Source of the DNA: Rhodoplanes serenus
GTDB taxonomy: Bacteria > Pseudomonadota > Alphaproteobacteria > Rhizobiales > Xanthobacteraceae
Assembly (NCBI GenBank): GCA_945893145.1
Contig: CAMDDZ010000016.1
Location: 1-64,000, forward strand
DNA: 64,000 nucleotides
Direction: 5' to 3'
Shown here: piece by piece, positions 1-64,000 of the stretch
Numbering within the stretch: the stretch's first letter is position 1
Layout of the letters: every line of letters starts with the position of its first letter
Program-made: the position numbers and the translations under genes
Notes under the pieces: model-generated
What the model saw: the letters and a program-made list of their open reading frames with translations, nothing else
What the model was told of the DNA's origin: nothing
Database searches by the model: none

Positions 1-2
1 AT

Positions 3-77
3 TGGCCGCGATTCCGCGATTCGGTCACCGACAACTTCCGCATCATCAATCCAAAGGATTTTCGGGTTGTGACGTGA
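3..77 (+). CDS. C-terminal fragment of an unidentified protein (…WPRFRDSVTDNFRIINPKDFRVVT*), truncated by window edge
   Basis: Open frame 3 from the window edge to TGA at 75-77 with plausible composition; too short to identify. Confidence 0.3.
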   Translation, partial: WPRFRDSVTDNFRIINPKDFRVVT

Positions 78-212
78 ACGGGGTATACCCACAATTCTTC
101 CCACGACATTCGCTTCTGTCATAGCTCATAGGCTTCTCCCGGCTTACGCTGCGCACCTCGATATACTGAACAAAAGTGCGTGGCTTCTAGGGATTGCCGA
201 CAGGGGATTCGT

Positions 213-857
213 ATGTCGTGGTTCGGGAATCTGTTCGGCCGCAAAACAAAGCCGACGGCAAACGCGAGTGCCAGATTTACGAGTGCCAGATTTAAGAGTG
301 AGGCTGACTTCCTTGGTGGAGTTCTCCTTTGGCAATTCGTCGGCCCGGATCGCCCTCTCATTTCCGAAGAAAGCGTTGCGAGCGCCACGCGGAATGTCAC
401 TGAGCAACATCGAAAACTTGTTGTGGCCTGGATAATGATTTACGTGGCATGGCGTTTTCGTCTGGCCGCACAGCAAAGATTCGGCGACGAATTTGGCCGT
501 GAGATGATGGCGGCAGTGTATAGGCTTATCGCGGCCAATGAAGTGCCAGGCTTCGAGCCTTTAGCCCAAGTGTTCAAATACTGGTTCAGTGAACTGGACG
601 ACCAGTTACAGGACGCCACTGCCAATCCGTCAATAATAGATGGAGAGCTTGTACCCTTCGCATGCCTTGCTGGATTACGCTTTATCACCTGTGATGGGAC
701 CAGCCCTTACGCAGACAGCAGCACGATGGAATTTAACGGCTTTGACCAGGAAGTGACCATGGCGCTTGCCGAAGCCCAGGATGCTTCCGAGCCGGGAATA
801 GATTTAGCCTTCCAACGAGCGAAAGACTTCGTGCGCCAGCTCAACGTGTCTGCTTAG
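213..857 (+). CDS. hypothetical protein (MSWFGNLFGRK...)
   Basis: ORF 180..857; start at 213 preferred because of upstream AGGGGA Shine-Dalgarno-like sequence. Confidence 0.6.
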   Translation: MSWFGNLFGRKTKPTANASARFTSARFKSEADFLGGVLLWQFVGPDRPLISEESVASATRNVTEQHRKLVVAWIMIYVAWRFRLAAQQRFGDEFGREMMAAVYRLIAANEVPGFEPLAQVFKYWFSELDDQLQDATANPSIIDGELVPFACLAGLRFITCDGTSPYADSSTMEFNGFDQEVTMALAEAQDASEPGIDLAFQRAKDFVRQLNVSA

Positions 858-1444
858 AGCGGGATTTCACCCACCACGGTCAGATTGGGCGGATCCACGA
901 TCAGCACGCGATTGTTGAGCTTCACGTACTTGTACTGGCCCATCGGCGGATATTGCTTCGTCAGCTCGCTTGAGAAACCTTGAATGGGGACGCCCGTCGG
1001 CAAAAAACCTGCGACGTGGACATTGGTTAAATCGGCTTTCGTCTGTGTCTGCGGCGCTGCCGCGAGGCTCTTGGCAATCAGCCGCCGCTGTTCGTCATTG
1101 AGCGGCAATTGCAGTGCGGTGGTGGGCAGTTTGTCGAGCGCCGCATTCTCGGCCGAGATGGTCGAAGGAATGGTCTGCGGCGTCGCGCCGGGTGGCCCCT
1201 TGTGTTCGATGGTGCTGGCCGTATTGGCCTGCGCGGGTCCGACCGCCGCCGGCGCCGCCTGATCGGCGAGGGGAGACTGCGGTTGCGCATTCGGTGGCAC
1301 CGTATAATCGGGCGCTGCTGCTGGGCTCGGCGTCTGGGGTTGGGCGTCCGCTGGCGGGTTGTTCTGAGCCCACACGTTATGGGGTCCAAGCAACGCACCA
1401 AGCAACGCAACTGTCATCGCGCTCCACAACAGCACCTTGCGCAT
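854..1444 (-). CDS. secreted Pro/Ala/Gln-rich protein with C-terminal DUF1236-like segment
   Basis: Signal peptide MRKVLLWSAMTVALLGALLGPHNVWAQ; C-term YKYVKLNNRVLIVDPPNLTVVGEIPL resembles DUF1236. Confidence 0.65.
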   Translation of the reverse strand: MRKVLLWSAMTVALLGALLGPHNVWAQNNPPADAQPQTPSPAAAPDYTVPPNAQPQSPLADQAAPAAVGPAQANTASTIEHKGPPGATPQTIPSTISAENAALDKLPTTALQLPLNDEQRRLIAKSLAAAPQTQTKADLTNVHVAGFLPTGVPIQGFSSELTKQYPPMGQYKYVKLNNRVLIVDPPNLTVVGEIPL

Positions 1445-1617
1445 GGCTTTCTCCTTTGAAATCCTCAATCACAACGCGCCTGCGCGAATTACGTTGCATC
1501 TGTGCGGGGTAGCGGGCGTGCCCGGCCGTATTGCGCAAGCGTGGTTCCGCGCCCCAAAACCTTTGGCAGGGTTATGGTTATGCTCTGCCCCGAGCGCGCT
1601 CTACCGATGAGGCGGTG

Positions 1618-2931
1618 GTGAGACATCTAAGTGGCACGGTCTGCCCTGGGGTCCGCGTCTTTGCCGCCACCCTGTTGCTCGCCTTGATCGCCGCGCCGAC
1701 CTCCGCCGCTGCGCAGCTGCGCGGACATGGCGGGCCGGTTCGCGCGCTCGCGGTCTCGGCCGACGGCTCGCAGGCGCTCTCCGGCAGCTTCGACACCTCT
1801 GCGATCTTGTGGTCGTTGCGGCGCGACTCCGCCGAACTCGTACTGCGGTTCCACGAGAGCGCCGTCAACGCGGTGGCGCTGCTGCCCGATGGCCGCCTGG
1901 TGACGGGCGGTGAGGACGGCAAGATCGCGATTTGGCTGCCGGGCGCGGCTCAGCCGCAGCGCGTGCTCTCGGGTCACACCGCGCCCATCGTGACGCTCGC
2001 GGTGTCGCCAGACGGCAGGCGCATCGCCTCCGGTTCATGGGATCGCACGGTGCGGGTGTGGCCGGTCGACGGTGGCCAGCCGCTGGTGCTGGAAGGCCAT
2101 CGGCAGAACGTCAATGGCGTGGCATTCACGCCCGACGGCAAGTCGCTGGTCAGCGTCAGCCACGATCCCGAGGTCCGGATTTGGCCGCTCGATGGCGGAC
2201 CGGCCACGATCATGACGCTCGCGACGCCGCTCAACTCCGTGGCGGTGGCAAACGATGGCGAAATCGTTGCTGGCGGTGCCGACGGCACAGCGTTTTTCTT
2301 TTCGCCTGAGGGCGCCCCTCGCGGCGAGGTCACGGCGACCGAAACTCCGCTGATTAGCGTTGCAATCTCGAAGGACGGAACGCTGGTTGCGGCCGCGGGC
2401 ATTCGCGGTTCCGTTGCGATCATCGATCGAAAATCGCGCAAGCTCGTGCGAACCTTGGTGGGTCCGGGTCTTCCGGTTTGGGCGGTGGCGTTCCTTCCCG
2501 ACAATCGCACACTCATCACGGGCGGCACCGACCGGATGGTGCGGCGGTGGAATGCGGTGACCGGCGACCACATCGGCAACGTGCCTCTGGCCGGCACCGA
2601 CGATCCGCTGGCCGCCTACGCGGGCGATCGCGGCGCCGAGGTCTATCGCGCCTGTGTGGCCTGCCACACACTTACGCCCGACGAAGGAAACCGTGCGGGC
2701 CCGACACTGCACGGCATCTTCGGACGCAAGATCGCGACTCTGTCGGGCTACAGGTTTTCCGACGCGTTGAAGACGCTCAATATCGTCTGGACTCCCGAGA
2801 CGGTATCCCGGCTCTTCGAGGTCGGGCCGATGCAGTACACACCCGGCACCAAGATGCCGGAGCAGAAAATCGGCTCGGCCGAGGACCGCGCGGCGCTGGT
2901 GGAGTTTCTCAAGAAGGCGACGACAAAATAG
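1618..2931 (+). CDS. exported WD40-repeat beta-propeller protein with C-terminal c-type cytochrome domain
   Basis: ORF 1531..2931; signal peptide; repeated LxGHxxxVxxxAxSPDGxxxxSGSxDxTxxxW motifs; heme motif CVACH plus GPTLHGIFGRK and distal Met (GTKMPEQ). GTG start at 1618 is a guess. Confidence 0.8.
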   Translation: MRHLSGTVCPGVRVFAATLLLALIAAPTSAAAQLRGHGGPVRALAVSADGSQALSGSFDTSAILWSLRRDSAELVLRFHESAVNAVALLPDGRLVTGGEDGKIAIWLPGAAQPQRVLSGHTAPIVTLAVSPDGRRIASGSWDRTVRVWPVDGGQPLVLEGHRQNVNGVAFTPDGKSLVSVSHDPEVRIWPLDGGPATIMTLATPLNSVAVANDGEIVAGGADGTAFFFSPEGAPRGEVTATETPLISVAISKDGTLVAAAGIRGSVAIIDRKSRKLVRTLVGPGLPVWAVAFLPDNRTLITGGTDRMVRRWNAVTGDHIGNVPLAGTDDPLAAYAGDRGAEVYRACVACHTLTPDEGNRAGPTLHGIFGRKIATLSGYRFSDALKTLNIVWTPETVSRLFEVGPMQYTPGTKMPEQKIGSAEDRAALVEFLKKATTK

Positions 2932-2951
2932 CGCGCTGTCAGCTTTCGCGA

Positions 2952-4985
2952 TCAGCTCTCACTTTTGCGTTCGTTTTCCCGCTTCAGCCGCTCGCGTTCG
3001 CGCAGATAGTCGTCGGTGGTGCGCGGATTGGCGCGCGGCGCGCCATAGGGATCGAAATCCGTCTCGGTCATTGCCGTAACACGGCAGTCTTCGCACATCT
3101 TGATGACATCGAGACGTTGCGCTGAGCCTTTGAACATCCAGTGTTTGCCTTCGAGCTTGGCGACAACGCGCTCGACCGTGCTTTTGACCCCGAACGGTTT
3201 GCCACATTTGATGCAGGGAAACGGCTCCTCCTGCTTGATCAGGCGCGCCGAAGCGGTGGCGGCGCGGAAGTCGATCTGCGGCTTGAGGCGGATCACTTTC
3301 TCCGGACAGGTCGCCGCGCAGAGTCCGCATTGCACGCAGGCGTCTTCGGCGAAGCGCAGCGTCGGCTTCTCAGGATCATCGCGCAGCGCGCCGGTCGGAC
3401 AGGCCGACACGCATGACAGACAAAGTGTGCACCCTTCGACGTTGACCTCGATGGTGCCGAACGGTGCGCCAGCCGGCAGCGGCACGATATCGGTTGGCGC
3501 CGGCGAAGCGCGGTGCAATTCGCGCAACGCCAGACGGAGCACATCGCGCTTGCCACCGACCGGAGCAAAACTTGCTGGCTTGGGCGCTGGCTCCTGTGGC
3601 GCGATCGCGCGCAGCGCTTCGCCGAGGGCATCGGGATCGTCGGTTTCGATGGCCGCAACGCGGTGCTCGCCAAATCCGAGCCCGGCAAGGATCGGCTCTG
3701 CCAACGCCATTGTCTTCTTCAGTCCCTCGATGTCGTGCTTCGCCCTGGCGCGCAGCAGAAAACGCAACGTGCTGGCGCCATAGGCGAACGCTGCGGCAAT
3801 CGTTTCAAGGCCGATTTGCGTGACTTCGTTCACCGCAAGCGGCAGCACATTCGCCGGCAGGCCGCTGCCGTGCCGGGCGAGCGCATCGATGAGCTCCGTG
3901 CCGTGCGCATCGTCGTGCAACAATAGGATGGGATGCGAGCCGCCGGCTTCGCGATAGGTCGAGAGCATGACGCGAAGCTTGCGCATCAATGCATCGGCCG
4001 GCGGTAACGCGTAGGCGGCCGCGCCGGTTGGACAGACTGCGGCGCATTGTCCGCACCCGGCGCAGACCTGCGGGTCAATCGCAACATGATTGCCCGCCGG
4101 CGTGATGGCGCCAGTCGGACAAAGGTCGAGGCAGCGGCGGCAGCCGACGATCTGCGAGCGCGAATGGGCACAAAGGTCTTGCGAGAATGTGATGTAGCGC
4201 GGCTTGTCGAAGGTGCCGACCATGTCGCGCGCTTTCAGCACCGCACGCAGCACCGCCGCGGGATCGGCCGGGTCGGCGCGAAGGTACCCGTCCCGCAAAT
4301 CAGCGGCCGGGAACAGCGCCGGAAGACCTGAGAGATCGAGGACAACGTCGCAGCGCGACACCGCACCATTGCGCGGCACTCCGAACGTCAACGCGCCGCG
4401 CGACGACGGCGCTGGCGTGGCGTAATTGTCGACCACCAGCTCAAAAGCGCCGAGGTGCCCCTTCGCTGACCGGATGGTGCCTGTCACCACGGGAAAGTCG
4501 GTGACGCGTGGCGGAGAGAGATCGCGCGGCCTCGAAATCAAAACCGTGACGTCAAGATGGTCCGTCAACAGTTGCGCCGCCTCGATGGCTTTCTCGTCGC
4601 AACCGTAAATCAAGATGACGCCGTCGCTTTTGAGGCTGACGAAGGCAATCTCAGGCAAAGGTTCAGCGGCGGCCGCGAGCAGCGCCGCCATTTTCGGGCC
4701 AGCCTTTGCGGCATCGTTCGACCAGCCGCCAGTCTCGCGCACGTTGGCGAAAACGATGGTGGCGCTGTCGCCCGCGAGTTCGGAGAACAGCGGGGCCTCC
4801 TGGGTGCAAGCCACGGTGAGCGGATCGCCGGCACCGGCTGCCTTGCGAAACACGTCGAGTTGGTCACGGCATAGAAAACGTGCGGTCCCTATGGTCGCGC
4901 CCTTGCAGCCACGCCGGATTGCATCCACGTCGAGCGGCATGGTGTCCTCGCAGGAACACACCAGGATGGTTCGTTTCTCCGCCAC
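2952..4985 (-). CDS. multi-cluster 4Fe-4S ferredoxin-type protein (formate dehydrogenase locus)
   Basis: Several CxxCxxC...CP motifs (CRRCLDLCPTGA, CAGCGQCAAVCPTGA, CTLCLSCVSACPTGA, CVQCGLCAATCPE) plus C-terminal CIKCG...CEDC; likely GTG start at VAEKRTILVCSC. Confidence 0.8.
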   Translation of the reverse strand: MAEKRTILVCSCEDTMPLDVDAIRRGCKGATIGTARFLCRDQLDVFRKAAGAGDPLTVACTQEAPLFSELAGDSATIVFANVRETGGWSNDAAKAGPKMAALLAAAAEPLPEIAFVSLKSDGVILIYGCDEKAIEAAQLLTDHLDVTVLISRPRDLSPPRVTDFPVVTGTIRSAKGHLGAFELVVDNYATPAPSSRGALTFGVPRNGAVSRCDVVLDLSGLPALFPAADLRDGYLRADPADPAAVLRAVLKARDMVGTFDKPRYITFSQDLCAHSRSQIVGCRRCLDLCPTGAITPAGNHVAIDPQVCAGCGQCAAVCPTGAAAYALPPADALMRKLRVMLSTYREAGGSHPILLLHDDAHGTELIDALARHGSGLPANVLPLAVNEVTQIGLETIAAAFAYGASTLRFLLRARAKHDIEGLKKTMALAEPILAGLGFGEHRVAAIETDDPDALGEALRAIAPQEPAPKPASFAPVGGKRDVLRLALRELHRASPAPTDIVPLPAGAPFGTIEVNVEGCTLCLSCVSACPTGALRDDPEKPTLRFAEDACVQCGLCAATCPEKVIRLKPQIDFRAATASARLIKQEEPFPCIKCGKPFGVKSTVERVVAKLEGKHWMFKGSAQRLDVIKMCEDCRVTAMTETDFDPYGAPRANPRTTDDYLRERERLKRENERKSES

Positions 4986-5092
4986 TCGATCTCCAAGGGA
5001 ATGCGCCGGCCAACGCCCCATAGAACGTCCCATGGCCGCCGTGCGGATTAGGTTATAATTATTCCAAACACAAAGCGCCAATCCGAGGCCGA

Positions 5093-5842
5093 ATGCCGAC
5101 CGAAATCAGTGCCAGAGGGCCGTTAGGGACTGAGCTCAGCCTGCCGCCAGGGTTCCGCCTGGTGACGCTGCGTGAGGTCGGCGATGCGTTTGTGCATGCC
5201 AAAACCCATGCCGCGGAGTTGGGAGCGGGCACATTGGTGTTTGTCGGCCGGTTCGACCTTGCCGAATTTGCAGTCGTGCTCGAACCGGACGAACCGCTGG
5301 TGACCGCACGCCGCGCGTTCTATGCAGGAATGTCGGCGCTGGCCGACGCGCTGGCCGCCCACGCGCCGCCCGAAAAGCCGATTGAGTTCGCCTGGCCGGA
5401 TGCGATCAACGTCGATGCAGGCCTCGTCGGTGGCGGGCGTCTGGCTTGGTCGGACGGGCCGGAGGATGAGCCCGCACAATGGCTGGTGTTCGGCGCCATG
5501 ATCCGCACTGTCTCGATGCTCGAGGGCGATCCTGGTTTGCGGCCGCTTGCCACCGCGCTGGAGGAGGAGGGATTCGAGGGCCTGGAGTCTGGGCGCCTGG
5601 CGGAGAGTTTTTCTCGCCATCTGATGACGACGGTCGATGCGTGGCAGGAACGGGGTTTTGGCGCGGTTGCGAGAGACTATTTGGCCCGGCTCGCACCTGA
5701 AGGCGGCGTCAGCCGCAGCATCGCCGACAACGGCGATCTGCTGACCCGGCGCACCGGCAAGGCGGACCTCGAACGTCGCGAGTTGCTGCCGCGTCTCGCC
5801 CAGCCGAGTTGGCTCGACCCAAAGTCGAAGGCTCCACGGTGA
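5093..5842 (+). CDS. biotin/lipoate protein ligase-fold family protein, probably degenerate
   Basis: EFAWPDAINVDAGLVGGGRLAW aligns by eye with BPL/LplA KWPNDI...KLaGiL core; position in FDH locus. Confidence 0.65.
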   Translation: MPTEISARGPLGTELSLPPGFRLVTLREVGDAFVHAKTHAAELGAGTLVFVGRFDLAEFAVVLEPDEPLVTARRAFYAGMSALADALAAHAPPEKPIEFAWPDAINVDAGLVGGGRLAWSDGPEDEPAQWLVFGAMIRTVSMLEGDPGLRPLATALEEEGFEGLESGRLAESFSRHLMTTVDAWQERGFGAVARDYLARLAPEGGVSRSIADNGDLLTRRTGKADLERRELLPRLAQPSWLDPKSKAPR

Positions 5843-6378
5843 AGCTCTTGCGCACCATCCGGCTCGATCCCTCGGATACGTTCGTATTCGAGCGCGCGGC
5901 CGAGCCGGGCGAGTGGGCGGTGTCCGGCTCCTTCATGTTTTGGGATAGCGTCGCCGGCGAGCTTCAAGGTAAGGCGCGGGCGGCGTTTCGCGGTGGCTTC
6001 CTTGGGGTTGGCTCGCTCGGGTGGTCCACGCTGGTTCAGATCGTCGAAGCGAGCGACGATGATCGTCGGGCTGCTGTTGAGATGCTGGCCAAGCAGCTCG
6101 TTGAGAATTTCGGTGCGCCGACCATGGACGATGGTCGCGCCGCGGCCGAGGAGGAACTGAACTTCGCGAATTCGCTTTGCACCCACCCGGCCGATACGCT
6201 GATCGCGGTCCATCGGACACAGGACGGTGGTGAAATTCGCGAGACGTTTCGCAGTCTGAAGCCTAAAGGCGGACCCAAGCCGCTCCGCGCCTTTGCGTTC
6301 CTCGAGGTGGAAGGCGAGGGCGACCCCGGCGACGAGATTGACCTGGCGGCGCTCGGTCAAGAGAAGAGTAAAAAGTAA
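5839..6378 (+). CDS. DUF6505-type conserved protein
   Basis: GTG start overlapping the previous stop (GTGA); family recognised from sequence (MKLLRTIRLDPSDTFVF...). Confidence 0.65.
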   Translation: MKLLRTIRLDPSDTFVFERAAEPGEWAVSGSFMFWDSVAGELQGKARAAFRGGFLGVGSLGWSTLVQIVEASDDDRRAAVEMLAKQLVENFGAPTMDDGRAAAEEELNFANSLCTHPADTLIAVHRTQDGGEIRETFRSLKPKGGPKPLRAFAFLEVEGEGDPGDEIDLAALGQEKSKK

Positions 6379-7376
6379 TGAGGGACTTCTGGCTGTCCTG
6401 CGGGCATCACCTGCTCGACCGTGACGAGGGCGGCGGTCTGGTGCTGACCGACGATTTCCTGAAAGTCTATCTGGCGCGGCCGGAGCTTGTGCCGCCGCCG
6501 GAGGCGTGTGCCGTCGAGCGAAACCTGCATGCCGCATTGCTGGCCGATCCCCGCAAGCCACTGCAGCCTGCCGAGGTCGCGGCCATCGCCGATCCCGATG
6601 CCCGGGAGAACTGGCAGGTGATGCTGGCGTTCCGCGACCTGCTGATGAAGCACCGCACGCTCGAAGCCGCCTATCTCGATGTCGTGCGCCGTGGCATCAA
6701 GGTGCCACATCTATTTCTCAACCAGCTCGTCCACGTCATCCTCCGCAATGCTCTCAATGGCTGCGAGGACCCTTTCGTTTTGCGTGCCGCAGAGATTTTC
6801 TTCCGTCCCCAACGCATGACGCTGCACGAAGGGGCGCTGATTGCAGGCGACGAGGAGACAATAGCCGGCAAAAGCGGCGCGCCGGTGTCACCGCTGGTTT
6901 CGATGCTCGGAATACCTGCCGAAGCTGAAATCGACATCATGAACGACGATAATGCCGATCATTATTTCGAGCACAGCGACCAATTCCATGTTGCGCTCGA
7001 TCTCAGCGGCGGCCGGCGCGGGCATCAGGCGCTGGCGCAAGCGATGGCGTATTGGGTTCGGCATCTGCATGGAATCGAAGTTGACATTGAGCCCTTCACC
7101 GAAGTGCGTGATGCCAATTTCACCTGGTACACGGGCCTCGATGCGGAGGGCACCAAGATCGGCGACGCGCTGTGGAAGGGTGAGGAGATGGAAGATGCCG
7201 TTCGCACCAGCATCGTGGGTCTTTACCGGCTCCGGTTCCGCGATCGGTCAAGCGTCATTGAAGCTTTGGGTGAGGAGCCGGTCTATCTGATCCTGGCGAT
7301 GGGCGCCGAGAAGGTGTTGCGTTTCAAGCCGCAGAATCTGGTGACCGGGCTTCCAATCCAACAGTTGCAGGCATGA
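6378..7376 (+). CDS. DUF6352-type conserved protein
   Basis: MRDFWLSCGHHLLDRDEGGGLVLTDDFLK...; translationally coupled to the preceding gene. Confidence 0.7.
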   Translation: MRDFWLSCGHHLLDRDEGGGLVLTDDFLKVYLARPELVPPPEACAVERNLHAALLADPRKPLQPAEVAAIADPDARENWQVMLAFRDLLMKHRTLEAAYLDVVRRGIKVPHLFLNQLVHVILRNALNGCEDPFVLRAAEIFFRPQRMTLHEGALIAGDEETIAGKSGAPVSPLVSMLGIPAEAEIDIMNDDNADHYFEHSDQFHVALDLSGGRRGHQALAQAMAYWVRHLHGIEVDIEPFTEVRDANFTWYTGLDAEGTKIGDALWKGEEMEDAVRTSIVGLYRLRFRDRSSVIEALGEEPVYLILAMGAEKVLRFKPQNLVTGLPIQQLQA

Positions 7377-7377
7377 C

Positions 7378-7884
7378 ATGAGTGCGCTGGTACGCGTTCC
7401 GGTTGGCGTGGTCGTGGAGCGACGCAAGGCGGTGTCGCCCTGGATTGATTTTACTTGGCGGCCGGTCGCTGTTCTCCCTGGAGAACCGCAAGCAAGCGCC
7501 TGGACGGTGCTCAGCGAGAACGCGGAAATCACGGTATTTTATGCCGGTCGAGCAGAGGTGGGGTTGTACGCCAGCGATACTTCAAACTACCGGGATAACC
7601 TGTCGACCGGAGATCCGAAGCTGTGGGTGGTGTTGCGCCCGACCGATGCGCAGCCACCGTTCGAAGTCGTTTGTGTCACCGCTGATGGCTCTGAGGGCGA
7701 AGGTTTCACCGCGGCCGGCAACGACATCGTCGAAGATGTGCCGATGCCGAAGCCGATCTTGGATGTGGTTGATGCCTTCATCGCCGAGCACCACGTCGAG
7801 CAACAATTCTACAAACGCAAACGCAATCGCGCGGACCCGGAGGCTCTGGGCCGCCGTGGCCGTGTGGACAAGGACAGCGAATGA
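7378..7884 (+). CDS. DUF3305 domain protein
   Basis: VPVGVVVERRKAVSPWIDFTWRPVAVLPG...; immediately precedes DUF3306 gene as in other FDH loci. Confidence 0.75.
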   Translation: MSALVRVPVGVVVERRKAVSPWIDFTWRPVAVLPGEPQASAWTVLSENAEITVFYAGRAEVGLYASDTSNYRDNLSTGDPKLWVVLRPTDAQPPFEVVCVTADGSEGEGFTAAGNDIVEDVPMPKPILDVVDAFIAEHHVEQQFYKRKRNRADPEALGRRGRVDKDSE

Positions 7885-8612
7885 GCGAGCCGGAAAACTT
7901 CCTGGCGCGCTGGTCACGCCGTAAACAGGAGGCGGAACACGAGGCCGACCAGCCGAGTCATTCGGCCGGCGATGAGAGCGCGCCGGAGACTGAACCCCAG
8001 CCTTCTGCAGAATTGGAAACATCCGCAAGCAAAACCGCGCACGACGACAAGGTGCCATCCGAGGTCGATCTGTCGAGCCTGCCGCCGGTCGAATCAATCG
8101 GTGTCGGCACGGACATCCGGGCGTTTCTGCAGAAAGGCGTTCCGCTCGAACTGAGCCGTGCGGCGCTTCGACGCGCGTGGAGTGCAGATCCCACGATCCG
8201 CGACTTCATCGGCATCGCCGAGAACCAGTGGGACTTCGCCACCGGCAGTGACCTTCCAGGCTTTGGCCCACTGGAAGCGTCCGACGACGTGCGCCGGATG
8301 GTCGCGGAATTGTTCCAGGGGAGCGTCAAGCCGCCGGTCGCCGAGCCAGCGTATCGCGCTCCGGACCTGCCGGCAGAGGAGCAAGCTCAAACCGCTCAGG
8401 ACGCCCATGCTTTGGCGGCGCCGACGCAGGACGAGACGCTGCGCGATTCGTCAAAATCCGAACCGCAAGAGTTACAACCTGCCATCGCGTCGATGACCAC
8501 TAGTGATCCTGCCCACAGCCAAGACGAAAATGTTGCGCCGCAGCAAAACGCAAAGCATCCGGACAGTGTTGAGCCGACGAAGCGCAGTCATGGTGGTGCA
8601 CTGCCGCAATAG
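7881..8612 (+). CDS. DUF3306 domain protein
   Basis: MSEPENFLARWSRRKQEAE...LRRAWSADPTIRDFIGIAENQWDF; 4-nt overlap with DUF3305 gene. Confidence 0.8.
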   Translation: MSEPENFLARWSRRKQEAEHEADQPSHSAGDESAPETEPQPSAELETSASKTAHDDKVPSEVDLSSLPPVESIGVGTDIRAFLQKGVPLELSRAALRRAWSADPTIRDFIGIAENQWDFATGSDLPGFGPLEASDDVRRMVAELFQGSVKPPVAEPAYRAPDLPAEEQAQTAQDAHALAAPTQDETLRDSSKSEPQELQPAIASMTTSDPAHSQDENVAPQQNAKHPDSVEPTKRSHGGALPQ

Positions 8613-8724
8613 TGGGCGGGTATAGGCTGCGTCTATAGGTCTATTGCTACGCAATTGCGCGGAGATTACAGTTTCGAACTATTCTTATCGGCATGGGCGT
8701 GCCGAAACTCTGAGCAATTTCGAA

Positions 8725-9498
8725 ATGCGGGATCTTGGTCTGCAAGAAGCAATTCGCGTCGCTGGCAGCGTCAGCGAATTGGCGCGCCGGATCGGCATCT
8801 CGCAGCCATCGGTTTCGAGTTGGGATCGCATTCCCGCGGAGCGCGTGCTCACGGTCGAGAGCGCGACTGGCGTCAACCGTGCCGTCCTGCGACCGGACCT
8901 GTTCGGAACAGAGCCCGCCGGCGATGTCGACGAGATCGATGTTGCGCGCGCTCAGGAATATACCCTGCTGTCCGTGCTGCTGGCGCGGACGCCGGATGCA
9001 GCCCTGATCGAGAAGCTCTCGAAGCTTCGCGGCGATCCGAGCCCGCTCGGTATCGCGCACGCGGCGCTCGCCGAGGCGGCGTCCCAGACATCGGTCGAGC
9101 GCGTTGAGCGCGAGTACTTCGATCTTTTCATCGGGCTCGGACGCGGCGAGTTGTTGCCCTACGGCTCCTACTACCTCACGGGCTTCCTGCATGAGCGGCC
9201 GCTCGCGCGTCTGCGCGAGGATCTCCATGCGCTCGGTATCCAGCGAGTCGAAGACGAATTCGAGCCGGAAGATCATGCCGCGATCCTCTGCGAGATCATG
9301 GCGGGTTTGGCATTGGGCCGCTTCAGTGCACCGGCCGGGAGCGATCAAAAAGTTTTCAAAAGGCATTTGGCGCCGTGGATCGGGCGCTTCTTCGCCGATC
9401 TCGAGCGCGTGGACGCGGCGAAGTTCTATCGCCATGTCGGCACGCTCGGACGCGTATTCATCGACATCGAGACCGAGGCCTTTGCGCTGCCATCGTAA
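8725..9498 (+). CDS. TorD/DmsD-family molecular chaperone with N-terminal Cro/YdaS-like helix-turn-helix
   Basis: N-term LQEAIRVAGSVSELARRIGISQPSVSSWDRIPAERVLTVESATGVNRAVLRPDLF (HTH); C-term EYFDLFIGLGRGELLPYGSYYLTGFLHERPLARLREDL (TorD signature). Confidence 0.85.
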   Translation: MRDLGLQEAIRVAGSVSELARRIGISQPSVSSWDRIPAERVLTVESATGVNRAVLRPDLFGTEPAGDVDEIDVARAQEYTLLSVLLARTPDAALIEKLSKLRGDPSPLGIAHAALAEAASQTSVERVEREYFDLFIGLGRGELLPYGSYYLTGFLHERPLARLREDLHALGIQRVEDEFEPEDHAAILCEIMAGLALGRFSAPAGSDQKVFKRHLAPWIGRFFADLERVDAAKFYRHVGTLGRVFIDIETEAFALPS

Positions 9499-9543
9499 AC
9501 GGCGCGGCGTAGAGACTTCAGACGACACCAGGAGGGAACGACA

Positions 9544-9750
9544 ATGAAAACAGAACGCAAGACGTCGGTGGGACGTCGTGAGTTCCTTCGCGCACTTGGA
9601 GCCGGAGCGGGCGTCGCAGCCGCTGCGCCGCTTGCAACGGCAGCCAAGGCCGACAGCGAAAACAACGATGAGAAGCGGAAGGCCCGCTATCAGGAAACCG
9701 ATCACGTGAAGAAGTTCTACAGCGTGAACCGGTATCCCGCGAAGTCATAA
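9544..9750 (+). CDS. small Tat-signal formate dehydrogenase-associated protein
   Basis: VGRREFLRALGAGAGVAAAAPLATAAKA twin-arginine signal; GGAGGGAACGACA SD; upstream of fdhA. Confidence 0.8.
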   Translation: MKTERKTSVGRREFLRALGAGAGVAAAAPLATAAKADSENNDEKRKARYQETDHVKKFYSVNRYPAKS

Positions 9751-9760
9751 GGAGGCGCCC

Positions 9761-12739
9761 GTGCTGATCAAGAGAACAGAACGTCAGGCACGTCGCGGCA
9801 CGCTCGCCGCCGCGCTGTCAAACCAATCCGCCGGAACTCTCGACCGCCGCACATTCTTGCGCCGGTCCGGCCTTACGGTCGGCGGCCTCGCGGCCGTCGG
9901 CGCGTTGCCGCTGACCAGCGTGCGCAAGGCCGAAGCCTTCGGCAGCAATCCTGGCGCAGGCGCCACGATCCGCAAGAACATCTGCACGCATTGCTCCGTC
10001 GGCTGCACTGTCATCGCCGAAGTGTCGAATGGTGTATGGGTCGGTCAGGAGCCGGGCTGGGATAGCCCGATCAGCCGCGGATCGCATTGCGCCAAGGGCG
10101 CCGCGACCCGCGAACTGGTGCATGGCGACCGCCGCCTGCGCTATCCGATGAAGCTCGTCGACGGCAAGTGGACCCGTATTTCGTGGGACGTCGCGATCAA
10201 CGAGATCGGCGACAAGCTCACGGAAATCCGCGGCAAGTCGGGCGCGGACTCGGTGTATTGGCTGGGCTCCGCCAAGTTCACCAATGAAGGGGCCTATCTC
10301 AATCGCAAGCTCGCGGCGTTCTGGGGAACCAACAACTCGGACCACCAGGCGCGCATCTGCCACTCGACCACCGTCGCCGGCGTAGCCAACACCTGGGGCT
10401 ACGGCGCGATGACGAATAGCTACACCGACATCCGCAACGCCAAAACGATCGTCATCATGGGCGGTAACCCCGCCGAGGCGCATCCGGTGTCGTTGCAGCA
10501 CGTGCTGGAAGGCAAAGAATCGCAGCGCGCAAATATGGTCGTGATCGATCCGCGCATGACCCGGACCGCGGCCCATGCCACAGAATATGTGCGAATTCGG
10601 TCCGGCACCGACATCCCGGTGATCTACGGGATGCTGTGGCATGTCTTCAAGAACGGTTGGGAGGACAAGGAGTTTATCGAGCAGCGCGTGTACGGCATGG
10701 ACGACATCCGCAAGGAGGTCGCGAAATATACGCCTGAAGAGGTCGAACGCATTTCCGGCGTTCCGGGCGCTCAGCTCGAGCGCGTCGCCAAGATGTTCGC
10801 GACCGAGAAGCCCTCGACCCTGATTTGGTGCATGGGCGCGACCCAGCATACGGTCGGCACCGCGAACGTGCGCGCGTTCTGCATCGCGCTGCTCGCCACC
10901 GGCAACGTTGGCAAGCCAGGCACCGGCGCCAACATCTTCCGCGGCCACACCAACGTGCAGGGCGCGACCGACCTCGGCCTCGATATCGTGACGCTGCCGC
11001 TTTACTACGGCCTGGTCGAAGGCGCCTGGCGGCACTGGTCGCGCGTCTGGGAGGTCGACTACCAGTGGTTTGTCGATCGCTTCGACAAAGCGACCGCGGC
11101 GGACGGCAAAGTCACCCATACGATGAACACACCGGGTATTCCCTCGACCCGATGGTTCGACGCGACGCTGTACGAAAAGAAGGACGTGTCGCAGAAAGAC
11201 AACATCAAGTGCATGTTCGTCATGGGTCACGGCGGCAATACCGTGACTCGCATGCCCAAGGCGCAAGAGGGCATCGAGAAGCTCGACTTGCTGGTGGTCG
11301 CCGATCCGCATCCGACCACCTGGGCGGCGCTGGCCCCCAACCGCAAGAACAACACTTACCTGCTGCCGATCGCGACCAGCTACGAGACCTCTGGGTCGCG
11401 TACGGCGTCCAATCGCGCGATCCAGTGGGGCGAGCAGATCGTCAAGCCGATCTTCGAGTCGAAAGACGACAACGAGGTGATGTATCTCCTCGCCAAGAAG
11501 CTCGGCTTCGCCGATCAGATGTTCAAGAACATCAAGGTCGAGAACAACGTGCCGGTGGCTGAGGACATCCTCCGCGAGATCAACCGCGGCGGCTGGTCGA
11601 CTGGCTACTGCGGCCAATCGCCGGAGCGGCTGAAGTCGCATATGGCGAACCAAAAAGACTTCGACATGCTCACTCAGAAGGCCGCGGTCGGTCCCAACAA
11701 GGGCGATTACTACGGTCTGCCGTGGCCGTGTTGGGGGACCCCGGAGTTCAAGCACCCGGGCACACCGCTGCTCTACAACACCACCCTTTCGATCAAGGAA
11801 GGCGGCGGCACGTTCCGTGCCCGGTTCGGCCTTGAGCGCGAGGAGACACTCCCCGACGGCACCAAGCGCACCGTCAGCCTGCTTGGCAATGGCTATTACT
11901 CCAAGGACTCCGAGATCAAGGACGGCTACCCGGAGTTCACCCTGGCGGTGCTGAAAAAGCTCGGCTGGGACAAAGATCTGACCGAGGCGGAACTGGCGGT
12001 GATCAACAAGATCAATCCGACCACACCCGACGCGGTATCCTGGGCGATCGACCTGTCGGGCGGCATCCAGCGCGTGGCGATCGAGCACGGCTGCGTCCCG
12101 TACGGCAATGGCAAGGCGCGGGCGAATGCCTTCGGATTGCCTGATGCTATCCCGACGCACCGCGAGCCGATCTACACGCCGCGGCCCGAACTCGTCGCCA
12201 AGTACCCGACGCTGCCGAGCCGGCGTGAGTTCCGCATGCCGAACGTTGGTTTCGACGTGCAGAAGGCGGCGGTGGAGAAGGGGATCGCTAAAGCGTTCCC
12301 GCTGATCCTCACCTCCGGCCGGCTGGTCGAGTACGAAGGCGGCGGCGAAGAGACGCGATCCAACAAGTGGCTCGCCGAGCTGCAGCAAGACATGTTCATC
12401 GAGATCAATCCGGCGGACGCGACCGAGCGGGGCATCAAGGACGGTGCCTGGGTTTGGGTCACGGGTGCCGAGCTCGACTCCAAGGCGCGCATGAAGGCGC
12501 TCGTCACTGAGCGTGTCGGCAAGGGCGTGACCTGGTGTCCGTTCCACTTTGCTGGCTGGTTCCAGGGCGTCGATCAGCGCGGGAACTATCCGGGTGGGAT
12601 GGACTCCAACGGCAAGCGATACGGCACCGATCCGATCGTGCTGGGCGAGAGCGTCAACGCTCTCACCACCTACGGCTTCGATCCGGTGACCGGCATGCAA
12701 GAACCCAAAGCGACCCTCTGTCAGGTCAGAGCGGCATAA
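9761..12739 (+). CDS. fdhA: formate dehydrogenase major (alpha) subunit, molybdo/tungsto-bis-MGD, Cys-type
   Basis: Tat signal RRTFLRRSG; NICTHCSVGC 4Fe-4S motif; QARICHSTTVAGVANTWGYGAMTNS active-site region with Cys where E. coli FdnG has Sec; GTG start after AGGAGG. Confidence 0.95.
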   Translation: MLIKRTERQARRGTLAAALSNQSAGTLDRRTFLRRSGLTVGGLAAVGALPLTSVRKAEAFGSNPGAGATIRKNICTHCSVGCTVIAEVSNGVWVGQEPGWDSPISRGSHCAKGAATRELVHGDRRLRYPMKLVDGKWTRISWDVAINEIGDKLTEIRGKSGADSVYWLGSAKFTNEGAYLNRKLAAFWGTNNSDHQARICHSTTVAGVANTWGYGAMTNSYTDIRNAKTIVIMGGNPAEAHPVSLQHVLEGKESQRANMVVIDPRMTRTAAHATEYVRIRSGTDIPVIYGMLWHVFKNGWEDKEFIEQRVYGMDDIRKEVAKYTPEEVERISGVPGAQLERVAKMFATEKPSTLIWCMGATQHTVGTANVRAFCIALLATGNVGKPGTGANIFRGHTNVQGATDLGLDIVTLPLYYGLVEGAWRHWSRVWEVDYQWFVDRFDKATAADGKVTHTMNTPGIPSTRWFDATLYEKKDVSQKDNIKCMFVMGHGGNTVTRMPKAQEGIEKLDLLVVADPHPTTWAALAPNRKNNTYLLPIATSYETSGSRTASNRAIQWGEQIVKPIFESKDDNEVMYLLAKKLGFADQMFKNIKVENNVPVAEDILREINRGGWSTGYCGQSPERLKSHMANQKDFDMLTQKAAVGPNKGDYYGLPWPCWGTPEFKHPGTPLLYNTTLSIKEGGGTFRARFGLEREETLPDGTKRTVSLLGNGYYSKDSEIKDGYPEFTLAVLKKLGWDKDLTEAELAVINKINPTTPDAVSWAIDLSGGIQRVAIEHGCVPYGNGKARANAFGLPDAIPTHREPIYTPRPELVAKYPTLPSRREFRMPNVGFDVQKAAVEKGIAKAFPLILTSGRLVEYEGGGEETRSNKWLAELQQDMFIEINPADATERGIKDGAWVWVTGAELDSKARMKALVTERVGKGVTWCPFHFAGWFQGVDQRGNYPGGMDSNGKRYGTDPIVLGESVNALTTYGFDPVTGMQEPKATLCQVRAA

Positions 12740-12751
12740 GGAGCAACGACC

Positions 12752-13348
12752 ATGGCCCGTATGAAATTTCTCTGCGACGCCGATCGTTGCATCGAATGCA
12801 ACGCGTGCGTCACCGCCTGCAAGAACGAGCACGAGGTACCGTGGGGCATCAACCGCCGGCGCGTCGTCACCATCAATGACGGCAAGCCGGGCGAGCGCTC
12901 GGTCTCGATGGCCTGCATGCACTGCACCGACGCGCCTTGCGCGGCGGTCTGCCCGGTGAACTGCTTTTACACCACCGCCGACGCGGTGGTGCTGCACTCC
13001 AAGGACCTCTGCATCGGCTGCGGCTACTGCTTCTATGCGTGCCCGTTCGGCGCGCCGCAGTATCCGAAGGTCGGCAACTTCGGCTCGCGCGGCAAGATGG
13101 ACAAGTGCACATACTGTGCAGGCGGGCCCGAGGCGGACCACTCCAAGGAAGAGTACGAGAAGTACGGCTCGAACCGGCTGGCCGAGGGCAAGCTCCCGCT
13201 CTGCGCGGAGATGTGCTCGACCAAGTCGCTGCTGGCCGGCGACGGCGAGATCATCGCCCAGATCTACAAGGAGCGCGTGGTCCGGCGCGGCTACAGCTCC
13301 GGCGCTTGGGGTTGGAAGACGGCTTACAAAGAGACCATCGCGACCTAA
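12752..13348 (+). CDS. fdhB: formate dehydrogenase iron-sulfur (beta) subunit
   Basis: CIECNACVTACKNEHEVPWGINRR, CMHCTDAPCAAVCPV, CIGCGYCFYACPFGAPQ motifs. Confidence 0.93.
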   Translation: MARMKFLCDADRCIECNACVTACKNEHEVPWGINRRRVVTINDGKPGERSVSMACMHCTDAPCAAVCPVNCFYTTADAVVLHSKDLCIGCGYCFYACPFGAPQYPKVGNFGSRGKMDKCTYCAGGPEADHSKEEYEKYGSNRLAEGKLPLCAEMCSTKSLLAGDGEIIAQIYKERVVRRGYSSGAWGWKTAYKETIAT

Positions 13349-13427
13349 GCGATCGACGGGCGGCGTTGCGGAACGATCGCAGCGCCGTCTGATGTTCTAG
13401 GGGGCACAAGAACAAGGAGGACGTGGC

Positions 13428-14456
13428 ATGGCGAGATTGCTTGCGCACGCTCGTTTCATCATCGGCGCGCTGGCGCTCATGTTTGTCGTGGCGATGGCGA
13501 TGCCAACGGCTGCGCAGCAGCGCAATCCCGATAACTCGGTCAACCCGACCGCGAGCTCGGTGAAGGAGGACCAACTCCTCCAGCAGATGCGCATCATCAA
13601 CGGCCGGGGCTCCATACCCGACGCCAAGTCCTACAATCTCGAGCAGCCGGCTGGGCGCGACTGGCGCCAGTTTCACGACGTCACGTTGCATTGGATCGGC
13701 GCCATCGCGATCATCGGTATGCTCGCGGCGCTTGTGCTGTTCTACTTGATCCGCGGCATGGTGCGCATCCAGGCGGGGCGTTCGGGCCGCACGCTGGTGC
13801 GCTTCAACGCATTCGAGCGGTTCGTGCATTGGATGACGGCGTCCTGCTTCATTGTCCTTGCTGTCACCGGACTGAACATCACCTTCGGCAAGACGTTGCT
13901 GTTGCCTTGGATGGGACCGGAGATGTTCAGCGGCTGGTCGCAGTGGGGTAAGTACGCCCACAACTACCTGAGCTTCCCGTTCACGCTCGGCGTGGTGCTG
14001 ATCCTGCTGATATGGATCGCCGGCAATATCCCGAACAGCATCGATCTGCAGTGGATCAAGCGCGGCGGCGGTATCGTCGGCAACGACCATCCACCGGCGT
14101 ATCGCTTCAATGCCGGCCAGAAAATGATCTACTGGATCGTCGTGCTCGGTGGTGGTGCGGTTGCGGCGAGCGGCTATCTGCTGATGTTCCCGTTCTACGT
14201 CACCGACATTGCGGGGATGCAACTTTCCCAGATCGTCCATGGCACGGTCGCGGTGCTGTTCGTCGCTGCCATGCTGGCGCACATCTACATCGGTACGATC
14301 GGCATGGAAGGCGCCTTCGAAGCCATGGCGACGGGCGAGGTGGACCTCAACTGGGCGAAGCAGCACCACTCGCTATGGCTCGAAAAGGAGCAGGCCCGCA
14401 CTGGTCCGAATGAATCGGAAAGCCAGGCGCGGGCGGCGGCGACACCCGCCGAGTAA
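13428..14456 (+). CDS. fdhC: formate dehydrogenase cytochrome b556 (gamma) subunit
   Basis: Signal peptide plus membrane cytochrome b region RFNAFERFVHWMTASCFIVLAVTGLNITFGK...GTVAVLFVAAMLAHIYIGTIGMEGAFEAM. Confidence 0.92.
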   Translation: MARLLAHARFIIGALALMFVVAMAMPTAAQQRNPDNSVNPTASSVKEDQLLQQMRIINGRGSIPDAKSYNLEQPAGRDWRQFHDVTLHWIGAIAIIGMLAALVLFYLIRGMVRIQAGRSGRTLVRFNAFERFVHWMTASCFIVLAVTGLNITFGKTLLLPWMGPEMFSGWSQWGKYAHNYLSFPFTLGVVLILLIWIAGNIPNSIDLQWIKRGGGIVGNDHPPAYRFNAGQKMIYWIVVLGGGAVAASGYLLMFPFYVTDIAGMQLSQIVHGTVAVLFVAAMLAHIYIGTIGMEGAFEAMATGEVDLNWAKQHHSLWLEKEQARTGPNESESQARAAATPAE

Positions 14457-14476
14457 CGCCGACCCGTTTGAAACGA

Positions 14477-14500
14477 CGCCCGGCGGGAGGCCGCCGGGCG
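14477..14500 (+). repeat. perfect intercistronic hairpin CGCCCGGCGG-GAGG-CCGCCGGGCG
   Basis: 10-bp perfect inverted repeat with GAGG loop between fdhC and the 40-aa ORF; no T-tract follows. Confidence 0.8.
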
Positions 14501-14527
14501 GTTACAAAGATCAATTTGGAGGACGCC

Positions 14528-14650
14528 ATGAAGTCGTTCGTCGTTGCCTGTGTGGCGGCCGTCGTGATTGCGGTCGGCGCAGCATTCGTGCTCGACCAGC
14601 TTCAGAGGTCAGCGGAGGCCGCCTACTCGACCACCGGCGCGCGCGTTTAA
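14528..14650 (+). CDS. 40-aa single-pass membrane peptide, last gene of fdh operon
   Basis: SD GGAGG upstream of ATG; MKSFVVACVAAVVIAVGAAFVLDQLQRSAEAAYSTTGARV. Confidence 0.7.
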   Translation: MKSFVVACVAAVVIAVGAAFVLDQLQRSAEAAYSTTGARV

Positions 14651-15018
14651 GCACGCGTCGTTTGGTGAGAGGTGCCACCGCGCCGTAGCAGCTGATTTGA
14701 TTTAGCGGATACCCCTTCCGCCACTTGCTCGCGTCCGGCGATTTCTGCAGAACGCCTGCAACATCCACACAATCGATTGATATTGAGTTCCGTGTCTCGG
14801 CACGCCCGGCCTTTCCGAAGGCGGAGGGCGCAAGCGAGTGCGGATTCCTCGGTAAAAGCAGTGCTGCGGCGCGGCCACGAACTCCGCGTTTACCATCTGC
14901 ATTAACGCGGATGGGTGGCCTCTGTTTTACCCTAATCCAACCGCGGTATGTTGGCGGTCGATGTTGATGGGGTCGGACGCGCTGTCGTTTGTGGCGCGCT
15001 CTGTAGCGTTGGGGACCG

Positions 15019-15945
15019 ATGGGGTTGCGTGGGGTGCGTGCGGCCGTTGGGATCGCGTCGGGCGGCGCGGTCGTTGTGCTATCGCTGGCGCTCGCCAGTT
15101 GCAGCAATTCCAAGGTCGATTCGAAATACGGCGTGACTGCAAGCCGGCGCGTGGTCGAGCCGGGTGAACCCGTGCCGAAAGGCGGCGGTGTTTATCGCGT
15201 CGGCAAGCCCTATTCGGTCGCTGGCCACACCTACGTGCCGGAGGAGAACCCGGGCTACAACGCCGAAGGGCTCGCGTCCTGGTATGGCGTTGCCTTCCAT
15301 GGCCGGCTGACCGCCAACGGCGAAGTCTTTGACATGCAGTCGATCTCGGCCGCGCATCCCACGCTGCCGATGCCGAGCTACGTGCGCGTGACCAACCTTG
15401 CCAATCGGCGTTCGATGATCGTACGCCTCAACGATCGCGGTCCCTATCACCCGGGTCGCGTGATCGATGTCTCGGAGCGCGCCGCACAGCTGCTCGGCTT
15501 CCACTCAAGCGGCACGGCGCGCGTGCGGGTCGAATATGTCGGCCGCGCCGCGCTCGAAGGCTCCGACGACAACAAGCTTGCGGCGACGCTCCGCGAAGGC
15601 AACCAGGCGCCGGTCGCGATTGCGCGTGCCACGCCCGAACCTGTGGCGCCAGCGCGCACGCGTGTTGTCGCGATGCCGCCGGCCTCTCGGGCGGCGACCG
15701 CTCCGTCTCGGTCGCTCAATTCGGAATATTTCGATCCGCGGCCGCTGACTCAACGTCCGCCGACGTCCGACCACCCGCAACCGCCCGCGACCGCGGCCGC
15801 CGAACCCTCGACATCGTTCCAATCGCGTTTCGGTTCGACCACCATGCCGTCGGTCGGGAACACCTCAACCGAGCCGGTGCCGGCCTATGCGCCAGGCACG
15901 CCGGCCCGGCCTGAAGGCGTGCTCACCGGCCGAGGCCTGTACTAA
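15019..15945 (+). CDS. rlpA: septal ring lytic transglycosylase RlpA family lipoprotein
   Basis: Lipobox-like LALASCSN; GLASWYGVAFHGRLTANGEVFDMQSISAAHPTLPMPSYVRVTNLANRRSMIVRLNDRGPY (double-psi barrel). Confidence 0.9.
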   Translation: MGLRGVRAAVGIASGGAVVVLSLALASCSNSKVDSKYGVTASRRVVEPGEPVPKGGGVYRVGKPYSVAGHTYVPEENPGYNAEGLASWYGVAFHGRLTANGEVFDMQSISAAHPTLPMPSYVRVTNLANRRSMIVRLNDRGPYHPGRVIDVSERAAQLLGFHSSGTARVRVEYVGRAALEGSDDNKLAATLREGNQAPVAIARATPEPVAPARTRVVAMPPASRAATAPSRSLNSEYFDPRPLTQRPPTSDHPQPPATAAAEPSTSFQSRFGSTTMPSVGNTSTEPVPAYAPGTPARPEGVLTGRGLY

Positions 15946-16011
15946 AAGCGTCCACACCGGCCATTTTCTTGCCCGCCAAGGCTTGCTAAGCATCCGCGGC
16001 GGGAGTTCGCG

Positions 16012-17208
16012 ATGCGGCTCGTCATACCTAAATCATTGATCCTGATAGGACTTCTGGCGACTCTTCTGGTGAGCGCGGCGCTGACCGCGCCGGCACCAAG
16101 CCGCGACCCCATTCAAACGTCGATCCCCAATGTCATCCTGATCGAAGCCGATAGTGGCACGGTGCTGTACGAGAAAGCTCCCGATCAGCCAATCGCGCCG
16201 GCGAGCCTTGCCAAGCTGATGACGGTCGAAACCGTGTTCGACCAGCTTACGCTCGGCAACATCAAGCTCGACGATGAATTCGTCATCAGCGAGAACGCCT
16301 GGCGCAAGGGCGGCGCACCGTCCGGCGGCTCCGCTATGTATGCGGCGATCCGCAGCCGGGTGCGGGTCGAGGACCTTTTGCACGGCGTCATCATTCAGTC
16401 CGGCAATGACGCATGCATCGCGTTGGCGGAAGGGATTGCCGGCAACGAGGACAATTTCGTCCGCATGATGAACGACCGCGCGCGCGAGCTTGGGCTGACC
16501 AAATCGAACTTTACCAATCCGCATGGCCTGCCAGATCCAGACATGCGCGTGACGGTGCGGGAGCTCGCCAAACTGACGCAGCACATCATCCGCACCTATC
16601 CGCAATTCTATCCGTGGTACGGCGAACGCGAGTTCACCTGGAACAAGATCCGCCAGCAGAACCGCAATCCGCTGCTGGCCATGAACATCGGCGCGGATGG
16701 ACTCAAGACCGGCTACACGTCGGAGGCGGGCTATAACCTGGTCGGCTCGGCGGTGCAAAACGGGCTTCGCCTGATCCTGGTGGTGGCCGGCGCGCGCACC
16801 GCCAAGGAGCGCGCCGATGAATCGCGGAAACTCCTGGAATGGGGTTTCAAGGGCTTCGAGTCACGACTTCTGTTCGCTGAAGGTCAGACCGTGGCTGACG
16901 CCAAGGTGTTTGGTGGCACCCAAGGCAGCGTGCCGCTTGTCGGCCCGAGCGAGATCAAACTGATGATCCCGCGCGGTGTGAACGACCGCATTACCGCCAA
17001 GCTCGTCTACACCGGGCCAGTGCGCGCGCCCGTGCAGCAGGGCCAGCGGATCGGCACACTGCAAGTGTGGCGCAACGATTTCAAGGCGCTCGAAGTGCCG
17101 TTGCAAGCGGCCGAAAGTGTCGAAGTCGGCGGCACCATAAGACGGGCCTTCGATGCTGCGGTGGAGCTCGTGATTGGCCTGTTCCGCTCCAGCACCGGCC
17201 AGATATAA
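16012..17208 (+). CDS. dacC: D-alanyl-D-alanine carboxypeptidase (PBP5/6 family)
   Basis: SLAKLMT (SxxK), SGNDAC (SxN), LKTGYTSEAGYN (KTG) motifs; signal peptide. Confidence 0.92.
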   Translation: MRLVIPKSLILIGLLATLLVSAALTAPAPSRDPIQTSIPNVILIEADSGTVLYEKAPDQPIAPASLAKLMTVETVFDQLTLGNIKLDDEFVISENAWRKGGAPSGGSAMYAAIRSRVRVEDLLHGVIIQSGNDACIALAEGIAGNEDNFVRMMNDRARELGLTKSNFTNPHGLPDPDMRVTVRELAKLTQHIIRTYPQFYPWYGEREFTWNKIRQQNRNPLLAMNIGADGLKTGYTSEAGYNLVGSAVQNGLRLILVVAGARTAKERADESRKLLEWGFKGFESRLLFAEGQTVADAKVFGGTQGSVPLVGPSEIKLMIPRGVNDRITAKLVYTGPVRAPVQQGQRIGTLQVWRNDFKALEVPLQAAESVEVGGTIRRAFDAAVELVIGLFRSSTGQI

Positions 17209-17265
17209 CGCTGTTCTGCCGCGAGACGCGGAGCACAGACAACAAACGGCGAGACCGACTGAGCG

Positions 17266-17946
17266 ATGCGCGGGCGCTTCATTACCTTCGAAGGCGGCGA
17301 GGGCACCGGCAAGTCGACCCATGCGGCGACGCTGGCGGCGCGGCTCAAATCGCTCGGCCTCGGCGTGCGCCTGACCCGCGAGCCAGGCGGCTCGGTGGGC
17401 GCCGAGATCATGCGCCACATCCTGCTTTCGGGCGTTGCGAAGCCGCTCGGGCCGGAGGTCGAAACAGTCTTGTTTGCGGCGGCGCGCGACGATCATCTCA
17501 CCGAGGTGATCCGGCCGGCGCTCGCACGCGGCATTTGGGTGGTGTGCGATCGCTTTGCGGATTCGACCCGCGTCTATCAGGGCGCGGTCGGCCAGGTCGA
17601 TCCGCGCGCCATTCGCGCGCTCGAACGCGTCATTGTGGGCGACACGATGCCCGATCTGACGTTCATTCTGGACGTGCCGGCCGAGCAGGGTATGCAACGG
17701 ACCGCCAAGCGCCGTGACAAGCCTGGCGGGCCTGAGACGAGCGATCGCTTCGAGGCGGAGGCGATCGAATTTCATGAAAAGCTGCGGGATGGTTTCCTGA
17801 CGCTGGCGGCCAACGAACCGGCGCGCTGCGTGCTGATCGACGCGACCTTGCCGAAAGAGCAAGTCGCCGACCAGATTTGGCGCGTGGTCAACGATCGGCT
17901 TGAGCCGACGCTTGCGCCGATCCAACTCGCTGACGTTTCGCCCTAA
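17266..17946 (+). CDS. tmk: dTMP kinase
   Basis: RGRFITFEGGEGTGKSTHAATLAARL and CDRFADSTRVYQG motifs. Confidence 0.95.
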   Translation: MRGRFITFEGGEGTGKSTHAATLAARLKSLGLGVRLTREPGGSVGAEIMRHILLSGVAKPLGPEVETVLFAAARDDHLTEVIRPALARGIWVVCDRFADSTRVYQGAVGQVDPRAIRALERVIVGDTMPDLTFILDVPAEQGMQRTAKRRDKPGGPETSDRFEAEAIEFHEKLRDGFLTLAANEPARCVLIDATLPKEQVADQIWRVVNDRLEPTLAPIQLADVSP

Positions 17947-17968
17947 ACCCCCGGACCGGGAATGATCC

Positions 17969-19009
17969 GTGAGCCCTGAGAAGACCGACGATCTGTCCGG
18001 CGATGTCCCGCATCCGCGCGTGACGACCGAGCTGTTCGGCCACGCCGATGCTGAGGCGACCCTACTCGATGCCTATCGCTCCGGCCGCGTGCCGCACGCC
18101 TGGCTGATCGGCGGCGAGCGCGGCATCGGCAAAGCCACGCTCGCCTACAGGATGGCGCGGTTCGTGCTGGCAAACCCTGAGCCGGCGATGCCGGCTGTGC
18201 AGAAGGCGAAGTCACTTGCGGTCAAGGCCGATCACCCGGTGGCGCGGCGCATCGCGGGCCAGGCGCACAGCGATCTGCTGGTGCTCGAACGCACACTGAA
18301 TGACAAGGGCAAATTGCGCCAGGACATCGCGGTGGAGGACGTGCGCCGCTCGGTGTCGTTCTTCGGCTCAACGGCGGGCGAGGGGGGCTGGCGCGTCGCG
18401 GTGGTCGATTCCGTCGATGAACTCAATCGGTTCGGCGACAACGCGCTGCTCAAGATCGTCGAGGAGCCACCGCCGCGCTCGCTGTTGCTGCTGGTCAGCC
18501 ATTCGCCGGGTCGCGTGCTGCCGACCATCCGCTCGCGCTGCCGGGCGTTGATGCTGCGTCCGCTCGCCACCGACGATGTGGCGCGTGCGGCCGCGAATGC
18601 GATCGGCCGCAAGGCGAACGACCCTGACGTCCACGCCGCGGCTGAGGCGGCTGTCGGCTCTGTCGGCCGCGCGCTTTTGTTCCTTGAGGGCGATGCACTG
18701 CAATTGCGTCAGCAGATCGTTGGCCTGCTGGAAAGCTTGCCGAAGCTCGATCCACGCGCGCTGCATGCGCTTGGCGACGAATTGGCCGGCACTGAGGCCG
18801 AGACGCTGGCCGCTTTCATGGACACGGTGAATTCCTGGCTCTCGGCGCAACTCGCCGCGGGCGCGCGGGACAAGCGCAGCCTCGCGCGCGTCGCCGAGGC
18901 CTGGGAGAAGGTCAATCGCGCCGGAATCGACACGGAAACCTACAATCTCGACCGCAAACCGTTCGTATTCTCGGTGTTTGGCATGCTTGCCGAGGCGGCG
19001 GCCCGTTGA
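17969..19009 (+). CDS. holB: DNA polymerase III subunit delta'
   Basis: PHAWLIGGERGIGKATLAYRMARF; delta'-like AAA domain lacking Zn cluster region; GTG start; follows tmk. Confidence 0.92.
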   Translation: MSPEKTDDLSGDVPHPRVTTELFGHADAEATLLDAYRSGRVPHAWLIGGERGIGKATLAYRMARFVLANPEPAMPAVQKAKSLAVKADHPVARRIAGQAHSDLLVLERTLNDKGKLRQDIAVEDVRRSVSFFGSTAGEGGWRVAVVDSVDELNRFGDNALLKIVEEPPPRSLLLLVSHSPGRVLPTIRSRCRALMLRPLATDDVARAAANAIGRKANDPDVHAAAEAAVGSVGRALLFLEGDALQLRQQIVGLLESLPKLDPRALHALGDELAGTEAETLAAFMDTVNSWLSAQLAAGARDKRSLARVAEAWEKVNRAGIDTETYNLDRKPFVFSVFGMLAEAAAR

Positions 19010-19024
19010 TACCTACGGGACCAC

Positions 19025-20590
19025 ATGTCCGAGCAGCCCCGCTATTACATCACCACGGCGATTTCCTATCCCAACGGCCCCCCGCACATCGGGCATGCCT
19101 ATGAGGTGATCGCGACCGATGCCATTGCTCGCTTCAAGCGGCTCGATGGCTATGACGTGTTCTTTCTCACCGGCACTGACGAACACGGCCAGAAGATCCA
19201 GCAAACCGCCACAAAAGAGGGCATCACCGCCCGAGAACTGGTCGACCGCAACGTCAAGCAATTCCGCGCGATGGTCGAGCGGATGAACTGCTCGAACGAC
19301 GATTTCATCCGCACCACCGAGGACCGGCATCACCGCTCGTCGGAAGAAATCTGGCGGCGGATGGAGAAGAACGGCGACATCTACCTCAGCAAATATGCCG
19401 GCTGGTACTCGGTGCGCGACGAGGCGTACTACGCCGAGGACGAGACGCATCTGAACGAGCACAAGGTCCGCATCGCCACCAAGACCGGCACGCCGGTCGA
19501 ATGGGTGGAGGAGGAGAGCTATTTCTTCAAGCTCTCGGCTTATGCGGACAAGCTGCTCAAGCTCTATGAGCGCGAGAACTATGTGCTGCCGAAGGAGCGG
19601 CTCAACGAGGTCGCGAGCTTCATCAAAGGCGGTCTGCAGGACCTTTCGATCTCGCGCACGACCTTCGACTGGGGTGTGCGCGTTCCGGACAATCCGAAGC
19701 ACATCATGTATGTGTGGGTCGATGCGCTGACGAACTACATCACGGCCGCGGGGTTTCCCGACGACAACGGCGAGAAATTCAAGCGCTACTGGCCGGCCGA
19801 TCTGCACGTGATCGGCAAGGATATCGTGCGGTTCCACGCGGTCTATTGGCCGGCGTTCCTGATGTCGGCCGGCATCGAGGTGCCGCGGCATATTTTCTCT
19901 CACGGCTTCCTGTTCAACCGCGGCGAGAAAATGTCGAAGTCGGTCGGCAATGTGGTCGATCCGTTCACGATGACCGACCACTACGGTGTCGATCAGTTCC
20001 GCTATTTCTTCTTGCGCGAAGTGCCGTTCGGCCAGGACGGCAACTACAGCCATGAGGCGATCGTCAACCGCATCAACGCTGATCTTGCCAACGATCTCGG
20101 CAATCTGGCGCAGCGCTCGCTGTCGATGATCAACAAGCAGCTTGGCGGTGTGCTGCCGAAGCCAGGTGCGTTTAGTGCTGCCGACAACACCATTCTGGCC
20201 GCCGCCGACGCGATGATCGGTACGGCGCGCGAGCACATGAAGACGCAACAACTGCACCAGGTGCTCAACACGGTGTGGGCTGTCGTTGCCGATGCCAACC
20301 GCTATTTCGCGGGCGAAGCGCCCTGGGCGCTCGCCAAGACCGATCCGGCGAAGCAGGGCACAGTTCTCTATGTCACCGGCGAGGTGATCAGGCAGGTCGC
20401 AATCTTGTGCCAGCCGTTCGTGCCAGCGTCGGCTGCGAAGCTGCTCGATATCCTTGGCATTCCGACGGGCGAGCGCGGGTTTGACCGGCTCGGCAAAGGC
20501 GGCACCAGGATTGCGGCTGGCACCACGCTGCCCCCGCCGGCCCCGGTGTTTCCGCGCTACGTCGAGCCGGAAGCCGCCGCGAAGGCGTGA
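19025..20590 (+). CDS. metG: methionyl-tRNA synthetase
   Basis: [21 protein letters not shown] (HIGH) and KMSKS motifs. Confidence 0.96.
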
Positions 20591-20642
20591 TCGCGGTTTT
20601 CGCAATCGCTTCGTTGGCCGGCGGTTCGGCGGCGTTGCGGCG

Positions 20643-20975
20643 TCAGGAAAGCGTTTTTCTCCACATGAACGTGCCGGGACCGCAGCGCATGTAGGCTTTC
20701 TCATAGCCGAGGATGCGCATGGCTTCTGCCTCGGCGTCGCGCGCCGCATCTTGTTTTCCGATGGCGGCGAGCTTCGTCATCTTGGCGCGCAGTTCCTTGA
20801 CCTTGGCAGCATCCGCCGGGGACGGCTTGGCCTCCGAGATCGTGTCATCGAGGCTCGCGCCGAGCGGCGGAATGTTGGTTTGCGCCGCCGGATTGTTGGC
20901 TGGTCTTGGGCCACAGGCGAGTGCGGGAGCAACGACGAGCGTTGAAAGAATCAGACCGAGAATGAGCTTGCGCAT
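20643..20975 (-). CDS. hypothetical secreted/lipoprotein-like protein
   Basis: Signal peptide MRKLILGLILSTLVVAPALACG; no recognised domain. Confidence 0.6.
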   Translation of the reverse strand: MRKLILGLILSTLVVAPALACGPRPANNPAAQTNIPPLGASLDDTISEAKPSPADAAKVKELRAKMTKLAAIGKQDAARDAEAEAMRILGYEKAYMRCGPGTFMWRKTLS

Positions 20976-21127
20976 GGGCGTCCTCGCGGATTCGTGCCGA
21001 TGCGCATTGGTCGATTGAACTTGCGGCTCGGTTCATGAGCGGGCATTTTTTATTCGACCAGACAGCCGAAATTCCGTATGGGTAGCGCTGAAAAATGACG
21101 CTGCCACAGCGCCTTAACGAGCGGTCG

Positions 21128-21925
21128 ATGCTGGTTGACAGCCATTGCCACCTCGATTTTCCGGACTTTCAGGACGGGCTCGACGCGGTCGTTGCGCGCG
21201 CCAGCGGCGCTGGCGTTGGACGCATGGTGACGATCTCGACGCGCGTGCGCCGTCAGCCCGATCTCATCGCGATCGCGGAACGGTTTCCCGACGTGTTCTG
21301 CTCGGTCGGTACGCATCCACACCATGCCCACGAGGAACTTGACATCGGCGCCGCCGATCTGGTGTCCCTCACGCGCCATCCCAAGGTGGTGGCGATCGGT
21401 GAGGCAGGGCTCGACTATCACTACGACAACTCGCCGCGCGACGCGCAGGAGCAGGGCTTTCGCGTGCATATCGCGGCGGCGCGGGAAACCGGCCTGCCGC
21501 TGGTGATCCATTCGCGCGACGCCGACGCCGATATGGCCAAGATATTGCGCGACGAAATGGGGAAGGGCGCCTTCCCGGCTGTGCTGCATTGTTTCACTGG
21601 CGGCCGCGAACTGGCCTTCGCCGGCATCGAGCTTGGGCTCTATGTGTCGTTCACCGGCATTCTGACGTTCAAGCGCTCCGACGACCTGCGTGCGATCGCC
21701 AAGGACCTGCCGGCGGATCGCATTCTGGTGGAAACGGACTCGCCCTATCTCGCGCCCGCTCCTTATCGCGGCAAGCGCTGCGAGCCAGCCTATGTGGTGG
21801 AGACCGCGAAGGTGTTGGCGGAGACGCGCGGTGTTTCGCCTGACGAGATCGCGCGGCAGACCACGGACAACTTCTTCCGCCTGTTCAGCAAGGTGCCGCG
21901 GCCGGCTGCTGCGGCGGCCGCATGA
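21128..21925 (+). CDS. tatD: TatD family metal-dependent hydrolase
   Basis: MLVDSHCHLDFPD; IGEAGLDYHYD; HCFTGG; LVETDSPYLAP motifs. Confidence 0.93.
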   Translation: MLVDSHCHLDFPDFQDGLDAVVARASGAGVGRMVTISTRVRRQPDLIAIAERFPDVFCSVGTHPHHAHEELDIGAADLVSLTRHPKVVAIGEAGLDYHYDNSPRDAQEQGFRVHIAAARETGLPLVIHSRDADADMAKILRDEMGKGAFPAVLHCFTGGRELAFAGIELGLYVSFTGILTFKRSDDLRAIAKDLPADRILVETDSPYLAPAPYRGKRCEPAYVVETAKVLAETRGVSPDEIARQTTDNFFRLFSKVPRPAAAAAA

Positions 21926-22725
21926 CGCTGAAATTCACCATTCTGGGCTGCGGGTTTTCCGGTGGTGTGCCGCGGGCTGCGCTCGGCTGGGGCGCTTGCG
22001 ACCCGAACAACCCCAAGAACCGCCGCCGCCGCACTTCGCTGCTGGTCGAGCGCCGTAGCGCCACGGGCGGCCTCACCAGCGTGTTGGTCGACACCTCGCC
22101 TGACCTGCGCGACCAGCTTTTCGACGCTGGGGTGAACTGGCTCGACGCGGTGCTCTATACGCACCCCCATGCCGACCATATCCACGGCATCGACGACCTT
22201 CGGAGCCTGTTCATCGCCAAGCGCCGGCCGGTCGACGTCTATATGGACGAGCCGACCGCGGCGGTGCTGCGCAACCGGTTTGCCTACTGCTTCGAGACCC
22301 CGTCGGGCAGCGAGTACCCGCCGATTGTGACCGGCCATCGGCTTGCAGCCGGCCAGCCGCTGATCATCTCCGGGGAGGGCGGCCCGATCGAGGCCCTGCC
22401 CATCCTCCAGGAGCATGGCGACATCCCCTCGCTCGGCTTCCGCTTTGGGGGGCTTGGCTATTCCTGCGATCTGAGCGGCCTGCCCGCACCCAGCGCTGCG
22501 GCGCTGGCCGGGCTCGAGGTCTGGATCGTCGATGCGCTGCGCTACAAGCCCCATCCCAGCCACTGGTCGGTTTCCGATACGCTCGGCTGGATTGAGCGCC
22601 TGAAGCCCAGGCGCGCCATCCTGACCAATCTGCACGCCGACCTGGACTACGAGGCGCTGCGAGGGCAACTGCCGGCGGGCGTGGAGCCCGGCTTCGACGG
22701 CATCAGCGGCACTGTGGCTGGCTAA
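21922..22725 (+). CDS. MBL-fold metallohydrolase (PhnP-like)
   Basis: FTILGCGFSGGVPR; LYTHPHADHIHGIDDLR; 4-nt overlap with tatD. Confidence 0.88.
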   Translation: MTLKFTILGCGFSGGVPRAALGWGACDPNNPKNRRRRTSLLVERRSATGGLTSVLVDTSPDLRDQLFDAGVNWLDAVLYTHPHADHIHGIDDLRSLFIAKRRPVDVYMDEPTAAVLRNRFAYCFETPSGSEYPPIVTGHRLAAGQPLIISGEGGPIEALPILQEHGDIPSLGFRFGGLGYSCDLSGLPAPSAAALAGLEVWIVDALRYKPHPSHWSVSDTLGWIERLKPRRAILTNLHADLDYEALRGQLPAGVEPGFDGISGTVAG

Positions 22726-22739
22726 TCTGACTTCTGAGC

Positions 22740-22930
22740 AATCTGCCAGATTATACGATGTTCAGTAGGCTTTTGCGTCAACGCAAGATTTCGATCAATT
22801 ACATAAATATCGACGCAATTTCAGTATATTGGATACCGATCCTCATCTATCAAAGAGTTGGCGGCTCGATAGTAGCCATGACAAGCTGAACAGTAATATT
22901 CCATAATATGTCTTATGCGAATCAAGCCTA
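22740..22930 (+). promoter_or_regulatory. AT-rich leader/promoter region of dps, containing inverted repeat ATATT-CCAT-AATAT (22896-22909)
   Basis: Sharp local AT enrichment in a GC-rich window directly upstream of dps; perfect 5-bp inverted repeat. Confidence 0.45.
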
Positions 22931-23051
22931 TGGCCCTCGAACGAAATGGGCTTGGAACGGATGTGGTGGTGGTTGGTTGTGGGAACCAAGGGCGCGCGTC
23001 CCGGCGCGAGCCCGCCCGCCCCAATGTCCGACATCCCCGAAGGAGCCCTCT

Positions 23052-23603
23052 GTGAGCAACAACAAGGTGACCAAGCTTAAACCCCGCAACACTAAGCCGG
23101 CCGCCGCGCTCGATACGCCGACCGACCTCGATGCCGCGGCCGTCAAGGCTGTCTCGGCAGCCCTCAACGGGCTCCTCGCCGACAGTTACGCGCTTTATCT
23201 GAAGACCAAGAACTTCCACTGGCACGTCAGCGGGCCGCATTTCCGCGACTACCATCTGCTGCTCGACGACCAGGCAACCGACATCCTGGGTACCACCGAC
23301 GACATGGCGGAACGGGTCCGCAAGATCGGCGGCACCACGCTGCGCTCGATCGGCCATATCGCGCAGCTGCAATCCGCCATCGAGGACAATGACGCCGATT
23401 TCGTGCCGCCGGCCATGATGCTGAGTGAGCTAATGAACGACAACAAGAAAGTCGCCCATGCGATGCGCAAGGCCCACGAGGTTTGCGACGAGCACGACGA
23501 TATCGCGAGCGCGAGCTTGATCGAGGTCTGGATCGACCAGACCGAAAAGCGCACATGGTTCCTGTTCGAGGCGGCGCGCAACGCCAGCAACAGCGGCCAC
23601 TAA
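23052..23603 (+). CDS. dps: DNA starvation/stationary-phase protection protein Dps
   Basis: LLADSYALYLKTKNFHWHVSGPHFRDYHLLLDDQA ferroxidase motif; GTG start after AAGGAG. Confidence 0.92.
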   Translation: MSNNKVTKLKPRNTKPAAALDTPTDLDAAAVKAVSAALNGLLADSYALYLKTKNFHWHVSGPHFRDYHLLLDDQATDILGTTDDMAERVRKIGGTTLRSIGHIAQLQSAIEDNDADFVPPAMMLSELMNDNKKVAHAMRKAHEVCDEHDDIASASLIEVWIDQTEKRTWFLFEAARNASNSGH

Positions 23604-23627
23604 CCCTGCCCTGAGTTTCGGCCGGAT

Positions 23628-23660
23628 AAACGCGCCCCCTTTTCTGTGGGGCGCGTTTTC
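23628..23660 (+). terminator. probable intrinsic terminator downstream of dps
   Basis: 11-bp perfect stem AAACGCGCCCC/GGGGCGCGTTT followed by a short T run. Confidence 0.65.
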
Positions 23661-23703
23661 CGTTTATCGCCCCTGCCTGGGCCCTCTGTTACGTTCTCGC
23701 GCC

Positions 23704-24504
23704 ATGAAGTCTTCCCGCGATATCGCCCGGCTGATCGAGATCATGGCGGCGCTGCGCACGCCTGGCAGCGGCTGCCCGTGGGATCTGGAGCAGAATTTCG
23801 AGACCATCGCGCCCTACACGCTGGAGGAGGCCTATGAGGTTGCGGACGCCATCGCGCGCCATGATCTGGGCGATCTCCGCGAGGAGCTCGGCGACCTCCT
23901 GCTCCAGGTCGCGTTCCACGCCCGGATGGCGCAGGAGCAAGGCGCATTCGAGTTCGGCGACGTGGTCGAGGCCATCACGGCGAAGCTGATCCGCCGGCAT
24001 CCGCACGTCTTCGGCGACGTCAAGGCTGCGACCACCGAGCAGGTCAACGCCAACTGGGAGCGCATCAAGGCCGAAGAAAAGGCTGAGCGCGGAATTCCGG
24101 CCGGGCCGACTGGGGCGCTGGCTGGCGTGCCGGTCGGCTTCCCTGCTCTGACGCGCGCGCTCAAGCTCCAGGCCAAGGCCGGCAAGGTCGGCTTTGACTG
24201 GAACGACCCGCTGGCGGTGCTGGCGAAGATCCGCGAGGAGTGCGACGAGATCGAAGTCGAGATCCAAGCCGGCCAGCGCGACAAGGCGGCAGCCGAAACC
24301 GGCGATCTGCTGTTCGCCGTGGTCAACCTCGCACGGCACCTGGCTATCGATCCGGAAGCGACGCTGCGCGGCGCCAATCAGAAGTTCGAGCGCCGTTTTG
24401 CTTCGATCGAGCGTGCGCTTGCCGCCAAGGGCAAGAGGCCGCAGGACGCGACTTTGGCCGAGATGGATGCGCTGTGGGATGCCGCGAAGGCGGCGGAGAC
24501 GTAG
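23704..24504 (+). CDS. mazG: nucleoside triphosphate pyrophosphohydrolase MazG
   Basis: CPWDLEQNFETIAPYTLEEAYEVADAI...EELGDLLLQVAFHARMA, duplicated C-terminal module. Confidence 0.94.
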   Translation: MKSSRDIARLIEIMAALRTPGSGCPWDLEQNFETIAPYTLEEAYEVADAIARHDLGDLREELGDLLLQVAFHARMAQEQGAFEFGDVVEAITAKLIRRHPHVFGDVKAATTEQVNANWERIKAEEKAERGIPAGPTGALAGVPVGFPALTRALKLQAKAGKVGFDWNDPLAVLAKIREECDEIEVEIQAGQRDKAAAETGDLLFAVVNLARHLAIDPEATLRGANQKFERRFASIERALAAKGKRPQDATLAEMDALWDAAKAAET

Positions 24505-24507
24505 CTT

Positions 24508-25497
24508 TTACTCGACGCCCGCGGCCTTCAGATATTGCAGATCGACGAAGCGCTCGGGCGCAGGCAGCGGCGGTTTGATGGAGCCACCCTCCTCCATGAA
24601 GGCGATCACCTGCGCGAGGCCCGCCAGATTGATCTCCGCGGCCTTCGGCAGCACGCCGCGATCCGGCTCGAAATAGAGTGCCAGCGTCTGCCGCGCGATC
24701 TCCTCGGTCGAGCCGGTAACCTGCACGATCGCCCGGATGACCTCGGCGCGATTGGTGGGCTCCCGGATAAATCGGAACGACGCCGCCAACGCGCGCACGA
24801 AACGCACTGTTGTGTCGCGATTTTTCTCCGCCCAGCCGCGTTTCACCGCGACAAGCTGGAACTGGAAAGTCGATACCGCTTCGGTCGACAGGCCGAGCCG
24901 CCGGAATCCTTGCGAGATCGCAATGAGGTCGTCCGGCTGGCCGAGCGGCACGCCGTCACACTCGCCCCGCTTGAGACATTCGAAACGCACCGGCGAGCCG
25001 ACCAGTTCCTTGACCCGGTAGTCCGTGGGCGCGAGACCATTGAGCGCCAAGAGTTTGCGCATCGAAATCGAGATCGTGTCGACCGGCAGCGACAGGCCGA
25101 GCTGCTTGCCCTTCAGGTTGGCAAAGCTCGTGATGTCCGGCTTCACGATCAGGCTGTAGATCGGATTGGAGGTTTCGCTGGCGATGCCGATGGCATCTGA
25201 GCCGTTGAGCGCGGCCTGGATCAGATACGGCGTCGCGGTTTGCGTGACATGGACCGTGCCGCGCTCCAGCGCTGCCACCATCTTGTCGGTGCCGCCCTCG
25301 ATCGGCACCAGTTCAAGATTGATGTTTTCGCGCGCCAGCAGGCCCTTCTGCTGAGCGACGAACAGATACACCGACGACATGCTTCGCACGGTCGAAGGGA
25401 TTTGGCCGAACCGCAGCGTGACGGGCTCGGCCTGTCCGGTTGCCGGTAGCGCGATCCAGAGCGCTGTTGCGACGGCAACAAGGACACGGGTTTTCAC
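24508..25497 (-). CDS. ABC transporter substrate-binding protein, NMT1/THI5-like
   Basis: Signal peptide; LRFGQIPSTVRSMSSVYLFVAQQKGLLARENINLELVPIEGGTDKMVAAL. Confidence 0.85.
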   Translation of the reverse strand: MKTRVLVAVATALWIALPATGQAEPVTLRFGQIPSTVRSMSSVYLFVAQQKGLLARENINLELVPIEGGTDKMVAALERGTVHVTQTATPYLIQAALNGSDAIGIASETSNPIYSLIVKPDITSFANLKGKQLGLSLPVDTISISMRKLLALNGLAPTDYRVKELVGSPVRFECLKRGECDGVPLGQPDDLIAISQGFRRLGLSTEAVSTFQFQLVAVKRGWAEKNRDTTVRFVRALAASFRFIREPTNRAEVIRAIVQVTGSTEEIARQTLALYFEPDRGVLPKAAEINLAGLAQVIAFMEEGGSIKPPLPAPERFVDLQYLKAAGVE

Positions 25498-26885
25498 GAA
25501 TCGCTCCGCCCCGCCTCGCTCACCGCGCGCACCGGAAATTTGGCGGTGACGGCGCCAGCCTGCGCCGGATCGACCCGCACCGTCATGGCGAGGCGGCCCT
25601 CCGCGTCGAGCGCCTTCGCCATCACCTCGGTGTGGCGGTGCAGCCAGCTCACGCCCGCGCCATCGGCGGGATCGAGCGCGAGATCGAGCACCACGCGGCG
25701 CTGGCTCAGGCGCGCTTCGATGGCTGCGGTCAGGTGATCGACCCCCTCCCCAGTCACAGCGGACACCAGCACCGGCCGGCGTCCCGCCGGCTGGCGTTCG
25801 GCGAGGTTTTTGACCCGCACACGGCCATCGGCATCGAGCCGGTCGATCTTGTTCCAGACTTCGATCAGACGCTGCTCGTCTTCGAGATCGATGCCGAGCG
25901 CGCGCAAAACCTCCTCGACGTCGCGCGATTGCACCAGGGTGTCTTCATGAGATACGTCGCGCACGTGCAGGATCACGTCGGCTTCGATCACCTCTTCGAG
26001 CGTGGCGCGGAACGCCGCGACCAGCATGGTGGGCAGATCGGAGATAAAACCCACGGTGTCCGAGAGGATGATTTTCAATCCCGCAGGCAGCGCCACGGCG
26101 CGCAACGTCGGATCGAGCGTTGCGAACAGCATGTTGGCTTCGAGCACGCTGGCGTGTGTCATGCGGTTGAACAGCGTTGATTTGCCGGCGTTGGTGTATC
26201 CGACCAGCGCCGCAATGGGATACGGCACCCGCGCGCGGCCGTCGCGATGCAGCTTCCGCCGTTTCATCACCTTCTCGAGCTCGATCTCGATGCGGGCGAG
26301 CCGCTCGTCGATCAGGCGGCGGTCGGTTTCAAGCTGCGTTTCACCGGGACCACCGAGGAAGCCAAAGCCGCCGCGCTGGCGCTCAAGGTGAGTCCAGGAC
26401 CGAACCAGGCGGCTGCGTTGGTAGGTCAGGTGGGCGTGTTCGACCTGTAACGCGCCTTCCTTGGTGCGTGCACGGCGGCCGAAAATTTCCAAGATCAACC
26501 CAGTGCGATCCAGCACCTTGGCGCCCCAGGCCTTCTCCAGATTGCGCTGCTGCACCGGCGAGAGTGCGCAGTCCATGATCACGACGCCGACTTCCAGCGT
26601 CTTGACCAAGCCAGCCAGCTCATCGACCTTGCCCTTGCCGATGTAGGTCGCAGGACGGATCTCGTTGAGCGACACGATGCCGACCTCGGCGACATTGAGG
26701 TCGATGGCGCGGGTGAGCCCGATCGCCTCTTCGAGACGCGCCGCTGGGCTACGTTCCGGTTCGGCGTGAGCCGCATCGCGCACCGGCCGCGGCCGGCGAT
26801 AGGGCCCGATGACGATCGCGCGTCCGCTGCCTGAGCCCGGAGAGCTCAGGACGTCCGAATGCTGGTCGCGCGGGCGCGGCTCCAA
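25494..26885 (-). CDS. hflX: GTPase HflX
   Basis: IGKGKVDEL; ALVGYTNAGKSTLFN; DTVGFI; ERQRGGFGFLGGPGETQLETDRR. Confidence 0.95.
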   Translation of the reverse strand: MEPRPRDQHSDVLSSPGSGSGRAIVIGPYRRPRPVRDAAHAEPERSPAARLEEAIGLTRAIDLNVAEVGIVSLNEIRPATYIGKGKVDELAGLVKTLEVGVVIMDCALSPVQQRNLEKAWGAKVLDRTGLILEIFGRRARTKEGALQVEHAHLTYQRSRLVRSWTHLERQRGGFGFLGGPGETQLETDRRLIDERLARIEIELEKVMKRRKLHRDGRARVPYPIAALVGYTNAGKSTLFNRMTHASVLEANMLFATLDPTLRAVALPAGLKIILSDTVGFISDLPTMLVAAFRATLEEVIEADVILHVRDVSHEDTLVQSRDVEEVLRALGIDLEDEQRLIEVWNKIDRLDADGRVRVKNLAERQPAGRRPVLVSAVTGEGVDHLTAAIEARLSQRRVVLDLALDPADGAGVSWLHRHTEVMAKALDAEGRLAMTVRVDPAQAGAVTAKFPVRAVSEAGRSDS

Positions 26886-27146
26886 TTAGGTTTTTTCTCC
26901 GGCGGGCGCCTCCTCGGCGCCTTCGAACAGCTGGATCGGGTGACCCGGCATGATCGTGGAGATGGCGTGCTTGTAAACGAGTTGCGAGTGACCGTCTCGC
27001 CGCAGCAGCACGCAGAAATTATCGAACCAGGTCACCACGCCTTGTAGCTTCACCCCGTTCACGAGGAAGATCGTGAGTGGGACCTTGCTCTTGCGAACGT
27101 GGTTGAGAAAGGTGTCTTGCAAGTTTTGCGCGCGTTCGGCTGCCAT
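26886..27146 (-). CDS. hfq: RNA chaperone Hfq
   Basis: [64 protein letters not shown] extension upstream trimmed. Confidence 0.97.
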
Positions 27147-27325
27147 TGCCGTTGTTTCCGTTATAGCTCGCGGACCCCTGCCGCGAGTTGTTGTTCTCAA
27201 GTCGCTTGGCGTTTGATTTATGGGCCATAGGACTTGGGGCCCAGGTATTAGATGGCACCCCCGAACGCCACGCAAGAGCAAGTTCGCGGCAACGGTGCGC
27301 GAATCCGGGCTTTCGCTCAGAAATC

Positions 27326-28183
27326 TCAGGAGAATTCGGCGTGCCGGTGGAAATCCCGCCGCAATGCGCTGGCGATTAATCCAGGTGCCCCGTTACCGAC
27401 CGGACGGCCGTCGATCCGCACCACCGGGATCACGATCTGGCTCGCCGACGTGACGAACGCCTCACGTGCTGCGTGTGCTTCATCGACCGTGAAGGCGCGC
27501 TCTTCGAGCTTGAGGCCGTGTGCGGCGAGAACTTCCAGCACAACCGTACGGGTGATGCCGCGCAGGATGGCGTGATCCGCCTGGCGGGTGACCACTTTGC
27601 CGTCGCGCGTGACGATCCAGGCGTTGGACGACGAGCCCTCCGTCACCCTGCCCTCCTTGTCGACGAACCAGGCCTCGCGGGCGCCCTGCTCGCGCGCCGC
27701 CTGCTTGGCGAGCACGTTGGGAAGCAGCGACACCGATTTGATGTCGACGCGCTCCCAACGGTTCTCGGGAACCGTGACCACGGCCACGCCATCGGCCGCG
27801 AGTTTTTCGGCATTGGCGAAATCGAGGTTGCGCGCCGTGACCACGATGCTCGGTGCGGTGCCGGGCGGCGGGAAGGCATGATCGCGCCGCGACACGCCGC
27901 GGGTGATCTGCAAATAGACGATTCCCCAACGCACCCGGTTGCGGCGCACCACTTCGCGGAACACGACGCCGAGCGCCGCAGGCGACATCGGCATGGCGAT
28001 GCGCAACTCCGCGAGTGAACGCTGCAATCGCTCGATGTGCCGGCGCTCGTCCACCAGCCGGCCCTCGCTCACCTCGCAGACCTCATAAACGCCGTCGGAG
28101 AATTGATAGCCGCGGTCCTCGATGTTCACCGAGGCGTCGCGCTGCGGCAGGTAGCGGCCATTCACATAGGCGATGCGGGACAC
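27326..28183 (-). CDS. dat: D-amino acid aminotransferase (class IV PLP)
   Basis: [41 protein letters not shown]. Confidence 0.9.
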
Positions 28184-28252
28184 GGGAAACCCTCAGGGAT
28201 GTCTTGCGTTATCATGCAAATCGGCACGGCTTGCCGCAACAGGAGCGTGTTC

Positions 28253-28750
28253 ATGGTCAAGGTTGTCGGCATCGACCACATTTCGATCTGCGTCAGCGAT
28301 TTCAAGCGCTCGAAAGCCTTCTACCGCAACGTGCTCGGCGCGCTCGGATTCAAGCTGAAGCACGATCTTGCCAACTACGCCGGCTGGAGCAACGGCAAGA
28401 CGCTGTTCTGGATCACCGAAGCAGACGCCGAAGGTAAACGGCACAGGCATCGGATCGGCAACGTCGGGCTGCATCACTATGCCTTCGAGTTGAGCAAGCG
28501 CAAGGACGTGGACGATCTCTACAAGGCTTTGCAGAGGTTCGATGTCGAGGTGGTCGATCCGCCGGACGATTACTACGTAGGCGGCTACTACGCGGTTTAT
28601 TTCCTCGATCCCGATGGGCTGAAGCTCGAAGCCATGGTGTTCGATCCCAAGGGTCTGCGAGAGGCTGAGAAGCGTGCAAAGAAACATACCAGGACGACCG
28701 CGAAGCCGGCCGGCAAACCGGCGCGCAACAAGCGAAAGAAAAAATCTTAG
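28253..28750 (+). CDS. VOC (glyoxalase/bleomycin resistance/dioxygenase) family protein
   Basis: MVKVVGIDHISICVSDFKRSKAFYRNVLG...GYYAVYFLDPDGLKLEAM. Confidence 0.85.
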   Translation: MVKVVGIDHISICVSDFKRSKAFYRNVLGALGFKLKHDLANYAGWSNGKTLFWITEADAEGKRHRHRIGNVGLHHYAFELSKRKDVDDLYKALQRFDVEVVDPPDDYYVGGYYAVYFLDPDGLKLEAMVFDPKGLREAEKRAKKHTRTTAKPAGKPARNKRKKKS

Positions 28751-30117
28751 CCGATCCCGAGCGCCTTCAGCTTGCGGTGCAGTGCTGAGCGCTCCATGCC
28801 AACGAACTCGGCGGTGCGCGAGATGTTGCCGCCGAACCGATTGATCTGAGCGAGCAGATATTCACGCTCGAACAGTTCGCGGGCTTCGCGAAGCGGCAGA
28901 CCCATCAATTGCTCGCCGCCGTTGCCGTTCGGCATCGATGGCACCATGGAGCCGACGTCCTGCGGCAGCATGCTGGCATTGATCACCGCTGACGGATCGC
29001 CGCCGGCCAGGATCATCAGCCGCTCGACGTTATTGCGAAGCTGACGCACGTTGCCCGGCCAATCGTGCGATTGCAGCACCGCCATAGCGTCGGCGCCGAT
29101 CGTGCGTTGCGGCAGGCCGGTCGATTGCGAAATCTGCTCCATGAAATAGTTCACGAGATCGGGGATGTCCTCGCGCCGCTCGGCGAGCGGCGGCACGCGG
29201 ATCGGCACCACCGAGAGCCGGTGATAGAGGTCTTCGCGGAATCGGCCGGCGCCGATCTCGGCCTCGATGTTGCGGCTGGTTGACGACACGATCCGCACAT
29301 CGACCGCGACCTTGGTCGCGCCGCCGACGCGCTGGAACGTCTGATCGACCAAAACGCGCAGTATCTTGTTCTGGGTTTCGCGCGGCATGTCGGCGATTTC
29401 GTCGATGAACAGCGTGCCGCCATGCGCCTCTTCGAGCGCGCCAACCTTGCGGGCTTGCGTACCGTTGGTCTGCTCGCCGCCGAACAGCTCGATTTCCATG
29501 GACTCGGGCGTGATCGCAGCCGCGTTGATGACGACGAACGGGCCGCTCGCGCGTGACGAATGAGCGTGCAGCGTGCGGGCTGTCAGTTCCTTACCCGAAC
29601 CCGACGGGCCTACGATCAGGATGCGGCTGTTGGTCGGCGCTACCTTTTCGATGGTCTGGCGCAATTGATTAACCGTGGACGAATGGCCCACCATGCTGGT
29701 CGGCAGCGGTCCGAGCGCTTTCAACTCCCTGACTTCGCGCCGCAGCCGCGATGTTTCGAGCGCACGATCGGCGACCAGCAGCAGGCGGTCGGCCTTGAAC
29801 GGCTTCTCGATGAAATCGTAGGCGCCGCGCTTGATGGCCGCGACCGCGGTCTCGATATTGCCGTGACCGGAAATCATCACCACCGGCAACTCGGGATGCT
29901 GCTCCTTCACCGAGTCGAGGAGTTGCAAGCCATCGAGCCTACTGCCTTGCAGCCAGATGTCGAGGAACACCAGGTTCGGCCGGCGGCTTGTGATCTCGTT
30001 CAGCGCGGTGTCGCTGTCGCGCGCCGTGCGGGTGTTATAGCCCTCGTCCTGGAGCAGGCCAGCCACAAGTTCGCAGATGTCGTTTTCGTCGTCGACGATG
30101 AGAATGTCGGAGGCCAT
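28747..30117 (-). CDS. ntrX: two-component response regulator NtrX
   Basis: Receiver DILIVDDENDI; AAA+ VGPSGSGKELTART; C-terminal Fis HTH; follows ntrY. Confidence 0.94.
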   Translation of the reverse strand: MASDILIVDDENDICELVAGLLQDEGYNTRTARDSDTALNEITSRRPNLVFLDIWLQGSRLDGLQLLDSVKEQHPELPVVMISGHGNIETAVAAIKRGAYDFIEKPFKADRLLLVADRALETSRLRREVRELKALGPLPTSMVGHSSTVNQLRQTIEKVAPTNSRILIVGPSGSGKELTARTLHAHSSRASGPFVVINAAAITPESMEIELFGGEQTNGTQARKVGALEEAHGGTLFIDEIADMPRETQNKILRVLVDQTFQRVGGATKVAVDVRIVSSTSRNIEAEIGAGRFREDLYHRLSVVPIRVPPLAERREDIPDLVNYFMEQISQSTGLPQRTIGADAMAVLQSHDWPGNVRQLRNNVERLMILAGGDPSAVINASMLPQDVGSMVPSMPNGNGGEQLMGLPLREARELFEREYLLAQINRFGGNISRTAEFVGMERSALHRKLKALGIG

Positions 30118-30119
30118 GT

Positions 30120-32384
30120 TCAACGCTCGCTGATCACTTTACTTCGGTCGAATTTATTGGGTTCGGCGGTAGGCATGGTGGCAATGCGCAACCGCATCCA
30201 CGCGCCGCGCTCGCCGGGGAAGCGTTCGGCGGCGTCCTTCAGTTCGATCTGCCCGCCGTGCTCCTCGACAATGCGTCCGACGATGGCGAGGCCGAGGCCG
30301 GTCCCCTTCTCGCGGGTCGTGACATAAGGCTCGAGCAGCCGGTTGCGATTCTCTTTGGGTAAGCCAATGCCGTTGTCGATCACGTCGATGACGACATCGG
30401 CGCCGTCGCGCGCCGCGAATACGCGAATGTGGCCACGGCCGCGCGTGGCCGACGGGACAGCGGCGATCGCCTCGGTTGCGTTCTTGATGATGTTGGTGAG
30501 CGCCTGCGAGATCAGCCGGCGGTCGAACCGCGCTGGCATCGGGTCTTCGGCCAATTCCAGGTCGATATCGATGTCGGCGTTGCCGACGCGCATCAGGAAC
30601 ACGGCCTGCCGCACGGTGTCGGCGACGTCCTCGGCCTCGATCACGGGCTTCGGCATGCGCGCGAATTTGGAGAACTCATCGACCATGCGTTTGATGTCAT
30701 CGACCTGCCGTATGATCGTGGCGGTGCATTGCTCGAACACCGCGGGATCGTCGGTGATCGACTTGCCGTATTTCCGGCGCAGCCGTTCGGCCGAAAGCTG
30801 GATGGGCGTCAGCGGGTTCTTGATCTCGTGGGCAATGCGGCGCGCAACATCGGCCCAGGCCGACGTGCGTTGCGCGGTCACAAGCTCGGTGATGTCGTCG
30901 AGCGTGACCACGTAGCCATGCTCGGGATCGCCCGACTGCTCGGTGGTGACGCGGACCGACAAGGTGCGATCGCGCCCCTGGCGCGTGATGGTGATCTGGC
31001 CCTGGGTCAGCCGCTGCGGGTTGGACTGCGCGTCGGCGAAGATTTCGCCAAGCTCCGGCACCACCTCGATCAGCGGCTTGGCGGTAGCCTCGGATTCCGT
31101 CCGGTTGACCAGCCGTTCGGCGGAGCGGTTGAGGATGCTGATGCGACCCTGGGCATCGACGCCAATCACGCCGGCGCTGGCGCCCGCCAGCACCGCCTCG
31201 GTGAAACGTCGGCGGGTGTCGATGACGTCGCGAGCGCGCATGAGATCGTCGCGCTGCGTGCGCAGCTCGTTGGTCATCTTGTTGAAGGTTTCGCCGAGCT
31301 GAGCCAGATCGCCTTCCGATCGCTGGATCGGCACCTGAATGTAGAGATTGCCGGTGGACACGATATTGGCGGCGCCGATCAGGCGGCGGATCGGCGCGAC
31401 CAGGCGGTTGGCGAAGTTAAGCCCGAGCCAAACCGCCGAGAGAAGAACCGCGAGCGCAATCACCGTGTACATCATCGCGGAGGCAAGCTGAAAGCCGAGA
31501 CGGATGGTCTCCAGCGCAACGAAGTCGCCGACGATTGCTTGCGTGTCGCGCATCTGCGCAACCACCCGCGGGTCGAGCGGCCGTGTCACGTGCAGATAGA
31601 CATTCTCATAGCCGCGCAGCTTGATGTAGGAGGCGACCATGTTGGAGCCGAGCAGAACATCGATATCCGGTTCGGTCTCGCTGGCGTTGACCAGCGCTGC
31701 GGCGGTCGGCAGCGTGATCATCTGCCCACTCTTCACGTCGGCCTGTTCGATGATGGCAGCGTCGCTGCCGATGATCGTGGCGTTGGACAATCCGCGGACC
31801 TGTGCCTGGCCGGTGAGGAATTGGCGGAACCGCTCGCGATCTTGGTCGAACAGCGGCTTGGCGCGCGCCACGTCGAACGCCATCGCAAGGATGTCGCCGC
31901 GGAGCAACTGTGCGTTCTCGCGCAGATAGGCGTCGCCGACCATTACCGAATTCTGGATCACTGCTTTGGTGCGGCTGGAAAGCAAGCGATCAAGGCCGCG
32001 ATCCAGGGTGATGCTGGCAACCACGGCCACCAGGATCGCTGGCGCCGCCGCGATCAGCGAGAACAGGGCGACCACGCGCACATGCAGTTGTGCCGCCGCG
32101 CGCCCGCGCCGACGCGCCAGGATCACCAACCAGACTTCGCGGCCGATAATGCCGACCAAGGCCAGAATGGTGGCCGCATTCACAGCCAGCAACGTGACGA
32201 CGACCCGCTGCGTCGGCGATATCGGCGTGAGATTGGCGAGCACCACGAAGGTCACGAACGCTGACAGCAACGCGAGGCCGGCCGCGACAGGACCCAGCGC
32301 ACGAAGCACCCTGGCCGCTGCCGGCGTAGCCGTTACAGCGAGATCGGTGGTGGTGACTTGTTCGACGTCTGTGACGCTTGTCAT
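30120..32384 (-). CDS. ntrY: two-component sensor histidine kinase NtrY
   Basis: N-terminal TM segments, [36 protein letters not shown]. Confidence 0.94.
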   Translation of the reverse strand: MTSVTDVEQVTTTDLAVTATPAAARVLRALGPVAAGLALLSAFVTFVVLANLTPISPTQRVVVTLLAVNAATILALVGIIGREVWLVILARRRGRAAAQLHVRVVALFSLIAAAPAILVAVVASITLDRGLDRLLSSRTKAVIQNSVMVGDAYLRENAQLLRGDILAMAFDVARAKPLFDQDRERFRQFLTGQAQVRGLSNATIIGSDAAIIEQADVKSGQMITLPTAAALVNASETEPDIDVLLGSNMVASYIKLRGYENVYLHVTRPLDPRVVAQMRDTQAIVGDFVALETIRLGFQLASAMMYTVIALAVLLSAVWLGLNFANRLVAPIRRLIGAANIVSTGNLYIQVPIQRSEGDLAQLGETFNKMTNELRTQRDDLMRARDVIDTRRRFTEAVLAGASAGVIGVDAQGRISILNRSAERLVNRTESEATAKPLIEVVPELGEIFADAQSNPQRLTQGQITITRQGRDRTLSVRVTTEQSGDPEHGYVVTLDDITELVTAQRTSAWADVARRIAHEIKNPLTPIQLSAERLRRKYGKSITDDPAVFEQCTATIIRQVDDIKRMVDEFSKFARMPKPVIEAEDVADTVRQAVFLMRVGNADIDIDLELAEDPMPARFDRRLISQALTNIIKNATEAIAAVPSATRGRGHIRVFAARDGADVVIDVIDNGIGLPKENRNRLLEPYVTTREKGTGLGLAIVGRIVEEHGGQIELKDAAERFPGERGAWMRLRIATMPTAEPNKFDRSKVISER

Positions 32385-32559
32385 AAGCCCCGAAACTGGG
32401 GTGCCCGTCCCTAGCAACCCGGCACACTGATGCAGTTATACAACAATGTTGCCAAATTGAGACATTTCCACGGCGCTGCGCAAGCCCCAGAACCGGGTAC
32501 CAGGCGTACGATCGGCAACACACGCGACGGCGGCGCGATAGCAATGCGCCCGGCCGGGG

Positions 32560-33999
32560 CTACTCGCTGGTGCGGATCACCTGGATATCGAGGTCGCGGA
32601 TCTTCTTCCGCAGCGTATTCCGGTTGAGCCCCAGCAGGTCGGCGGCCCGGATTTGGTTGCCGCGGGTGGCGGCGAGTGCCGCCGACAGCAGCGGATATTC
32701 CAGCTCCCGCAGCACCCGATGATAGAGGCCGGGCGGCGGCAGGGTTTTGTCGAAGCCTGAGAAATAGCGCGTGAGATGGCGTTCGACGGCCGACGAAAGG
32801 CTGTCCTCGGTCGGCGCCTTCTCGGCCACGGCGGCGGCCGGCTGGGCGAGTTCAGCGTCGATCACCGCGGCCGTGATGGTTTCTTGCGGATAGAGCGCGG
32901 CGAGCCGTCGTGCCAGGTTCTCCAGTTCGCGCACATTGCCGGACCAGCGATAGCGCTTGAGGCGATCCAGCGCGGCCTGATCGATGTGCTTTTGCGGCAG
33001 GCCTTCGCGTTCGGCCTGGGTGAAGAAGTGCCGGATCAGGTCGGAAATGTCTTCGGTGCGCTCGCGCAGCGGCGGTAGCCGCAGCGGCACCACGTTGAGA
33101 CGGAAGAACAGATCCTCGCGGAACAGGCCCTGCTGGATCAGCACGCGCAGATCCTTGTTGGTCGCCGCGATGATGCGCACGTCACTCTTGATCGGGGTGC
33201 GGCCGCCGACCGTGGTGTATTCGCCTTGCTGCAGCACGCGCAGCAGGCGCGTCTGCGCCTCCATCGGCATATCGCCGATTTCGTCGAGGAACAGCGTGCC
33301 GCCTTCGGCCTGCTCGAAACGGCCGGAGCTTCGCGTGTTGGCGCCCGTGAAGGCGCCCTTCTCATGGCCGAACAATTCCGACTCGATGAGATCGCGCGGG
33401 ATCGCCGCCATGTTGATCGCGACGAACTGGCCGGAGCGTCGCTTGCCGTAGTCGTGCAACGCGCGTGCAACCAGTTCCTTGCCGGTGCCCGACTCGCCCG
33501 AGATCATGACGGTGAGATCAGTCTGCATCAGACGCGCAACTAGGCGGTAGATTTCCTGCATGGCGGGCGAACGGCCGACCAGCGGGATCGCGTCGAAGTC
33601 GTCCGGCTTGCTCGGGGCGCGTTCGCGCTCCTTCGGCTCCGTCAGCGCACGGCCGACGATGGCGATGACTTCCTTTAGGTCGAATGGTTTGGGCAGATAC
33701 TCATAGGCGCCGCGCTCGGAAGCGCGGATCGCGGTCATGAACGTGTTCTGCGCGCTCATGACGAGCACCGGAAGGTTCGGCCGCAGCTTCTTGATCCGCG
33801 GCAGCAGATCGAAGGCGTTCTCGTCCGGCATCACCACGTCGGTGATGACGAGATCGCCCTCCCCTTGGCTGACCCAACGCCACAACGTCGCGGCGTTTCC
33901 GGTCGAGCGCACTTCGTATCCGGCGCGTGACAGCGCCTGATTCAGAACAGTTCTGATCGCCGCGTCGTCGTCGGCGACCAGGATGCTTCCCGCTGGCAT
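32560..33999 (-). CDS. ntrC: nitrogen regulation protein NR(I), NtrC
   Basis: [38 protein letters not shown] loop present; C-terminal Fis HTH. Confidence 0.96.
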
Positions 34000-34007
34000 G
34001 GGTCCCT

Positions 34008-35149
34008 CTATCGGTACTCGGGTCCTCGAGCGGGTGGCGGCCCGGCACCGTCACCGGTGAACATGGGCATCAGCACACGGAAGGTTGTGTGCCGAGGCTG
34101 CGATTCGCATTCAATGATCCCGCCGTGATCGCCGACGATCTTGGCGACCAGGGCTAAGCCCAGCCCCGATCCCGTCGGTTTTGTCGTCACGAACGGATCG
34201 AACAGGTGCGGCAACAGGTCTTCAGGCACGCCCGGCCCGTTGTCCCTGATGCAGAATTCGAGCGGCAGCGACACGCGCGTTTTCGAGCCCGGCAATTGCA
34301 GGCGCACGCCAGGCCGGAACGCGGTGGAGATCATGATCTCGCCCTCGGCGGTGTTTTCACCGATGGATTCGGACGCGTTCTTCACCAGATTGAGGAACAC
34401 CTGCACCAGCTGGTCGCGGTTGGCAAAGACTGGCGGTAGCGACGGATCGTAGGTTTCGGTGAATTTGATGTGGCGTCCGAAGCCCGATTGCGCGAGCCGC
34501 TTCACGTGATCGAGTACCACGTGGATGTTGACCGGCTCGCGGTCGATTGGCCGCTCGTCGGAAAACACCTCCATGCGATCGACGAGCTTCACGATCCGGT
34601 CGGCCTCGTCGCAAATGAGGCGCGTCAGCGTGCGGTCGTCGTCGTTGGCGGACTGCTCCAAGAGCTGCGCCGCACCGCGAATGCCAGACAGCGGATTCTT
34701 GATCTCGTGCGCCAGCATGGCCGCAAGTGCGCTGACCGAGCGCGCGGCGCCGCGGTGCGTGAGCTGGCGATCCATTTTGTCGGCGATAGTGCGTTCCTGA
34801 AGCATGACCACGACGTGGTCGGGCTGCTCCGGTAGCGGCGCGACATGCAGATCGACCAGGCGGTCGCCTGGGTTGCGCGGCGTCGAGAGGTCAACCTTGT
34901 ATTCGTTCACGGCCGCGCCGCGATGGCGCACCTGATCCACCAGCGCCAGCAGCGGGCTGCCGAACGGCACAAGGTCGCGCAGCATCTGGCGGCGAAGCAG
35001 CGACACCGACACTTCGAAGAAGGTCTCGGCCGCCACGTTGGCGTCGGCAATCTTGCCGTCGGCCGACACCATGATGACCGGCAGCGGCAGCGCATTCAGC
35101 ACCGCGTCCGAGGCTTTGTTCATCTTGGCGGTGCGCAGCCCGGCGTCGT

Positions 35150-35153
<4 letters not shown>
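34008..35153 (-). CDS. ntrB: nitrogen regulation sensor kinase NtrB
   Basis: [34 protein letters not shown]. Confidence 0.95.
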
Positions 35154-36181
<1,028 letters not shown>

Positions 36182-36187
36182 ACCGTT

Positions 36188-36202
36188 GCCTATAATTTAG
36201 GC
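36188..36202. promoter_or_regulatory. inverted repeat GCCTA-TAATT-TAGGC, candidate operator/promoter of dusB-ntrBCYX
   Basis: Perfect 5-bp arms directly upstream of the dusB start codon. Confidence 0.35.
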
Positions 36203-36350
36203 CACATCAGGACTGCTTAGAGTTTAGCCAATTCGTGCCCTTACGCAAGTGCTGCATTGCAACAAAGTGAACTGCGGTGGAAATCCGTTTCCGCCGCGCA
36301 TGTGACGCGCTAAAGCGTTCCCAGGCATTCACTTTTGGGCAGTGCGGGAT

Positions 36351-37526
36351 ATGGCTTCGTCGGTCGCGGCGGTAATTGTGGCAGGCGGGCGCGGCTCGCG
36401 GGTCGGGGGCGAAGTCCCAAAGCAATACAGATTGCTGGCCGGGGAGCCGGTGATCCGGGCGAGCCTGTCGCTCTATGCTTGGCACGGTGAGGTCCATCTG
36501 GTTCAGCCGGTGATCCATCCCGACGACGTGGCGCGTTATGAGGCGGCGGCACGGGGACTGAACATTCTGCCACCCGTGTTTGGTGGCGCGACCCGCCAAG
36601 CTTCGGTGCGGGCCGGTCTCGAAGCGCTGAGCGCACGCAAGCCGGACGTCGTACTGGTGCATGATGCGGCGCGGCCGTTCTGCTCGACCACCCTGGTATC
36701 TCAGGCGATCAAGGCCTCCGCCGTGACCGGTGCGGCGATTCCGGGACTGGAGGTCACCGACACGATCAAAAGCGTCGACAGCGCCTGCCAGGTGACCGGC
36801 ACGCTCGATCGCGCGCAGCTGCGCAGCGTACAGACGCCGCAGGCCTTCCGGTTCGATGCCTTGCTCGAAGCGCATCGCAAGGCGGCGCTTGCCGGCCGCC
36901 AGGATTTCACCGACGACGCGGCGCTGAGCGAATGGGCCGGCTCGAAAGTTTCGGTGTTTGCCGGCGAACCTGGGAATGTGAAGCTCACCACCGAAGAAGA
37001 CTTTGCCCGCGCCGAAGCACGCCGGCTCGCGAGCCTTGCGGATCTTCGCACCGGCACCGGCTTCGATGTCCATGCCTTCGCGGACGGCGATCACGTCTGG
37101 CTCGGCGGCGTGAAGATTCCGCACAGCCGCGGCCTTACCGGCCACTCCGACGCCGACGTCGGCCTGCACGCGCTGGTGGACGCCATCCTCGGCGCGCTCG
37201 CCGACGGCGACATTGGCCACCATTTCTCGCCGAACGATCCGCGCTGGCGTGGCGCCTCGTCCGATCAGTTCCTGAAATTCGCGATCGAGCGCGTGCAAAA
37301 GCGCGGCGGCCGTGTCGCTCACCTCGACCTGACGGTCGTCTGCGAAGCGCCGCGGATCGGCCCGCATCGCGATGCCATGCGCAAGCGTATCGCCGAGATC
37401 GCCGAAATCTCGGTCGATCGCGTCGGCGTCAAGGCGACCACCAGCGAACAGCTTGGCTTCACCGGCCGCCGCGAGGGCATCGCCGCGATGGCGAGTGCGA
37501 CCATCCGGTTGCCCTGGTCCTGGTGA
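36351..37526 (+). CDS. ispDF: bifunctional IspD/IspF (MEP pathway)
   Basis: [27 protein letters not shown] (IspD); [36 protein letters not shown] (IspF). Confidence 0.95.
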
Positions 37527-38035
37527 TGGCGGACGCGGAAACGCAGGCCGCCGCGATCGCCTTGCTGGATTTATGCAAGGCCAAGAAGCTCATGATTGCG
37601 ACCGCAGAATCCTGCACCGGCGGTTTGGTGGCCGGCGCGCTCACCGATATTGCGGGATCGTCGGCGGTCGTGGACCGCGGCTTCGTGACCTACACCAACG
37701 AGGCCAAGCAAGAGATGCTCGGCGTTCCGGCTGGCACGCTGCAGCAGCACGGCGCGGTGAGCCGTGAGACCGCGGAAGCCATGGCCAAGGGCGTGCTCGC
37801 GCATGCGCCGGCCGATCTTGCGGTGTCGATCACCGGCATCGCCGGGCCCGGTGGCGGCTCGGCCGAAAAGCCGGTCGGGCTGGTGCACTTCGCGACTGCG
37901 TCGCGGGGCGGCCGTCTGATCGCGCGGGAAAAACGCTACGGCGATATCGGACGCGGCGAAGTGCGGCGCAAGTCGGTGCTGGAAGCCCTGTCGATGCTGT
38001 CCGAACTCGCCACGAGCGAGCCAGCCAAATCCTAA
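37526..38035 (+). CDS. CinA family protein (nicotinamide-nucleotide amidohydrolase)
   Basis: [24 protein letters not shown]...[24 protein letters not shown] overlap with ispDF. Confidence 0.93.
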
Positions 38036-38493
38036 ACTGCTTTACGTCCGTAAATCTTGTCGGCGCGCTGCTCGAACGCCCCGGCAAAGCGGCGGAACGC
38101 CGCGTCGAACATGGCGCCCATCAGCAGGCCCAGCGTCCGGCTGCGGAATTCGTAATCGATGAAGAACTCGACCTCGCAGGCGCTCTCGCCTGCGGGCTTA
38201 AAGCTCCAGCGGTTTTCCAAATGGCTGAACGGGCCTTCGAGATATTCCACCAGGATGCGCAGGTTTGGCTTGTCGAGCGTGACGCGGCTGCGAAATCTCT
38301 CTCGCACGAGCTTGTAGGCGACCCCCATGTCGGCGACCAGCACCTCTTTGCCGTCCGCGTCGGTCGAGCGGCTGCGCACCTTCAACTCGCGGCACAGCGG
38401 CACGAACTCCGGATAGCGTTCGACGTCAGCAACGAGCTCGAACATGTCGGCGGCGGAATGGCGCGCCCGGCGCCTGGTGGTGAATGAAGGCAT
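38032..38493 (-). CDS. RatA/Coq10-type START-domain protein (ubiquinone-binding)
   Basis: [30 protein letters not shown]...[16 protein letters not shown]. Confidence 0.88.
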
Positions 38494-38496
38494 GGA

Positions 38497-39450
38497 TCAG
38501 CGATTGACACTCGCTTCGCGCGCGGCCTTCAGCTTCGCAAAGTCGTCGCCCGCATGATGCGAGGAGCGAGTCAGCGGGCTCGCTGACACCATCGTGAAGC
38601 CCTTCGCATAGGCGACAGTTTTCAGCGCCTCGAACTCGTCCGGCGGCAGGTAGCGGATCACCGGATGGTGCTTGCGGGTGGGCTGGAGATATTGCCCGAT
38701 GGTGAGGAAATCGACATTCGCGGCACGCAGGTCATCCATCACCTGCAGTACTTCGTTCCGTTCTTCGCCCAAGCCCACCATGATGCCGGACTTGGTGAAC
38801 ATCGCGGGATCGATTTCCTTCACGTGTTGCAACAGCCGCACGGACGCGAAATAGCGCGCGCCGGGCCGCACCGTCAGGTAAAGCGACGGCACGGTTTCGA
38901 GATTGTGGTTGAACACGTCGGGCCGCGCCGCCACCACGGTTTCGAGGGCGCCATCCTTGCGGAGAAAATCTGGCGTCAGCACCTCGATGGTGGTGCGTGG
39001 ACAACTTGCCCGGATCGCCGTGATGGTCCGCGCGAAGTGTTGTGCGCCGCCATCGCCGAGATCGTCGCGATCGACCGAGGTGATCACCACATGGGCTAAG
39101 CCCAGCTTGGCGATCGCCTCCGCGATGTGCGCTGGTTCGTTCGCATCGAGCGGGCCCGGCAGGCCGGTTTTGACGTTGCAGAACGCGCAGGCGCGCGTGC
39201 AGGTGTCACCCAGGATCATGAAGGTCGCGTGCTTCTTGTTCCAGCATTCGCCGATGTTGGGGCAGCCGGCTTCCTCGCACACCGTGTGCAGGCCGTTGGC
39301 ACGCACGATATTGGCGGTCGCCACGAAGCCCGGCGAAACCGGCGCCCTCACCCGAATCCAATCGGGCTTCTTCGGCGAGGCGGCGTCCGGCCGATGCGCC
39401 TTTTCGGGGTGCCGCGGCCGTCCCGCGGTGTGGTCGAGCACGTTGGTCAT
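38497..39450 (-). CDS. lipA: lipoyl synthase
   Basis: [13 protein letters not shown] and [19 protein letters not shown] radical-SAM motifs. Confidence 0.96.
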
Positions 39451-39499
39451 GGGTGGTGCCCCACTTACTTACGAACCCGGATGCGCCGCCGCAACGGCC

Positions 39500-39754
39500 T
39501 CATCGAAGACGCTGGATCGCCTGCCAGATCAGCAGGAAGATCACCGAACCCGCGATCGCGGTAATGAGTTCGCCCCAGAAACCAGGCGTCACCTGGATTT
39601 CGAGCTTCTGAGCCAGGAAGCCGCCCAGGATCGCGCCCACCAGGCCGACCGCAAGATTGCGCAGCAGACCGCGTGGCGCATCGGTGACCTTGGCCGCGAG
39701 CCAGCCGGCAATCAGGCCGATGACGATCCAGGAAAACACGCCCATGAAACCCAT
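39500..39754 (-). CDS. GlsB/YeaQ/YmgE family stress-response membrane protein
   Basis: FSWIVIGLIAGWLAAKV...LRNLAVGLVGAILGGFLA. Confidence 0.85.
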   Translation of the reverse strand: MGFMGVFSWIVIGLIAGWLAAKVTDAPRGLLRNLAVGLVGAILGGFLAQKLEIQVTPGFWGELITAIAGSVIFLLIWQAIQRLR

Positions 39755-39871
39755 CTCAATTTTCAGGCCCACCATTATAGCACGCGGCGACCGGTCGCTT
39801 CCGGCGGAATCGAATCCGGATAGACTGGCGTTGGATTAGGCTTGGGTTTGGGTCTGGGGGGAGAGTTCGTC

Positions 39872-40843
39872 ATGCTGACGCGCCGCGCTGCGCTCGCCGC
39901 CTTAGCGGCTTGCGGATTTGCTTCGCGAGCACACGCGCAGAGCTTTCCCAGCCGAACCATCACCATCGTGGTGCCTTACCCGCCGGGCGGCCCGATCGAC
40001 ACGCTGGCGCGGCTGATCGCGCAGGAGGCGTCGGGCGATCTCGGCCAGTCCATCGTGGTCGAGAACCGCCCGGGCGCGTCCGGCATTGTCGGCACCGGCG
40101 CGGTGGCGCGCGCCGAGCCTGATGGCTATCTGCTGATCCTTGGCACCAATCAGACCCACGCCACCAACCAAAGCCTGATCAAGAGCTGGACGTTCGATGC
40201 AGTGCGCGATTTCGCGCCGGTCGCTGGCGTTGCCGCGATGCCGCACGTGCTCGTGGTGCGCAAGGATTTCGAAGCCAAAAGCGTCGGCCATGTGGTGGCG
40301 AACGCGAAGACCAAACCCGGCGCGCTGACGTTTGGCTCGATGGGCAACGGCTCGGGCGCGCATCTGGCGGCGGAGCTGTTCAAGACCAAGGCCGGCATCG
40401 ACATGCTGCACGTGCCCTTCAAAGGGCTCGCGCCGATGACAACCGAATTGCTGGCGGGCCGCGTCGATCTTTCGATTGCGCCGCTGCCGGGGCTGATCGC
40501 GCAGCAAATCGCGAGCGGCAACCTGCGCGCGCTCGGCATTGCGAGCGCGCAGCGGACCGCGCAACTGCCATCGGTGCCGACCTTTGCGGAGGCTGGTGTC
40601 GCGGGCGTCGAAGCCGACGCCTGGTCCGCGCTGTTCGCGCCGGCCAAGACGCCGCCGGCGGTGATCGAGCGGCTTTATGGTGCGGTCGCAGCCGCGCTAG
40701 CGAAGGATTCGGTGCGCGCGACGTTGGCGCGTCAGGGTCTGCCAGTTGCGCTCAAGACGCCGGCCGAGATGGCCGCGATGCTGCCCGGCGAGGTGGAGAA
40801 ATGGGCGGCGGTGATCCGGCTCGCCCAAGTGACAGTGGAGTGA
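39872..40843 (+). CDS. tripartite tricarboxylate transporter (Bug-family) substrate-binding protein
   Basis: RTITIVVPYPPGGPIDTLARLIA...IVVENRPGASGIVGTGAVARAEPDGYLLI. Confidence 0.92.
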   Translation: MLTRRAALAALAACGFASRAHAQSFPSRTITIVVPYPPGGPIDTLARLIAQEASGDLGQSIVVENRPGASGIVGTGAVARAEPDGYLLILGTNQTHATNQSLIKSWTFDAVRDFAPVAGVAAMPHVLVVRKDFEAKSVGHVVANAKTKPGALTFGSMGNGSGAHLAAELFKTKAGIDMLHVPFKGLAPMTTELLAGRVDLSIAPLPGLIAQQIASGNLRALGIASAQRTAQLPSVPTFAEAGVAGVEADAWSALFAPAKTPPAVIERLYGAVAAALAKDSVRATLARQGLPVALKTPAEMAAMLPGEVEKWAAVIRLAQVTVE

Positions 40844-40882
40844 TGACGGTGGAGTGAGGCAAGCGGCTCCCCACACGGGCGC

Positions 40883-41899
40883 CTAATTGCGGCCTGCGAC
40901 ATCCAGATTGAAAAGCGTTGCCGCATTGCGCCACAGGATCTTCTCCTTATCGGCGGCCGGGAGCGCCAAGCCCTCGACAATATCAACGTGCTCTTTCGGG
41001 TCGATCGGCACCGGACCGTAATCGGTGCCGAACATCACGCGGTCGGCGCCGAACACCTCGACCGCCTCGCGCACGTGCGGCGCCCAAAAGCCCATCGTGT
41101 CGACATGCAGGAGTTTTAGATATTCGCTCGGCATTCGCTTGCAGCGGATCGCCGAATCCTCCGGCATGCCGTCGCAGCCAAGCCGGTAGCCGAAATCGAG
41201 CCGTCCCATGCACGGCAGCAAGCCGCCGCCCATGTGCGCGACCACGATCTTCAGCCGCGGGTAGCGGTCGAACAGGCCGGACAGGATCATGCGCGCCAGC
41301 GCCATCGCGGTGTCGAATGGCCGGCCGATCAACTCGTCGAGCTTGAATTGGTTCATCTGCTGCTCGTTGCCGATCGGCACGCGCGGCGGATGGATGAAGA
41401 CCGGCACCTGCCGGGCTTCCGCCCATTCCCAGAACGCAAACGAATCCTCGCCGTCGATGAAGCGCTCATGCCAGCTCGAGCAGATCAGCAGGCCCTTGAA
41501 GCCAAGCGCGCCGAGGCAGCGCTCGCCCTCGGCGACTTGGCCGGCGTCGAGTGGATTGAGCGTGCCCATGCCCCAATTGGTCTTCTGGCGCGCCACGATG
41601 CCGGCGATGCCGTCATTGATCGCCTTGCAGATGTCGATCGAGGGCGACGACGAGATCGCGGTCATCACCTCGACGGCGAACGGCGTCGAGATGATCCGGC
41701 CGGTGATGCCGGCCTTGGCGCAGGCCTCCTGCTGCAGCTCGAAATCGCCCATCTGGTGATAGGCCACCGCTGGCAAGCCACGGTAATTCGTCACCATGTC
41801 CTTGCCTACCGGCGTGCCGCGCAACGCCTCCTGCACGCCGAAGCGATCGCCGGGCGGCCGCGGCGGCGCGCAGTGAGTGTGGATATCGATGATCGGCAC
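40883..41899 (-). CDS. amidohydrolase family protein (ACMSD-like)
   Basis: MPIIDIHTHCAPPRPP; VVAHMGGGLLP; RVMFGTDYGPVPIDP. Confidence 0.87.
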   Translation of the reverse strand: MPIIDIHTHCAPPRPPGDRFGVQEALRGTPVGKDMVTNYRGLPAVAYHQMGDFELQQEACAKAGITGRIISTPFAVEVMTAISSSPSIDICKAINDGIAGIVARQKTNWGMGTLNPLDAGQVAEGERCLGALGFKGLLICSSWHERFIDGEDSFAFWEWAEARQVPVFIHPPRVPIGNEQQMNQFKLDELIGRPFDTAMALARMILSGLFDRYPRLKIVVAHMGGGLLPCMGRLDFGYRLGCDGMPEDSAIRCKRMPSEYLKLLHVDTMGFWAPHVREAVEVFGADRVMFGTDYGPVPIDPKEHVDIVEGLALPAADKEKILWRNAATLFNLDVAGRN

Positions 41900-41911
41900 G
41901 GGCGTGTCCGC

Positions 41912-43333
41912 TTACATATTCAAGACGCGCCCGTAAGCGTCGAGCACGGCTTCCTTCATCATCTCCGAAAGAGTCGGATGCGGGAACACGGTGTGCATCA
42001 GCTCTTCCTCGGTGGTCTCCAGATTCATCGCCACTACGTAGCCCTGGATCAGCTCAGTCACCTCGGCGCCGACCATGTGGGCGCCCAGCAACTGCCCGGT
42101 CTTCTTGTCGAAGATCACCTTGACCAGGCCCTGGTCCTCACCGAGTGCAATTGCCTTGCCGTTGCCGACGAATGGAAAACGGCCGACCCGGACGTCGAGT
42201 TTCTTGTCTTTGGCGGCTTGCTCGGTGATGCCGACGGAGGCGATCTGCGGCGAGCAATAGGTGCAGCCCGGGATCATGCTCTTGTTCATCGGATGCGGAT
42301 GCAGGCCCTTGATCGCCTCGACACAGACCACGCCCTCATGCTCCGCCTTGTGCGCGAGCATCGGCGGGCCAGAGACGTCGCCAATGGCGTAGATGCCCGG
42401 CACGCTGGTGCGATTGAGATTATCGACTGCGATGGTGCCGCGCTCGGTTTTCACGCCGACCTTTTCGAGGCCCAAGCCTTCGATATTGCCGGTGACGCCG
42501 ACTGCGGAAATCACCCGATCGACGGTGAGCGTTTGCGTGCCGCCCTTGCCGTCATCGATGGTGGCCGTGACGCTGTCGGCTTTCTTGTCGAGCTTGGTGA
42601 CCTTTGCGCCGGTGAGAATCTTGATGCCCTGCTTCTCGAACGCCTTGCGGGCGAACGCCGCGATCTCGGCGTCCTCGACCGGCAGGATCTGCGGCAGCAC
42701 CTCGACCACCGTCACCTCGGCGCCGAGCGTGCGGTAGAAAGAGGCGAATTCGATGCCGATGGCGCCCGAGCCGATCACCAGCAGTGACTTCGGCATTTTG
42801 TCCGGCACCATTGCCTCGAAATAAGTCCAGATCAGCTTCTTATCCGGCTCCAGTCCCGGCAACACGCGCGGCCGCGCGCCGGTCGCTACGATGATGTGCT
42901 TGGCCTGATAGCTGCCCGGTCCGAGCGCGCCCTTCGGCGCTTCGCTCTTGGAAGCCTTCACTGTGACCTTGCCGGGCGCTTCGATCGAAGCGTCGCCCCA
43001 GATCACCGCGACCTTGTTCTTCTTCATCAGGAAGCCGACGCCGTCGTTGAGCCGCTTCGACACGTCGCGCGAGCGTTTGACGATGGCCGCCGGATCGAAC
43101 GTCACATTGTCGGCGGAGAGTCCATAATCCTTGGCGTGCTGCATGTAGTGGAAAATCTCGGCCGAGCGCAGCAGCGCCTTGGTCGGGATGCAACCCCAGT
43201 TCAGGCAGATGCCGCCGAGATAGTCGCGCTCGACGATCGCGGTCTTGAAGCCGAGCTGCGTCGCGCGGATCGCCGTGACATAGCCGCCGGGGCCGGACCC
43301 GATGATGATGATGTCGAAGCTCGTGTCAGCCAT
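41912..43333 (-). CDS. lpdA: dihydrolipoyl dehydrogenase (E3)
   Basis: DIIIIGSGPGGYVTAIRATQLGFKTAIVERDYLGGICLNWGCIPTKALL. Confidence 0.96.
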   Translation of the reverse strand: MADTSFDIIIIGSGPGGYVTAIRATQLGFKTAIVERDYLGGICLNWGCIPTKALLRSAEIFHYMQHAKDYGLSADNVTFDPAAIVKRSRDVSKRLNDGVGFLMKKNKVAVIWGDASIEAPGKVTVKASKSEAPKGALGPGSYQAKHIIVATGARPRVLPGLEPDKKLIWTYFEAMVPDKMPKSLLVIGSGAIGIEFASFYRTLGAEVTVVEVLPQILPVEDAEIAAFARKAFEKQGIKILTGAKVTKLDKKADSVTATIDDGKGGTQTLTVDRVISAVGVTGNIEGLGLEKVGVKTERGTIAVDNLNRTSVPGIYAIGDVSGPPMLAHKAEHEGVVCVEAIKGLHPHPMNKSMIPGCTYCSPQIASVGITEQAAKDKKLDVRVGRFPFVGNGKAIALGEDQGLVKVIFDKKTGQLLGAHMVGAEVTELIQGYVVAMNLETTEEELMHTVFPHPTLSEMMKEAVLDAYGRVLNM

Positions 43334-43379
43334 GCTGTGTTCGCCTGCTTTTCGTGTCCGGCCCTACCATGGGCTATCC

Positions 43380-43874
43380 CTAAATGGGCATTTCTTTTGC
43401 CGATTTCACACAATCGTCGTTCATTTCGCTGAAGCGCCGGTCGGTCTCGCCAATCCGCCGCTCGAAATCCGCGCCGGAAATGCGTTGAGCCTCGCGCACG
43501 AGGCTTTGGAGCTCCGCCGACAATTCGGTGTAACGCGCCCGAATTGTCTCATTGCGTAAGTTCGCCAGATAGGTGCCTAGCGCCGCAAATTTGGCGACCG
43601 TATTGGCGGCATCGGCCTGCTCCGGCCCGGTGGCGCGCTCACCCGCGGTGTTGAGCGCGCCGAGCCTGACCTTCACCTGAAAGTAGGCATCGATGACTTC
43701 TTTGCAGGTTCGCATGTACTCGACGCGGCCGACGTTGCGCTGGATCAGATCGACGAACTTGCTGTTGAGATAGCCATTGTAGATCGAGGTGAGCAGCGAC
43801 AACGTCGCGATGAACATCGGAAAATAGCCGAGCAGGACGGCGCGAACCCTGGATTCCCGTGTGTCGGCCATCAT
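43380..43874 (-). CDS. hypothetical protein with N-terminal membrane segment
   Basis: ORF between lpdA and pdhC, single TM then helical region. Confidence 0.6.
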   Translation of the reverse strand: MMADTRESRVRAVLLGYFPMFIATLSLLTSIYNGYLNSKFVDLIQRNVGRVEYMRTCKEVIDAYFQVKVRLGALNTAGERATGPEQADAANTVAKFAALGTYLANLRNETIRARYTELSAELQSLVREAQRISGADFERRIGETDRRFSEMNDDCVKSAKEMPI

Positions 43875-43963
43875 GCCCTCTCAAACCCGAAATGTTGTTG
43901 TCATCCTGGCGCTGACAAGCCATCGGATCAATGCTTGGTGTGACGGCCACATGGTCGATCAAG

Positions 43964-44377
43964 TCAAGGCGCTGCCTGCGGCATGACAGCCTCGCCGCGG
44001 CGCCGGCGCTGCGCCCACAGGAACATGGCCCAGTGGGCCGGGATCGCCACGATGGCCGCCGAAGCGGTGATGAGGACATACGGCAGGTTGCCCGTGGTCC
44101 GGTTCGGAAACAGCGCACCCCAGAGCAGCCACAGCAGCACCGCGATCGCAACGGCTGAGACATGGATCGGCATGTCGTTGCGGCTCACGGCCGCGCAGAT
44201 GAGATTGACGGTGAGGCACACCGGAATGACGAACCAGGCTCCCACATAAGCGACCATGAGCATCGGAAGCGCGACGACGAAGGGGACACCAAACGCAAAT
44301 GTCAGCGCCAGCCCAAGGACTGCGGTGCCGAGCAGCGAGATCACCAGCGCAAGGCCGGCAGCAATCGCAAGAATCAT
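43964..44377 (-). CDS. hypothetical multi-pass membrane protein
   Basis: Hydrophobic segments; start at MILAIAAGLALVISLLG. Confidence 0.55.
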   Translation of the reverse strand: MILAIAAGLALVISLLGTAVLGLALTFAFGVPFVVALPMLMVAYVGAWFVIPVCLTVNLICAAVSRNDMPIHVSAVAIAVLLWLLWGALFPNRTTGNLPYVLITASAAIVAIPAHWAMFLWAQRRRRGEAVMPQAAP

Positions 44378-44399
44378 GGGGCAAGGATCATGGGTAGCA

Positions 44400-45056
44400 T
44401 CATGGGTTCGGTCCGGGGCCAACTGCAGAGTGTCCGGCAAGGCGGCGACGCAGCATGCGGGTGCGAATGGCGCACTCGATCAATGCAACCGCGATGAGCG
44501 CTGCCAAACCGATGATCGTTGTCGTCGCTGCAAGTTCGCGGAATAAATCGGCGGGCGATTGCCGCACCGACCAGCCGATCAGATCGAGCACCGGCGGATT
44601 GAGAATCGCGAGCGCTCCCACCACGCTTGTGATCCACGGCCAGCGCGACAGCGAATCCTGCCCGTGCATGCGCAGCCAGCGGTGCCGCACCAGGCCCCAT
44701 TGAATCAGGATGGCGATCAGCGCCGGAACCAACAGTTCGAGCGTGATCTGGATGTCTTTGGCGCTCGGTCCCGTGGGGCCGGAGCCGCCGAGCCCGAGCA
44801 GGATCGGCGTCGCCACGATGCCAGCCGCAATGACGGCGAAGACGATCGCAACGCGGTGAAACACCTGCGCGTCGCTGGCGCTCGCATAGGCCACCGTAAA
44901 GGCCAGCATCGTGATGACGGCGAACACCGGAATAGCCGCCAGCACGACAATGAACTCCTCGGTCGCCCGGAAGAAATCGGCGAGTTGCAAGGCGGCCATC
45001 AGCGCCACCACGATCGAGAGCAGCAGCGTGGCGATGAGCGCGAGCGTGGTGCCCAT
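44400..45056 (-). CDS. hypothetical multi-pass membrane protein
   Basis: Start MGTTLALIATLLLSIVVALMAALQLADFF; several predicted TM helices. Confidence 0.6.
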   Translation of the reverse strand: MGTTLALIATLLLSIVVALMAALQLADFFRATEEFIVVLAAIPVFAVITMLAFTVAYASASDAQVFHRVAIVFAVIAAGIVATPILLGLGGSGPTGPSAKDIQITLELLVPALIAILIQWGLVRHRWLRMHGQDSLSRWPWITSVVGALAILNPPVLDLIGWSVRQSPADLFRELAATTTIIGLAALIAVALIECAIRTRMLRRRLAGHSAVGPGPNP

Positions 45057-45129
45057 GACGGCCTTCTCTGACTTGCCCTGACGAAGACTTGCCCTGACGA
45101 ATGCCGGCGAGCCGGGCCGGCCATTCCGC

Positions 45130-46488
45130 TTAAACAACCATCATCACCGGATTCTCGATCAGCGCCTTGAATGCACCGATCAGTTCGGCGCCGAGTGCGC
45201 CATCGACCGCGCGGTGATCGCAGGACAGCGTCACGCTCATGATGTGAGCGGCTTCGATCTTGCCGTTCTTCACGATCGCGCGTTCCTCGCCCGCGCCGAC
45301 CGCGAGGATGGTGGAATGCGGCGGATTGATCACCGCGGTGAAATCCTTGATCCCGTACATGCCGAGGTTGGACACCGCCGAGGTGCCGCCCTGATATTCC
45401 GTCGGCTTGAGCTTACGGGTGCGGGCGCGTGCCGCCAGATCTCTCATTTCGTTGGAAATGGTGGAGAGTGATTTGGTCTCGGCCTTGCGCACGATCGGTG
45501 TGATCAGTCCGCCCGGCAGCGCCACCGCGACACCGATGTCGGAATGCTTGTGCTTGAGCATGGCGCCCTCGGTCCAGCTCACATTCGCATTCGGGATGCG
45601 CTGGAGCGCCAGCGCCAAAGCCTTCAAGACGAAGTCGTTGACCGAGAGCTTGTAGGCTGGCTTGCCGTCCTTATCCTTCGGCGCGGCGGCGTTGATCTCC
45701 TCGCGCGCGCCAAGCAGCCTGCCAATGTTGCAGTCGATGGTGAGGTAGAAGTGCGGGATGGTCTGCGTCGATTGCGTCAGCCGTTGCGCAATGGTTCGGC
45801 GCATGCCGTCGTGCGGTACGACGTCGTAACTGCCTTCTTCGAACAAGGCCCGGACCTGGGCGTCGGACATCGAGGGCGCGGCCGCCACGGGCGTTGCGGT
45901 GGCGGGCGCGCCAGCAGCAGATGCTGCGCGCAAGCCCTTGCCGGATTTCGCCGCCTCGACGTCGCGCGCGATGATGCGGCCGTGAGGGCCTGAGCCCTGG
46001 ATGCGCGAAACGTCGATGCCGGAATCTTTCGCCAATCGGCGCGCCAGCGGCGAAGCGAAGGTGCGGTTGCCGCTCGCGGGCGCATGTTGTTCGGCCGCCG
46101 GAGCCTTCGGCGGAGCTGCAGCAGCAACGGGAGGCGCGGCAGCCTTTGCGGCAGCCTGCGGTGCGGCCGCAGGCGGTGTCGGTGCTTTGGGCGCGGGAGC
46201 CGGCACGCCCTTGCCGGCACCGGCGGCCGCGGCTTTGACATCCTCGCCCTCGCCGGCCAGCACCGCGATTACCTGATTGACCGGCACGTCCGCGGTGCCC
46301 TCGGGCACCACGATCTTGGCGAGCGTGCCTTCATCGACGGCCTCGACCTCCATGGTCGCCTTGTCGGTCTCGATCTCGGCGATCACGTCGCCGGCCTTGA
46401 CCTTGTCGCCCTCGCGCTTGAGCCATTTGGAGAGGTTGCCCTTCTCCATCGTGGGTGACAGCGCCGGCATGAGGATGTTGGTGGGCAT
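45130..46488 (-). CDS. pdhC: pyruvate dehydrogenase complex dihydrolipoamide acetyltransferase (E2)
   Basis: Lipoyl domain [13 protein letters not shown]3-binding segment; catalytic LSCDHRAVDGALGAE. Confidence 0.96.
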   Translation of the reverse strand: MPTNILMPALSPTMEKGNLSKWLKREGDKVKAGDVIAEIETDKATMEVEAVDEGTLAKIVVPEGTADVPVNQVIAVLAGEGEDVKAAAAGAGKGVPAPAPKAPTPPAAAPQAAAKAAAPPVAAAAPPKAPAAEQHAPASGNRTFASPLARRLAKDSGIDVSRIQGSGPHGRIIARDVEAAKSGKGLRAASAAGAPATATPVAAAPSMSDAQVRALFEEGSYDVVPHDGMRRTIAQRLTQSTQTIPHFYLTIDCNIGRLLGAREEINAAAPKDKDGKPAYKLSVNDFVLKALALALQRIPNANVSWTEGAMLKHKHSDIGVAVALPGGLITPIVRKAETKSLSTISNEMRDLAARARTRKLKPTEYQGGTSAVSNLGMYGIKDFTAVINPPHSTILAVGAGEERAIVKNGKIEAAHIMSVTLSCDHRAVDGALGAELIGAFKALIENPVMMVV

Positions 46489-46500
46489 GGTGCTGCGCGC

Positions 46501-46821
46501 TCAGGTCAGCGGCTTGATCTCGCTGTGCATTTCCGGCGGCTGTTCGATGTCGGCATCGAAACCGGCCCGGATGCCAGCCATCACTTCGGCCGCACTGCCG
46601 CGCTCCTGATGCTCGTAGGCGTGCGCGAGCTGGCGTGCGATGTCAGCCAGCACGCGGCCCCACATGCGGGTGTCATCGAACACCGGGCGCAGCGTGACGT
46701 GCAAGCCGTCGTTGATGATGGCGGCGCGCAGGATTTCGACGCCGCCCCGCTCGACCGCTGCGGGCGGCACCTGCAAGGGCTCGAAGCCCCGCGGCGCATT
46801 CGGATTGATCTGTGAGCTCAT
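46501..46821 (-). CDS. DUF5076 domain protein (copy 1)
   Basis: GGVEILRAAIINDGLHVTLRPVFDDTRMWGRVLADIARQLAHAY; paralogous to 46837..47205. Confidence 0.8.
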   Translation of the reverse strand: MSSQINPNAPRGFEPLQVPPAAVERGGVEILRAAIINDGLHVTLRPVFDDTRMWGRVLADIARQLAHAYEHQERGSAAEVMAGIRAGFDADIEQPPEMHSEIKPLT

Positions 46822-46836
46822 GACACCCTCATCGGT

Positions 46837-47205
46837 CTAGCGGCGTTTGCGCCGCTGCGCCGTGGATTTCTGTTTCGCAGGCTTGCGCTTTGCGCCGCGC
46901 GGCTTCGCCGCCGCAGGCGCCTTCACGGTTTTCGCGCCCATCTCGGTTGCGAATGCCTCGACGATGGCCACCGTCGCATCCTGCTTGGTCAGGCCCGGCA
47001 CTTGCGCTGCGTAAATCGCGCCGAGCCGCCGCGCGATGTCGCCCAGCACCTCGCCCCATTTGCCGGCATCCTCGAACGCACGCAGCGCGGTGACATAAAG
47101 CTCATCGTTGATGATGCCGGCGCGCAGAATCTCGAGGCCGCCGTTCTCCAGCGCCTCGTTGGGCAGCGCGAGCGCCTGATAAACCCGCGGATCGTCGTCA
47201 GCCAT
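46837..47205 (-). CDS. DUF5076 domain protein (copy 2) with Lys/Ala-rich basic tail
   Basis: GGLEILRAGIINDELYVTALRAFEDAGKWGEVLGDIARRLGAIY; tail AAAKPRGAKRKPAKQKSTAQRRKRR. Confidence 0.8.
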   Translation of the reverse strand: MADDDPRVYQALALPNEALENGGLEILRAGIINDELYVTALRAFEDAGKWGEVLGDIARRLGAIYAAQVPGLTKQDATVAIVEAFATEMGAKTVKAPAAAKPRGAKRKPAKQKSTAQRRKRR

Positions 47206-47211
47206 AAAACC

Positions 47212-48594
47212 CTACCGGTAACAGACTGCTTTGGCCGCTTCGACCACCTCGGCGACCGAAGGCAGCGCAAGTTTTTCCAAGTTCGCCGCATAGGGCATCG
47301 GCACATCTTTGCCAGCCACCCGCGTCGGCGGTGCGTCGAGATAGTCGAAGGCTGCTGCGATCACCCGCGCCACGATCTCGGCGCCGATGCCAGACTGCGG
47401 CCAGCCCTCTTCGACCGTCACAATGCGGCCGGTTTTCTTCACCGACTCGATGATGGTGCCGGAATCCATCGGCCGCAGCGTGCGAAGATCGATCACCTCG
47501 GCTGCGATGCCGTCCTTGGCGAGTTCGTCGGCAGCCTTGAGCGCATAGGTCATGCCGATCGAGAACGACACCAGGGTGACGTCGCCGCCGCTGCGTGCGA
47601 TCCGCGCCTTGCCGATCGGCAGTACGAAGTCGTCGAGCTTCGGCACCGGTCCGCTTTGGCCGTAGAGGATTTCGTTTTCGAGAAAGATCACCGGATTGGG
47701 ATCGCGGATCGCAGCTTTCAGCAACCCCTTGGCGTCGGCCGCATTCGACGGCGCGATCACCTTCAGGCCCGGGATGTGCGAGTACCAAGCCGAGTAGTCC
47801 TGGCTGTGCTGGGCGGCGACGCGGGCAGCGGCGCCGTTCGGTCCGCGGAACACGATGGACGATTTCATCTGCCCGCCGGACATGTAGAGCGTCTTGGCGG
47901 CCGAATTGATGAGCTGATCCATCGCCTGCATGGCGAAGTTGAAGGTCATGAACTCGACGATGGGCTTGAGACCCGCGAGCGCCGCGCCGACGCCGAGACC
48001 GGCAAAGCCGTGCTCGGTGATCGGCGTATCGACCACGCGCTGCGGTCCGAATTCCTGAAGCAGCCCCTGCGTGACCTTGTAGGCGCCCTGATACTCGGCG
48101 ACCTCCTCGCCCATCACGAACACGGCCTCATCGCGCCGCATCTCCTCCGCCATGGCGTCGCGCAGCGCTTCGCGCATCGTCATGGTGACCATCTCGGTGC
48201 CTTCCGGCAGGTCGGGATCGGGCTCAGGCGCTTTGGCCGGCGGCGGCTCGACCACGGCAGACTTTGGTGCGGCTGGGGCCGAGGCTTGCTTCGCGGCGGC
48301 GGCTGGCGGAGCGGCCGGCTGGCCAGCTTGTTTGATCGCGGATTTGTCCTCGCCTTCGCCCAGGATTACGGCGATCGGCGTGTTGACGGCGACATCGGCG
48401 GTGCCTTCCGGCACCAGAATCTTGCCGAGCGTGCCTTCATCAACGGCCTCGACCTCCATGGTGGCTTTGTCGGTCTCGATCTCGGCGATGACGTCGCCGG
48501 CCTTGACCTTGTCGCCCTCGCTCTTGAGCCATTTGGCGAGGTTGCCCTTTTCCATGGTGGGCGACAGCGCGGGCATCAGCACTTGGATCGGCAT
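47212..48594 (-). CDS. pdhB: pyruvate dehydrogenase E1 beta with N-terminal lipoyl domain
   Basis: Lipoyl [13 protein letters not shown]1-beta [40 protein letters not shown]. Confidence 0.96.
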
Positions 48595-48607
48595 CGCGCT
48601 TTGGCCC

Positions 48608-49666
48608 TCAACGCGCCGCGTTGGTGTAGACGTCCGTATAAAGCTCGGACGGATCGGGTTCAGGATCGTTGGTGGCGAATTCCGCCGCCTCGTTGATCGC
48701 GTTGCGCACGCCGGCGTCGATCTTCTTCAATTCGTCCTCGCTCGCGCGTTTGCGCTCCAGCAGACGCTGGCGCACCTGCTCGATCGGATCGTGCTCGGTG
48801 CGCACCTTCTCGACCTCTTCGCGCGTGCGGTATTTGGCAGGGTCGGACATCGAGTGTCCGCGATAACGATAGGTGAGCATTTCAAGGATGATCGGCCCAT
48901 TGCCGCCGCGACACCATTTCACCGCTCGTTCGCCAGCGTCCTTCACGGCGCGCACGTCCATGCCATCGACCTGTTCGCCGTCAATGTCGAACGATTGGCC
49001 GCGCTTGGCGAGATTGACGGTGGCCGAGGCGCGTTGGATCGACGTGCCCATGGCGTATTGGTTGTTCTCGATGATGTAGATCACCGGAAGCTTCCAGAGC
49101 TTGGCCATGTTGAAGCTCTCATAGACTTGGCCCTGATTGGCGGCGCCATCGCCAAAGTATGTCAGCGCGACGTGGTCGTTGCCGCGATATTTGTTGGCGA
49201 AGGCGAGACCGGTGCCGAGCGGCACCATGGCGCCGACGATGCCGTGGCCGCCGAAGAACCCCTTCTCGGCCGAGAACATGTGCATCGAGCCGCCCTTACC
49301 CTTGGAATAGCCATGCTGGCGGCCGGTGAGTTCCGCCATCACGCCCTTGGGGTCCATGCCGCAGGCCAGCATGTGGCCGTGGTCGCGGTAGCCGGTGATG
49401 ATCTGGTCGCCGTGCTTCAGCGCCATCTGCATCCCCACCACCACGGCCTCCTGGCCGATGTAGAGATGGCAGAAGCCGCCGATTAGGCCCATGCCGTACA
49501 TCTGGCCGGCCTTCTCCTCGAAACGCCGGATCAGCAGCATTTCGCGATACGCGGCGATTTCCTGCTCTTTGGTGAGCTCCGGCGGCGCCTCAGCCGATTT
49601 CCCCGCCTTGGCGGCGGCAGGGCGGCGCACAGCTTCGGGCTGCGCCTTGTCCTTGGCGACGGCCAT
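48608..49666 (-). CDS. pdhA: pyruvate dehydrogenase E1 alpha
   Basis: [31 protein letters not shown] motif [31 protein letters not shown]. Confidence 0.96.
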
Positions 49667-49841
49667 GGCTCTCCTCGGGCAAGTCGCCGTCGAGCGACGG
49701 CATTGAATCCTTAGCGTAATTCGCGGTCAGGCGGAAGCGCATGGTTTCGCCCCTGAAAAACGTAACGCGCGGGCCACAAGGGCCTGCTTGAAAATATGAA
49801 TTGTCCGAAAAACTGCTATCCGCAGGGCATATTGGGCGCTG

Positions 49842-50177
49842 CTATCGGGCTGCGGCGGCCGCCGGCGGCTTGAGGATGAGCATCAGATCGTTGCGCTCCA
49901 GGTAGCCCAGCATGTCCCGGCCGCGTTCATCGAGCATGTCCGGGTCGATGCTCTCGGCCTTGAGTAGAGCGACCCGTTTTTCCCACTCTTTGCGTTCACC
50001 CTTGAGCTGGGCAAGATCGCTGCTGATGTCGGTGTATTGGTGGTCGAGGTCCTGCTTGGCCCGCAAGCCGCGGTCGCCGGTGTAGGCGTTGACCCCGAAA
50101 TAGCCGATCAGCAACGCCACCCCGACATAGAGGCCGATCGCACTCAGGAAGGATCGGAGCTTGCGACGGGTGACCAT
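49842..50177 (-). CDS. septum formation initiator family protein (FtsB/DivIC-like)
   Basis: N-terminal TM then coiled coil; upstream of pdhA. Confidence 0.85.
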   Translation of the reverse strand: MVTRRKLRSFLSAIGLYVGVALLIGYFGVNAYTGDRGLRAKQDLDHQYTDISSDLAQLKGERKEWEKRVALLKAESIDPDMLDERGRDMLGYLERNDLMLILKPPAAAAAR

Positions 50178-50239
50178 GGGCCCAAAATGCCGGGTGCCGC
50201 GTTAAGGCGGCGTTACCGCTGGAAAACTCGAGGGCGAAG

Positions 50240-51634
50240 CTGACTGCACCCGATCCCCGGCAAGTTTTAGCGGCGCTCTGGCGACTCACAGACCAGCCCG
50301 AAGCCGCATTGGCTGACGTCGAACTCACCGGCGCCGAGCCGGCGCTGCCCTCCTCGTTCGCGGTCGGCACCGCGGCGCAGGCCAGCATTGCGGCGGCTGC
50401 GCTGGCGGCCAGCGAATTGTGGCGGCTGCGCACCGGCCGGCGGCAATCGATCCGCGTCGATATGCGCGCTGCCGCAATCGAGTTCCGCAGTGACCACTAC
50501 GTGCGCGTGGATGGCAAACCGGTGGCCGAGACCTGGGACAAGATCGCGGGCCTGTACCGCTGCGGCGACGGACGCTTCGTGCGCGTGCACACTAATTTTG
50601 CGCACCACCGGAATGGCCTGCTCGCGCTGTTGCGCTGCGACTACGACCGCGCGTCGGTGCAGCGCGCATTGGCAGGATGGCAGACCGAGGCATTGGAAAC
50701 CGCGGCGGCCGAGGCGGGCCTCGTGGCGACGGCAACGCGATCGTTCGCGGAATGGGATGCGCATCCGCAGGGGCGCGCGGTCGCGGGCTTGCCGCTGTTC
50801 TCCATCGAACGGATCGGCGATGCGCCGCCCGTGCCTCTGTCCGCGGGCGACCGGCCACTTGCGGGCATCCGGGTGCTGGACCTCACTCGCGTCATCGCCG
50901 GCCCGGTGTGCGGGCGCACGCTCGCGGTCCATGGCGCCGACGTGCTGACGGTCACGGCCGCGCATTTGCCGGCCATGATGCCGCTGGTGGTCGACAACGG
51001 ACGCGGCAAGCTGTCGGCATCGCTCGACCTGCGCGAGGCCAGTGCGCGCGCGAGGCTTACAGCGCTGCTGCGGCAGGCCGATGTGTTCGTGCAGGGCTAT
51101 CGGCCCGGCGCCATTGCGCGACATGGCTTCGGGCCGCAGGAGCTGGCGCGCATCCGGCCGGGCATCGTCTGCGTCTCGCTCAGCGCATACGGCCACGTGG
51201 GTCCGTGGGCGGGACGGCGCGGCTTCGACTCGCTGGTGCAGAACGCCAACGGCCTCAACATGGCCGAAGCCGCAGCCGCAGCCGCAACGGAGCCGAAGCC
51301 CCTGCCGACGCAGGCGCTCGACCACGCCACCGGTTTCTTGATGGCGTTTGCCGCGATGTCGGCGCTGGCGCGTCGGGCGACGCAGAGTGGAAGCTGGCAT
51401 GTGCGCGTCTCGCTGGCCCAGACCGGTCATTGGTTCCGCAATCTTGGACGCATCGAGGGTCTGGCGTGTCCGGACCCTGGCCTCGACGACGTGCGGGATC
51501 GTTTGGATGAGGGCCCGTCAGGCTTCGGGCGCCTGACGTCGGTGCGCCACGCGGCCACGCTGTCGGAAACGCCGCCGCATTGGGCGCGGCCGTCCGTGCC
51601 GCTCGGCACCCATGCGCCGGAGTGGCCGGCTTAG
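50240..51634 (+). CDS. CaiB/BaiF CoA-transferase family protein, probable CTG start
   Basis: RVLDLTRVIAGPVCGRTLAVHGADVLTV; FVQGYRPGAIARHGFGPQEL; GRRGFDSLVQNANGL. N-terminus TAPDPRQVLAALWRLTDQPEAAL lies upstream of the ORF-track start (TTG 50309). Confidence 0.85.
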   Translation: MTAPDPRQVLAALWRLTDQPEAALADVELTGAEPALPSSFAVGTAAQASIAAAALAASELWRLRTGRRQSIRVDMRAAAIEFRSDHYVRVDGKPVAETWDKIAGLYRCGDGRFVRVHTNFAHHRNGLLALLRCDYDRASVQRALAGWQTEALETAAAEAGLVATATRSFAEWDAHPQGRAVAGLPLFSIERIGDAPPVPLSAGDRPLAGIRVLDLTRVIAGPVCGRTLAVHGADVLTVTAAHLPAMMPLVVDNGRGKLSASLDLREASARARLTALLRQADVFVQGYRPGAIARHGFGPQELARIRPGIVCVSLSAYGHVGPWAGRRGFDSLVQNANGLNMAEAAAAAATEPKPLPTQALDHATGFLMAFAAMSALARRATQSGSWHVRVSLAQTGHWFRNLGRIEGLACPDPGLDDVRDRLDEGPSGFGRLTSVRHAATLSETPPHWARPSVPLGTHAPEWPA

Positions 51635-52152
51635 GATTCGGCCGAGGCTTGGCCGTCCTCCCAGGCCCGCCACTTGCGCTTGGAATTGATCGAACCCGCT
51701 GGGTTGCATACGACGCAGCGGCAGAAGAAGCGCTCGCGGACCTTCGGCTCGTATCGCCAGCCGACGTTACGCGGCAGCCGGCGGATACGATGGATTTCCT
51801 TCGCGGCGATCCGGCGCGGCAGGACGATTTCCATGCCAAGCGGATCGGCGGCGGCCATGAATTCGCCGACCGCACGAGCAGCCGGCAGCGTCATGGGCTC
51901 GCGTCCAAAGTGCCCGAACAGCACCGGCTCGTCATCGCGGACCCGGAAATAGACGCCCCACATTGTGTGGGCCGCGTGGCCGTCGATGAGCACGCGAAAT
52001 CGCTTCAACTCGCGCAGCCATTGGTGGGTGACGACAAAATTCGGTAGCACGGGCGTTGCGAACACCCCCTGCATGTGTCGCGCAATACCGATACCGCTCC
52101 GGCGGATGGCCGCGACGTTCTTCTCGGGCGTGATGTGGACGAGCAGCGGCAT
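51631..52152 (-). CDS. conserved hypothetical protein, possibly ADP-ribosyltransferase-like, with Cys-rich C-terminal motif
   Basis: MPLLVHITPEKNVAAIRRSGIGIARHMQGVFATPVLP...; FFCRCVVCNPAGSINSKRKWRAW. Confidence 0.6.
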   Translation of the reverse strand: MPLLVHITPEKNVAAIRRSGIGIARHMQGVFATPVLPNFVVTHQWLRELKRFRVLIDGHAAHTMWGVYFRVRDDEPVLFGHFGREPMTLPAARAVGEFMAAADPLGMEIVLPRRIAAKEIHRIRRLPRNVGWRYEPKVRERFFCRCVVCNPAGSINSKRKWRAWEDGQASAES

Positions 52153-52170
52153 CGAGAGACTGGAGAGTTG

Positions 52171-54087
<1,917 letters not shown>

Positions 54088-54154
54088 CTAATCCTATCTA
54101 CCGTTGGTAACGACAGCCTTACGCTGGAAGGAGAGAATCTCTTGCCCGTGGCTA

Positions 54155-54198
54155 CCAATGGGTTACTCATTGGACCGGTGACCCATTGGACAGGTTAC
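54155..54198. repeat. overlapping inverted/direct repeats (CCAATGGGT...ACCCATTGG; CCAATG...CATTGG; 2x CATTGGAC; 2x GGTTAC)
   Basis: Read directly; lies in the divergent terB-like/queF intergenic region. Confidence 0.7.
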
Positions 54199-54227
54199 TT
54201 GGCGCGGGCGGCTCACGGAAAACATCG

Positions 54228-54689
54228 ATGGCTCGCAATTCTCGCTCGCTGACGCATCTCGGCCGGCCCTCTGTTCTGCCCGTCTCACCCGCGAAGGCCG
54301 CGCTCGACCGGGTCGCCAATCCGCATCCCGATACGAATTACGTGGCGCGTTTCACAGCGCCCGAATTCACCACGCTTTGCCCGATCACTGGGCAGCCGGA
54401 CTTCGCGCATCTGGTCATCGACTACGTGCCGGGGCGTTTCCTCGTGGAGTCGAAGTCCCTGAAGCTTTATTTCGCGAGCTTCCGCAATCACGGCGCCTTC
54501 CACGAAGACTGCACCATCGCGATCGGCAAGCGGCTCGCGAGCCTGCTCAAGCCGAAGTGGCTGCGCATCGGCGGCTATTGGTATCCGCGCGGCGGCATCC
54601 CGATCGACGTGTTTTGGCAGACCGGACGATTGCCCAAAGGCGTCTGGGTGCCGGATCAGGGCGTCGCGCCCTATCGCGGTCGCGGCTGA
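54228..54689 (+). CDS. queF: NADPH-dependent 7-cyano-7-deazaguanine reductase
   Basis: [54 protein letters not shown]. Confidence 0.95.
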
Positions 54690-55312
54690 AGGCGTACCGC
54701 GGCAAGCGCCGCGAGAAACCCGCCGATTTCTTCCTTCACATCAGACGCGCGCATCACGCCGCCCATTACGGCTGCGCCATGAGCGCCGGCACGCAAAACT
54801 TCGCCAACGCGGCCAGCCGTGATCCCGCCAATCGCAAGCCCGGGCATCGGTGATTGCGTGATCACCTCCGCGAGTCCGGCCGGGCGAAGCGCAGGCCCAT
54901 AGCCCGGTTTACTGGCGGTCTCGAATACGGGACCGACGACAAGGTAGTCAGGCGCCGCAGTGAGCTGTTCGATTTCGCTCACTCCATGGATCGACAGTCC
55001 AATCAGCGCGCGAGGACCCAGCAGTTCTCGCGCCGCTGCAACATCGCTGCCAGCGCCAAGGTGTACCCCGTCAATGCCTGCGGCGACTGCCGTGCTGGCA
55101 TCGCCGTGCAGGGTTAGTTTGGCGCCGAACTTTTGCGCCACCGGCTTGAGGCTTTGCGCCAGCGCGATCTGCTCTTCAATCGGCAAATCCTTTTCGCGCA
55201 GGCTCGCCCATCGGCAGCCTGCCGCAAACGCTTCTTCCAGAATATCGGACAGCGGCCGCCGCGCCTGCGCGCGGTCTGTAATCAGTAGAAGCGGTGGCTC
55301 AGGCAACCTCAA
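54671..55312 (-). CDS. thiE: thiamine phosphate synthase, TTG start
   Basis: [57 protein letters not shown] overlapping the thiG stop (TTGA). Confidence 0.88.
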
Positions 55313-56085
55313 GTGCCGACCAGGCCGAACTGCGGACTCGATGGCTCCGCGTGGGTTCGTCGCGGAATCCGGCCGGCCAGCCGGGCCAGCCGGCCGGCGC
55401 TGACCGCATCCCGCATGGCCGCGGCCATTTGCACCGGGTGGCGGGCTTTCGACACCGCGGTGTTGAGAAGCACGGCCGCGCAACCGAGCTCCATGGCAAG
55501 CGCCGCCTCGGACGCAGTGCCGATGCCGGCATCGAGCACCACCGGCACCGTCGAGCGTGTGCAGATCAGCTCGATCAGATGCGGATTGCACACCCCCAAG
55601 CCGGAACCGATCGGCGCGCCGAGCGGCATCACGGCAGCGGCGCCGGCGTCGGCAAGCTTGCGGCAGGTGACCGGGTCGTCGTTGCAATAGGGCAGCACGA
55701 TAAAGCCCTTGGCCGCGAGCGTCGCTGTGGCTTGAACGAGTTGCTCGACATCCGGGTAGAGCAGTTCGCGATCGCCGATCACCTCGAGCTTGATCCAATC
55801 GGTCGCCAGCGCCTCGCGCGCAAGCTCTGCGGTGAGCACCGCATCCTTGGCGGTCTGGCAGCCGGCGGTGTTCGGCAGGAGTTGCGCCCGCCCGGTCAGC
55901 AGCTCCGCAATGCTCTCGCTTTCGCCCGCAAGATTCATGCGCCGGATCGATACCGTGACCATCTCGGTGCCGCTTGCCGCCACGGCGTCCAGCATGACCT
56001 GCTGATTGGGATAGCCGGCCGAGCCGAGAAACAGCCGAGAGCGGAATTCACGGCCTGCGATCTTGAGCGTGTCGGTCATTGTCAT
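55309..56085 (-). CDS. thiG: thiazole synthase
   Basis: [27 protein letters not shown]...[16 protein letters not shown]...[32 protein letters not shown]. Confidence 0.96.
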
Positions 56086-56089
56086 CACC

Positions 56090-56302
56090 TCACCCACCCT
56101 GCTTCGCCAGCACGATCTCGATCTGATCGCCGGCCGCGAGCCGCGTCTGTGTCCAGTCGGCGCGCCGCACCAGCGCGCCATTATGGGCGACCGCAATGCC
56201 ACGCCCTTCCGGCGTGATGCCGCGTTCGGCGATCAGAGCTGCCAAGGTCGCGGCCGACAGCGGCTCGTCCTGGCCGTTCACGCGGATCGTTGCGTCGGTC
56301 AT
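56090..56302 (-). CDS. thiS: sulfur carrier protein ThiS
   Basis: [19 protein letters not shown]...VVLAKQGG-type C-terminal GG ([10 protein letters not shown]). Confidence 0.94.
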
Positions 56303-56314
56303 GGTGCGCCTCTC

Positions 56315-57472
56315 CTACGCGGCCTTCGCGGCGGCAAAGCGGTCGAGGCCGAACGGACGCACGATCGGATCGAGCGTGCCGTCCAACACACAGCGCGCGA
56401 CGACGTCGGCGGTGAGCGGCGCCAGCAGCACGCCGTTGCGGTGATGGCCGGTGGCATAGATCAGCCCTTCGATCAGGCTTGGGCCGATGATAGGCGCATC
56501 GTCGCGGCTGCCGGGCCGGTGTCCGACCCACATTTCCGCGACCGGCAGTTCCTCGATGGCGGGAATGACCCGCCAGGCGGCTTCAAGCAGCGCCAGGATA
56601 CCGCCTGCGGTCAGCGATGTGTCGAAGCCCTTCTCCTCGACAGTCGCGCCGACCAGCAGCCGGCCGTCGCGGCGCGGCACTAGATAAACGCCAGGCGCCC
56701 AGACGACGTGATTCAGCAGCGGCTGCGCTGCATTCATTTGCAAGCAGATCATCTGTCCCTTCACAGGGCGGACCGGCACGCGTGCTTCGGCTGGCAGGCC
56801 TGCGATGGAGCGTGACCAGGCGCCAGCAGCGAGCACAATCGCGTCGGCGGCAAAGCGGCTGCCGTCGTCGAGCACGAGATGCGACACGCGCCCACCCGCG
56901 ATGGCGATTTCCTGCACCGGCGTGTGCTCGCGGATGACGGCGCCGGCGGCTTCGGCGGCAGCCCGCAACGCGGTTGCGACCTTGCGATTGTCGACCTGAT
57001 GATCCTCGGGACTGAACACCGCGCCCGCGATGTTGGCCACATGCGGCTCGCGGCGGCGCAACTCGGCGGTCGAAATCCATTCCACCGGAAGATCAAGACT
57101 GTGTTGGAATTCAAGCTGATGTTTGAGCCGCGCCTGCTCGTCGGCGGTCGGCGCGAGCACCAGCGTGCCCTCGCGCCGCAGATCGACCGAAAGCCTGCTC
57201 GCCTCCTCCAATTCGGCCGCAAAGGCTGGCCAGCGAGCTTGGCCTTCGCGGCACAGCGCGATCAGCCGTTCTTCGCCAGGTTCTGCTTCCGCGCAGGCCG
57301 CCAGCATGCCGGCGGCCGCATGTGTCGCGCCGTGGCCCGTCGCGCCGCTGTCGAACACGGTGACATCCGCGCCGCATTGCGCCAGCCGCCATGCGATGGA
57401 AAGTCCGATGATACCGCCGCCGATGACGGCGGTTTTCGGCTGGTCTGAATTGCGTCGCGGCGGCTGTAGCAT
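56315..57472 (-). CDS. thiO: glycine oxidase ThiO
   Basis: KTAVIGGGIIGLSIAWRLAQCGADVTVFD; GHHRNGVLLAPLTA; start trimmed to 57472 because the ORF extension runs through the riboswitch. Confidence 0.93.
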   Translation of the reverse strand: MLQPPRRNSDQPKTAVIGGGIIGLSIAWRLAQCGADVTVFDSGATGHGATHAAAGMLAACAEAEPGEERLIALCREGQARWPAFAAELEEASRLSVDLRREGTLVLAPTADEQARLKHQLEFQHSLDLPVEWISTAELRRREPHVANIAGAVFSPEDHQVDNRKVATALRAAAEAAGAVIREHTPVQEIAIAGGRVSHLVLDDGSRFAADAIVLAAGAWSRSIAGLPAEARVPVRPVKGQMICLQMNAAQPLLNHVVWAPGVYLVPRRDGRLLVGATVEEKGFDTSLTAGGILALLEAAWRVIPAIEELPVAEMWVGHRPGSRDDAPIIGPSLIEGLIYATGHHRNGVLLAPLTADVVARCVLDGTLDPIVRPFGLDRFAAAKAA

Positions 57473-57475
57473 CCG

Positions 57476-57556
57476 CGCCTCCCTTCGCTGGTGTGAGCCA
57501 GACAGGTTCGATGGGTGTGATCTCAGCCGCGCATCTGCGCGACACCCCAGGCGAGC
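57476..57556 (-). ncRNA. TPP (THI-box) riboswitch upstream of thiOSGE
   Basis: Minus strand: TGGGGTGTC...GGCTGAGATCACACCCATCGAACCTGTCTGGCTCACACCAGCGAAGGGA matches the TPP aptamer core. Confidence 0.93.
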
Positions 57557-57616
57557 CGGTATGATCGCGGTTTTCGCCCGCCCCGGCAAGCCCCGCGGTG
57601 CGCCGGGAACCGGCGG

Positions 57617-58771
57617 CTAGATTTTGGGCTTCACCAACAGCTGCGCGCTGACCACGCCGACAATCGCCATGGCGACCGCCGCGATGGTGAGCGTGGCAGC
57701 CGGACCCAGCGTCTCGATGCCGAGCCCATAGACGATGGGGCTCAAGCCGCCGCCGACGAAGAACGAGAAGGTGTGAAACGCCACGGCCGAGCTGCGGGTC
57801 GCCGGGGCAAACTCCGTGACATAAACCTGAATGCTGGCGTGCAGCATGTAGAAGCCGCAACCCATCACCGCAAAGGCCAGCGCTTGCACCAGCCAGGACG
57901 GCCCGAACGCAACCACCAGCAGCCCAAGCGCGACGAGCCCGCCGCCCACCATCATGACCCGCTTCTGGCCGAACCAGTTGAGCAACTGGCGCACGCTCAG
58001 CGAATAGACCATGCCGCCGACCGCGAAGGCCGCGACCACGAGGCCGGCAATCGAAGCGCGCGGCTCGCCGCCCGCCAGCAACAGCACTGCGACGTAAGGA
58101 AAGATGCCGAACAGGAAGAAGCCTTCCAGCGCCACCGTCGCGTAGCAAATACGTGCATTGTGGATCCGCAAGATTTCGCGGTAGCGGCGCGCCACCGCGC
58201 CGATGTGAAGCGGATGCCTTTCGGTGGCCGGAACATGGCGCAGACCGAGGATGCTGAGCACAAGGGCGGCGAGCGTAATGACGCCGAGCAGCACGAACGT
58301 GCCGCGCCAATGGATCGCGTCCGCGACGACGCCAGCTGCCGCTGCGCCGAGCAGATTGCCCGAGATGGTGCCGGCGAGCAGCCGCCCGATGGCGACCTGC
58401 CGCTGCGCCACCGGCACCAGATCGGAAATCATCGCCATGCCGATCGGAAAGCTGCCGCCGCAGGCCACGCCCGTCAGGATGCGAAGCACCAGCAATTGCG
58501 AAAATGATGTCGCGAGCGCGGAGAGAAACGACACGGCCGCGAGCAATGCCAAACACGCGATCATCACACGCGCCTTGCCGAGCGCATCGGCCACCGGACC
58601 GAGCAGTGGCTGCGCGAGACCGTAAGCCGCGAAGCCCGCCGCCAGCATGGCGGCGGTGGTCGGCGTGACGCCGAGGTCGGTGGCGATCTGCGGTATTACC
58701 GGATCTACGGCGCGCACCGAGAGCGCGGAAGCAAACGTGAGGAAGCTCACCACATTGAGCGTGCGGTTCAT
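57617..58771 (-). CDS. MFS transporter (copy A)
   Basis: 12-TM-type sequence, MNRTLNVVSFLTFASALSVRAVDPVIPQIATDLGV. Confidence 0.88.
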   Translation of the reverse strand: MNRTLNVVSFLTFASALSVRAVDPVIPQIATDLGVTPTTAAMLAAGFAAYGLAQPLLGPVADALGKARVMIACLALLAAVSFLSALATSFSQLLVLRILTGVACGGSFPIGMAMISDLVPVAQRQVAIGRLLAGTISGNLLGAAAAGVVADAIHWRGTFVLLGVITLAALVLSILGLRHVPATERHPLHIGAVARRYREILRIHNARICYATVALEGFFLFGIFPYVAVLLLAGGEPRASIAGLVVAAFAVGGMVYSLSVRQLLNWFGQKRVMMVGGGLVALGLLVVAFGPSWLVQALAFAVMGCGFYMLHASIQVYVTEFAPATRSSAVAFHTFSFFVGGGLSPIVYGLGIETLGPAATLTIAAVAMAIVGVVSAQLLVKPKI

Positions 58772-60027
58772 TGCGCGGTCCGCACCGGATGGCGCAGGAG
58801 CCGCGAGCAGACCAGGCTGATGCCGAGGATGACGAAGGCGCCGAAGAAGATCGTCGGCTCCGGCCCGCTGTGGGCGAAGCCAAAACCGTAGATCACCGGG
58901 CCGATCGCCTGCCCCATATAGAAACTCGAGGAGTGCAGCGAGGCGGCGGCACCGCGCGCTGTCTGCGACAGGTCGGTGACGTGAAGCTGTATGCAGCCGT
59001 GGAGGAAATAGAAACCAAGGCCGAACACGATGAACACCGCGATCTGCACCTGCCAGGGGAAGTGAAACGCGATCAACGCAAGGCCCGTTGCGGCGAAAAC
59101 GCCGCCGAGCAGCATCAGGCGGCGCTCCGGAATGAGGCGGATCAGGTACGGGATGAACACCGAATAGACGATGCCGCCGATCGCGAAGCACGCGATCAAC
59201 AAGCCCGCGATCGAGGCACGCATCTCGCCGGCCTTGTGCAGCAGTATCGCCACATAGGGAAACAGGCCGTGGATGAAGATCGCTTCGAGGAACACCGAGC
59301 CGAAGCAAATCTTGGCGCGCGGGTCGGCAAAGATGCTGCGGAAGTTTGCTGCGACGGCTTCGCGGTTGAAGGGTTTCGGCGCCGGGCGTTTGATGTTCTG
59401 GAACGCGATATAGGCCAGGATCGCAGTCGCGAGCGCGAACGCGCCGAGCACCCAGAACGTTCCGCGCCAGCCGAAGACGTCGCCGATCACGCCGGCAATC
59501 GAAGAGCCCAGAACGTTGGCGGTCAGCGCTACGCCAAGGAGCCGCGCAATAGCGACCTGGCGCTGATGGATCGGCACCAGGTCACCGACCAGCGCCATGG
59601 CAATTGGAAACACACCGCCAGCGACGAGACCCGCCAGAATCCGCATCGCCACCAGAAACGGAAAACTCGTCGCCAGCGCGCAGGCGAGCGCCGCCAGCGC
59701 CACGATCAACACGCAGGCGTTCATCAACCGGGTCTTGCCGACGAAGTCGGCGGTGACGCCGAGCACGGGCTGAACCATGGCGTAAGGAAACGCGAAGGCG
59801 GTCGACAGCAGCGCCGCGGTCTTCACGTCGATCGCAAGATCCGACGCGATCATTGGAATCACCGGATCGATCGCGCGCGTGAACAGGGTCTGCGCGAACA
59901 CCACGAGGCAGACGATTTTCAGGACGGGCGGGATGGCGGGGCTCGTTCGATCACGGCCAATGTCTGGAATTGCGCCGCTTTGGACAACGGCTTCGCGTAG
60001 GCCACAACGGCCATTTGCGCAACCCAC
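58768..60027 (-). CDS. MFS transporter (copy B, paralogue of copy A)
   Basis: FTRAIDPVIPMIASDLAIDVKTAALLSTAFAFPYAMVQPVLG; 4-nt overlap with copy A; exact N-terminus uncertain. Confidence 0.87.
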   Translation of the reverse strand: MGCANGRCGLREAVVQSGAIPDIGRDRTSPAIPPVLKIVCLVVFAQTLFTRAIDPVIPMIASDLAIDVKTAALLSTAFAFPYAMVQPVLGVTADFVGKTRLMNACVLIVALAALACALATSFPFLVAMRILAGLVAGGVFPIAMALVGDLVPIHQRQVAIARLLGVALTANVLGSSIAGVIGDVFGWRGTFWVLGAFALATAILAYIAFQNIKRPAPKPFNREAVAANFRSIFADPRAKICFGSVFLEAIFIHGLFPYVAILLHKAGEMRASIAGLLIACFAIGGIVYSVFIPYLIRLIPERRLMLLGGVFAATGLALIAFHFPWQVQIAVFIVFGLGFYFLHGCIQLHVTDLSQTARGAAASLHSSSFYMGQAIGPVIYGFGFAHSGPEPTIFFGAFVILGISLVCSRLLRHPVRTAQ

Positions 60028-61188
60028 CTATCCGACAATGGCGTGCGGCAAGAAGCGCGATGTGTTCTTGGTAATTGGGCTCAAGTCTTCCCGGATCGAG
60101 AGCCCGCAGGGCTGACCGGCCGCGAACCAGGAGCCGAGCACGGCGTAGTTGCCGTCGAGTTGGGGCAACGGGCTCAAAGCCTGCCTGATGAAACCTTCGG
60201 CGCCATAGGGGCCAGCGTCCTGGTCGACGGCGTGGCCCGCGACCACCAGTTCCACGTTGGCGCCCTCGCGCGAGTAGAGCGGCTTGCGCACATAGGAACT
60301 GCCGAGCTCAGCCGCCTTCTCGTCATCCTCGAAATAGCCTGGCAGTAAGTTCGGATGGCGCGGGAACATCGACCAAAGCAGCGGCAGGATGCCCTTGTTG
60401 GATAGGATCGCCTTCCAGGGCGGCTCGACGAATTGGGTCGCTGCGCCGGGCAGTGACGAGCCGAACGCCTCGCGCATCATCCATTCCCACGGGTAGAGCT
60501 TGAACATCAGTTCGATCGGCGCGTTGGCCATATCGACGAAGCCGCCGCGCGGCGCGCGCCCGATCGCTTCCATCGCCACGATCGTGGTTTGCAGGCCGGC
60601 TTGCCGCGCGCAATCCTCCAGATAAGTCAGCGTGCCAAGATCCTCCGCATTGCCGGTCATGCCGGCGAGGTGCAGCCGCCTGCCCTTGCCGATGTCTTGC
60701 CAGCCCGCGATCAGACGTTCGTGCAGCGAGTTGTACTGATCGGCGTCCTTCGGGACGATGCGGCGCGCCTTGGCGTCTTCCAGCCATTTCCATTGGAACA
60801 CCGCCGTTTCGAACACCGCGGTTGGTGTGTCGGCATTGTATTCGAGGAGTTTCGCCGGTCCGCTGCCGTCGTAGCGAAGATCGAAGCGGCCGTAGAGGCT
60901 CGGGTCGCCGCGCTTGAAGCTCGTCGCCAGCCAATTCCAGTATGACGGCGGGATGCGCAGAAGCTTGAGCATCCGCTCGTCGGCAACGGCGCGTGACACC
61001 AGCTCGCGGCACATGGCGTCGAGTTCGGCGGTGGGCGCCTCCAAGTCGCGCTCGATCTCCTCGAGCGTGAACGCGTAATAGGCGCGTTCGTCCCAGTAGC
61101 GCTCGCCATCGAGGGTGTGAAAGTCAAAGCCCATCTGCTCCGCGGCCGCGCGCCAATCCGCACGCTCGTCGCAGGAGATGCGCCGCAT
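60028..61188 (-). CDS. glutathionylspermidine synthase family protein (YgiC/YjfC-like)
   Basis: MRRISCDERADWRAAAEQMGFDFHTLDGERYWDERAYYAFTLEEIE...GRFDLRYDGSGPAKLLEYNADTPT...SYVRKPLYSREGANV. Confidence 0.92.
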   Translation of the reverse strand: MRRISCDERADWRAAAEQMGFDFHTLDGERYWDERAYYAFTLEEIERDLEAPTAELDAMCRELVSRAVADERMLKLLRIPPSYWNWLATSFKRGDPSLYGRFDLRYDGSGPAKLLEYNADTPTAVFETAVFQWKWLEDAKARRIVPKDADQYNSLHERLIAGWQDIGKGRRLHLAGMTGNAEDLGTLTYLEDCARQAGLQTTIVAMEAIGRAPRGGFVDMANAPIELMFKLYPWEWMMREAFGSSLPGAATQFVEPPWKAILSNKGILPLLWSMFPRHPNLLPGYFEDDEKAAELGSSYVRKPLYSREGANVELVVAGHAVDQDAGPYGAEGFIRQALSPLPQLDGNYAVLGSWFAAGQPCGLSIREDLSPITKNTSRFLPHAIVG

Positions 61189-61193
61189 CGTGA

Positions 61194-61580
61194 TCAGCTC
61201 GACGACGACATGGCGTGGCCGGTGGTGCCGAAGCCCACGCGCGAAACCGAACTGGACGACGACGAGCTGCTGCTCGGCGTTCCGCCGCGGCTTGTCAGCG
61301 CGACCGAACCCGGCGGCGTTGTCGAGGCCGTGCTGGAACTGCGCCAGAAGATGGGCCGCGACCAATGGCTGCCGTACCAATAATGATAGCCGGTCGATGT
61401 CGAGCGGCGCGGCTGACATGGCTCGGTTGTAGCCTTGCTGCCGATCGCGGGCGCGACGGTGGAACTCGCGGGCGTGCTGGGCGTCACGCAATCGGTGCGC
61501 GGCGATGTCATCGCATAGGCGCCGGCGCCGATGCCGGCGGTGCCCATCAGCAGCAGCGCAACCTGGGACGAGCGCTTCAT
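61194..61580 (-). CDS. YgiB/DUF1190-like secreted Ser-rich protein
   Basis: Signal-like MKRSSQVALLLMGTAGIGAGAYA; Ser/Gly-rich tail ending RVGFGTTGHAMSSSS; adjacent to YgiC-like gene. Confidence 0.6.
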   Translation of the reverse strand: MKRSSQVALLLMGTAGIGAGAYAMTSPRTDCVTPSTPASSTVAPAIGSKATTEPCQPRRSTSTGYHYWYGSHWSRPIFWRSSSTASTTPPGSVALTSRGGTPSSSSSSSSSVSRVGFGTTGHAMSSSS

Positions 61581-61587
61581 GGCCGCC

Positions 61588-61992
61588 TCACAGCGACATG
61601 GAAGCGGCGCTGAGCAAGCCAGCGGTCAGCGAAGCAAGGCCAAGCCAGATGGCGGCGCCGAGCTCGCCGGCCGCAATCCGTGCCGACAGGTCGGACACCG
61701 GAATGCGCGCCACATAATAGGCAACGATCTGCACGAAGATCGCGATCAGGCTCCAGATCGCGCAATCGACGATGTCGGCTGCGTGTGCGACCGCGCTCGC
61801 GACCGGCAGCGCAAACCCGAGCAGGCTCAAGCCGAGCGCAATGGCAGCGCCCGGCACGTTCTTGCCGATCAGGGCGAATTCATCGTGCGGCGTGATGCGG
61901 GTGTAGATCAGCAGATAGACGATGACCGCGACCGCAGACACGCAGAAATAAGCAAGGAACGCCGGCAATCCCGACAGCGACTGCAAGACCAT
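61588..61992 (-). CDS. DUF350 (YjfL-like) membrane protein
   Basis: Four TM segments, YTRITPHDEFALIGKNVPGAAIALGLSLLGFALPVASAVAHA...DIVDCAIWSLIAIFVQI. Confidence 0.88.
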   Translation of the reverse strand: MVLQSLSGLPAFLAYFCVSAVAVIVYLLIYTRITPHDEFALIGKNVPGAAIALGLSLLGFALPVASAVAHAADIVDCAIWSLIAIFVQIVAYYVARIPVSDLSARIAAGELGAAIWLGLASLTAGLLSAASMSL

Positions 61993-62021
61993 TGTGGCCT
62001 CCCCGGTCTGTGGAGCGCTTA

Positions 62022-62070
62022 GAGCATGATCCCGAAAAGTGGATACCGGTTTTCGGAAAAGATCATGCTC
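62022..62070. repeat. palindromic repeat GAGCATGATCCCGAAAAGTGGATACCGGTTTTCGGAAAAGATCATGCTC
   Basis: Perfect outer arms GAGCATGATC/GATCATGCTC and inner arms CCGAAAA/TTTTCGG; resembles the dispersed intergenic palindrome common in Rhizobiales. Confidence 0.85.
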
Positions 62071-62075
62071 AAACT

Positions 62076-62927
62076 CTAGTGGCGCGATTTGGCGAGTTGG
62101 TCAAATGCTTGAAGCGTGCGCAGTAAATTTTCCATATCTTTGAGCGCGATCATGTTCGGCCCGTCGGACGGCGCCTTGTCCGGATCCTGGTGGGTTTCGA
62201 TGAAAACGCCGGCGACGCCGACCGCGACCGCTGCGCGCGCCAGCACCGGCACGAACTCGCGCTCGCCGCCCGACGATGTGCCCTGCCCGCCCGGCTGCTG
62301 CACCGAATGCGTCGCATCGAAGATGATCGGCGCGTTGGTTTCGCGCGCCAGGATCGGCAGCGCCCGCATGTCGGAGACGAGTGTGTTGTAGCCGAACGAC
62401 GCGCCGCGCTCGGTGACCAGCACATTGGCGTTGCCGGCTCCGGTGAGCTTGGCCACCACGTTCTTCATGTCCCAGGGCGCGAGGAACTGGCCCTTCTTGA
62501 CGTTGACCACCTTGCCGGTGTTGGCCGCGGCGATGAGCAGATCGGTCTGCCGGCACAGGAAGGCCGGAATTTGCAGCACATCGGCGGCTTCCGCCGCGCG
62601 CGCGCATTGTTCGATCTCATGCACATCGGTCAGGACCGGCACGCCGAGCTTCTCGCGCACCTCGGCGAAGATCGGCAGCGCCTGATCGAGTCCCAGGCCG
62701 CGTGCACTCTTGGCGCTGGTGCGGTTGGCCTTGTCGAACGAGGTTTTGTAAACGAGGCCGATTTTCAACCGCGCCGCGATTTCCTTGAGCGCCGACGCCA
62801 TTTCGAGCGCGTGAGCGCGGCTCTCCAACTGGCAGGGGCCTGCGATCAGCGCGAGCGGCAGCGCATTGCCGAAGCGCGCTTGTCCTACGGCGACCACTGA
62901 TTTGGCGACGGAATCGCGTTGCGTCAT
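62076..62927 (-). CDS. kdsA: 3-deoxy-8-phosphooctulonate synthase
   Basis: [49 protein letters not shown]. Confidence 0.96.
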
Positions 62928-62988
62928 GATTCCTGCAGTGTCTCCTCGTGGCCGGACCATGCGTCGCGGCGCCGTCCGGGTCAACGGG

Positions 62989-63855
62989 CTACGCCGCCTC
63001 GAACGCGAGCGTCGCGCCGAACGCGGCATCGGGGCCAACGACAAGCCAGCCCTGCTGTTTTTGGAATGGCGTGTTCGTCAGCGCAGCCGTGGCCCGGCCG
63101 CGATCACGCACCGAAAACCGGATTGCGGCCAGCCTCGCGCCGCGCGAAAGATCGGGCGGCGCCACGCCGAAATGATCCGCATAGGCTTTGGGATTCATCA
63201 CCTGGATTTCACCGCGCGGTGTCTTCAGCGTGATTCCGGACGAGGTGGCAAGCATTTCGCGTTCGTCTGCGAAGGCCGCGATGAAGACGTGATGGTCGGC
63301 CGGGTTCTCGGCGACCAGCACGATCGCGGCGACGCCGGTTGCCGAATTGGCGTGGTCCTGAAACGCCGGATTCCAGAAATTTTCGGGATAGTGCTGGTGG
63401 CAGGTGAAAAAACCGATGTCGGGCGCCTGCGCATCGCGCGCAAATGCGAGCGAGAACGCGACCTTCACGGGCGTGCCGTCCGGCCGCTTGCCCTCGCGTT
63501 CGAAATCGAAGGTCTTGAAATCGCCAAAGCCTGCAGCGCGGAACGCCGCCGCCTCCGCCGGCGTATCGTGGCCCCCCAGCACCAGCATCGAAAGTCCCTG
63601 CTGGCGCGCAAGGAAATCGCGGTTGTGCGCGCCGAACGAGAAATGGTCGGGCGCATGCGGCGCGATGTGGGTGGCGTCCGCGATGCTCAAGATTTCGATG
63701 AAGCAACCAGGGAATTGGACGAGGTGGTTCTGCGTCCCCCAGGCCGGCGTATGACGGTTGCGCGCGCCGACCGTGAAACCGAGCCGCCGATAGATCGCGG
63801 CCGCGGCATCGAGATCGCGCACCGCATGGACGATGTGATCGATGCCGCGCGCCAT
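62989..63855 (-). CDS. VOC family protein (glyoxalase-like)
   Basis: [56 protein letters not shown]. Confidence 0.9.
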
Positions 63856-63869
63856 GTAACGCGCCTATG

Positions 63870-64000
63870 TCACTTCACCGCGGAGAACGACGTCGGCTGC
63901 AGGAAGGCGCTTTTGACGTTGGCAATGATCGGTCCGTCCTTCTCGCTCTCGGCGCGCGCGCTGATCCAAGCGGGATCGGACTGGAACACGGTCCATTTCT
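63870..64000 (-). CDS. C-terminal part of a probable NIPSNAP-family protein, truncated by window edge
   Basis: Minus-strand frame ...KWTVFQSDPAWISARAESEKDGPIIANVKSAFLQPTSFSAVK*. Confidence 0.6.
   Translation of the reverse strand, partial: KWTVFQSDPAWISARAESEKDGPIIANVKSAFLQPTSFSAVK

Follow-up and report, generated by a model that had tools for sequence, protein, structure and literature searches.

Beyond ModE, little is understood of how the synthesis of molybdoenzymes is matched to the supply of cofactor. In ModE, which regulates molybdenum genes, a winged helix-turn-helix (HTH) is fused to a molbindin domain that binds molybdate directly. The locus considered here lies in a stretch of 64,000 nucleotides from Rhodoplanes serenus (the window) and raises the question of why a TorD-type chaperone, expected to handle both apo-enzyme and cofactor, should carry a DNA-reading domain for which both an operator and a specificity residue can be predicted. 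The answer that we consider likely, on comparative sequence grounds, is that this protein, HTH-TorD, is a BirA-like maturation regulator that would autoregulate torD-TAT-fdhABC through a site of the form ATAG-N7-CTAT.

HTH-TorD is encoded on the forward strand by a single open frame that runs from an ATG at 8725 to a TAA at 9498 (stop included) and specifies 257 amino acids. Residues 6-62 (8740..8910) match the YdaS family (Pfam PF15943, E 6.8e-15, 55.1 bits against a curated cut-off of 30) and also P22_Cro (PF14549, E 2.5e-7), and residues 106-224 (9040..9396) match the Nitrate_red_del/TorD family (PF02613, E 3.2e-29, 102.2 bits against a curated cut-off of 22.2), the TorD/NarJ-type fold itself being wider than the Pfam span and extending from about residue 70 to 257. 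A sequence search of the PDB returns the Cro protein of Xylella (3bd1, 1.3e-8), DmsD (3e-5) and TorD (1n1c, 1.5e-4), Xylella Cro and E. coli DmsD being the nearest solved structures. The AlphaFold2 model (mean pLDDT 85) combines an all-helical TorD body with a compact HTH (H16-23/H27-31), for which pLDDT is about 90; its Foldseek matches are DmsD/YcdY (target-normalised TM 0.63-0.76) and Cro 3bd1 (0.78). Membership of PF02613 is thus backed by both score and fold, and the preliminary description, which had read an HTH and a TorD domain in one frame, is borne out by Pfam, by the PDB matches and by the model, with the HTH profile well above its threshold.

The same description had allowed that the HTH might come from a mis-called start. 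The N-terminal MRD...HTH segment is, however, conserved as protein sequence among full-length relatives that are as little as about 55% identical, all with the same start, and therefore neither start nor fusion is an annotation error; a start-codon artefact is ruled out. Such full-length homologues occur in about 100 of 300 genomes of the host's family, and also elsewhere in Alphaproteobacteria, in other families and orders; the named carriers include Bradyrhizobium, Nitrobacter, Afipia, Mesorhizobium, Chelativorans and Salinarimonas. Across the phylum, TorD proteins of the fdh type are usually about 200-240 amino acids long and lack the HTH, as do those of a few members of the host's own family, and the frames upstream of the HTH-less torD homologues that were inspected encode no HTH. 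Judged from these unfused relatives, the HTH is an addition to TorD. Its phage relatives are 43-49% identical to it. Three further HTH-TorD proteins (L182, L183 and L184) have another HTH subtype, with an insertion and a VKQANVWHW-like helix, and neither an ATAG nor an ATAA site; they represent either a separate specificity or a separate fusion. Other combinations were also seen. In L181 a YdaS-like HTH shares its frame with an NAD(P)H-hydrate repair-like protein, in L178-L180 an HTH is joined to a C-terminal domain of unknown type, and one locus (L051, 6536-7633, reverse strand) has DUF3306 and TorD in a single ORF of 365 amino acids, which hints that DUF3306 works with the chaperone. A literature search for TorD-HTH, TorD-YdaS, MobB-HTH or a TorD-linked regulator of Bradyrhizobium returned nothing relevant.

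The neighbourhood of HTH-TorD is that of a formate dehydrogenase. Upstream of it are, in order, genes for an LplA-like protein, DUF6505, DUF6352, DUF3305 (7378..7884) and DUF3306 (7881..8612), the last two assigned by Pfam, and downstream of it are genes for the formate dehydrogenase region Tat target (TIGR02811, 9544..9750), the molybdopterin (bis-MGD) catalytic subunit FdhA with its Tat signal (9761..12739), the 4Fe-4S subunit FdhB (12752..13348, assigned from sequence and position) and the cytochrome b561-type subunit FdhC (13428..14456; PF01292, 3.8e-26), with all genes from DUF3305 onwards on the forward strand. The TorD domain would serve the enzyme encoded just downstream, FdhA being its predicted client. 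A gap of 112 bp that follows the DUF3306 gene holds the predicted operator and promoter.

The operator, ATAGGCTGCGTCTAT (8622..8636), is a 15-bp palindrome found by comparison, to which the HTH would bind, presumably as a dimer. It is the sole ATAG-N7-CTAT in the 64 kb, where 0.08 would be expected. Of 138 distinct loci (type-1 fusions with sufficient DNA upstream, each HTH sequence taken once), 125 have an exact match, about 70-150 bp before the fusion gene and typically as CATAGCCTnnAGGCTATTG, and when the symmetric variant ATAA-N7-TTAT is included the number rises to 134 of 138. The half-sites are 7 bp apart in 99 loci, and 6 or 8 bp apart in none. By contrast, the site is found within 500 bp of none of 39 unfused torD genes (Fisher P 3e-28, a test that ignores relatedness); three box-bearing torD loci, L081, L098 and L139, were confirmed as fused by full-length matches. 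Over the whole genome of the host (5.49 Mb) there are 13 such boxes, the same number as in a reversed control, and apart from those at fdh and fds none is near a recognised molybdenum gene. Boxes that the genomes G171 and G290 share within a coding region, and others that adjoin unrelated genes, were dismissed as chance. A second element, GAA-N3-TTC, is present in the window as GAACTATTC (8676..8684, forward strand), near the predicted start site; it occurs in 43 of 136 fused loci, where 2.3 would be expected, with a strong preference for a spacing of 3, and in 2 of 39 unfused loci.

The recognition helix of the HTH (QPSVS in the window, residues 27-31, 8803..8817) is near invariant among homologues, and its main variation is accompanied by a change of operator. 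Most helices read QPSxS, and 11 distinct fusions read QPAxS, with Ala at residue 29; in nine of these 11 the site is ATAA-N7-TTAT, both halves of which differ from the usual sequence, and of the remaining two, one has a mixed operator and the other keeps the usual one. ATAA-N7-TTAT is not found with any QPS or QPT protein, so that the counts are Ala 9 and Ser/Thr 0 for ATAA/TTAT, and Ala 1 and Ser/Thr 124 for ATAG/CTAT (Fisher P 3e-13, relatedness ignored). When operator type is mapped on the best tree built from the TorD domain alone, four changes are seen, always in rows with Ala; only one pair of these changes is independent on strongly supported branches, the others being on weak ones. An autogenous operator that is predicted to be specific, depends on the HTH and covaries with it also agrees with the assignment to PF15943. 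The preliminary description had gone on to propose DNA binding and control of fdh, and here too it is strongly supported, as a prediction from sequence, by an operator found only with the HTH and by this covariation; the architecture and the predicted regulation are the parts of its interpretation that stand. We consider DNA recognition and autoregulation by HTH-TorD well supported as predictions.

Two other readings of the same evidence are less satisfactory. The HTH might be a module for dimerisation or protein contacts that has lost DNA binding, and Cro-type domains are indeed expected to dimerise; this is very improbable for a recognition helix that is near invariant and covaries with an operator specific to the HTH. 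It is also improbable, although less so, that the HTH is a passenger and that the reader of the box is a LysR protein, either FdsR or one of the OxyR type that reads ATAG-N7-CTAT. The core ATAG-N7-CTAT does fit the T-N11-A sites of LysR proteins, and a motif that contains this core, GATAGA-N5-TCTATC, is found at fds promoters that adjoin a divergent LysR gene, even in genomes without the HTH. The torD box is nevertheless not independent of the fusion (0 of 39 unfused loci), and it persists in HTH-bearing genomes where the fds box or fds itself is missing, namely those of Bradyrhizobium type (G033) and Afipia type (G034) and G055 and G711. One genome (G175) has the LysR gene and the fds box, yet its unfused torD has no box; position 5 is A in 0 of 99 torD boxes against 12 of 15 fds boxes, and the torD operator covaries with residue 29 of the HTH. 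Boxes at fds in three genomes (G000, G233 and G290) had made these genes a candidate part of the HTH regulon, a possibility that was rejected, since these boxes go with the divergent LysR gene, are present in genomes that lack the HTH and have another motif (GATAGA-N5-TCTATC). In the window's own genome the fds box, GATAGAGTTTTTCTATC (L142 1501-1515; G000:C15:28733), lies between the LysR gene and fdsGB, and is probably an FdsR operator of this motif.

If HTH-TorD is a regulator, the position of its site may indicate the direction of control. In the window, 15 bp separate the operator centre from the start of a putative -35 (TTGCTA, 8644..8649, forward strand), which is followed, after a 17-bp spacer, by a putative -10 (TACAGT, 8667..8672); both were recognised by comparison with other loci, and a generic promoter scan of the window found nothing. 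Among those loci, the distance from the operator centre downstream to the start of TTGAC is 7 bp in 33 and 17-18 bp in 22, values that differ by about one helical turn, and a mirrored placement is not seen in any of these approximately 55 loci. The -10 elements that follow TTGAC are weak, and in some loci of Bradyrhizobium or Afipia type no adjoining -35 is seen. A centre near -43 is the slot that lambda CI occupies at PRM. The operator thus often lies just upstream of the -35 and on one side only, as for activators of the lambda CI type, and its position therefore favours activation in part of the family, from promoters that are themselves predicted. The alternative is that the fusion acts as phage Cro proteins do, repressing its own promoter at high concentration with no input from maturation. 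YdaS of CP-933P behaves in this way at its own promoter at higher concentration (PMC8630535), and the operator of HTH-TorD likewise adjoins its own gene. We nonetheless find this reading doubtful, given a box that lies off the promoter core, upstream of the -35, in about 55 loci and is never mirrored, and given the repeated fusion of the HTH to molybdenum-maturation proteins, which suggests an input from the partner.

The spacing of the genes points to how the arrangement arose. In fused loci the gap between DUF3306 and the fusion gene has a median of 118 bp and contains operator and promoter, whereas in 4 of 7 unfused loci examined in the host's family, as read from the sequences, torD overlaps DUF3306 by 4 bp; it therefore appears that the three elements, HTH, promoter and operator, were gained, or lost, as one cassette, which is probably of prophage cro origin.

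A similar HTH is found on a second protein. In nine genomes (L042-L050) a YdaS-type HTH, 55-70% identical, is fused to MobB, the MobB part matching PF03205 at about 1e-50 in the three fusions scanned, and at least two genomes have both HTH-TorD and HTH-MobB. In the HTH tree, supported branches force three label changes for the MobB fusions, which may equal one gain and two losses; the HTH has apparently been joined to MobB more than once, as far as the tree can tell. Two of these HTHs (L043 and L049) nest within those of Bradyrhizobium/Afipia-type TorD fusions and keep a look-alike of the TorD operator and promoter, and the other seven of the nine HTH-MobB genes have no operator directly upstream. 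MobB acts in bis-MGD synthesis, and to our knowledge it has no role in binding Tat peptides. The presence of the same HTH on MobB therefore points to the state of the cofactor or of maturation as the signal, and not to the Tat peptide alone.

It is accordingly a reasonable possibility, if short of probable, that these HTH proteins read bis-MGD/GTP, and through it molybdenum or tungsten supply, by way of TorD or MobB, rather than occupancy by apo-enzyme or Tat peptide. The two fused proteins share only the bis-MGD pathway. Where the surroundings of HTH-MobB were examined, they contain MoeA, MobA, FdhD and a tungstate-type ABC transporter, and an HTH-type box lies upstream of the transporter operon in two genomes (L047 12871 and L042 12765). 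Only these two tup boxes were found, though, one exact and one with a single mismatch, and the regions examined in two further genomes have no matching box. TorD of E. coli contacts MobA and Moco as well as the apo-enzyme (PMC10609526, PMC9103625), and expression of E. coli torCAD depends on bis-MGD by an unexplained route (PMC10845959); the contact with MobA and Moco and this dependence fit a cofactor signal. TorD also binds signal peptides, however, so that occupancy of the chaperone may yet be the signal.

The maturation regulator that we favour has parallels among known systems, BirA being the nearest in mechanism. Like BirA, HTH-TorD is a maturation factor with an added N-terminal HTH and has HTH-less relatives (Group I in the case of BirA), and the regulation exerted by BirA responds to the state of cofactor and acceptor proteins (PMC4016012), as it would here. 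BirA itself is a winged HTH joined to a biotin ligase, with no homology to HTH-TorD, in which Pfam finds no BPL domain; it represses cofactor synthesis, whereas the target of HTH-TorD would be the client enzyme's own operon, with a placement that suggests activation in part of the family. HTH-TorD would thus resemble BirA in its mode of action without belonging to the same family. ModE resembles it in the fusion of an HTH to a molybdenum-related sensor and is not homologous. With the chaperones of the TorD/DmsD/NarJ type (REMPs) it shares the TorD fold, the EPEDH motif and an adjoining Tat-exported bis-MGD enzyme, but the well-studied members have no DNA-binding domain, and none is mentioned in a survey of the NarJ subfamily (PMC4464133). 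With the YdaS/Cro proteins of lambdoid prophages (PMC8630535) it shares the domain family and an autogenous operator, predicted in its own case; the phage proteins differ in serving a lysis-lysogeny switch, in being unfused to a metabolic protein and in their operators. A functional parallel to the present proposal is feedback by apo-TorC and TorS on torCAD of E. coli, where the maturation state of a molybdenum respiratory system controls its own operon in a manner dependent on bis-MGD, albeit through a two-component system and not a DNA-binding chaperone (PMC10845959).

In the proposed mechanism, binding of the HTH at its own operator would autoregulate torD-TAT-fdhABC, and engagement of TorD with apo-FdhA, with the bis-MGD/GTP state or with both would change dimerisation or DNA binding of the HTH, so that fdh transcription would follow maturation capacity. 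Where a clade has the site directly against the -35, the free or cofactor-loaded protein would most likely activate; where the site is placed elsewhere, the protein may repress. More tentatively, a cassette derived from cro, consisting of promoter, operator and in-frame HTH, may have been attached more than once to TorD and MobB and so have turned them into direct transcriptional sensors of the balance between bis-MGD and apo-enzyme. The question is directly testable in culturable strains of Bradyrhizobium, Afipia or Nitrobacter. The comparison suggests a cell that would make formate dehydrogenase according to the progress of its assembly, by what looks like a phage-type regulator captured with its operator as a unit by metabolic proteins; if this is true, such sensor fusions would regulate molybdoenzymes as a class of their own, apart from ModE and from two-component systems.
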